Numbered from the stretch's first letter, positions 1 to 35,382 are shown. The stretch: DNA of 35,382 nt from Calditrichota bacterium (GCA_016867835.1 VGIQ01000015.1:1-35382); one strand, 5' to 3'. Notes: generated by a model not told the origin, from the sequence alone. Translations and numbers: made by a program.

Positions 1-1633
1 CGGCGAGGTAGAAGTGATCATCGATGAAGAGCGCGCCTTCGATGCGGTCGTCGTTGAGGGCCGCGCCGACGTTGAGGGAGCGGCGGAGGTCCCAGGGGTC
101 GGCGTCGGCTCCGGGGAACTGGCGGACGACGGACCAGGTGAGGGGTCCGTTGCCGGGGTTGTCGAGGGTCAGGGCGACCTCGAGACGGTCGTCGGGCGCG
201 ATCGACCTCACCACCGCATCCGGGTCCGGCACCAGCCGGCTGTGAAGGAGATTCCACTCAACCGAGACTTCATCTCCCGGATCCACCTCGACTGGAGCGG
301 TCTGGAGCGGAAGGTAGTCCACTTTCGTAACCACAAATCGATAGGCATACGCTGCAATGTCGGCAAAGGCAAAGCGGCCGTCCCCATCCGTAACTGCGGC
401 CATCTCGAAATCGCCCTCGGCCTGTACGCGAGCATCCGCCACCGGACGACCATTGGCAGCATCGAGCACCCGTCCCAGGATCGTCCCGCTTCCGGCGGTG
501 ATCGTGATCGAAGCCGGAATATCCAGCGCAAGCAGCCCGCGACCATCGGTTACCAGCCGGACCGTCCGGCGGTAATCGCCGGCTTCGATACCTTCCGCAT
601 TAGCGGTAAAGGTGATGTCCACATCTTCGCCGGCTTCGATGGAGCCTTCCGCCGGGTCAATCGTCAGCCAGCGCGGATCTCCGCCCTGATCGGTGAAGCG
701 ATAGTTGAGACGGTAGAGGTCACCTTGCTGTTCGGCGCGATTGGTCAGGGTCAAAATCATGGTGGCTGCACGACCCCTTCCGAGTGGCGGGAAGTTAAGC
801 ATCCGAGCCGATATTTCACCGATGGCACCGGAAATGGGCGCTCCGCCTTCGCTCCAGCGAGGATCGAAATTGTCCTGACCGGCGGCATTGCCCAGTCGGA
901 GCGGATTGTCGTTGGGCGAATCGTCGGCTACCGCCTGCCCCTGACCCTCGTTCATCCGGTAATAGGCGATGAGGCCCTGCTCGTCGCCTTCCAAGGGTAT
1001 CGCCATTCGCTCCCGGATCTGATTCGGCGAGAGGGCAATGTTCCAGAAGCGGAATTCGTCGATGTCGCCGTTGAACCATTGCTGCCCGACGCCCGGCCGC
1101 ATCGAATAGCCGATAACCCAGCGGTCGGCCCAATCGAAGAGCGAACCGCGGAAGTTGCCTTGAGCCTGCTGCTGCCCGTCAACGAACATATAATGACCGC
1201 GCTGGCTGTCGAGCACGATTGCGACGTGATGCCAGTTGCCGTCGTTAAAGTTGTTCCCCTGGCTCTGAATCACCTCAGTGCCTTCACGATTGCGCCAGAC
1301 GTAGTGGTAGAGCCGTCCCTGATCGATGGTCAGGCAGCGATCCCAGTCACGCACGTCAGGATCCGAGGCGACGATGCCGAACAGGCCGCCGCTGGCTCGA
1401 GTCCGAAACCACATCTCGTAGGAAATGTCGGCTTCCGGAATGAAGCCGTTGTTGGTGACTGTGGCTGCGTATTGATTGGGGCTGAAGGTGAGGTGACGCA
1501 CGGCCAAAGCCGGAGTCACTTCACCGAGAAGGGCCAATATGAGCAACACCAAACAGGCATTGAGTGCGGGACGCTGGCGTCGGACAAATCCAACCGGAAG
1601 GTCCGGCAGTCGAAGTAGAGTTAGGTCAGGCAT
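1..1633 (-). CDS. Secreted LamG-domain protein with carboxypeptidase-regulatory-like domain, 3' partial
   Basis: The reverse strand is open from an ATG at 1633 to the left edge (544 codons, no stop), so the C-terminus lies outside the window. A hydrophobic stretch at residues 27-44 ending in ALA suggests a signal peptide. Residues about 46-205 look like a LamG/concanavalin-type beta-sandwich (DGNWHHVAIVLD and WFNGDIDEFRFWN are typical of the family). Residues about 270-378 form an Ig-like domain. Residues about 382-462 match a carboxypeptidase regulatory-like domain (GTILGRVLDAANGRPVADA, then a DGDGRF turn). Another Ig-like segment follows. The likely role is an extracellular binding or adhesin protein; the ligand is unknown. 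It lies 84 bp downstream of the large gene at 1718-5680 and may be co-transcribed with it. The sequence before the ATG has AAAGGA and GGAG, a plausible but crowded ribosome site. A possible T9SS tag would be in the missing part. Confidence 0.85.
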   Translation of the reverse strand, partial: MPDLTLLRLPDLPVGFVRRQRPALNACLVLLILALLGEVTPALAVRHLTFSPNQYAATVTNNGFIPEADISYEMWFRTRASGGLFGIVASDPDVRDWDRCLTIDQGRLYHYVWRNREGTEVIQSQGNNFNDGNWHHVAIVLDSQRGHYMFVDGQQQAQGNFRGSLFDWADRWVIGYSMRPGVGQQWFNGDIDEFRFWNIALSPNQIRERMAIPLEGDEQGLIAYYRMNEGQGQAVADDSPNDNPLRLGNAAGQDNFDPRWSEGGAPISGAIGEISARMLNFPPLGRGRAATMILTLTNRAEQQGDLYRLNYRFTDQGGDPRWLTIDPAEGSIEAGEDVDITFTANAEGIEAGDYRRTVRLVTDGRGLLALDIPASITITAGSGTILGRVLDAANGRPVADARVQAEGDFEMAAVTDGDGRFAFADIAAYAYRFVVTKVDYLPLQTAPVEVDPGDEVSVEWNLLHSRLVPDPDAVVRSIAPDDRLEVALTLDNPGNGPLTWSVVRQFPGADADPWDLRRSLNVGAALNDDRIEGALFIDDHFYLA

Positions 1634-1673
1634 CTCTCCAGATCCTTTGACTTCAGGCAGGTTGTCAACGAAC

Positions 1674-1698
1674 CGGCAGGTGCATCGGCTTCCTGCCG
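1674..1698. other. Inverted repeat between two secreted-protein genes
   Basis: Arms CGGCAGG and CCTGCCG are perfectly complementary across an 11-base loop in the 84-bp spacer. There is no T-run on the minus-strand side, so it is not a classical intrinsic terminator. It could be an mRNA processing or stability hairpin. Confidence 0.35.
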
Positions 1699-1717
1699 TC
1701 AAGAGATAGTATGGAAC

Positions 1718-4700
1718 CTACCGGTCTCCTCCGGAGGAAACCGCGGTTGGTGCCGGTTTCATAGTGAACCTCAGCGGCCGGGAGTCAGTGGCTGATCCGT
1801 AGGTTACACCGCCTTCGCCGTCATCGGCCGACAGTCGCAGATAGTAGGTCTTCCCCGGCTCGAGCATGCCGGGCGGGACGTTGTAAGATGTTCCGTCGAG
1901 GCGGCGCATCTGGAACAGCACCTCGGCGAACTCTTCGTCGCCGGCAAGGCCTACGGTGTAAGTAACTTTTGCTCCCGGGTCGGGATCGCGCGAGGCTTCC
2001 CAACGGATCTTCAGTTCGGTGCCGGGCAGGGTGTCGCCCTCGACCGGGAAGGTGATCCGGAACGGCACCGGCGGGTCGTTGCGGAGGTTGACGACGATTT
2101 CGCCGGAGGGCGACCAAGCCGACGCGCAGCCGCGCTGATCGTTCGCCCGAACGCGCCAGAAGTGAGGCTCGTTTTCGCGCAGGTTTTCGTGCCCGGCAAG
2201 CGCGGTGAGCGCAACGCGCTGGCTCCCCAAGCCGGCTGCCGACAGAAGCGGGGATGTAAATTTCCCGTCGGCAGCGATTTGCAAAATGTAGGTTACAACG
2301 TCGCGGGGATCGGGGTCTTTCGACGCCGACCAGGTCAGTTCGCCATCGCGGTCGAGGGTGGTGCCGGAGGGAGTAACCGGCCGCGGCAGCGAGGGCGTCG
2401 AATTGGCAGCGAAGGTGAATTCCGAGCGGGCTGTGGTTTCGAGGCCGGTGTTGTCGATAGCGATGACCTTCCAGCGATAGGTCGATTCGTTTTCAAGGCC
2501 TTCGGTGAAGGTCCATTCGGTCGTCACGGTCTCGTGCCGGTAGGTCTTGCCGAGCGGCCCAAGCAATTCGACCCGATAACGAACCGACGAGCCGTAATCG
2601 GGGTCGGTTGCCGGTTTCCAAGTCAGCGACACCTCGTCAAGGGTGGCGATTTCAGCCCGGTCTGGCGGCGAAAGAAGGGTGAAAGCGGTCGGCGGATCTT
2701 CGGCGACGTTGACGAGCACCTGACCGACCGCCGTCCAGTCCGAGACGGCGCCGTCGTCGTCGCGAGACCGGAGGCGATACCTCCAGAGGGTGTTGTCGGC
2801 GAGGGTTGGCACCAGCGAAGTTGCACCGGCCGGCGACGAAACGGTGCGCATTTCAGGATCGTCGAAACCGGACGGAGTCGCCTGTAATTCGTAAACCAAA
2901 GACGACGGCGAGTCTGAGAGATCGGGATCGGACGAGGCAGTCCAACTGAAGGAAACCTTGACCGACTTGACCAACTCCTCAGTCGGTCCGGTCAAGGCAG
3001 GCTTCGATGGCGGGTCATTCACCTTGTTGAAGAAGAAACTCCCGCCCCGACTGAACGCCGAAGCGGCGGCGTGATTGTCCCGTGCCCGCACCGCCCAGTA
3101 AAAGACGGTGTTGTCGGCGAGAGCGTCGATACCGGGTAACTGTTCGAGCGCCAGCGAGGTCGCCTGACAGTCGTCAAATTGCGCTTTCACCTCCGTAAAG
3201 CCCTCATTGGCATAGATGCGCACGTCATAGACCAGCCGGTCGCTCGGATCGGGATCGACGGCGGCTTTCCAAGTTAGCGTCGCACCCGGTTTGCGCTCAT
3301 CGGTGCCGGCGAGCGGTGCGGTCAATACGGGCACTGAGGGAGTCGTTACGATGCGAAATCTCGCAGCGTCTGACTCGGTCGAAAGCCCGGTGTTGTCGAT
3401 CGCCCTCACCCGCCAATAGAAGTCAGCCTCATTGGCGAGTTCGACCGGGAGATCGAACGTCGCCGAGTTGCTGCCTTCATAAGCGACAGCGTCGGTGAAA
3501 GAGGGCGAACGGGAGACCTCGAGGCGATAGGTGACAATAGCCTGGGGATCGGGATCGGACGCGGCTTCCCAGCGAAAGGAAGGCGATAGGTCAAAGATCG
3601 TCGCCTCCCGGGCCGGCGATTGCAAGGCAAATGGTGCCGGAGGCTCTTCTCTGGTGTTGACGGCAAAATTGCGCCACTCGCTCCACGGCCCCTCCTCGAA
3701 AGGATCGACCGCACGAGCCCGGAATCGGAAGGCGCCATTCTCGGCCAGGGCGGCCGGCGTCCAGCGCACCAGGTCATCCTTCGCTTCCAGAGCCGGCGAA
3801 GGGAGGAGCATCGCTCCGCTAAGCCCGGCAACCTCCATGCGATAGGTGAGGGGGTCGCTCTCCCGGTCACGCGAGGCGACGGCTTCGAGTGCCGGCTGGT
3901 CAGTAGGGAGAACGGCATCCTCGGTTGGTGCCAAAACGGCTGGAGCGGTAGGAAGGCTGTTCATCCGGAAGGCGAGTTCGACCGGTTCGCTCCAGAACTT
4001 GCCGCTGAAGGCGGTCAGCGTCGCAGTATAGGTTTCACCGTCATCGAGAGCGAAGTTGCTGACGAATTGTTGATCTTTGGCGCGGATTTCGCCGGAACTT
4101 CCTGCGGGTTCGCCGCGTCCATTCCTCAGTTCGATACGGAATGACTTCTGCGGGCGTTCGACGACCTCGAAGTAGTTCCAGGTGAAGCGGGGCCGGTGGT
4201 CGGTCAGGTGCATCAAGTCGGAACTTCCGGCGATGGCGAAATCGCTCACCATCGGCTTGGGGGTAATAGTCGGATAGAATTTCCGGACATCGGGCGCGCC
4301 GAGCGCCTGCAGTACCACCTCGCCGCCATCGCGGTCCCCAATGACATAAGTCTGCTGGCTCGACTTGAGCGCCATATCGGCGCGGCCGGTATAGACTCCG
4401 GAAGCGGCTGCAGTTTCGTAGAGCGGAACCACTATCCCGAGCGGGTCGTGCGTCGAGGTGATCGCCAGCCCGATGATATTGCGCATCTCGGGGTCGGCGT
4501 CATCGCCTTCAAGACGGATGCGCAGGGGGGCTCCGTCCGCGACCCCGACCGGTATTTCACGATCGTAGGCATCGCTGCGGCAAAGTATTATACTCCGGAC
4601 GGCGAGCGGGTTGGTGGGGAGAATATCGGGCGGCGCGTAGAGTGGCGGATCGGTATGGACGAATGGCTCGCCGGCGTCGGCATTGCGGTCGCGGATGATG

Positions 4701-5680
4701 TCGGTGAACTTGAACCGGCCCGGCGGTGCGCCCCACCAATTGCGCGATGCCTTGATGTCGAGCAACGCTTTTTCAAGATAAATGGCGTCGCCGGGGCTTT
4801 CGAAGGCATTGCCGGTAAGTTCTGCATTGACCTGCTCGGTGAAGATAATGGTCGAAGCCCGCTCGACGGCACTGTTGCCGGCGAAGGTGTTGGAGGCGAT
4901 CTTAAGATCGGCCGAGCGGACCGCGTAGAGCGCCCCGCCGGACGAACCGGCGCTGTTGTTATGTATGTAGTTGCGGGTTATCTCGGCATCGGCAAGGCTG
5001 ATATAGAGGGCGCCGCCATTGTCGTCGGCACGGTTGCCGGTGAAGACATTATTCCTCAAGACCGGTAGGGCACCGAGCGACGACATGAGTCCTCCGCCGC
5101 GAGCGGCGCGATTGCCGGCTATGCGGCAATCACGAATCATCGGCCGGGCATTTTGAACGACCCGGATGGTCCCGTTGACAGCCCGGCATTTCCGGACTGA
5201 CGAATGTGCCACCAGCGGCGAGACCGAGATCATCTCAAGTGGCGCGCCAAACTCGAGACCCTTTACTCCGGCTTGTTCGATGATGCAGTATTCGAGAACC
5301 GACCCGCGGCTGCGGTATTGGCCGCTTTCGTCCCAAGCCGGCTCGTCGCCTTGCCCCCGGATGGAGATACCGCTCCAGTCGCCGCCGCCGGGTTCTCCGG
5401 TGAACCGGATCGAGTCGCCCGAAACGCCTCGCGCAACGAGGTCGCCTTCAACCATCAAGCCGGCTCCCGCTGCAAAACGAACGGTAACCCCCGGCTCGAT
5501 ATCGAGCCGGCTTTCCCGCTCGACCCGGAAGAGTCCGGTGACTATGACCGGCGAGTCCGAACGACGCCAAGTCTCCCCGCCGGGCGAGGCAGTGCCCGAG
5601 CGCTCGAGAGCAAGTGAGGAGGTGAACAATCCGAGAAGGCTGACGACGATCGGCAGAGTGATCCGCGCCCAAAGGCCCAT
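1718..5680 (-). CDS. Giant secreted protein: parallel beta-helix followed by seven fibronectin/Ig-like repeats
   Basis: This is a 1320-residue protein with an N-terminal signal peptide (about residues 1-25, hydrophobic and ending near SLALE). Residues about 60-335 look like a right-handed parallel beta-helix: short repeats of the type 'NNVFTGNRADDNGGALYIS', similar to PbH1 or polymorphic outer-membrane repeats. From about residue 580 to the end there are seven FnIII-like repeats. Each starts with a proline-rich linker, contains a W..A.DPDP signature and ends with a WRVRA.D-type strand. The start ATG is preceded by AGGAG with a 6-base spacing. It probably sits at the cell surface as an adhesin or a carbohydrate-binding or -cleaving protein; no catalytic motif is evident. 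Oddly, it ends in a short hydrophilic tail without a recognisable T9SS sorting domain. It is divergent from sprA and upstream of the LamG gene. Confidence 0.88.
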   Translation of the reverse strand: MGLWARITLPIVVSLLGLFTSSLALERSGTASPGGETWRRSDSPVIVTGLFRVERESRLDIEPGVTVRFAAGAGLMVEGDLVARGVSGDSIRFTGEPGGGDWSGISIRGQGDEPAWDESGQYRSRGSVLEYCIIEQAGVKGLEFGAPLEMISVSPLVAHSSVRKCRAVNGTIRVVQNARPMIRDCRIAGNRAARGGGLMSSLGALPVLRNNVFTGNRADDNGGALYISLADAEITRNYIHNNSAGSSGGALYAVRSADLKIASNTFAGNSAVERASTIIFTEQVNAELTGNAFESPGDAIYLEKALLDIKASRNWWGAPPGRFKFTDIIRDRNADAGEPFVHTDPPLYAPPDILPTNPLAVRSIILCRSDAYDREIPVGVADGAPLRIRLEGDDADPEMRNIIGLAITSTHDPLGIVVPLYETAAASGVYTGRADMALKSSQQTYVIGDRDGGEVVLQALGAPDVRKFYPTITPKPMVSDFAIAGSSDLMHLTDHRPRFTWNYFEVVERPQKSFRIELRNGRGEPAGSSGEIRAKDQQFVSNFALDDGETYTATLTAFSGKFWSEPVELAFRMNSLPTAPAVLAPTEDAVLPTDQPALEAVASRDRESDPLTYRMEVAGLSGAMLLPSPALEAKDDLVRWTPAALAENGAFRFRARAVDPFEEGPWSEWRNFAVNTREEPPAPFALQSPAREATIFDLSPSFRWEAASDPDPQAIVTYRLEVSRSPSFTDAVAYEGSNSATFDLPVELANEADFYWRVRAIDNTGLSTESDAARFRIVTTPSVPVLTAPLAGTDERKPGATLTWKAAVDPDPSDRLVYDVRIYANEGFTEVKAQFDDCQATSLALEQLPGIDALADNTVFYWAVRARDNHAAASAFSRGGSFFFNKVNDPPSKPALTGPTEELVKSVKVSFSWTASSDPDLSDSPSSLVYELQATPSGFDDPEMRTVSSPAGATSLVPTLADNTLWRYRLRSRDDDGAVSDWTAVGQVLVNVAEDPPTAFTLLSPPDRAEIATLDEVSLTWKPATDPDYGSSVRYRVELLGPLGKTYRHETVTTEWTFTEGLENESTYRWKVIAIDNTGLETTARSEFTFAANSTPSLPRPVTPSGTTLDRDGELTWSASKDPDPRDVVTYILQIAADGKFTSPLLSAAGLGSQRVALTALAGHENLRENEPHFWRVRANDQRGCASAWSPSGEIVVNLRNDPPVPFRITFPVEGDTLPGTELKIRWEASRDPDPGAKVTYTVGLAGDEEFAEVLFQMRRLDGTSYNVPPGMLEPGKTYYLRLSADDGEGGVTYGSATDSRPLRFTMKPAPTAVSSGGDR

Positions 5681-5794
5681 AAGGGACTCCTGAATAGCGA
5701 AGAACCGGGAGTATCGAACGAGAGACGGATGCCGCGCGAGGGAAGTTTGAAGCGCGAAGATCGGGGCGTATGATGCGCTTCCCTCAACGCCATA

Positions 5795-5823
5795 ATGTTA
5801 ATACGAAATCGGTCGTTTGGCAA
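5795..5823 (-). promoter_or_regulatory. Possible promoter of the beta-helix/FnIII gene
   Basis: Reading the minus strand, TTGCCA (5823-5818) is followed after 17 bases by TAACAT (5800-5795). The -35 overlaps the conserved block upstream of the sprA promoter on the other strand. The -10 matches the sigma70 consensus at four of six bases, so this is tentative. Confidence 0.3.
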
Positions 5824-5856
5824 GGGCTTGCGAGGCCGTCGTCGGAAAGGTAAATT
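5817..5856 (+). promoter_or_regulatory. Predicted sigma70-like promoter of sprA
   Basis: The block TTGGCAAGGGCTT (5817-5829) leads into TTGCGA (5828-5833), a 17-base spacer and TAAATT (5851-5856). The same 13-base block occurs upstream of fabH at 13010-13022, also followed by a -10-like hexamer at the right distance. A second isolated TATAAT lies at 5891-5896 without a good -35. The divergent 295-bp region 5681-5975 holds no gene that I can support. Confidence 0.5.
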
Positions 5857-5975
5857 GTGTGTTATACCTCGTTGCGCACTTCGACCTCCTTATAATTCAC
5901 TCTTACTCACAGCCAAAGGAACTGACATAACCGTTCGATACCGGTCATTCAATTAGCGCAAGGTCATTTTCGTCC

Positions 5976-8900
5976 GTGTCCCCGGGGTTGGTGCGCGGCG
6001 GCGGCCGGATATATCGCTCCGGTCTGCTCGCGTTACTGGTATCGTTCGGTATAGCAAGAGCAGAGGTTGGCTTTCGCTATGTATCGCCTTACGACCACCT
6101 GATCGATCCGGTCCGGTTTCCCCCCCGGATCGGACTTTCGTCGTCGCCTCGCGATACAACGAAGATCGACACTTCCGCGGCGGCCGATAGCGCTGCGGCT
6201 GAGGCAGACTCGCTGCAGCCGGAGGAGAGCGCGCGCTACCAGGCGCCGTCCGATTCGCTCCTTCCTACACCTTCCGACTCGCTTCCCGATGATTCTTTAG
6301 GCACCTTCGCTCCGGATGACACCTCCGGACTCCTTCAGCCTGACACCGGTCGTCCGGCGCCGCTGAAGGATTCGGGAACGTTGCCATCGGGAACGGCAGC
6401 AGGCGTGACCGGGAGCGATACCGGGCCGCCCGGTACCCTCTCCGAAGCCCCTGCCGATAGCGCCAGGATGCGCCCGGTTCCGGTTCATCCGACCATCGTC
6501 CGATCCCTGGATCTGACCATTGAACAAAAGAGCGCCTACGACAGCAGCACCGGTTACGTGGTCCTGACCAACCGGTTTCCGGGCTTAAAGCAGCCTCACT
6601 CGGGAGCCCTTCCGCCGGATGACTATCTCCGCTTTCGCGCCCGCGCCGCGGACCGTGAGTCGCGCCGCAAGACGGTGCTCGGCAAGTATCCCAAGTCGGT
6701 CGAGAAGAGCGGCACCGGCATCGACATCCAAATCCCGGTCTTTCGCTCGCCGGGCGCCCAGCGCATCTTCGGCGGCTCCAACATCGGCCTCTCGGTAACC
6801 GGCAACATCGAGGTCTCGGGCGGCTTGACGACCGAACGCAAGAACGAGATCGCCCGTAACCAGAGCAGCCCGACGAACTATGTTTTCAAGGTCGATCAGA
6901 AGCAGCAGTTTAACATCAAGGGCAAGGTCGGGGAGAAGGTTTCGGTTGAGATCGATCAGGATTCGGAGAAACTGTTCGAGTTCGAGAACAGCCTCCGGGT
7001 TCGCTACAAGGGCGACGACGATGAAATCGTCAAGTCGGTCGAAGCCGGCAACGTCGATCTCTCGCTTCGCGGCGCGAGCCTGATCTCAGCCTCCAATCAG
7101 CATAAGGGACTCTTCGGGTTCAAGACCGAGTCGCAGTTGGGGCCGGTCAAACTGACCACCATCGCCAGCCTCGACAAAGGCGAAAAGAACGAGATCGAAA
7201 TCTCCGGCGGTGCCCGTTCGGGCGGTCCGATAGCCATTCTGCCCAACACTTTTATCCAGTACCGTTACTACTTCCTCGACCTGGATTACCGTGAGAACTT
7301 CCGCCATTTCGACGCAAACCTGAACCATGTCGTCGATACGACGCTTGCGCCGACCATCGTCCGGCTCGATGTCTATAAGACCGTAATCGGCAATGCACCG
7401 GAGAACGAAAACGCCGTCCCGGGCTGGGCTTTTGTCAACCCGAGCGAGCCTTATCGGCCCGGTATGCAGACCGACGACGGGCACATCAAGGGCAACTACC
7501 TGCTCCTGCAGCCCGAGATCGACTACACCTTCAACCGCGACCTCGGCTACATTCGCCTGACCCGCTCGATCGACGACCGAACCACGCTGGCAGTCTCCTA
7601 CACGACTTCGCGCGGCAACTTCGGCGATCCCAGCCCGGCCGACAATACCGAAGAGAACCCGTTCATTCTAAAGTTGATCCAACGGGCTTCGCCTCAGCCG
7701 ACCGACGTCACCTGGCCGCTGATGTGGCGCAACGTCTATGACCTGCGGTCCACTTCGATCAACGAGGAGGCTTTCAACGGGCGCATCCTCTTTCGGTCGG
7801 GCGGACAGGCCGGGGAAGGCTCCGAGACGGGAATAGACGCCGCCGGCAATCAGCGGACCTTTCTGGCTATCTTCGGCCTCGATCAGTTCACCACCTCCGG
7901 CCCCGGCGAAGACGGCAGGATCGACGGCAAATTCGTCAACTTCCCTCTGGGCGAACTCGTCTTCCCCGACCTGCAGCCCTTTGCTCCGATAGGATGGTTC
8001 AAGGGCGGAGTGCCTCGGCCGGTTCTGCTTGTGGAGCGCGATTCGCTCCTCTATTACACCGTCCAGCAGCAACTGAATCAGGTGCCGAGCGACTTTCGCA
8101 TCGAGGTAACCTACAGCAGCACCAGCGCCACCTATGACCTCGGCATCGGCGTCCTGGAGGGCTCGGAGGAAGTGCTGCTAAGCGGAGCGCGTCTTTCGCG
8201 CGGAACGGACTACACGGTGGACTACCTCTCGGGGACGCTCACCATCTTGCGCCGGGATGCGTTAATGCCGGGTGCAGACCTGAAAATCCGTTATGAGAAG
8301 GGGCAACTCTTCCAACTCGACACCAAGACGATGCTCGGAATAAGGGCTGAGTATGATCTGGGCAACAACTCGTTCCTCGCCGGGACGCTGCTCAACTTGA
8401 ACCAGAAGACGCTCGACACCCGGGTCCGGGTCGGCGGCGAACCGCTCAGCAACACCGTCTGGGGGCTCAATACCCGCCTCAACTTCAGCGCTCCGTTTCT
8501 CACCTCTGCCGTCAATGCGCTGCCGTTGCTATCGACCGATGCGCCTTCTTCGATCGAGGTCTCGGCGGAGGTGGCTCAGGTGCTCCCCAACCCGAACAAC
8601 CTCAACTCCCCGGCAACGGGCGACAACAGCGGCGTCGCCTACATCGACGACTTTGAGTCGATCAAGCGCGCCACACCGCTCGGACTGACGCGACGGCAAT
8701 GGAACCACGCCTCCTACCCTACCGAGGACTCCCGTGGTGGGGGGCGGTGGCTCCGTCAGCGCGGGCGGGTGATCTGGTATGAGCCCGATCCGGTGAAGGT
8801 GAGCGAAATCTGGCCCGATCGCGAGACTCAGGCTCAGAACTCGACGACCAATGTGCTGAAGGTGGAGTTTCAGCCCTGGTGGACGCAGTGGGGCGCCGCT

Positions 8901-11900
8901 CTACCTGATGGGATCGACCCGACCAAGTCGTGGGGGGGGATTATGCGCTACCTCGGGGCGGGATATTCCGACCAGTCACAGTCGAAGTACATCGAAATCT
9001 GGCTGCATCGCGGCACGGCGGTGAACGGGTCGATCTATATCGACCTGGGCCGCATCAGTGAGGATGTCATTCCCGACGGGCGCTTGAACAGCGAGGACAA
9101 GCCTCGCCCCGGATTCCAGACCGGAGACGGCATCCTGAACCCCGGCGAAGACACCGGCATCGACGGCGTTGCGGGAACCGATCCCGCCGACGCCGCCCCC
9201 ATCAACGGCCTCGATCAGCCGCCGCTTCCCTCCTATGATGATTTCAGTTACAGTTTCTCGACCCGGAGCGACTATTCGCATATTAACGGCAGCGAAGGCA
9301 ATGGCTCGGGGGTAGTCCTCGAGGGCGGCTATGTTCCCGATACCGAAGACCTTAACGGTAACAACTTCCTCGATCAGAACAATGAATACTTCCGTTACCG
9401 GATCGACCTCACCGAGGGCGACCAGAACCGCTATATCGTCGGCGGTCTGGGGCGTCGCGCCGACGGCCGCGACACCGGCTGGAGGCTATACCGGATACCG
9501 CTTGCGGACACCCTGGGCTTTACCATCGGGCGGGCGAGCCTGACCCAGATCGAATTCGTCCGACTCTGGTTCAATGGGCTTCCCAACCGCGGTGCAATTC
9601 AGATCGCTTCGTTCGATATCGTCGGCAACGAGTGGCGGGAAAGCCCGGTTACCAGCGGCGGCAGCACCTACGACCCGGTCTCGATAGCGGTCGTCAACAC
9701 CCACGACAACCCGGAGTATAATCAAGTCCAGCCGCCGGGGGTTGCCGGTGAGATCGATCCCGTCTCGGGGCTGCGCGCCAAGGAACAGTCGCTCGTTGTC
9801 CGTGTCAACCGGCTCGGAACGGGGGAGTCGGGCACCATCTGGAAGGTTCTTCCGCAGGGTCAGCAACTGAACCTGCTCGAATACCGCCGGATCAAGATGT
9901 TCGTCCGCGGCGGAGGCTATTCCGGGCTGCTAAAGGACCGCTACGGGCGCGACGTCGATATCGAGATGTTTGTCCGCTTCGCGGAGGATACGACGACCCG
10001 TAATGCACGTTACTATGAGTATTCCCAGCGCCTGCGTCCGGGCTGGGCTGACGAGAACCTGATCGACATTGAGATCGACCGCCTCTCGGGGCTGAAGTTC
10101 CTGCGCGAACAAGACTCGCTAAGGGACTACGACATCCTGCCCGACGGCGACGTGATCCGGGTCGTTGGCGAGCCGTCGCTGCGCAACGTCCGCGCCCTCG
10201 CCATCGGTATCAAGAACCATGGTCAGGAGATCACCGCCCTCGACAACATCGAGGTCTGGGTCGATGAACTGCGCGTTTCCGACATCCATCGCGATCCGGG
10301 CTGGGCGGCGACCGGAGGCTTAAGCGTCAAAGCGGCGAAGTTTCTCGACGTAAGGGCTACGGTCAGTCAGAGCCAGGCCGATTTTCACAACCTGAACCAG
10401 CGCACCAGTTCCGACCAGAGCGACAAAGCCGTCGGGGCGCTCTCGACAACCCTGCAGTTGGGGGAGTTTTTCGATCCGAGGTGGGGGGTGACTATTCCTC
10501 TCAGAGGCGAGTTTCGACAGGATATGGCGGTCCCAAAGTATAAGCCCAACAGCGATGTGCGCATCTCAGCACTGGAAGGTGAGCAAACCGACCTATGGGG
10601 CAAGTTTGGACGGTCCATTCTAAATCGCGACCGGTTCGCCGTCGATCGGACCTACGAGTCGCCGCTCGACTCGATGATCGCGACCGGCAAGACCTATTCG
10701 CTCTCGCTCAACCTCTCCAAAAGCAAGAAGTCGGAATCGCCCTGGATTCGCTGGACGCTCGATCCGCTCAGTATGGGCGGCAATTACAGCGAAGCCTGGC
10801 GGAGCGACTACCGGACGAATCTCAACTACCGGGGGAGCAAGCGCGGAGAAGCCTCTTACGGCCTATCGTTTGAGAAGCCGTGGGAGGTGCCGTGGCTCCG
10901 GTGGGCTGAGAACTGGCCGGTGATCGGAAAGTTCTCCGAAACGATGCTCAGGCCGCTTCCGGCGTCAGTGAACATTTCGGGCGACGGCACCGAATCGCTC
11001 GACGCCAACAAGCCACGCACCGGACGACTGGTCGAGGGCTACAGGTTCGACATCACCCGCCGGTATGGTGCATCGTGGCGTCTCCTTCCGATCCTCGGCT
11101 TCGACTTCAACGGCTCGCAGGGCGCTACCCGGATACCGGAAGATTCGTCCCGGGCTCGCATCGCGCGCGGCCTCGTAAGGCTCGACAGCAGCGCCTATTG
11201 GTCGCGGGACACGATTCCCGTCTTCGACTCGCTGCGGTATAGCCAGGATCTGGCGCGTGAGATCGAGCGCATCGAGAGCGAAGTTTTCTGGAAACTCTTC
11301 AACTACCATTTCATCGACAACACCCTGACCCAGAGTTACTCGGCGTCGTTTACGCCGCAGTTCGTAAGTTGGCTTGGCACTGAGGCGAACTATCGCTCGG
11401 GTTACCAATGGAATTGGACCAACCTGACCGATCCGGGTGCGCGCGGCGTCGGAGTAGGCAGCACGTTCAATACGACGCTCACCTTTCGGTTGACGCAGTT
11501 CACAAGCGGGTGGGGAGGCGACGCCGGAGGCGCCAAAGGGCAGGCTCCCGGCGGTCCGGGCAACGGCACCGGTTGGGGCGGCGGCCAGCCCGGCTTTCCC
11601 GGCAGCGGCAAGGGCGGTAGCAGTGGCAAGCCCGGAGGCACACTGCCCGGCGAGCCGCAGTTCGATCCACAGAGCGGCGAGATACTCGCCGACCCGGGGA
11701 CCCCCGGCTGGGACCCGGCTTCCGGGGACTTTCCGCCGCCTGAACAGTTCAGCGAAAGTCCAATTCCGGCGACGGAAGACACCACGGGCGGCAAGGGATC
11801 TGCGGCTCCATCCGATACCGCCAGGGAGAAGAAGCCGCTCATCACCCCGCCTAATCCACTCGACCTGCTGAAAAGCGGTATAAAGCGGTTGAAGGACATC

Positions 11901-12848
11901 TCCTACAATTTCACGCTTGCCAACGACACCCGGAACTACGCCGTCGCCGAAGGTCAGGCTGACTTCGCCTACCGGCTCGGCTTCACCCGCGATACCGGCT
12001 TGCCGACGGTGCCCGGTTACCTCTTTCGCAACAGTTTCAGCAACCGGCAGGAGCACCGTGTTTCGAGTGGGTATGACATCACGCGGAACCTCGCTTTCAC
12101 CACGCTCGAATACCAGATCGTCAACTCGCGCTCGGTCGGCAATCGCGAGAACGGCACCTTTCAGCGAACGGTCTTCCAATACTTTGGCGACGACGGCATA
12201 TCGATCAAGAAGTTTCCGCTGGTCAACTACACCCTGCGCTGGTCGGGCTGGGAGAAACTGCCCTTTATCGAGCAAATCGCCAGTTCGGTGACGCTCGACC
12301 AGTCGTTTCGGGGGACGATGACCGAGACCTGGGAGCGCGCCAGTCCCGATTCGGCGCGCCGGACCAACAACGTCGCCTACGAGAAGAACTTTCAGCCGCT
12401 GTTGGGGATCAACTTCGCCTGGAAGAACGGCATCGGATCGAGCGCGCGATACAACTGGTCGCAGCAGGTTACCGACGAGCGGCTTGGGAATGCGGTGAAG
12501 AACCGTTCGACGACGCAGAGCATACAGGTGCAGGGGAGTTACACCGCCCGCGGCGGTTTCAAGATACCGCTTTACATCTTCAAGTCGCTCGACCTGAAGA
12601 ACAACACGACCTTCAACCTTACCTATAACAACCAATTATCGAAACGGGAGGGGTCGGCCGGCGGAGCGCCCTTCTCGCTCTCGTCCGAGACTGCTTCGTG
12701 GAGCCTTTCGCCGTCAATGGAGTATGCCTTCTCCAACGCCGTCCGGGGCGGCTTCCGTTATTCCTACAACGTCCAGCGCAATCTCCTGACCGGCCGGACG
12801 CGGTCGCAGGAGTTCTCTTTCCGGGTCAACATCTCGATTCGGGGATAG
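5976..12848 (+). CDS. sprA: T9SS outer-membrane translocon protein SprA/Sov
   Basis: This 2290-residue protein matches the SprA/Sov family, the very large outer-membrane beta-barrel through which type IX secretion cargo leaves the cell. Family hallmarks include the early segment with GTGIDIQIPVF, SNIGLSVTGNIEVSGGL and VSVEIDQDSEKLFEFEN (residues about 245-350), the YIRLTRSIDDRT-type strands, AYIDDFESIK near residue 890, and a C-terminus of amphipathic strands ending FSFRVNISIRG. Its length is close to known SprA proteins. The start is GTG; an in-frame TAA at 5928 limits upstream choices, GTG at 5991 is an alternative, and no clear ribosome site is visible. A signal peptide follows (about residues 14-29). 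Residues about 45-170 are rich in S, D and P. Residues about 1840-1960 are a Gly/Pro-rich low-complexity insert. Partners such as PorV or GldK-N are not in this window. Confidence 0.93.
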   Translation: MSPGLVRGGGRIYRSGLLALLVSFGIARAEVGFRYVSPYDHLIDPVRFPPRIGLSSSPRDTTKIDTSAAADSAAAEADSLQPEESARYQAPSDSLLPTPSDSLPDDSLGTFAPDDTSGLLQPDTGRPAPLKDSGTLPSGTAAGVTGSDTGPPGTLSEAPADSARMRPVPVHPTIVRSLDLTIEQKSAYDSSTGYVVLTNRFPGLKQPHSGALPPDDYLRFRARAADRESRRKTVLGKYPKSVEKSGTGIDIQIPVFRSPGAQRIFGGSNIGLSVTGNIEVSGGLTTERKNEIARNQSSPTNYVFKVDQKQQFNIKGKVGEKVSVEIDQDSEKLFEFENSLRVRYKGDDDEIVKSVEAGNVDLSLRGASLISASNQHKGLFGFKTESQLGPVKLTTIASLDKGEKNEIEISGGARSGGPIAILPNTFIQYRYYFLDLDYRENFRHFDANLNHVVDTTLAPTIVRLDVYKTVIGNAPENENAVPGWAFVNPSEPYRPGMQTDDGHIKGNYLLLQPEIDYTFNRDLGYIRLTRSIDDRTTLAVSYTTSRGNFGDPSPADNTEENPFILKLIQRASPQPTDVTWPLMWRNVYDLRSTSINEEAFNGRILFRSGGQAGEGSETGIDAAGNQRTFLAIFGLDQFTTSGPGEDGRIDGKFVNFPLGELVFPDLQPFAPIGWFKGGVPRPVLLVERDSLLYYTVQQQLNQVPSDFRIEVTYSSTSATYDLGIGVLEGSEEVLLSGARLSRGTDYTVDYLSGTLTILRRDALMPGADLKIRYEKGQLFQLDTKTMLGIRAEYDLGNNSFLAGTLLNLNQKTLDTRVRVGGEPLSNTVWGLNTRLNFSAPFLTSAVNALPLLSTDAPSSIEVSAEVAQVLPNPNNLNSPATGDNSGVAYIDDFESIKRATPLGLTRRQWNHASYPTEDSRGGGRWLRQRGRVIWYEPDPVKVSEIWPDRETQAQNSTTNVLKVEFQPWWTQWGAALPDGIDPTKSWGGIMRYLGAGYSDQSQSKYIEIWLHRGTAVNGSIYIDLGRISEDVIPDGRLNSEDKPRPGFQTGDGILNPGEDTGIDGVAGTDPADAAPINGLDQPPLPSYDDFSYSFSTRSDYSHINGSEGNGSGVVLEGGYVPDTEDLNGNNFLDQNNEYFRYRIDLTEGDQNRYIVGGLGRRADGRDTGWRLYRIPLADTLGFTIGRASLTQIEFVRLWFNGLPNRGAIQIASFDIVGNEWRESPVTSGGSTYDPVSIAVVNTHDNPEYNQVQPPGVAGEIDPVSGLRAKEQSLVVRVNRLGTGESGTIWKVLPQGQQLNLLEYRRIKMFVRGGGYSGLLKDRYGRDVDIEMFVRFAEDTTTRNARYYEYSQRLRPGWADENLIDIEIDRLSGLKFLREQDSLRDYDILPDGDVIRVVGEPSLRNVRALAIGIKNHGQEITALDNIEVWVDELRVSDIHRDPGWAATGGLSVKAAKFLDVRATVSQSQADFHNLNQRTSSDQSDKAVGALSTTLQLGEFFDPRWGVTIPLRGEFRQDMAVPKYKPNSDVRISALEGEQTDLWGKFGRSILNRDRFAVDRTYESPLDSMIATGKTYSLSLNLSKSKKSESPWIRWTLDPLSMGGNYSEAWRSDYRTNLNYRGSKRGEASYGLSFEKPWEVPWLRWAENWPVIGKFSETMLRPLPASVNISGDGTESLDANKPRTGRLVEGYRFDITRRYGASWRLLPILGFDFNGSQGATRIPEDSSRARIARGLVRLDSSAYWSRDTIPVFDSLRYSQDLAREIERIESEVFWKLFNYHFIDNTLTQSYSASFTPQFVSWLGTEANYRSGYQWNWTNLTDPGARGVGVGSTFNTTLTFRLTQFTSGWGGDAGGAKGQAPGGPGNGTGWGGGQPGFPGSGKGGSSGKPGGTLPGEPQFDPQSGEILADPGTPGWDPASGDFPPPEQFSESPIPATEDTTGGKGSAAPSDTAREKKPLITPPNPLDLLKSGIKRLKDISYNFTLANDTRNYAVAEGQADFAYRLGFTRDTGLPTVPGYLFRNSFSNRQEHRVSSGYDITRNLAFTTLEYQIVNSRSVGNRENGTFQRTVFQYFGDDGISIKKFPLVNYTLRWSGWEKLPFIEQIASSVTLDQSFRGTMTETWERASPDSARRTNNVAYEKNFQPLLGINFAWKNGIGSSARYNWSQQVTDERLGNAVKNRSTTQSIQVQGSYTARGGFKIPLYIFKSLDLKNNTTFNLTYNNQLSKREGSAGGAPFSLSSETASWSLSPSMEYAFSNAVRGGFRYSYNVQRNLLTGRTRSQEFSFRVNISIRG

Positions 12849-12887
12849 GAGGCTCAAGGCTAAAGGTCGGAATGCGGGGTTTCGTGC

Positions 12888-12911
12888 ACGCCAGACGTCC
12901 GCGTCTGGCGT
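12888..12911. repeat. Perfect 10-bp-stem palindrome (GACG/CGTC family)
   Basis: Arms ACGCCAGACG and CGTCTGGCGT are exact reverse complements separated by TCCG. The GACG-loop-CGTC apex is shared with hairpins at 12924-12958 and 21287-21385. Confidence 0.75.
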
Positions 12912-12923
12912 ATGACGTGGAGA

Positions 12924-12958
12924 TGTGGTGCGTGCGGACGAGGCGTCCGCCCGCCACA
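12924..12958. repeat. Two-part palindrome (GACG/CGTC family)
   Basis: The outer arms TGTGG and CCACA enclose inner arms GCGGACG and CGTCCGC with a 3-base loop. The apex sequence is the same as in the neighbouring palindrome. Confidence 0.65.
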
Positions 12959-13009
12959 TTGAGGAGGCTTAAGGCTTAAGGTTGGAATGCGGGGAAGTGG
13001 AGTCATCTG

Positions 13010-13049
13010 TTGGCAAGGGCTTTGTGAGGCGTCGCAGCGGTCGTATATT
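13010..13049 (+). promoter_or_regulatory. Predicted sigma70-like promoter of fabH
   Basis: TTGGCAAGGGCTT (13010-13022) is identical to the block upstream of sprA. TTGTGA (13022-13027) is followed after 16 bases by TATATT (13044-13049), about 95 bases before the fabH start. The sequence just after TTGGCAAGGGCTT (GAGGC, GTCG) is also shared with the sprA promoter. Confidence 0.55.
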
Positions 13050-13143
13050 GTAAGGTTAGGCACCTCCCGGCATAAATCGGGAGGTCATTCCGGCTTGGAG
13101 CGCGTCTCCGGGCATTGAAAGCGAAAGAAAGCAAGACCATAAG

Positions 13144-14187
13144 ATGACAAATGGACTTGGCATCGGCTACCTCGGCGTCGGGAGGTATCTGCCCGAGCGT
13201 GTCCTGACGAATGCCGACCTGGAACGGATCGTCGATACGTCCGACGAGTGGATCGTGCAGCGCACCGGCATCAAGACGAGGCGTATCATGGGGCCGGGGG
13301 AGTCGGTTGCCACGATGGCTATCGGTGCCGCGCGGGAGGCGCTGGCGAGGTCGGGCGTCTCGCCGGATCAGATAAGCATCGTCCGGGTCGGCGTCAACAC
13401 ACACCTGAAGTTCCCGAGTCTGGCTTCGACCGTTCAAGACGCGCTCGGTATATCGAATGCATCAGCGTCGGACATATCGGCTGGCTGCTCGGCGTTCATC
13501 TTCGCTGTTGAGGAGATCTACAACCGCCTCGCCTTCGAGAAACTCTCCACCGGCCGGGAGGCGTATGGCCTCGCCGTCGGCGTCGATGGGCTGTCGCTCA
13601 TCACCGACTGGAGCGACCGAGCGACCTGCGTCCTCTTCGGCGACGGCGCGGGGGCGGCGGTGATCGGCCCGGTCGAAGCGGGCGGGATCCTTGCCACCTA
13701 TACCCGGACGCAGGGGCAGTATGCCGACCTCCTCTACCTTGACGACTTCCTATCGAGTCCGCTTGACGACAACCCTCTATCGCCCAGCTTTGCCTTTCGG
13801 CATCGCAACGGAACGCCTTACCCGTTCCTCCACATGGAGGGTAGGAAGGTCTTTCAGGTGGCGGTGCGCTCGATGATGTCCGACATCCGGTCGGTAATCG
13901 ACCGTTACAACCTGATCAGCGGCGGGCAGTTGACCCTGGACGACATCGAGTATGTGATCCCGCATCAAGCCAATCACCGGATCGTCTCGGCAGTTGCGGA
14001 GGGATTGAAACTGCCGCCCGAACAGGTCTATTCTGAGGGAGTGGTGAACTACGGGAACACCTCGGCGGCTTCGATCCCGATCGGGTATGTCGATCAACTG
14101 GGCAAACGGCCCGGGGCGCTGGAGGTCGATGTGGCGTTCGGAGCGGGCTTTGCCAGCGGAGCGATACTAAGAAGGAATGGCGGGTGA
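13144..14187 (+). CDS. fabH: 3-oxoacyl-ACP synthase III (FabH-type)
   Basis: FabH-type enzymes condense an acyl-CoA primer with malonyl-ACP to start fatty-acid synthesis in the cytoplasm. The 347-residue protein has the family's Cys-His-Asn triad: Cys115 in DISAGCSAF, His274 in VIPHQANHRI and Asn305 in NYGNTSAAS. It also has the RTGI segment near residue 40, the LFGDGAGAAV loop and a C-terminal FGAGFASGA. It is slightly longer than typical FabH (about 320-335). The ATG has no strong ribosome site, and a predicted promoter lies about 95 bases upstream. The usual plsX/fabD/fabG neighbours are absent. Its stop overlaps the GTG of the ORF6N gene. Related thiolase-fold synthases of secondary metabolism remain possible, but the motifs favour FabH. 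Confidence 0.9.
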   Translation: MTNGLGIGYLGVGRYLPERVLTNADLERIVDTSDEWIVQRTGIKTRRIMGPGESVATMAIGAAREALARSGVSPDQISIVRVGVNTHLKFPSLASTVQDALGISNASASDISAGCSAFIFAVEEIYNRLAFEKLSTGREAYGLAVGVDGLSLITDWSDRATCVLFGDGAGAAVIGPVEAGGILATYTRTQGQYADLLYLDDFLSSPLDDNPLSPSFAFRHRNGTPYPFLHMEGRKVFQVAVRSMMSDIRSVIDRYNLISGGQLTLDDIEYVIPHQANHRIVSAVAEGLKLPPEQVYSEGVVNYGNTSAASIPIGYVDQLGKRPGALEVDVAFGAGFASGAILRRNGG

Positions 14188-14702
14188 GTATTCCCGGCGA
14201 AGTTGTTTCAAAGGAACGTGTCGAGGAACGCATCCTCACCATCCGCGGTGTTAGGGTGGTGATCGATCGCGATTTGGCAAAACTCTATGGGGTCACGACG
14301 CGCGTCTTGAACCAAGCCGCCAAGCGGAATATTGAGCGATTCCCGGAGGATTTTCGATTCCAACTGACTCAAAAAGAGCGGTCAGAGGTGATCACAAAAT
14401 GTGACCACCTCGCGGATCTTAGGTTCTCGCCAAGTCTTCCCTACGCCTTCACGGAGCATGGCGCGATCATGGCGGCAAGTGTCCTGAACAGTGAGCAGGC
14501 TATAGCGCTCAGTATCTTTGTTGTAAGAGCATTTGTCAAATTGCGAGAATATGCCTATACGACGCAAGCCTTGGAAGCTCGCCTAACTGAACTCGAGCAA
14601 CGGGTTACAGATCACGACAGCCATATACAAGAGATCGTTCAAGCTATACGGCAATTAATGCTGCCGCCTATGCCGACATCCAAGCGAAGAATGGGGTTTT
14701 AA
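14184..14702 (+). CDS. ORF6N-domain DNA-binding protein
   Basis: The N-terminal about 110 residues match the ORF6N domain (PF10543): 'LTIRGVRVVIDRDLAKLYGV', 'LNQAAKRNIERFPEDF' and 'YAFTEHGAIMAASVLNS' are family signatures. ORF6N proteins are phage- and mobile-element-associated putative DNA-binding proteins; a short coiled-coil-like tail follows (residues about 125-150). The GTG start overlaps the fabH TGA by 4 bp and is served by AAGGA at 14172-14176 inside fabH. The next gene follows after 9 bases, with its ribosome site straddling this stop. Base composition becomes AT-richer than fabH through the gene, which suggests acquisition. It may regulate the following ATPase-TOPRIM pair or act with it; that is inference. 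Confidence 0.85.
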   Translation: MSIPGEVVSKERVEERILTIRGVRVVIDRDLAKLYGVTTRVLNQAAKRNIERFPEDFRFQLTQKERSEVITKCDHLADLRFSPSLPYAFTEHGAIMAASVLNSEQAIALSIFVVRAFVKLREYAYTTQALEARLTELEQRVTDHDSHIQEIVQAIRQLMLPPMPTSKRRMGF

Positions 14703-14711
14703 GGAAGTTTG

Positions 14712-15989
14712 ATGCAAGATTCGCAGAACACTCAAGAGGATTCCAACGCTGCCGCTCCACCAGCCCAAGCCGCTGCTGGCGAACCCAAGGACACCCGCCT
14801 GATCCGCGAGATCACGCTGAAGAATATCCTCTCGTTCGGGCCGGACACCGAGCCGTTCGAACTGAAGCCGCTCAATGTGCTCATCGGGCCCAATGGGGGC
14901 GGGAAGAGTAATCTGATAGATTGTATTGGGTTGATGCGGGCGACGCCAGAGACCTATGATAATGATCCTGCAAGCACTATCAGCAGAAGCGGTTCGATCA
15001 TTGAATGGATTTGGAAGGGCGCCCCTCAGAATCCTGCCTTCATTGAAATGCGCGTCGAAAATCCCCATGGTAGAAAACTCCCTATTCATCACCGGTTATC
15101 TTTTAGGCAACAAGACCAACGGACGGTAACAGTGGATGAGATGATCGGCTCCAAGTATGATCAGTCTGCACCGGGTCCGTATTGGGTTTATGAGTTTAGG
15201 AGTGGTCATCCTCGTCTAATGACACTTCGAGAGCAGACTCCAACGGAAGAGTCGCGTGCGCTCAATAAGGGCTCATTTGATCCTAATCTCTCAATTCTGG
15301 CTCAAATTAGCATTAGCGATGTGGAACGTTATCCTTCGCTTATTCATCTTGTACAATCCTATCGAAAAATTCGAGTATATCGGGAATGGTCATTAGGTAG
15401 GCGTACAGATTCTCGCAATCCCGAACTCGCTGATTCAAGAAACGATATCCTGCTTGAGAATCTATCGAACTTGGCATTACGCTTGAATCGATTGTGGAGA
15501 ACTAAAGCGAGAGACCGGATAGAGCTGGCATTATCTGATGTTTACGAGGATGCCCGAAGCGTCTTCTTCAACATCGAAGCAGGAACTGTGCAGTTGTTTC
15601 TTCAAGAGAAATGGGATATTCCACGCACCCGCCTCTCCGACGGCACTTTGCGGTATCTTTGCCTGCTCGCGATTCTCTGTGACCCCGATCCACCGCCGCT
15701 CATTTGCATCGAAGAGCCGGAACTGGGGCTGCATCCGGATATTGTCGGGAAACTTGGCGAATTGCTGGTCGAAGCCTCCATGCGGACGCAACTTATCATC
15801 ACAACCCACTCGGATATTTTGCTCGAGGCTATTGGTGAGGAAGACCCGACCTCTGTAGTGGTCTGTGAGAAGCACGATGGAAAGACCATGCTTCATCGCC
15901 TAACACCAGAAGATATCGAACCTTATAAGGAAAACTATCGACTTGGAGACCTTTGGCTGCGGGGAGGTATTGGGGGAACTCGTTGGTAA
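14712..15989 (+). CDS. AAA_21/OLD-like ATPase of a candidate defence pair
   Basis: This is a 425-residue SMC/RecF-type ABC-class ATPase. It has a Walker A motif IGPNGGGKSN (about residue 59), an ABC-like signature LSDGTLRYL (about 308-316), a Walker B motif LICIEEPELGLHP (about 330-342) and an H-loop IITTHSD (about 362-368), as in AAA_21/OLD family proteins. The middle (about 90-290) is variable and AT-richer. I chose ATG 14712 rather than the TTG one codon upstream because AAGGAAG at 14701-14707 gives a normal spacing. The stop overlaps the presumed start of the TOPRIM-like gene, so the two are probably translationally coupled. Such ATPase + TOPRIM pairs occur in OLD-class and AbiL-like phage-defence systems. 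ATP hydrolysis is supported by the motifs; the defence role is inferred from context. Confidence 0.87.
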   Translation: MQDSQNTQEDSNAAAPPAQAAAGEPKDTRLIREITLKNILSFGPDTEPFELKPLNVLIGPNGGGKSNLIDCIGLMRATPETYDNDPASTISRSGSIIEWIWKGAPQNPAFIEMRVENPHGRKLPIHHRLSFRQQDQRTVTVDEMIGSKYDQSAPGPYWVYEFRSGHPRLMTLREQTPTEESRALNKGSFDPNLSILAQISISDVERYPSLIHLVQSYRKIRVYREWSLGRRTDSRNPELADSRNDILLENLSNLALRLNRLWRTKARDRIELALSDVYEDARSVFFNIEAGTVQLFLQEKWDIPRTRLSDGTLRYLCLLAILCDPDPPPLICIEEPELGLHPDIVGKLGELLVEASMRTQLIITTHSDILLEAIGEEDPTSVVVCEKHDGKTMLHRLTPEDIEPYKENYRLGDLWLRGGIGGTRW

Positions 15990-16561
15990 AGAATGTCATC
16001 TACTTAGAGGGGAGTCCATCTGGTCCTGATTCCAAAAATCTGCAGAGGAAATGCAAAGAGGCATTTCGAAAATTGTTTGAGAACTGCGGTTTTGTGGATT
16101 CAATGCCGAGACTATTTGCGTCTGGTAGCAGGGACAACGCATTTAGGGATTTTACGAACAGTATTCAGCAACACACTGGTTATGTCGCTATGCTTATCGA
16201 TAGTGAGGGTCCAATCGCCGACGCCGAAAAGCCCTGGGACCATCTAAAGAAGCGCGACAAAAGTTGGAAAAAGCCCAAGAGCGCGATTGATGAGCAAGTT
16301 TTGCTGATGACTACTTGTCAAGAGACCTGGGTGCTGGCGGATTTGCAGGCTAAACGCGGTGACAAGGTCGATGTGAATTTAGAAGAGGTGGTCAAAGAGG
16401 AGATAAAAGCCCGTTTGGACAAGGTCAGCGATAGCAAGTATGACAAGTCCAGTGGCATACAGTTTGAATTCGTTGGCGCGATCGATCCTGATAACCTGAT
16501 GCCCCTTCCCTCTTTTGCCCGCATGATCAGGATACTAAAGAAGTTCTTAACCGCTGTCTGA
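15983..16561 (+). CDS. DUF4276/TOPRIM-like nuclease-type partner protein
   Basis: The 192-residue product begins VKNVIYLEG, with Glu9 in the position of the TOPRIM glutamate. LIDSEG follows, with Asp73-x-Glu75 in the position of the DxD motif. Near residue 105-120 is 'DEQVLLMTTCQETWVLAD', which closely resembles the conserved C-terminal segment of DUF4276 proteins. Those proteins commonly sit next to AAA_21 ATPases. I placed the start at TTG 15983, overlapping the ATPase stop (15987-15989) with a G-rich stretch just upstream; TTG 15953 is an in-frame alternative. The likely role is the nuclease partner of the ATPase, by analogy to OLD and AbiL-type systems. The family match comes from motifs only; a fold search is needed to confirm TOPRIM. 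Composition is AT-rich relative to the flanks. Confidence 0.68.
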   Translation: MVKNVIYLEGSPSGPDSKNLQRKCKEAFRKLFENCGFVDSMPRLFASGSRDNAFRDFTNSIQQHTGYVAMLIDSEGPIADAEKPWDHLKKRDKSWKKPKSAIDEQVLLMTTCQETWVLADLQAKRGDKVDVNLEEVVKEEIKARLDKVSDSKYDKSSGIQFEFVGAIDPDNLMPLPSFARMIRILKKFLTAV

Positions 16562-16613
16562 TCCTCCCTATATCCCTCCACACCCTCCCCTCCCACACGC
16601 CCCTTTTGCCTAA

Positions 16614-18581
16614 GTGGCATTTTCAATCCGACATAACGTCTCCCTGCTAACTCTCGCACTTCTCCTCTGTGGCTACGTCGCACTTGCGCCATGGATGGGA
16701 ATAACCATAGTCCTTCTCGGCGGAGTGATCTGGGGAGCGGGCTGTGCAATGATGTCCGGGCTCAGATGGCTTTCCCCCGAGGAATCGGATGACGCAACCG
16801 GGACAAATGCCACCGGTCAGGCTGGCTCAATAGTGATGACCTTCGCAGCCGGTATGGTCACGGCGATGCTCCTCTGGATGCTCTCCGGTGCGCTGCTAAA
16901 GTCAATGACGGCCGGCACTATTGCGCTCGCGCTGACAGGCATAGGCGGCCTGACCAGATGGCGTCAGAGGGGAGTCTGGAGCATCCTTGCAGCGAAAGCA
17001 ATGGGGCCGGCAGGATGGGTAGTAACGGCGGCCATGACCCTTGGAATCCTTCACTATGGCGTCCAAGGTGTGAAGTTAGGCGAGGCGCTTTACTTTCGGG
17101 GCTATATCGGCGATCTGGCTCATTATGCCTATCTTGGAGCCTTGATTCGTGAGTCCGGGCTGCCGCTGATCAACCTGACCGGATCAGATGGCGGAGTGTA
17201 TCAGCCTTTGCAGCATCTTGGGCTGCCCATACTACTCGCGGGATTTGGGGACATCGGCCGGTCCGATCCCTATCTGGGAATTCGACTGCTGGGCATTTGG
17301 GGCTATCCGCTCATCGCCCTCACCGGCTGGACGCTGGCGAATTCGGCATCGCCCCGACTCCGACCATTGGCAGCGCTGTCGCCGCTCATCTTTGGAGGGC
17401 TCTTCCTGTTGACCGAAATCCCCCGCGGCAACTGGCTGGGGGTCTTCAATCCCTATATGCGCGCCATCGTGCAGCCCGGCAGCGCATCGGGATCACTCTA
17501 TCACAGCATCACCCAACTCTGGTCCGTGGTCTTCGCCGGCGCCGCATTGCTGGCGTGGAGCGAAGGTCGAAGACGTGAGCGTTTCCGGCATTTGGCCTTT
17601 ATCTTTCTGACGGGATCGATGCTGACGAAGCCAAGCCTCGTCATCTTCCTGCTTCCCGCGTTTGCGATAGGGCTTGCCTTCTCTCGTACCCATGGCAAAG
17701 AGTGGCGGCGGCTCTTGTTCTACCTATCTGGAATGCTCTTACTATATCTTTGGCCGGTTGGGCTGGCCGGCGTTCCCATCGGAGGCAGCCATTCACATTG
17801 GCGGGTCGGCATACATCCGCGCAACCCGCCAATGTTCTTCCTGCTTTTCGCGGGTCTGGGCGGCGCAGTCTGGGCTTTGATTGGGAGCCGTTGGTGGCGA
17901 CTCCTTAAGTCCGGTGCCTCGGAACTCGATCAAAGCCGCGCAATTGTAACCATAGCCTTGCTCGGAGCAGCGCTCTTCGCAGCGCTCGGCTATGAACCGG
18001 ATACAAAACACCTGAACGAGTATTGGGGGCTGTGTGGGATGATCGTCCTTGCGGCTCCGTTCCTCTTTCAACCCCTTGGCAAGGCATCTGATCAAGACAT
18101 TACAGGTTATCTTTCATATCGTGGAGGCAACCTCATCTTGTCTCTCTTGCTGATGCTGCATCTCTCCTCTGGCCTCCTGCACGCGGCGGCATCGGCGGCT
18201 TACTATCCTCAAGCGAACCGCATCGCGCTCTCCCTCGTTCGAGAGGTCAAGACCATCGAGCGCTCGACCCTGCAAGGTGCCCGATTCCTGATCGATCCCG
18301 ACTATGATGGGCGTCGAATGGACCGGGTGAGACCTTTCCTGCCCCGTCCGATTCTGCAGGAGAACTTTGTCTCACCGGAACAATCGGCAGTCTATGCGTC
18401 CTTCGCCGGCTGGATCGAATCGCCGGACGCATCTTTCCCGTCCGCACTCGATCGCGCCGACAGGTTGATCTTCCATTCGAGACGGGACGAAGCCATCTCG
18501 ATACTGAAGGCGTCCGGCTGGAGGAAGGAGACGATCCTTGCGCGTGGGTTTGAACTTTGGGCGCGGGACAGACTCCCCTGA
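16614..18581 (+). CDS. Polytopic membrane protein, possibly GT-C-like glycosyltransferase
   Basis: This 655-residue protein has about a dozen hydrophobic segments spread over residues 8-530, then a soluble tail of about 120 residues. Several loops carry charged or aromatic motifs (GYIGDLAHYAYLGALIRESG, and a YQPLQHLGLP segment after the third or fourth helix). Together these resemble integral-membrane lipid-linked-sugar transferases (GT-C fold), but I see no decisive catalytic motif, so the function is unassigned. The start is a GTG without a clear ribosome site; ATGs further in (for example near 16692) are possible. It lies 52 bp after the accessory cassette and returns to the local GC-rich composition. 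It could act in envelope glycan assembly; this is speculative. Confidence 0.75.
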   Translation: MAFSIRHNVSLLTLALLLCGYVALAPWMGITIVLLGGVIWGAGCAMMSGLRWLSPEESDDATGTNATGQAGSIVMTFAAGMVTAMLLWMLSGALLKSMTAGTIALALTGIGGLTRWRQRGVWSILAAKAMGPAGWVVTAAMTLGILHYGVQGVKLGEALYFRGYIGDLAHYAYLGALIRESGLPLINLTGSDGGVYQPLQHLGLPILLAGFGDIGRSDPYLGIRLLGIWGYPLIALTGWTLANSASPRLRPLAALSPLIFGGLFLLTEIPRGNWLGVFNPYMRAIVQPGSASGSLYHSITQLWSVVFAGAALLAWSEGRRRERFRHLAFIFLTGSMLTKPSLVIFLLPAFAIGLAFSRTHGKEWRRLLFYLSGMLLLYLWPVGLAGVPIGGSHSHWRVGIHPRNPPMFFLLFAGLGGAVWALIGSRWWRLLKSGASELDQSRAIVTIALLGAALFAALGYEPDTKHLNEYWGLCGMIVLAAPFLFQPLGKASDQDITGYLSYRGGNLILSLLLMLHLSSGLLHAAASAAYYPQANRIALSLVREVKTIERSTLQGARFLIDPDYDGRRMDRVRPFLPRPILQENFVSPEQSAVYASFAGWIESPDASFPSALDRADRLIFHSRRDEAISILKASGWRKETILARGFELWARDRLP

Positions 18582-18637
18582 TAGTTACAGCAGCCAAATC
18601 TGGTTAACGTCAAGTTGAGAATATGGGAGATGCTTAG

Positions 18638-18707
18638 CGTCGTTCCCGCGAGGGTGGGAACCCAGTCAAGCTATCCGGTCTGGATCCCCGCCTGCGCGGG
18701 GATGACG
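18638..18707. repeat. Dispersed palindromic repeat (CCCGCG...CGCGGG type)
   Basis: The left arm starts CGTCGTTCCCGCG and continues to AACCCAGTCAAG. The right arm CTGGATCCCCGCCTGCGCGG then runs to GATGACG as its imperfect reverse complement. This is the common dispersed element seen in many bacteria (GTCATTCCCGC...GCGGGAATGAC). A sibling lies at 24458-24531. Translated in frame it reads PACAGMT, creating a false N-terminal extension of the next gene. Confidence 0.8.
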
Positions 18708-18758
18708 AGGCCACTGTATCGCTTTACTTCCCAAGCAGATAGTGGTATCCAATTGACA

Positions 18759-19181
18759 ATGAACCTTGACCTCACCGACCTCCCGACTCTAAACGCACTT
18801 CTGAACGCAACGAGTGCCTTGATTCTAACTTTCGGCTACATTGCCATCAAGCGCCGCGGCGACATCCGGCGCCACAAGCGGTTGATGCTGGCGGCGCTGG
18901 CAGTATCGGCGCTCTTCCTGATCTCCTACCTCATCTACCACAACGCCGTCGGGTCGGTGCCCTATCCGAAGCACGATTGGACGCGGCCGCTCTACTTTGC
19001 GATCCTCATCCCTCACGTGATTCTGGCGGCTCTGATGGTGCCGTTCGTTGTGGCGGCGGTGATACTGGGCTTAAGAGGCCGCTATCGGGCGCACGTCCGT
19101 ATCACGCGGGTTCTCTGGCCGGTCTGGATGTTCGTCTCGGCGAGCGGCGTCGCGGTCTATCTGATGCTTTACCGATTCTAA
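18759..19181 (+). CDS. DUF420 family membrane protein (YozB-like)
   Basis: The 140-residue protein has four hydrophobic helices (about residues 12-31, 42-62, 75-100 and 116-136). It carries conserved DUF420 features: 'RRGDIRRHKRLMLAA', the 'SYLIYHN' histidine and 'ILIPHVILAALMVP'. DUF420 proteins are small membrane proteins often near cytochrome-oxidase assembly genes, where heme or copper handling has been suggested. No oxidase genes are visible here. I chose ATG 18759 because upstream in-frame sequence (18615-18758) is a dispersed repeat rather than protein-coding. No good ribosome site is seen. Confidence 0.87.
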   Translation: MNLDLTDLPTLNALLNATSALILTFGYIAIKRRGDIRRHKRLMLAALAVSALFLISYLIYHNAVGSVPYPKHDWTRPLYFAILIPHVILAALMVPFVVAAVILGLRGRYRAHVRITRVLWPVWMFVSASGVAVYLMLYRF

Positions 19182-19200
19182 GTCGTCGCGTGGAAGGTCG

Positions 19201-19235
19201 AAAGGCTTGTATCCCCATCGCGGCGGACTTACCTT
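19201..19235 (+). promoter_or_regulatory. Predicted promoter of the peptide-binding lipoprotein gene
   Basis: AAAGGCTTG leads into TTGTAT (19207-19212), then 17 bases and TACCTT (19230-19235). The GGCTTG context is shared with the predicted sprA and mini-CTD promoters; fabH and cotH have the close variant GGCTTTG. The -10 is weak, so this stays tentative. Confidence 0.35.
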
Positions 19236-19327
19236 AAACTCACCTTTGCGGGTATCGAAGCAGAAATCATTCGAGAAGCGCACTATGCGCATACTCAATC
19301 CCATAGACTAAAGTTTTCGGAGGCCCG

Positions 19328-21259
19328 ATGCCGTTCGCCGTTCGCCGCACCCTCACTGCACTAATCAGCGCCACTCTGCTCGTCGCCTTTATCGGCTGCG
19401 GAGGTGGCGACAAGCGTGCCGACAAGACCACCGGCAAGACCACCGCCAAGGTGAGAACCGATGCCGGCGCACTGCCCGATGTTTCTGCCGAGTTGGGCGG
19501 CGAGGGTTTCAGCGGTGAAGGCTGGCAGACCAACACCACCTACGAGCCGCAAGGCGATCCGCGCGCCGTCCGGGGCGGCTCGATCACCATCGGCTATCCC
19601 GAGTTCCCGGCTACCTACCGCATCACCGGCAAGGACTCGAACTCGGAGATCCTCTACGCCATCCGAGACATCATCTACGAGACCCTGATCGGGCTCGACC
19701 CCCTGACCCTTGAGTTCATCCCCGGCCTGGCGACCCACTGGAAGATATCCGAAGACAAACAGACCTACTGGTTCCGGATCAACCCCCGGGCGAGGTTCTC
19801 GGATGGCAGCCGGGTAACCGCGCGGGACGTCGTCGCCACCTGGAAGTTGCAGATCGATCCCGGCATTCTGGCGCCTTACACGAATATCATCTGGGGGAAG
19901 TTCGAGGAGCCGGTCGCCGAGTCGCCCTACATTGTCCGGGTCCGGGCCAAGGAAATCAACTGGAAATTCTTCATTTACTTCGGCTCTCTGCACATTATGC
20001 CGGCCAAGGATATCGCGCTATCCGGCGAGCAGTATATGAAGGACTATCAATATGACTTCACCCCCTCAAGCGGGCCATATGAACTCGACCGGGAGCAGAC
20101 CATCAAGGGGAAGACGCTTGTCCTGAAGCGCCGCGCCGACTATTGGGACGACGACAATCCCAAAGCCAAAGGTCTCTACAACTTCGACCGCATCAAGTTC
20201 GCCATGATTGAAGACGAGCGGCTCCGCTTCGAGAAGATCAAGAAGGGCGAACTCGACTTCTATCAGGTCGGGCGGGCTCAGTGGTGGGTCGAGGAGACCG
20301 ATTTCGACCACGTCAAGCGCGGTCTGGTACAGAAACGGAAGATCTTCAACGACGACCCGCAGGGCTATGCCGGGGTCGCCTTCAACATGCGCAAGCCGCC
20401 CTTCGACGACCGCCGGATGCGCGCGGCCCTGACCCACCTCTGGAATCGCGAGAAGTTCATCAAGGAACTCTTCCACAACGAATACCTCTTCCTCGACAGT
20501 TACAGCCCGGGCGGAACTTACGAGAATCCCGACAACCCGAGATATCGTTACGACCCCGATAGAGCCGTCAAACTGCTTTCCGAATGCGGCTGGAAGTCGC
20601 GCAATGCCGAAGGCTGGCTGGTGAACAACAAGGGACAGATGCTCGAACTCGACATCGCCTATTCAACCTCGGGTGTGGAGCGGTTCCTGACGGTATTCCA
20701 GGAAGATCTGAAAAAGGTCGGCATCAAACTGAACCTTAAGCAGTCGCAAGCCTCGACCCTGTTCAAGATGGTGAACGAGCGAAACTTCACTGTCCACTTC
20801 CAACAGTGGGGCGGACTCTTCTTCCCAAACCCCGAGAACGATGTCTCGTCCTGGACCGCCGATCCGCCCAACACCAACAACATCACCGGGGTCAAGAGCA
20901 CCGAAATCGACTCTCTGATCCACGCCTACAACGTCGAGTTCAACCAACAGAACCGGGTGCAGCAGATTCGGCGGATCGACCGCATCCTGATGGATATTCA
21001 GCCTTACGCTTTAGCCTGGTATGCGCCGTTCCACCGCTATCTTTATTGGAACAAGTTCGGCTATCCCGACTACTACATCTCCCGTATCATCGACTGGCGC
21101 AGCGTGATGAGCCTCTGGTGGGTCGATCCGGAAAAGGAGAAGGCACTCGAAGCGGCAAAGAAGGACCCGAAGATGCAACTGCCGGTCGGCGAGACGAGTG
21201 TGATGTATTGGCCGGAGTGGAATGCGAAGCATGGGCAGAAGTATGAGATTAAGGAATGA
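19328..21259 (+). CDS. Oligopeptide ABC transporter substrate-binding lipoprotein (SBP_bac_5)
   Basis: The 643-residue protein is a family 5 extracellular solute-binding protein. It has a lipobox-like FIGC with Cys24 after a hydrophobic stretch, then a short polar linker. The SBP_bac_5 domain covers about residues 85-590 (for example 'IIYETLIGLDPLTLEFIPGL', 'FRINPRARFSDGSRVTARDV', 'MRKPPFDDRRMRAALTHLWN'). It should bind peptides or similar solutes in the periplasm and hand them to an ABC permease. GGAGG lies 5-6 bases before the ATG. It is an orphan: no permease or ATPase genes adjoin it. Confidence 0.93.
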   Translation: MPFAVRRTLTALISATLLVAFIGCGGGDKRADKTTGKTTAKVRTDAGALPDVSAELGGEGFSGEGWQTNTTYEPQGDPRAVRGGSITIGYPEFPATYRITGKDSNSEILYAIRDIIYETLIGLDPLTLEFIPGLATHWKISEDKQTYWFRINPRARFSDGSRVTARDVVATWKLQIDPGILAPYTNIIWGKFEEPVAESPYIVRVRAKEINWKFFIYFGSLHIMPAKDIALSGEQYMKDYQYDFTPSSGPYELDREQTIKGKTLVLKRRADYWDDDNPKAKGLYNFDRIKFAMIEDERLRFEKIKKGELDFYQVGRAQWWVEETDFDHVKRGLVQKRKIFNDDPQGYAGVAFNMRKPPFDDRRMRAALTHLWNREKFIKELFHNEYLFLDSYSPGGTYENPDNPRYRYDPDRAVKLLSECGWKSRNAEGWLVNNKGQMLELDIAYSTSGVERFLTVFQEDLKKVGIKLNLKQSQASTLFKMVNERNFTVHFQQWGGLFFPNPENDVSSWTADPPNTNNITGVKSTEIDSLIHAYNVEFNQQNRVQQIRRIDRILMDIQPYALAWYAPFHRYLYWNKFGYPDYYISRIIDWRSVMSLWWVDPEKEKALEAAKKDPKMQLPVGETSVMYWPEWNAKHGQKYEIKE

Positions 21260-21286
21260 TTGAGCCTTAATTTGGCAGTAGGCATG

Positions 21287-21385
21287 CCGTCAGACGCCCT
21301 CGTCAGGTGGCAGACGGGTGGACGAGGACGTCCACCTGCACGGAATCCGGAATTAGATATGCCACCAGACGCCCTCGTCTGGTGG
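21287..21385. repeat. Cluster of three GACG/CGTC hairpins after the SBP gene
   Basis: Three palindromes lie in a row. A degenerate one at 21287-21310 has 7/10 arm pairs. A perfect 8-bp stem at 21317-21336 has arms GGTGGACG and CGTCCACC around loop AGGA. A perfect 10-bp stem at 21362-21385 has arms CCACCAGACG and CGTCTGGTGG around loop CCCT. The apex matches the elements after sprA at 12888-12958. No T-runs follow, so this is a REP-like family rather than terminators. Confidence 0.75.
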
Positions 21386-21416
21386 TTGGCAGGTTCACTC
21401 ACAAGCGGAGGATGTG

Positions 21417-22913
21417 ATGACCGCTTACGCTAATCGGCGGACGTTGTTGTTCCTGGCAGCCTTGACCGTGCTGCTGATCATCGTCCCCAGCGGGGCGTCG
21501 GAAACGGCAGGCACTATGCCGGTTGACGAACTGGAACTGGCTGCCGAGCAGGAAGCACGGGAATTGCCGCTCTATTCGGCGCTGCCGTTCGCCGGCATCC
21601 TGCTTTCGATCGCGCTCTTTCCGCTCTTCGCGCCGCACTTCTGGCATCATCACTATCCCAAGGTCGCCGCCGGTTGGGCGCTCATCTTCGCAGTCCCATT
21701 CATCATCCACGACCCTGCGCTCGGCATCTACGAAGTCCTCCATATCGTTCTGGCAGACTACCTCCCATTCATCATACTCCTGTGGGGTCTTTTTGCAGTG
21801 TCGGGGGGGATTCTGCTGCGGGGATCGTTGGTCGGAACGCCGGCTTTGAACACGCAACTGCTCCTGGTCGGGACGCTGCTCGCCTCGTGGATGGGGACGA
21901 CCGGGGCTTCGATGCTCCTGATCCGGCCGGTGATCCGGGCGAATGCTGCGCGTAAGAACAAGGCGCATATCGTCATCTTCTTCATCTTTCTGGTTTCCAA
22001 TATCGGGGGGGCGCTGACGCCGCTCGGCGATCCGCCTCTATTCCTCGGCTTTCTACACGGTGTCCCCTTCTTCTGGACGCTTCATATAACACCGCACTTC
22101 CTGCTGACAGCAGTGCTCGTGTTGGCAATCTTCTTCGTTCTCGATACCCTGCTTTATAAGCGGGAGAACAAGATTCCAACCGAGCGCATCGAAGCCGCCG
22201 AACGCTACCCGCTGCGGATCGAGGGAATGCACAACTTCCTCTTCCTGGGCGGCATCCTCGCTGCAGTCCTGATGTCCGGCACCTGGCATCCGGGAGTTTC
22301 GATCACCATTTACCATGTTCATCTTGGACTGCAAAATCTCCTGCGCGATGCCGCGATCCTGCTGATGGGGTATCTATCGGTCCGGACGACTCATCCGAAG
22401 GTGCGGCAGGACAACGACTTCACCTGGGAGCCGATTCGTGAGGTGGCGTTTCTCTTCATCGGCATCTTCGTTACCATCATTCCGCTCCTGATGATGCTTC
22501 GCGCCGGCGAGTCGGGCGCCATGGGCGCGCTCATCAAAGCGGTCAAAGAGCCGGCGCATTACTTCTGGATCACGGGCTTGCTCTCGTCGTTCCTCGACAA
22601 TGCTCCGACCTATCTCACCTTCTTCAATACGGCACTTGGACGGCTGGGGATGACCGAAGCCGAGATGTCGCGCATACTGCGGGGCGTCATCGAACACCCC
22701 GAGCACGCCATATTCATTGAATACCTGAAGGGAGTCTCGGCGGGCGCGGTCTTCTTTGGAGCAAACACCTACATCGGCAATGCGCCGAACTTCATGGTGC
22801 GGTCGATTGCCGAAGGCGCGGGAGTCAAGATGCCGTCATTCTTCGGCTATATGCTCTGGTCGGTGGCGATCCTGATTCCGGTCTTCATCGTCGTAACGGT
22901 AGTGTTCTTTTAG
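21417..22913 (+). CDS. NhaD-type sodium:proton antiporter (CitMHS_2/UIT5-like)
   Basis: The 498-residue product has an N-terminal hydrophobic signal-like segment and about 11 further membrane helices. Family signatures include 'GASMLLIRPVIRANAARKNK', 'NIGGALTPLGDPPLFLGFLH', 'DNAPTYLTFFNTALG' and 'GANTYIGNAPNFMVRS'. It should export Na+ in exchange for H+ at the inner membrane. I chose ATG 21417, with GGAGG ending 5 bases upstream, rather than the GTG one codon earlier. The upstream region holds the hairpin cluster, and no promoter is convincing. Confidence 0.88.
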   Translation: MTAYANRRTLLFLAALTVLLIIVPSGASETAGTMPVDELELAAEQEARELPLYSALPFAGILLSIALFPLFAPHFWHHHYPKVAAGWALIFAVPFIIHDPALGIYEVLHIVLADYLPFIILLWGLFAVSGGILLRGSLVGTPALNTQLLLVGTLLASWMGTTGASMLLIRPVIRANAARKNKAHIVIFFIFLVSNIGGALTPLGDPPLFLGFLHGVPFFWTLHITPHFLLTAVLVLAIFFVLDTLLYKRENKIPTERIEAAERYPLRIEGMHNFLFLGGILAAVLMSGTWHPGVSITIYHVHLGLQNLLRDAAILLMGYLSVRTTHPKVRQDNDFTWEPIREVAFLFIGIFVTIIPLLMMLRAGESGAMGALIKAVKEPAHYFWITGLLSSFLDNAPTYLTFFNTALGRLGMTEAEMSRILRGVIEHPEHAIFIEYLKGVSAGAVFFGANTYIGNAPNFMVRSIAEGAGVKMPSFFGYMLWSVAILIPVFIVVTVVFF

Positions 22914-22966
22914 GCTTGGGGATAGGGTAGGAGTCAAGGCACATTGGGCGTCCGCGGCACCCAAGT

Positions 22967-23008
22967 CTTGATACCTGGCACTTGATACTTGACACTTGAT
23001 ACTTGACA
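22967..23008. repeat. Tandem 14-bp repeat upstream of and into butyrate kinase
   Basis: Three contiguous 14-bp units are seen. Units two and three are identical (CTTGATACTTGACA) and the first differs at two positions. The TTG used as the butyrate-kinase start lies inside the third unit. Confidence 0.85.
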
Positions 23009-24082
23009 CTGAGCACTTCTTCCATAGACGTCGTCATTGTCATCAATCCCGGCTCGACCTCGACGAAGTACGCGCTCTGGAGCCGGGCGGGGGGGGTCGC
23101 CGAGCGCACCGTTCGCCACGAAGCCGACCGGCTGGCAGCCCGTGCGATCGAGCAGTTCGAGTATCGCCGGGCGTTGATCGACGCCGACCTTGCGCCGCTG
23201 CTCAGCGGAGTCCGGGTCGTCGGTTCCGTCGGTCGGGGCGGGTTGTTGAAGCCTTTGCCGGGAGGTGTCTATAAGGTCTCCGAAGCGATGCTCGCAGCAT
23301 TGCAGGCTCCCGAGACCTCCAACCACGCCTCCAACCTCGGCGCGCTGCTTGCAGACCACTATGCCCGGCGTTTCGGGGTTGGGGCATTCATCGTCGATCC
23401 GGTAACGGTCGATGAATTCCACGATTTGGCGCGGCTCTCGGGCGTCGTCTGGTGCGAGCGCAAGAGCCGGTCGCATGCGCTCAACATCAAAGCCGTCGTC
23501 CGGCGAGCCTGCCGCAATCTGGGCATCGAGGTTAGGGAGAGCCGGTTTGTCGTAGCCCACCTCGGGGGAGGCATCTCGATAGCGGCGGTCAAGGGCGGCC
23601 GGTTGATCGACGCGAACGACGCGCTGCATGGGATGGGTCCTTACTCGCCCGAGCGCGCCGGAGCGCTGCCCATCGGGCCGCTGATCGAGCATTGCTTTTC
23701 GGGCGTGGTGTCGAAGAAGGAACTGCTCGACGAACTGGCCCGCCGCTCTGGTCTGACCGCCTACACCGGCACTTCCGACGCCCGCGAAGTGCTGGGGAGA
23801 ATTGCCGATGGCGATACCGGTGCTGATTTGGCTCTGCGGGGGATGGTCTATCAGATAGCCAAGGAGATCGGCGCCTACGCCACAGTCCTCAAGGGAGAAC
23901 TCGACGCAGTCATCCTGACCGGCGGACTGGCACATTCGAACGAAATTGTGGAAATGGTGCGCTCGTATATTATATTCTTGGGGCGGGTGATCGTCCTTCC
24001 GGGAGAAGGCGAACTCGAAGCGCTGGCAGAAGGCGCGTTTCGGGTCCTTGACGGCGAGGAATCGGCGCTCGAATACCACTGA
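23003..24082 (+). CDS. buk: Butyrate kinase
   Basis: Butyrate kinase converts butyryl-phosphate and ADP to butyrate and ATP, or the reverse, in fermentative metabolism. The 359-residue protein has the acetokinase/butyrate-kinase N-terminal loop (NPGSTSTK, residues 15-22), 'GRGGLLKPLPGGVYKVSE', 'VAHLGGGISIAAVKGGRL' followed by 'DANDALHGMGPYSPERAG', and 'VILTGGLAHS' in the C-terminal half. Length is normal for the family (about 355-360). No ATG lies near the expected start; the only upstream options are TTG 23003 and CTG 23009, because a stop sits at 22997. The start lies within the 14-bp tandem repeat. No phosphotransbutyrylase gene adjoins it. The PUR-domain gene follows 46 bp downstream. Confidence 0.92.
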   Translation: MTLSTSSIDVVIVINPGSTSTKYALWSRAGGVAERTVRHEADRLAARAIEQFEYRRALIDADLAPLLSGVRVVGSVGRGGLLKPLPGGVYKVSEAMLAALQAPETSNHASNLGALLADHYARRFGVGAFIVDPVTVDEFHDLARLSGVVWCERKSRSHALNIKAVVRRACRNLGIEVRESRFVVAHLGGGISIAAVKGGRLIDANDALHGMGPYSPERAGALPIGPLIEHCFSGVVSKKELLDELARRSGLTAYTGTSDAREVLGRIADGDTGADLALRGMVYQIAKEIGAYATVLKGELDAVILTGGLAHSNEIVEMVRSYIIFLGRVIVLPGEGELEALAEGAFRVLDGEESALEYH

Positions 24083-24128
24083 ACATCGGGAACTACCAAA
24101 CGACGCCGGAAGCGGCGGGAGACGAGTC

Positions 24129-24410
24129 GTGGGCAATGCGGGTCAGGACGAACTCTATACGCGGAAGGTGATAGCCGGACGGCGCACCTACCATTTCAAC
24201 GTCAAGCAGACCGTCCGGGGCAACGTTTACATCATGATCCATGAGGCGACCCCTGAACAGGGCGGGATGAGCCACCATCGCGTGGTCGTCTTCGAGGATC
24301 ACATTCAGGAATTCATCGCCGGGTTCGCCGATGCGGCCGAGGTCGTCGGGCGGCTGGTCGGCGAGCGGGATAGCAATCTGCCGCCGGTAGAAGAACAAGC
24401 CCAAACCTGA
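24129..24410 (+). CDS. PUR-alpha family nucleic-acid-binding protein (DUF3276)
   Basis: This 93-residue protein has a single PUR repeat (about residues 8-75): 'ELYTRKVIAGRRTYHFNVKQ', 'GNVYIMIHEATPEQGG' and 'HRVVVFEDHIQEFIAGFADA'. The family (DUF3276/PurA-like) binds single-stranded DNA or RNA and is common in Bacteroidetes. GTG 24129 is preceded by GGGAG at 7 bases. An upstream in-frame extension to 24048 overlaps butyrate kinase and lacks family similarity. It is probably co-transcribed with buk. Confidence 0.85.
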   Translation: MGNAGQDELYTRKVIAGRRTYHFNVKQTVRGNVYIMIHEATPEQGGMSHHRVVVFEDHIQEFIAGFADAAEVVGRLVGERDSNLPPVEEQAQT

Positions 24411-24421
24411 GCCGGCTTAAT

Positions 24422-24566
24422 CTAGTGCTCGCTTGCAGTAGTTCGTGCTACTATGGGGTCGTCTTACCCGCGCAGGCGGGCACCCAGTCGAGGATCGCCT
24501 GTCTGGGATCCCGCCTTCGCGGGAACGACGATGATAATACAACCTTTCATTGCAATGAAGCACTAG
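24422..24566. mobile_element. MITE-like composite palindromic element
   Basis: An inner dispersed palindrome at 24458-24531 (CCCGCGCAGGCGGG arm, with reverse-complement arm CCCGCCTTCGCGGG) lies inside outer inverted repeats. The left one, at 24422-24437, starts CTAGTGCT and ends TTGCA. The right one, at 24551-24566, starts TGCAA and ends AGCACTAG. They match at 13 of 16 positions. The small size, terminal inverted repeats and lack of a gene suggest a nonautonomous mobile or repetitive element. No clear target duplication is seen. The sibling core at 18638-18707 lacks the outer repeats. Confidence 0.6.
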
Positions 24567-24600
24567 TTCACGGGGTCCGGGTTCGAGCAACGATCCTCCC

Positions 24601-25266
24601 GTGAACATCCCGTTTGACACCGCCGCAATCGACGCACTGATCGTCGAGTTACTCGACCGCCATGCGGCCGAGAAGTCGTCGCCTCCGATGCACTTTCGCG
24701 AGCGGATGCTGGCGATGGGGTCGGAAGGCGGAAGACTGGTCGAGTCCGTCGTCCGGATGGCGCGTCCCGCGACGGGTCTTGAAATCGGCACTTCGAGCGG
24801 GTTCTCGGCGCTCTGCGCCCTGCGGGGTGCCCTCGCAGCCGGAGCCGATCTGCACCTGACGACGGTCGATTTCGATCCCGCCAAGGCAGCGTGGGCGCGG
24901 AGCAACTTCGAGCGCGCCGGGGTAGCCGGTCGAGTGACGATCCTGGTCGAAGACGGCCTCGAGGCGGCGCGCCGGCTGACCGGGCCGTTCGACTATGTCC
25001 TGCTCGATGCCTCCAAAGAACAGTGCCTTCCGATCCTAAAGGAGTTGACCGGTAAACTGACGCCGGGTGCAGTCGTCCTGACCGACAATATGCTGACGCA
25101 TGAAGCCGAGTTGCGGGAGTTTGCCCGGTTCGTCCGCAACTATCCCGAATTCGCTTCAGCCTTGCTGCCGCTTGGCAACGGCGTCGAACTGACGATCAAA
25201 CTGGCACCGCGGGTGTCGGATCGTATCGTTCCCGGGGACGCCCTCGAGCGCTTGAGACAGGGCTGA
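24601..25266 (+). CDS. SAM-dependent O-methyltransferase (family 3)
   Basis: This is a 221-residue class I methyltransferase. Motif I is [11 protein letters not shown] (residues 59-69), the acidic SAM ribose-binding loop is TVDFD (88-92), EDG is at 117-119, DYVLLDAS at 131-138 and TDNMLTHEA at 161-169. The pattern matches small-molecule O-methyltransferases of the YrrM/caffeoyl-CoA type; the substrate is unknown. The GTG start directly follows the repeat-bearing spacer and has no clear ribosome site. The transaldolase gene follows after 28 bp. Confidence 0.88.
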
Positions 25267-25294
25267 TTCCCAGTACCAAATTTATCAATACTCA

Positions 25295-25945
25295 ATGAAG
25301 TTTTTTATCGATACCGCCAATCTGGCACAGATCAGGGACGCCTCGGCAATGGGCGTACTCGACGGCGTGACGACGAATCCGTCGCTGGTGGCGAAGGAGG
25401 GCAAGCCTTACGAACCGCTTCTGAAGGAGATTTGTGAACTTGTGGACGGGCCGGTCTCAGCGGAGGTAACCGCTACCGACCTGAAGGGAATGCTGCGCGA
25501 GGGAAAGAAACTGGCGAAGATCCACCCCAACATCGTGGTGAAGTTGCCGATCACCCGCGACGGCGTAGCGGCCTGCGTCGAATTGGCGCGAGCCGGCATC
25601 CACACCAACATGACGCTCTGCTTTACGCCGCTTCAGGCATTAGTCGTCGCCAAGGCCGGAGCCTCGTTCGTCAGCCCCTTTGTCGGACGGCTCGACGACA
25701 TCAGTTTTGATGGAATGCAGTTGATCCGTGACATCGTGCAGATTTACGACAACTACGACTTTGGGACGCAGGTGCTGGTGGCTTCGGTGCGGCACCCGGT
25801 GCACCTCCTGGAAGCCGCGCTTGCCGGCGCCGACATCGCGACGATCCCTTACGACGTTATTACGAAGATTCTAAGCCATCCGTTGACCGACGCCGGGCTG
25901 CAAAAGTTCCTCGACGACTGGAAAAAGGGCGGGCAGAAGATATGA
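25295..25945 (+). CDS. Small transaldolase / fructose-6-phosphate aldolase family protein
   Basis: The 216-residue protein belongs to the short TalB-like transaldolase/FSA family. It has the N-terminal [10 protein letters not shown], the '[13 protein letters not shown]' segment, the Schiff-base lysine Lys83 in VVKLPIT, and '[11 protein letters not shown]'. Such enzymes transfer or cleave dihydroxyacetone units in the cytoplasm (pentose phosphate pathway). Length is normal. Motifs alone do not separate transaldolase from aldolase activity. Its stop overlaps the ATPase start in an ATGA. Confidence 0.93.
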
Positions 25946-27135
25946 CACACTTCCCCAAAGGGGATAGTCCGTTTCACCCCGGCAAGCCGGTTCCGGTGGA
26001 ACTGTTTGTCGGACGACGCGAACAAATCGAGCGTATTTTATCTCGTGGTGCTGGGCCGGTTTCGCGAGGCAATCCAAAGACGGTCTTCATCCAGGGTGAG
26101 TATGGAATCGGAAAGACCTCGCTCGCTCATTACATCCAATGGCAGGCAGAATTGAACTATGGCTTGCAGCCAATCTATGTCACCCTGGGGGGAGCCAGCA
26201 CGCTTGACGACGTCGCCGCGGCGGTGTTGACCAGTGTGACCAAGGCGGCAGTTTCAAGCCAGTCGATCTGGAACCGTGCCAAAGACATTGTGGCGAAATA
26301 TGTTATTATGGAGAAGAGTATTCTGGGGTTTAGACTTAACCTCGAGGCTCTTAAAAGTGATGCTTTAAACATCGTATCTCCTTTGGCACTATTGACATTC
26401 CTCGAGAGTTTTGCACAGACAATTAAGACCCCCTCTATCTGCCTAGTCTTCGATGAAATCAATGGAATAGCATCGTTGCGTGAGTTCAGCGGCCTCATCA
26501 AGGGACTTGTTGAATCCAACGCAGTGTCGCCAAAACCGTTTCAATTGCTTCTTGTTCTATGCGGAACCGAAGAAATCCGCAATGAAATGACAAGCAACTA
26601 CGTGTCTGTTGCAAGAATTTACGACTTGATTGTCATTAACACACTTTCAAACGAAGAGACGATTGAGTTCTTCAATGAATCCTATGCTAAAGTGAATATT
26701 GGAGTTTCTTCTGATGCATTGTCGATCCTTCAAAATACATCGGCAGGCATTCCAAGAATTATGCATTTGATCGGTGATCATACTTTTTGGGCGGACGAGG
26801 ATGGATACATAGACAAGGAAGATGCACTCAAAGGATGTCTTGCCGCGACAGAAGAATGGGGACAGAAATACGTTCATAAGAGAGTCTATCAAGCACTTAA
26901 AAGCAAAGACTACCATGCAATCCTCAAGAAGATGATGCAGTTCCCTATGACTGATGACACCATTGATATAACTGAATTTCAAAAGCAGTTATCCAGCAAC
27001 GAAAAGAGTAAACTAAGCAATTTCCTTACGAGAATGAAGAAAATCGGCGTTATTGAAAGAGGCCGACACAAAGGTGAATATGCCTTTAGATCCAAAATAG
27101 AACGACTCTATCTCTGGCTTAAATCTCGTGAATAG
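25942..27135 (+). CDS. AAA/STAND-like ATPase with C-terminal winged-helix region
   Basis: The 397-residue protein has an N-terminal [11 protein letters not shown] box (residues 23-33), a Walker A motif GEYGIGKTS (52-60), a Walker B motif ICLVFDEIN (166-174) and a sensor-like [10 protein letters not shown] (202-211). The C-terminal about 80 residues look like a winged helix ('[27 protein letters not shown]'). It resembles ORC/Cdc6-like or archaeal-type AAA ATPases, often found in regulators or defence proteins. The ATG overlaps the transaldolase TGA by 4 bases. The first about 340 bases are GC-rich like the neighbours, and the rest is clearly AT-richer. It converges on the DUF4956 gene with 22 bp between stops. 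No partner gene is seen, so the specific function is unknown. Confidence 0.83.
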
Positions 27136-27157
27136 TCAATCGCTCTTGCTTCCTCCA

Positions 27158-27844
27158 TTACACTTCGCTCTCCCCGTCATCCGCCAGCAGGTTGACCCGC
27201 TCGACACCTTCGATTGCGGCAAGCGTCCCGATTAGTCCCGTCTCCGAAACACCCCGCCTTAGTCGCACCAGATAGGAGTGCTCGACCACCTGTCCCGGCC
27301 GCAGCGACCGTAATGCCAGTTGCTTGCGGGAAGTGGTGAGCCGCGTCAATGTCTCGTCGAGCAGTGAAGCGCTCCCCGCTGCCGGCGTCGTCTGCAGCCT
27401 TAACAGATAAAGCCCCCGTCGCGCCACTCCAAACTGGACGAAGTCGAGCACCAGCAGCAGCAGCAGCACCGTCCCGGAGCCGATCAAGGCGATCGCATAA
27501 TTCCCCACACCGCAAGCCATCCCGGTCGCCAGCGCAAAGAAAATGAACGCGATGTCGCGGTTGTCCTTGACCACCGTCCGAAAGCGGATGATCGACATTG
27601 CCCCTACCAGTCCGAACGCCCGCGCGAGGCTGTTGCCGACCACCATCATCACCAGCGCCGTCACCATTGCAAGGATCACCATCGTAGGGATGAGCGACGC
27701 ACTGACGGCCCGAAACCGGGTCGTCCAGACATAGACCAGCGCGATTAGCACCCCGAGCGCAAACGCGAGCAGGATGTTGACCGCGATCTCGGTCGTCGTC
27801 ATTCCGGCCAGCGGTGGCAGCAGCGCGCTCCCGTCGAAATTCAT
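27158..27844 (-). CDS. DUF4956 integral membrane protein
   Basis: The 228-residue protein has four or so membrane helices in residues 15-140. It carries the DUF4956 signature 'ARAFGLVGAMSIIRFRTVVK' with the following 'DNRDIAFIFFALATGMACG', and a soluble C-terminal domain. DUF4956 proteins are widely encoded next to VTC-domain polyphosphate polymerases and CotH proteins; their function is unknown. I chose ATG 27844, which overlaps the VTC stop by 4 bp (ATGA); upstream in-frame sequence is VTC coding. The last gene of the three-gene operon, it likely forms the membrane component. Confidence 0.87.
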   Translation of the reverse strand: MNFDGSALLPPLAGMTTTEIAVNILLAFALGVLIALVYVWTTRFRAVSASLIPTMVILAMVTALVMMVVGNSLARAFGLVGAMSIIRFRTVVKDNRDIAFIFFALATGMACGVGNYAIALIGSGTVLLLLLVLDFVQFGVARRGLYLLRLQTTPAAGSASLLDETLTRLTTSRKQLALRSLRPGQVVEHSYLVRLRRGVSETGLIGTLAAIEGVERVNLLADDGESEV

Positions 27845-28575
27845 ATCGCCTTCCGGAAATGGGGATGCCAGAGGTCTATGCCGCGGCAGTATTTCGAGAT
27901 CGCCTCCTGTTGCAGGTTGAACTCGCGAATCAGGCTGCGCAGCCAGACCGGCTGCCAGCCGCTGAACTTCACCTCCAGGACAAAGGTGCCCGGATCGAAC
28001 CAATTCTCGTCGGCAGGATCGAAAAACTCCCGCCAGTGCGACGCCACTGCGCTGCGACAGTCGCTGTCGAAGGTTACCCTTAGGCCTGGATCATCAGGCG
28101 ATCCGAAAGCCTCGCGCAGGTAACGGATCAACACCACCGGGCTCAGGTTCTCCCCGATCAGGCGGTATTCGAAGGCGCTCGCTGCAGGGTCGGGCGGGAG
28201 CGGTTCGCCGCCCAAGGTCAGGTCCAACTCGCCCGCTATCAGTCGCTGTCCTGCTGCAAAGGGCACCCGAACCCGCACTTTGCGGACGATCTCGTGTATC
28301 TTGCGCTTGATTTCGAGATAGGCAAGTCCTTCGTCGGGAGCGGTGCGATAGTATCTGATGCGCACCTTGCGGCGCACCGGCAGTCCGTCGATCTTCTCGT
28401 GATAGTAACGCATATGGGGGGTGTCGAAATAGACGCTGTTTACGGGGTAACGTCGGTCGGGCATTTCGAGACAATGCGGATCGTGGGTCATGAACCGCAT
28501 CACCCGGCAACGCAATTCGCTGATTAGAAATAGCGGCACAGCATACTTATACTCCCGCCGCTGAAATGTCTCCAT
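27841..28575 (-). CDS. VTC-domain polyphosphate-polymerase-like protein
   Basis: The 244-residue protein is a standalone VTC domain (PF09359), the tunnel fold that in yeast Vtc4 makes polyphosphate from ATP. Tunnel-type motifs are EYKYAV (8-13), NSVYFDTP (46-53), KVRIRYY (70-76), LEIKRK (87-92) and VLEVKFSG (in the C-terminal third), providing the basic and acidic residues that the family uses for phosphate and metal. Nine bases separate it from the HlyD stop, and it overlaps the DUF4956 start. Bacterial versions are generally paired with DUF4956 and CotH, as here. Polyphosphate synthesis is inferred, not shown. Confidence 0.9.
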   Translation of the reverse strand: METFQRREYKYAVPLFLISELRCRVMRFMTHDPHCLEMPDRRYPVNSVYFDTPHMRYYHEKIDGLPVRRKVRIRYYRTAPDEGLAYLEIKRKIHEIVRKVRVRVPFAAGQRLIAGELDLTLGGEPLPPDPAASAFEYRLIGENLSPVVLIRYLREAFGSPDDPGLRVTFDSDCRSAVASHWREFFDPADENWFDPGTFVLEVKFSGWQPVWLRSLIREFNLQQEAISKYCRGIDLWHPHFRKAI

Positions 28576-28584
28576 AATCGACGA

Positions 28585-29673
28585 CTATATCCGCTGGCCG
28601 ATGAGCATTCGCAGCATTTCGGCGAGGGTCATTCTTCCAAGTGGGATGACCGCCCGGCCGGACATGCCGGGTTCGAGCCGGCCGGCGCTGTTCGGAACCT
28701 CCGCCACCAATAGCGGATGCTGTGATTGCGGACCGGCGGTCGTTGGGAGAGGATCGGTCGCAGTCTGCCGGCGGTGGTCGATGCGTAGCGCCACGGCGGT
28801 CCACGTTCCGCTTCCCGTTGAGGGCAGAGTCAATTCGACGGCTTGACCGGATTCGATCCGGTAAGCGGCTCCCTCGGGCAGTTCAATGACCGCCAGCAGG
28901 GTGTCGAAGCGTTCGATCCGGACGATGTTGCCGCCGGGAGCCAGCCGCAAACGTCCGGCAATTGGCGACCGGATCAACTGCAGCCGGCCGACCGTGGCCA
29001 GCGCCGCCTCGAGGCCGCTCCGCTCGACCTTTACCACTTCACGCGCCAGCGCAATATCTTCTGCTCGCGCACCAGCCCGGGCTGCGTCCAGTTCCGCCCG
29101 AGCCACACGCTCTTCAGCCTGCAGTAGGCGGTAACGCCCGTCGGCGGCGAGCCATTCGAGCGGCGTCGCAGCACCATCGTCGTGCAGCGTTCGGTAGCGC
29201 TCCCACTCGGGCTGATAAGCGTCGAAAGCGGTTTGAGCCAGTTCCAAACGCGCTTCGAGCACGGTTAGATCGACCTCGCGAGCCCCGGCTTCGAGCGCTT
29301 CGACCGAAGCCGCAGCCTGCTCAATGCGAGCCTTCAGCATCGATGCACTACCGACACCGCCGTGAGACAGGACGATGGCAAGCGAGTCTCCAGCCAGGAC
29401 GAGTTCGCCTTCCTCCAGCCGTGAGTGCAAAACGACCTCGAGCCGGTCGGGACGCTCAATCTGCAACACTGTGCGCTGTGCGTCGCCGGAACGACGGCCG
29501 GCTTCCCAGCCGTAGGAGACGAGATCCGCCTCGATCGTCAGGCTCCAAACCGCTGCCGGTTCCAGCCTGACCGGAGCCTTGATGCTCTGCGGCAAGGGCA
29601 CGAGGAAGCCGACCAGAATGGCCACGAGCGCCAGTCCGGCGACAACCGCGCGCTTGACATCGAGGACGGTCAA
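28585..29673 (-). CDS. HlyD-family membrane-fusion (periplasmic adaptor) protein
   Basis: The 362-residue protein has one N-terminal transmembrane helix (about residues 8-26). A lipoyl-like half-motif and a long Ala/Glu/Leu/Arg-rich coiled-coil hairpin follow (about 105-225), then the second lipoyl half (LIRSPIAGRLRLAPGG, about 237-253) and a beta-barrel domain to about 345. It would span the periplasm and link an inner-membrane component to an outer-membrane one. The start is TTG (29673) with CGGAG upstream; no ATG is in frame nearby. It is the first gene of the HlyD-VTC-DUF4956 operon. No ABC, MFS or TolC partner is visible, so its partner may be DUF4956 or encoded elsewhere. Confidence 0.83.
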   Translation of the reverse strand: MTVLDVKRAVVAGLALVAILVGFLVPLPQSIKAPVRLEPAAVWSLTIEADLVSYGWEAGRRSGDAQRTVLQIERPDRLEVVLHSRLEEGELVLAGDSLAIVLSHGGVGSASMLKARIEQAAASVEALEAGAREVDLTVLEARLELAQTAFDAYQPEWERYRTLHDDGAATPLEWLAADGRYRLLQAEERVARAELDAARAGARAEDIALAREVVKVERSGLEAALATVGRLQLIRSPIAGRLRLAPGGNIVRIERFDTLLAVIELPEGAAYRIESGQAVELTLPSTGSGTWTAVALRIDHRRQTATDPLPTTAGPQSQHPLLVAEVPNSAGRLEPGMSGRAVIPLGRMTLAEMLRMLIGQRI

Positions 29674-29730
29674 CCGGCTATGCTCCGGGCGTCGGTATTA
29701 GGCTGTAATGCAGGTCTCATCAGTGGAGAA

Positions 29731-29768
29731 TAAGTTAGTAACTTAATCGCGGATTAGTCAAGGACTAA
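29731..29768. promoter_or_regulatory. Twin palindromes over the HlyD-operon promoter (candidate operator)
   Basis: A perfect palindrome at 29731-29745 has arms TAAGTTA and TAACTTA around a central G. A second at 29754-29768 has arms TTAGTC and GACTAA around AAG. Their centres are 23 bp apart, about two helical turns. On the minus strand TTGACT (29761-29756), an 18-base spacer and TAACTT (29737-29732) form a predicted promoter for the operon that overlaps both palindromes. This layout suits binding of a dimeric regulator. Confidence 0.5.
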
Positions 29769-29802
29769 CCACTGTCGGCAGCGTCCGCTCGCGCGGGAGG
29801 CT

Positions 29803-29831
29803 TTGAGATGGAGGCCTGAATGTCGTATGAT
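29803..29831 (+). promoter_or_regulatory. Predicted sigma70-like promoter of the CotH gene
   Basis: TTGAGA (29803-29808) is followed by exactly 17 bases and TATGAT (29826-29831), in the local context GGCTTTGAGA. The start codon lies about 50 bases downstream. It is divergent from the HlyD-operon promoter. The 207-bp spacer 29674-29880 holds no gene. Confidence 0.6.
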
Positions 29832-29880
29832 TAAGTAAAGGGCCAAGGCCCGCGCTTCGACACGCCACTCATTACTGACC

Positions 29881-32800
29881 TTGAAGATCCTACTACATCT
29901 TTTCGCAATCGGTTTGGCTTTGACGGCATCGACGTCAAAAGCAGAGAGCCTCCGCATCAACGAGATTCAGTCCTTCGCCGGGTCGCAGGTCGCCGACGAA
30001 GATGGCGACTATCCCGACTGGATCGAACTCTACAACCCGGGACCAAATCCGTTGTCGCTGGCTGATTGGTCGCTCTCGGACCGCACGGACGATACGGCGC
30101 GCTGGGTCTTTCCATCCCTTGCGATCGAGCCGCGCGAGTTTCTGCTCGTCTTCGCTTCGGGCAAGGACCGCCGGATGCGGGCTCCGCATCACGAGTCGAT
30201 CCTGCGTCGGGGGGATAACATGCGCTATTTCGTCCCGTCCGGTCCCATGTCCGCTGACTGGATGACGAGTCGGTTCGACGACTCCAACTGGGCCGAGGGA
30301 CCATCCGGGTTCGGCTACGGCGACAGCGATGATGCCACCATCGTCCCGGCGACGCCCTCGCTCTTCGTTCGCGCACGATTCGACCTGGCCAATCTCGAGG
30401 ATGTTCTCTACGCCCTCTTGCATGTGGACTATGACGACGGCTTCGTTGCCTATCTCAACGGGCGCGAGATAGCGCGGTCGAATCTCGGCTTGCCGGGAAC
30501 GCCGCCGGCGTGGGATCAGTTGGCCGATCTCGATCATGAAGCCAACCTTTACCGCGGTCTTCCGCCCGAACGGTTTGTCATACCCAACATCCACGCCCTG
30601 CTCAGCCCATCCCGGAATGTCCTGGCGGTCGAGGTCCACAACAGCACGGCGGAGTCGAGCGACCTGACGATCATCCCGTTCCTGACACTGGGACTCTCCA
30701 GGCCGATGGCCGGGGGGCGGGGCGCTGCAGCCGAGATTGGTGAACTTCTTCTCCCGCTGCATGCCGACTTCCGCATCGCAGCCGGAGGGGAGACGCTTTC
30801 AGTCTATGACGCCGCCGGCCGGGTCGTAGATCGCTTGCTGCCGGTGGTGTTGGGCGAGGGGCTCTCCTTTGGCCGTCAGCCCGACGGCACCGACGGACTG
30901 CGCTACTTTGCCGTTCCGACTCCAGGCTCGGCCAACAGTGAGCCGGGGTATGCCGGTATCTGCAGCCGGGCAACGTTTTCCGAGCCGGCCGGTTTCAAGG
31001 CGGCTCCGACGCGACTCTCGATCTCGGCGGCGGCGGGCGAGCAAGTCCTCTGGACCCGCGATGGCCGGACGCCCTCGGCGAGCGACACCCTCTCCGCGAC
31101 AGCAATCCCGATCGACACGACGACGGTGATCCGCGCGGTTACTATTCGTCCCGGCTGGCTCCCCGGACCGATGCTGACCCGCACCTATTTCATCGGCGAG
31201 GCTAACCGTCTGCCGGTGGTTTCCATCATCACCGATCCGGGCAGCCTATGGGATCCCGACTCGGGCATATATGTCCTCGGCCGCAATTACGATCCCGTCC
31301 CGCCGCATCGAGGCGCCAACTACTGGCAGGATTGGGAGCGGCTGGCACACGTCGAATTCTACGAGACGGACGGGCGACTCGCCTTCGACCTCAACGCCGG
31401 GATCAAAATTCACGGCGGCTGGACGCGGTTCTTTCCTCAGAAATCCCTTGATATCATAGCCCGGCAACGTTACGGCACCGACCGGATGCGGCATCAGGTC
31501 TTCCCCGGTCTCGACATCGACCAGTTCAAGGCTCTCGTTTTGCGCAATTCCGGCAGCGACTGGAACCGCGCCTTGATGCGCGATGCAATGATGATCGCGC
31601 TGCACGAAGACATCCGCTGCGACGTTCAAGCCTACCGGCCAGCGCTCGTCTTTCTGAATGGCGCCTACTGGGGCATCCTCGACCTACGGGAGAAACTGAA
31701 CGAGCATTATCTCGCGTCGCATCACGCGGTCGATCCCGACAGCGTCGATCGGATGGAGGTCTGGGGCGGCGCGGTGCAGGGGACGCCCGACCACTACCGG
31801 GCAATGCTCAATTACATTGAAACCAACGACGTTGCCGATTCGGCGCACTATGCCTATATCGAGACGCAGATGGAGACGGGCAGTTTCATCGACTTCAACG
31901 CTGCCAACATCTATGTCGATAACACCGACTGGCCGGGCAACAATAACAAGTTCTGGCGGCCCCAATCTGAAACCGGACGATGGCGATGGTTCCTCTTCGA
32001 CCTCGATTTCGGCTTCGGGCTGCACGATTCGACGTCCTATCGCCACAATACGCTCGCCATGGCGCTCGAGCCGAACGGCCCTGAATGGCCCAATCCACCC
32101 ATTGCCACCTTCCTGTTTCGCAAGTTGATGGAGAATATCACTTTTCGCGCGGCCTTCATCAACCGTCTGGCGGACCTTATGAATTTCGACTACCGCCCCG
32201 AGCGCGCCAGTGCGGTGATCGACAGCATCCGGGCCGGCATAGCGGCGGACATTCCCCGACATCTGTTGCGCTGGGCGCCGGAATTTGAGGGCTATCCCGA
32301 TCCGGCCGATTGGGAGGCTAATGTCGCCTACCTTAAGCGATTTGCCCGCGAGCGTCCGGCTTATGTTCGCGAGCACGTTGTTGCTCAGTTCGGCTTGTTG
32401 GGGACGGCCGCTCTCACCTTCGACATCGTTCCCGACGGGGCGGGGACGATCGTCATCAATACGAAGACCCTCCCGGCTTCGGGCTGGCAGGGCACCTACT
32501 TCCGGGGCGTCCCGTTACCTCTGAGCGCCATCCCGGCGCCGGGCTGGCGGTTCGCCGGTTGGAGCGGCTTGACTCAGAATGCCGCCCCCCGGATTGCCTT
32601 CGATCCCCCGTCCGGAGGGCATCTCATCGCCCGCTTCACACCGCTCGCATCGGGAACGTCGGCTATCGTCATCAACGAAATCAACTTTCGCGGCCCCGAT
32701 ACGCTTTCGGCCGGCGATTGGGTTGAACTTTACGTCCAATCCGGGCAGTGGGACCTGACCGGCTGGACCTTGCGGGACGATAATGACGGGCATATCTGGA

Positions 32801-33756
32801 GGTTTCCAAGTGGGCTGTTGATGACGGAGGGGGAATATTGGGTCATTGCCGAGGACAGCCTTCGGCTCGTGACCCGGGCGCCGCAGGTGAATCCGGCAAT
32901 CGTCTTAAGCGGTCTATCGTTCGGCCTTGGCTCGGACAGCGATCAGGTGCGGCTCTACGATGCTCAAGGCCGGCTCGTCGATTCGGTGGCTTACCGCACA
33001 GTTTCGCCCTGGCCGGTGGAGGCGGCTGCGGGAACGACGCTGGAACTGATCGACCCGGCGCTGCCCAACGAATTGCCGCACAACTGGAGAATCTCGCCGG
33101 CGCTCTACGGCTCGCCGGGACGGGATCACTTCTACCATCCGCCGCGAACGTTTGCGTTGCTTGGTCCGCCCGATCGGTCTGTCGTGGCGGAAGATACCGT
33201 CCGACTCGTCTGGCAGAGAGCGGTCGATCCCGATCCGGGGGACATGGTGCGCTACCGGATCGAATGGTCGCTGGCGCCGGACTTTGCGCTCCGGGATTCG
33301 ATAGTGATTTCCGACACGACGCTCCATCTTGATCGCCTCCCGGGTTCGCCAGCCGGCAGCGGACTGCCCGACGACGTCCGTATCTGGTGGCGGGTGACGG
33401 CTTATGACGAACGGGGACTGGCGACGACCTCCAGCGCCGGAACTGCGGGATGGCAGTTTCTGAGGCGCAAAGCCGCGATTCCCGGTCAGTTCACCTTTCA
33501 GCCGCCTTACCCCAATCCCTTCAATCAGGTCTTGATCCTGCCCTTCGATCTGCCTACGGCGGGTGAGGTTCAAATGGCAGTTTACGATCTGGCCGGCCGG
33601 GAGATATGGAGCGGCCGCCGGGTGCTTGCCGCCGGACGTCATCGCATTCCGTTAGCATTCAATGACCTGAACAAAGGCTTATCGTCCGGCGTCTATGTGG
33701 TGTTGCTGGAATCGGGCGTCGAACGGCGGCTGCGCAAGGTGGTGCTGCTGAAGTGA
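29881..33756 (+). CDS. Secreted CotH-kinase-family protein with lamin-tail domains and T9SS sorting domain
   Basis: The 1291-residue protein begins with a signal peptide (to about residue 21). Residues about 22-95 are a lamin-tail domain (LRINEIQS then DWIELYNPG). Residues about 110-280 are a beta-sandwich region. A short chitobiase-like Ig module lies near 365-435. The CotH domain covers about 443-720, with 'LRNSGSDWNRALMRDAMMI', 'LNGAYWGILDLREKLNEHYL' and 'RWRWFLFDLDFGFG' (predicted catalytic region). A second lamin-tail domain is at about 928-1010 and one FnIII-like repeat at about 1100-1195. The C-terminal about 80 residues form a T9SS type A sorting domain (PYPNPFN to KVVLLK). CotH proteins are atypical protein kinases. 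It is divergent from HlyD-VTC-DUF4956, a familiar neighbour set. The start is TTG without a clear ribosome site. Confidence 0.92.
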   Translation: MKILLHLFAIGLALTASTSKAESLRINEIQSFAGSQVADEDGDYPDWIELYNPGPNPLSLADWSLSDRTDDTARWVFPSLAIEPREFLLVFASGKDRRMRAPHHESILRRGDNMRYFVPSGPMSADWMTSRFDDSNWAEGPSGFGYGDSDDATIVPATPSLFVRARFDLANLEDVLYALLHVDYDDGFVAYLNGREIARSNLGLPGTPPAWDQLADLDHEANLYRGLPPERFVIPNIHALLSPSRNVLAVEVHNSTAESSDLTIIPFLTLGLSRPMAGGRGAAAEIGELLLPLHADFRIAAGGETLSVYDAAGRVVDRLLPVVLGEGLSFGRQPDGTDGLRYFAVPTPGSANSEPGYAGICSRATFSEPAGFKAAPTRLSISAAAGEQVLWTRDGRTPSASDTLSATAIPIDTTTVIRAVTIRPGWLPGPMLTRTYFIGEANRLPVVSIITDPGSLWDPDSGIYVLGRNYDPVPPHRGANYWQDWERLAHVEFYETDGRLAFDLNAGIKIHGGWTRFFPQKSLDIIARQRYGTDRMRHQVFPGLDIDQFKALVLRNSGSDWNRALMRDAMMIALHEDIRCDVQAYRPALVFLNGAYWGILDLREKLNEHYLASHHAVDPDSVDRMEVWGGAVQGTPDHYRAMLNYIETNDVADSAHYAYIETQMETGSFIDFNAANIYVDNTDWPGNNNKFWRPQSETGRWRWFLFDLDFGFGLHDSTSYRHNTLAMALEPNGPEWPNPPIATFLFRKLMENITFRAAFINRLADLMNFDYRPERASAVIDSIRAGIAADIPRHLLRWAPEFEGYPDPADWEANVAYLKRFARERPAYVREHVVAQFGLLGTAALTFDIVPDGAGTIVINTKTLPASGWQGTYFRGVPLPLSAIPAPGWRFAGWSGLTQNAAPRIAFDPPSGGHLIARFTPLASGTSAIVINEINFRGPDTLSAGDWVELYVQSGQWDLTGWTLRDDNDGHIWRFPSGLLMTEGEYWVIAEDSLRLVTRAPQVNPAIVLSGLSFGLGSDSDQVRLYDAQGRLVDSVAYRTVSPWPVEAAAGTTLELIDPALPNELPHNWRISPALYGSPGRDHFYHPPRTFALLGPPDRSVVAEDTVRLVWQRAVDPDPGDMVRYRIEWSLAPDFALRDSIVISDTTLHLDRLPGSPAGSGLPDDVRIWWRVTAYDERGLATTSSAGTAGWQFLRRKAAIPGQFTFQPPYPNPFNQVLILPFDLPTAGEVQMAVYDLAGREIWSGRRVLAAGRHRIPLAFNDLNKGLSSGVYVVLLESGVERRLRKVVLLK

Positions 33757-33823
33757 GGGGGGGAGTGGAAGGATTGACAAGTAGAGGATTCAGACCGCAC
33801 CTCGGAGGCGAAGAAGGAGCCTT

Positions 33824-33839
33824 GGGCAAGAGCCCTTTT
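33824..33839 (+). terminator. Weak candidate terminator after the CotH gene
   Basis: GGGC, a 4-base loop and GCCC are followed directly by TTTT, 68-83 bases after the CotH stop. The stem has only 4 bp, so it is a weak candidate. The remaining spacer (33757-34023) holds the promoter of the next gene. Confidence 0.25.
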
Positions 33840-33877
33840 GGGGGCGAAACTATTTTTGTGAAAAGGGCCGAAAAGGC

Positions 33878-33906
33878 TTGACTTCTTGACCCGGGCATGT
33901 TATGAT
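33878..33906 (+). promoter_or_regulatory. Strong sigma70-like promoter of the mini-CTD gene
   Basis: TTGACT (33878-33883), exactly 17 bases, then TATGAT (33901-33906), preceded by AAAAGGC. This is the closest consensus match in the window. It lies about 118 bases before the ATG at 34024, leaving a long leader. Confidence 0.65.
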
Positions 33907-34023
33907 ATGGATGCATCCTGCATCTGGCGGGTGAACAGTCCGGCTACCCTTCGTTGTCAGCCTGCCCGATGGGGCAGTTCGATATCGCCGCGTTCATCAA
34001 AGCACGTTTCTACGGAGGTCCCC

Positions 34024-34411
34024 ATGTTCGCTCCTCGCGCTACTCGTTCCCTCGTGAGCCTCTTCACGCTCGGAGTCGTCTTCCTCTCTCTTAGCCTATC
34101 CCCCGGAGGCGCGATGGCTGCGACCTACGTCACAGACGGGATCGGAATCCCGCCCTACGCAATGCACCTTGAGGCCTTCCCCAACCCGTTCAACTCCACT
34201 ACCACCATCAGAATCGCCTTGCCATGGGCAGGTGACATTTCGCTGCGTTTGGTTGGTGCACAAGGGAGACAGGTGGCAGCGGCGCATCTGGCCCGGCAGA
34301 AAGGCTGATGGGGTTAGGGTGAATTCTGGGATATACCTTTGCCTTGCCATATATCAAACGCAGAACGGATATAGTGCTACTGCGTATCATAAATTGCTTC
34401 TAATGCGTTAG
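34024..34411 (+). pseudogene. Frameshifted signal peptide plus T9SS sorting-domain mini-gene
   Basis: ATG 34024 follows a strong GGAGGT (34014-34019). The product starts with a signal peptide (about residues 1-32). With only about 12 residues between, it enters a T9SS sorting-domain start (AFPNPFNSTTTIRIALP then GDISLRLVGAQGRQVAA) and stops at 34308. The rest of the sorting domain (NSGIYLC to YHKLLLMR) lies in the next frame to 34411. Removing one A from AAA at 34300-34302 joins the two frames into about 128 residues with a complete-looking sorting domain. There is no functional domain between signal peptide and tag. The sequence after the shift is distinctly AT-richer, like the next gene. 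It may be a decayed or recombined cargo remnant, a sequencing error or a real mini-protein. Confidence 0.7.
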
Positions 34412-34419
34412 GAGACTCG

Positions 34420-35310
34420 ATGAAAATTGCTACTATTAGGAGTCTTTCTGTGCATAATCTTCCGCTAATGTTCTTAGCTTTGCCCTCGTTGGCATTGCTT
34501 TTCAGCAGTAGCCAATTGTGCTGCCAAACACACATCGGCGGATGGATAAATGGAACACTTACGCGAGAGGGTAATCCTTATCATGCTGATGATGGATCCA
34601 ACGGATTTGGAGTAAGGAACGGAGACACGCTTCTTATTGAGCCAGGTGTAATTATCCTTATTCCATGGCGCGGCATTATAATCGTCGAGGGTGTGTTGCT
34701 AGCATTAGGAGCAAATGAGGATTCTATCTATTTTGATAGATTGGGAAATCGAAATTGGATTGGCATTATCTTCATGGACACTCTAAGGTCACAGCAATGC
34801 TCCATGTTTCAATTTTGTATTTTCAATAATATGAGCCCACCCAATGAGTTCGCCAATGAGCCACCCGCCATTTCCATTTCCGAATACTATGATTCAATTC
34901 GTTTTGACTGGTGTATGTTTAGCAATTTTAGAGTTGGCGTTTCCACAATCAGGGCGCAGGTGGCGCGCATTTCAAACTGTCAATTTGTCAATATGACAGG
35001 TATTTCGGGATTCGCATTTAGCCCAGGTTTCAACAATACTTTCATTGAATCATCTATTTTCAATCGGGTTATTATTGGGATAGCTACAGGAGGTGGTTTC
35101 ATGCTCCAGGGTTGCCTTTTCCTAGAATGTGACAGGGCAGTATCGTATGTAGTATATGATCCAGTGGAATTACCGCTTGTAGTCAGAAATTGCATATTCG
35201 TTTTGGGAAATCCAACTCTTAGTATTAATTGTATTGTCTTGTCAACGTGTTTACAATCAAGCAGCTTTTGGAGCCGCGATAAGTCGTTCTGCTGGGGTGC
35301 AGCCGTTTAG
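34420..35310 (+). CDS. AT-rich secreted beta-helix-like protein, truncated by an IS element
   Basis: The frame opens with ATG preceded by AGGAG at 7 bases and lies 8 bp after the mini-CTD frame. The first about 36 residues form a signal peptide (MKIATIRSL, hydrophobic core FLALPSLALLFS). The rest reads like a right-handed beta-helix: repeated short strands such as 'NGDTLLIEPGVIILI', 'ARISNCQFVNMTG' and 'VRNCIFVLG', similar in style to the beta-helix part of the 1718-5680 protein. The last about 25 codons (from about 35235) overlap the IS481-type element, so the true gene was probably longer and the printed C-terminus is vector-like read-through. Composition is clearly AT-rich compared with the GC-rich chromosome, suggesting transfer. 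Function is unknown. Confidence 0.7.
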   Translation: MKIATIRSLSVHNLPLMFLALPSLALLFSSSQLCCQTHIGGWINGTLTREGNPYHADDGSNGFGVRNGDTLLIEPGVIILIPWRGIIIVEGVLLALGANEDSIYFDRLGNRNWIGIIFMDTLRSQQCSMFQFCIFNNMSPPNEFANEPPAISISEYYDSIRFDWCMFSNFRVGVSTIRAQVARISNCQFVNMTGISGFAFSPGFNNTFIESSIFNRVIIGIATGGGFMLQGCLFLECDRAVSYVVYDPVELPLVVRNCIFVLGNPTLSINCIVLSTCLQSSSFWSRDKSFCWGAAV

Positions 35311-35382
35311 TCTATAGCCCTGATGCGGGCGGTTACAGTTATACTCGTTCATGAACCTGTCCAGGTCACTCTGGAGCTGTTC
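35235..35382 (-). mobile_element. End of an IS481-type insertion sequence (runs off right edge)
   Basis: The element's transposase is on the minus strand and its 3' end is at 35257. The probable terminal inverted repeat starts near 35235 (TGTCTTGTCAACGTGTTTAC), just outside the stop codon. The other end lies beyond the window, so the boundary is inferred. Confidence 0.6.
35257..35382 (-). CDS. IS481-family transposase, C-terminal fragment
   Basis: The minus strand is open from the right edge to a TGA at 35259-35257 (41 residues in view). It encodes 'DLDRFMNEYNCNRPHQGYRL' followed by NGCTPAERLI, typical of the C-terminal end of IS481 integrase-core transposases (the RPHQGYR.NG.TPAE block). 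The catalytic DDE residues are outside the window, so the copy cannot be judged intact. It lies in the interrupted beta-helix gene. Confidence 0.85.
   Translation of the reverse strand, partial: EQLQSDLDRFMNEYNCNRPHQGYRLNGCTPAERLIAAPKAA

What the first reader, a model, noticed from the sequence alone, without database searches (positions are those of the whole stretch)
14184..16561. ORF6N + AAA ATPase + TOPRIM/DUF4276-like cassette coupled to fabH
Three tightly packed genes (4-bp overlap, 9-bp gap, 7-bp overlap) look AT-richer than their flanks and begin inside the fabH stop. The ATPase has a full Walker A, signature, Walker B and H-loop; the last gene has Glu/DxE and the DUF4276-like QETWVLAD block. 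ATPase-TOPRIM pairs are known phage-defence modules (OLD, AbiL-like); the ORF6N partner is less familiar and could be a regulator or sensor. The pair is established in outline; the three-gene combination is the possibly new part.
Basis: partly seen in the sequence, partly recalled or inferred. Interest (0 to 1): 0.62.

Follow-up and report, generated by a model that had tools for sequence, protein, structure and literature searches.

The report
HEC-01 defence pair beside stray ORF6N
Two of the three genes form an already catalogued candidate phage-defence pair (an ATPase and a predicted OLD-like DNA/RNA-cutting enzyme), while the third gene is an unrelated neighbour that happens to sit beside them, so the proposed three-gene system does not hold up.

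Summary
The three ORFs are real and packed as described. The ATPase (14712-15989) and third gene (15983-16561) are a PADLOC HEC-01 pair: PDLC04177 at 467 bits and PDLC04201 at 135 bits. DUF4276 just passes Pfam's cut-off. An AlphaFold model of the third protein (pLDDT 94) has the OLD C-terminal region as its best PDB match (prob 0.90, E 0.04). Residues equivalent to OLD's metal ligands and catalytic lysine are invariant or nearly so in 71 relatives, so it is probably an OLD-like TOPRIM nuclease. The pair is conserved: 77 of 80 related ATPase loci have it, 70 of 73 scored starts with a 4- or 7-nt overlap. The ORF6N gene is not part of it. None of those 80 loci has ORF6N nearby, 37 of 43 of their genomes hold none, and none of about 39 ORF6N genes elsewhere has HEC-01 beside it. 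ORF6N matches a different single-gene candidate, PDC-S05. The one unusual thing is the locus: a sister genus has HEC-01 in the same place behind fabH, in two alleles whose effectors are 35% identical while flanking miaB is 99%. The window ATPase has host-like ends and an AT-rich centre, which suggests segment exchange; rapid divergence is not excluded.

The parts
14712..15989 (+). HEC-01A: ABC-type AAA_21 ATPase, 425 aa, subunit A of the pair
   Evidence: PADLOC PDLC04177 467 bits, E 9.5e-141; Pfam AAA_21 108 bits
14886..14909 (+). Walker A, GPNGGGKS (residues 59-66)
   Evidence: sequence; G59 and G64-K65-S66 invariant in A1
15633..15644 (+). ABC signature LSDG (residues 308-311)
   Evidence: sequence, conserved in A1
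15696..15722 (+). Walker B, PLICIEEPE (residues 329-337)
   Evidence: sequence, near-invariant in A1
15807..15809 (+). H-loop histidine H366
   Evidence: invariant in A1
14979..15581 (+). variable centre of the ATPase (residues 90-290), AT-rich: fourfold-site GC 0.43 against 0.89 in the conserved blocks
   Evidence: least like the same-locus G008 gene of 87 sequences compared
15983..16561 (+). HEC-01B: DUF4276 protein, predicted OLD-like TOPRIM nuclease, 192 aa
   Evidence: PDLC04201 134.6 bits; Pfam DUF4276 31.3 bits; AlphaFold pLDDT 93.8; best PDB match OLD C-terminal region 6nk8
16007..16009 (+). E9, TOPRIM glutamate after strand 1
   Evidence: 71/71
16199..16207 (+). D73-S74-E75, TOPRIM DxE motif after strand 3
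   Evidence: D 71/71, E 70/71
16322..16324 (+). E114, at the start of the first helix after the TOPRIM core, putative second metal ligand (like OLD E508)
   Evidence: 71/71; equivalence inferred from PMC6755086
16445..16447 (+). K155, putative catalytic lysine (like OLD K562)
   Evidence: 71/71; equivalence inferred from PMC6755086
14184..14702 (+). ORF6N protein, 172 aa; PADLOC PDC-S05; judged a neighbour, not part of the pair
   Evidence: Pfam ORF6N 98.3 bits; PDC-S05 178.9 bits; no association with HEC-01 elsewhere
13144..14187 (+). fabH-like ketoacyl-ACP synthase III, the conserved anchor upstream; not part of the system
   Evidence: full-length or near-full-length matches in 7 of 8 other genomes of the family (one of them split over two contigs)

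Best explanation
The functional unit is the two-gene pair 14712-16561, a HEC-01 candidate phage-defence operon. The first protein is an ABC-type ATPase whose conserved blocks bind ATP and dimerise, and whose variable centre probably senses a phage cue. The second is a small OLD-like TOPRIM nuclease held or released by the ATPase. On infection, nucleotide-driven change in the ATPase would license the TOPRIM protein to cut nucleic acid with two metal ions, stopping phage or host. Shown here: gene pairing and overlap, motif conservation, fold similarity. Inferred: complex formation, sensing, substrate and defence. ORF6N (14184-14702) is an independent single gene, probably DNA-binding, that lies between fabH and the pair by chance.
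For: HEC-01A and HEC-01B are the top PADLOC models, with large margins. 77 of 80 ATPase loci across bacteria and archaea carry the partner gene directly downstream; 70 of 73 scored starts overlap by 4 or 7 nt. The partner's AlphaFold model (pLDDT 93.8) matches the OLD C-terminal region best (6nk8, prob 0.90), and E9, D73/E75, E114 and K155 are 70-71 of 71 conserved, in the order of OLD E400, D455/D457, E508, K562 (PMC6755086). Intact ATPase motifs. Upstream neighbours of HEC-01 are diverse, with no recurrent third gene; type I specificity subunits are the commonest at 4 of 47. ORF6N: 0 of 80, absent from 37 of 43 of those genomes at E 0.001, 0 of about 39 reciprocal; the sister genome has the pair behind fabH without ORF6N.
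Against: No experiment on this HEC-01 subfamily was found in the papers held; HEC names are candidates. The OLD fold match has E 0.04 and TM about 0.47, with no match below 0.001. The equivalence of E114 and K155 with OLD residues rests on order and helix position, not on measured geometry. The window's effector departs from near-invariant positions (Q113, S156, Q160), so it could be weakened. One ORF6N beside one of 32 DUF4276 genes is above a uniform expectation of about 0.03, so a purely local partnership is not strictly excluded.
Confidence: 0.8

Rival explanations
1. A three-gene defence system in which ORF6N is a sensor or transcriptional regulator of the ATPase-TOPRIM pair.
For: Tight packing and shared direction; one adjacency against about 0.03 expected; a relative of the ATPase in G006 carries a fused Mrr_N DNA-binding domain (53 bits), so a DNA-binding partner is conceivable.
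Against: 0 of 80 homologous pairs and 0 of about 39 other ORF6N genes show it; 37 of 43 HEC-01 genomes have no ORF6N; the same-locus pair in G008 lacks it; ORF6N sits directly behind many other genes.
Confidence: 0.06
2. The pair is a toxin-antitoxin-like or plasmid-control module rather than phage defence.
For: Pfam names AAA_21 a putative AbiEii toxin/TA domain; an unleashed OLD-like nuclease could plausibly be toxic to its host (inference).
Against: The best models are HEC-01, not AbiE; the pair often lies behind chromosomal housekeeping genes and sometimes beside type I specificity genes. Defence and TA readings overlap in mechanism.
Confidence: 0.12
3. A decaying remnant: the locus retains readable ORFs but no function.
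For: AT-rich, with several near-invariant effector positions changed; ORF6N and HEC-01 fragments or stops occur elsewhere in the phylum.
Against: Three intact, tightly packed ORFs; all catalytic motifs kept.
Confidence: 0.07

Closest known systems
PADLOC HEC-01 (Hma-embedded candidate 01)
   Same: Both genes, their order and overlap; top models PDLC04177 and PDLC04201
   Different: Here it is preceded by an unrelated ORF6N gene; the effector matches its model more weakly (135 bits) than the sister allele does (203 bits)
PARIS (AriA-AriB)
   Same: ATPase and TOPRIM on separate genes (PMC10568477); ATPase matches an AriA model (111 bits)
   Different: HEC-01A scores 467 bits; the effector has no AriB hit in PADLOC
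OLD nucleases (class 1 and class 2/Gabija GajA)
   Same: ABC ATPase with an OLD-like TOPRIM; active-site residue order
   Different: OLD is one chain; no UvrD-like helicase gene directly beside this pair
AbiL (AbiLi/AbiLii)
   Same: ATPase matches AbiLi at 73 bits
   Different: No AbiLii hit; HEC-01A is far better
PADLOC PDC-S05 (ORF6N single-gene candidate)
   Same: The ORF6N gene matches at 179 bits and stands alone elsewhere
   Different: Here it directly precedes a HEC-01 pair

Membership tests
HEC-01 | HEC-01A ATPase | tested here: met
   467 bits, residues 29-425 over profile 3-393 of 393
HEC-01 | HEC-01B directly downstream | tested here: met
   134.6 bits over 1-199 of 202, 7-nt overlap
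HEC-01 | protection against phage | not testable with these tools
   needs an experiment
TOPRIM fold (third protein) | TOPRIM/OLD fold by structure | tested here: inconclusive
   best PDB match is OLD 6nk8, prob 0.90, TM 0.47/0.45, but E 0.04 and nothing below 0.001
TOPRIM fold (third protein) | conserved Glu after strand 1 and DxD/E after strand 3 | tested here: met
   E9 71/71; D73 71/71; E75 70/71; strands 5-8 and 68-72
OLD two-metal nuclease | second-metal Glu in first helix after the core, and catalytic Lys | tested here: inconclusive
   E114 and K155 71/71 in the right order; distances could not be measured
PARIS | AriB effector | tested here: not met
   no AriB model among PADLOC hits of the third protein up to E 0.5
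AbiL | AbiLii partner | tested here: not met
   no AbiLii model among PADLOC hits of the third protein up to E 0.5
ORF6N-ATPase-TOPRIM three-gene system | ORF6N recurs beside the pair | tested here: not met
   0 of 80 and 0 of about 39 reciprocal
PDC-S05 | ORF6N protein matching the PDC-S05 model | tested here: met
   178.9 bits

The most novel reading that the evidence does not exclude
HEC-01 is a split OLD-type immune pair that stays at one chromosomal site (behind fabH) in part of this bacterial family while its sensor centre and its effector are exchanged by recombination through the conserved ATP-binding blocks, so that one locus presents many specificities. Evidence: two alleles in one sister genome bin with 35% identical effectors between 98.7% identical miaB and a near-identical Walker B block, and ATPases with host-like ends and foreign-like centres in two genera. 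Not excluded: simple rapid divergence in the window gene (AU p 0.51).
Probability: 0.3. Interest if true: 0.55.

Novelty: new member of a known kind. Interest (0 to 1): 0.3.

Why it matters
It settles a plausible but wrong three-gene reading and gives HEC-01B, labelled only DUF4276, a concrete enzymatic hypothesis with named residues to mutate. If the allele exchange is real, HEC-01 would show how a resident immune locus can change specificity without moving.

Tried and rejected
A three-gene unit: rejected by the neighbourhood survey. A recurrent other upstream partner of HEC-01: none found; 4 of 47 type I specificity subunits, the rest diverse. PDB sequence search for the third protein: only chance hits. 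ORF6N structure: model of medium quality (pLDDT 78), no convincing PDB match; weak Ski/Dachshund-like resemblance, not used. Viral structure library for the third protein: nothing convincing. Viral contigs: one real HEC-01 pair (L157), the other 25 hits distant ATPases; no ORF6N relative. A phylogenetic proof of the mosaic: failed; the centre's branches are very long and a window+G008 clade is not rejected (p 0.51), and in the 59-column head the pair groups at 89% only. Flanking tRNA or repeats at the window's site: none. miaB behind the window's pair: not there; it lies on another contig, C132.

Full report
Observation. The three ORFs exist as stated and are packed as stated. Their GC is about 0.49 against about 0.60 around them. 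The motif reading was right: Walker A, signature, Walker B and H-loop are intact in the ATPase, and the third protein carries an E...DxE pattern and the ETWxxAD block.

What the genes are. The ATPase is AAA_21 (108 bits) and, far more specifically, PADLOC HEC-01A (PDLC04177, 467 bits). The third protein is DUF4276 in Pfam, barely over the cut-off (31.3 against 30.2 bits), and PADLOC HEC-01B (PDLC04201, 134.6 bits). The ORF6N protein (98 bits) has PADLOC PDC-S05, a separate single-gene candidate, as its best hit. HEC means Hma-embedded candidate. A 2026 archaeal survey says that several HECs, HEC-06 among them, showed antiviral activity, and that validation is pending for most of the prevalent PDCs (PMC12988326). 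No experiment on HEC-01 itself was found in the papers held.

Is the pair a unit? A scan of about 85,000 species' genomes with a profile of the ATPase returned 80 relatives (the best 80 of 580 candidates) in Chloroflexota, Planctomycetota, Acidobacteriota, Methanothrix and others. A DUF4276-type gene follows in 77 of 80. Of 73 scored starts (72 of these loci and one viral contig, L157), 70 overlap the ATPase by 4 or 7 nt; start codons were chosen by rule near the ATPase stop.

Is ORF6N a third member? No. None of the 80 loci has an ORF6N gene in its flanks, up to 6 kb on each side where the contig allows. Of 43 of those genomes, 37 have no ORF6N match at E 0.001. In the window's phylum (39 genomes) 32 DUF4276 and 26 ORF6N matches occur, on a shared contig only here. 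Searching outward from about 39 other ORF6N places found no HEC-01 beside any (1.5 to about 5 kb inspected). In the 12 ORF6N loci read further the gene is a lone one, mostly co-directional behind unrelated genes: recR with a 4-nt overlap, gapA twice, transporter genes, an HSDR_N gene (names other than HSDR_N are from reading the protein starts). One adjacency against about 0.03 expected under uniform placement is unusual, but it is one case chosen after the fact, and both gene kinds are often found directly behind housekeeping genes.

How the pair probably works. AlphaFold gives the third protein a confident model (pLDDT 93.8, pTM 0.89). The best PDB match is the C-terminal region of B. pseudomallei OLD (6nk8, prob 0.90, TM 0.47/0.45, E 0.04), and T. 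scotoductus OLD is at rank 16. Bp OLD uses E400 and D455/D457 for metal A, E508 in the first helix of the helical domain for metal B, and K562 in a later helix (PMC6755086). In 71 relatives E9, D73, E114 and K155 are invariant and E75 is 70 of 71; E9 and D73/E75 directly follow predicted strands 5-8 and 68-72, and E114 starts the helix 113-124. I therefore read HEC-01B as an OLD-like two-metal TOPRIM nuclease. The TOPRIM motif is supported, the fold match is good but not significant on its own, and the E114 and K155 equivalences are inferred. PARIS (separate AriA and AriB; PMC10568477) is the closest characterised layout, but the effector has no AriB hit, so it works like PARIS or OLD without being filed there. 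ATP-driven sensing by the variable centre is inference from that analogy.

The locus. In the sister genus G008, a HEC-01 pair lies between fabH and miaB with no ORF6N. The same genome bin holds a second allele on contig C65: miaB is 157/159 nt identical, a Walker B stretch of about 71 nt is nearly identical, yet the effectors are only 35% identical. That points to replacement of alleles at one site, though a duplication or a binning error is not excluded. In the window and in G008 the ATPase's conserved blocks have host-like fourfold-site GC (0.89 and 0.80) while the centre has 0.43 and 0.27 (Fisher p 7.6e-9 and 1.2e-9). In 81 other homologues the difference averages 0.04, SD 0.08, maximum 0.26; three further genomes of the phylum show 0.26 to 0.33. 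Against 87 homologues the G008 gene is the window's closest relative in the Walker A block (88%, next 73%) and the most distant in the centre. This fits exchange of the centre, but a tree of the centre does not reject sisterhood of the two (p 0.51) and both branches are very long, so fast divergence remains possible.

Verdict. An ordinary though well-preserved HEC-01 pair beside an unrelated ORF6N gene; the possibly new three-gene combination is not supported.

Noticed in passing
L067 (G008:C210) 2704-4846 and L074 (G008:C65, reverse strand): Two HEC-01 alleles beside miaB in one genome bin: effectors 35% identical, miaB 157/159 nt identical.
   Followed up: partly
window 14979-15581: Centre of the ATPase has fourfold-site GC 0.43 while the flanking ATP-binding blocks have 0.89; the sister-genus gene shows the same contrast.
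   Followed up: partly
L044:1162-2667 (G006:C75): HEC-01A with an in-frame N-terminal Mrr_N DNA-binding domain (53 bits), followed by its DUF4276 partner.
   Followed up: partly
window 25942-27135: Another AT-rich gene (AAA_16/STAND-like ATPase, 397 aa) starting in a 4-nt overlap with the transaldolase stop, with no PADLOC hit.
   Followed up: partly
G000:C74 12864-14511 (L076): A second, distant HEC-01-like pair (ATPase 31% identical) at a contig end in the same genome.
   Followed up: no
L237 4633-6345 (G008:C98): ORF6N next to an HSDR_N-domain gene, both lying between a solute-binding protein that resembles the window's 19328-21259 gene and an ABC permease.
   Followed up: no
L245 and L247: In two different families of the phylum an ORF6N gene lies directly behind gapA.
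   Followed up: no
window 34420-35310: AT-rich gene with weak beta-helix similarity at the contig end.
   Followed up: no
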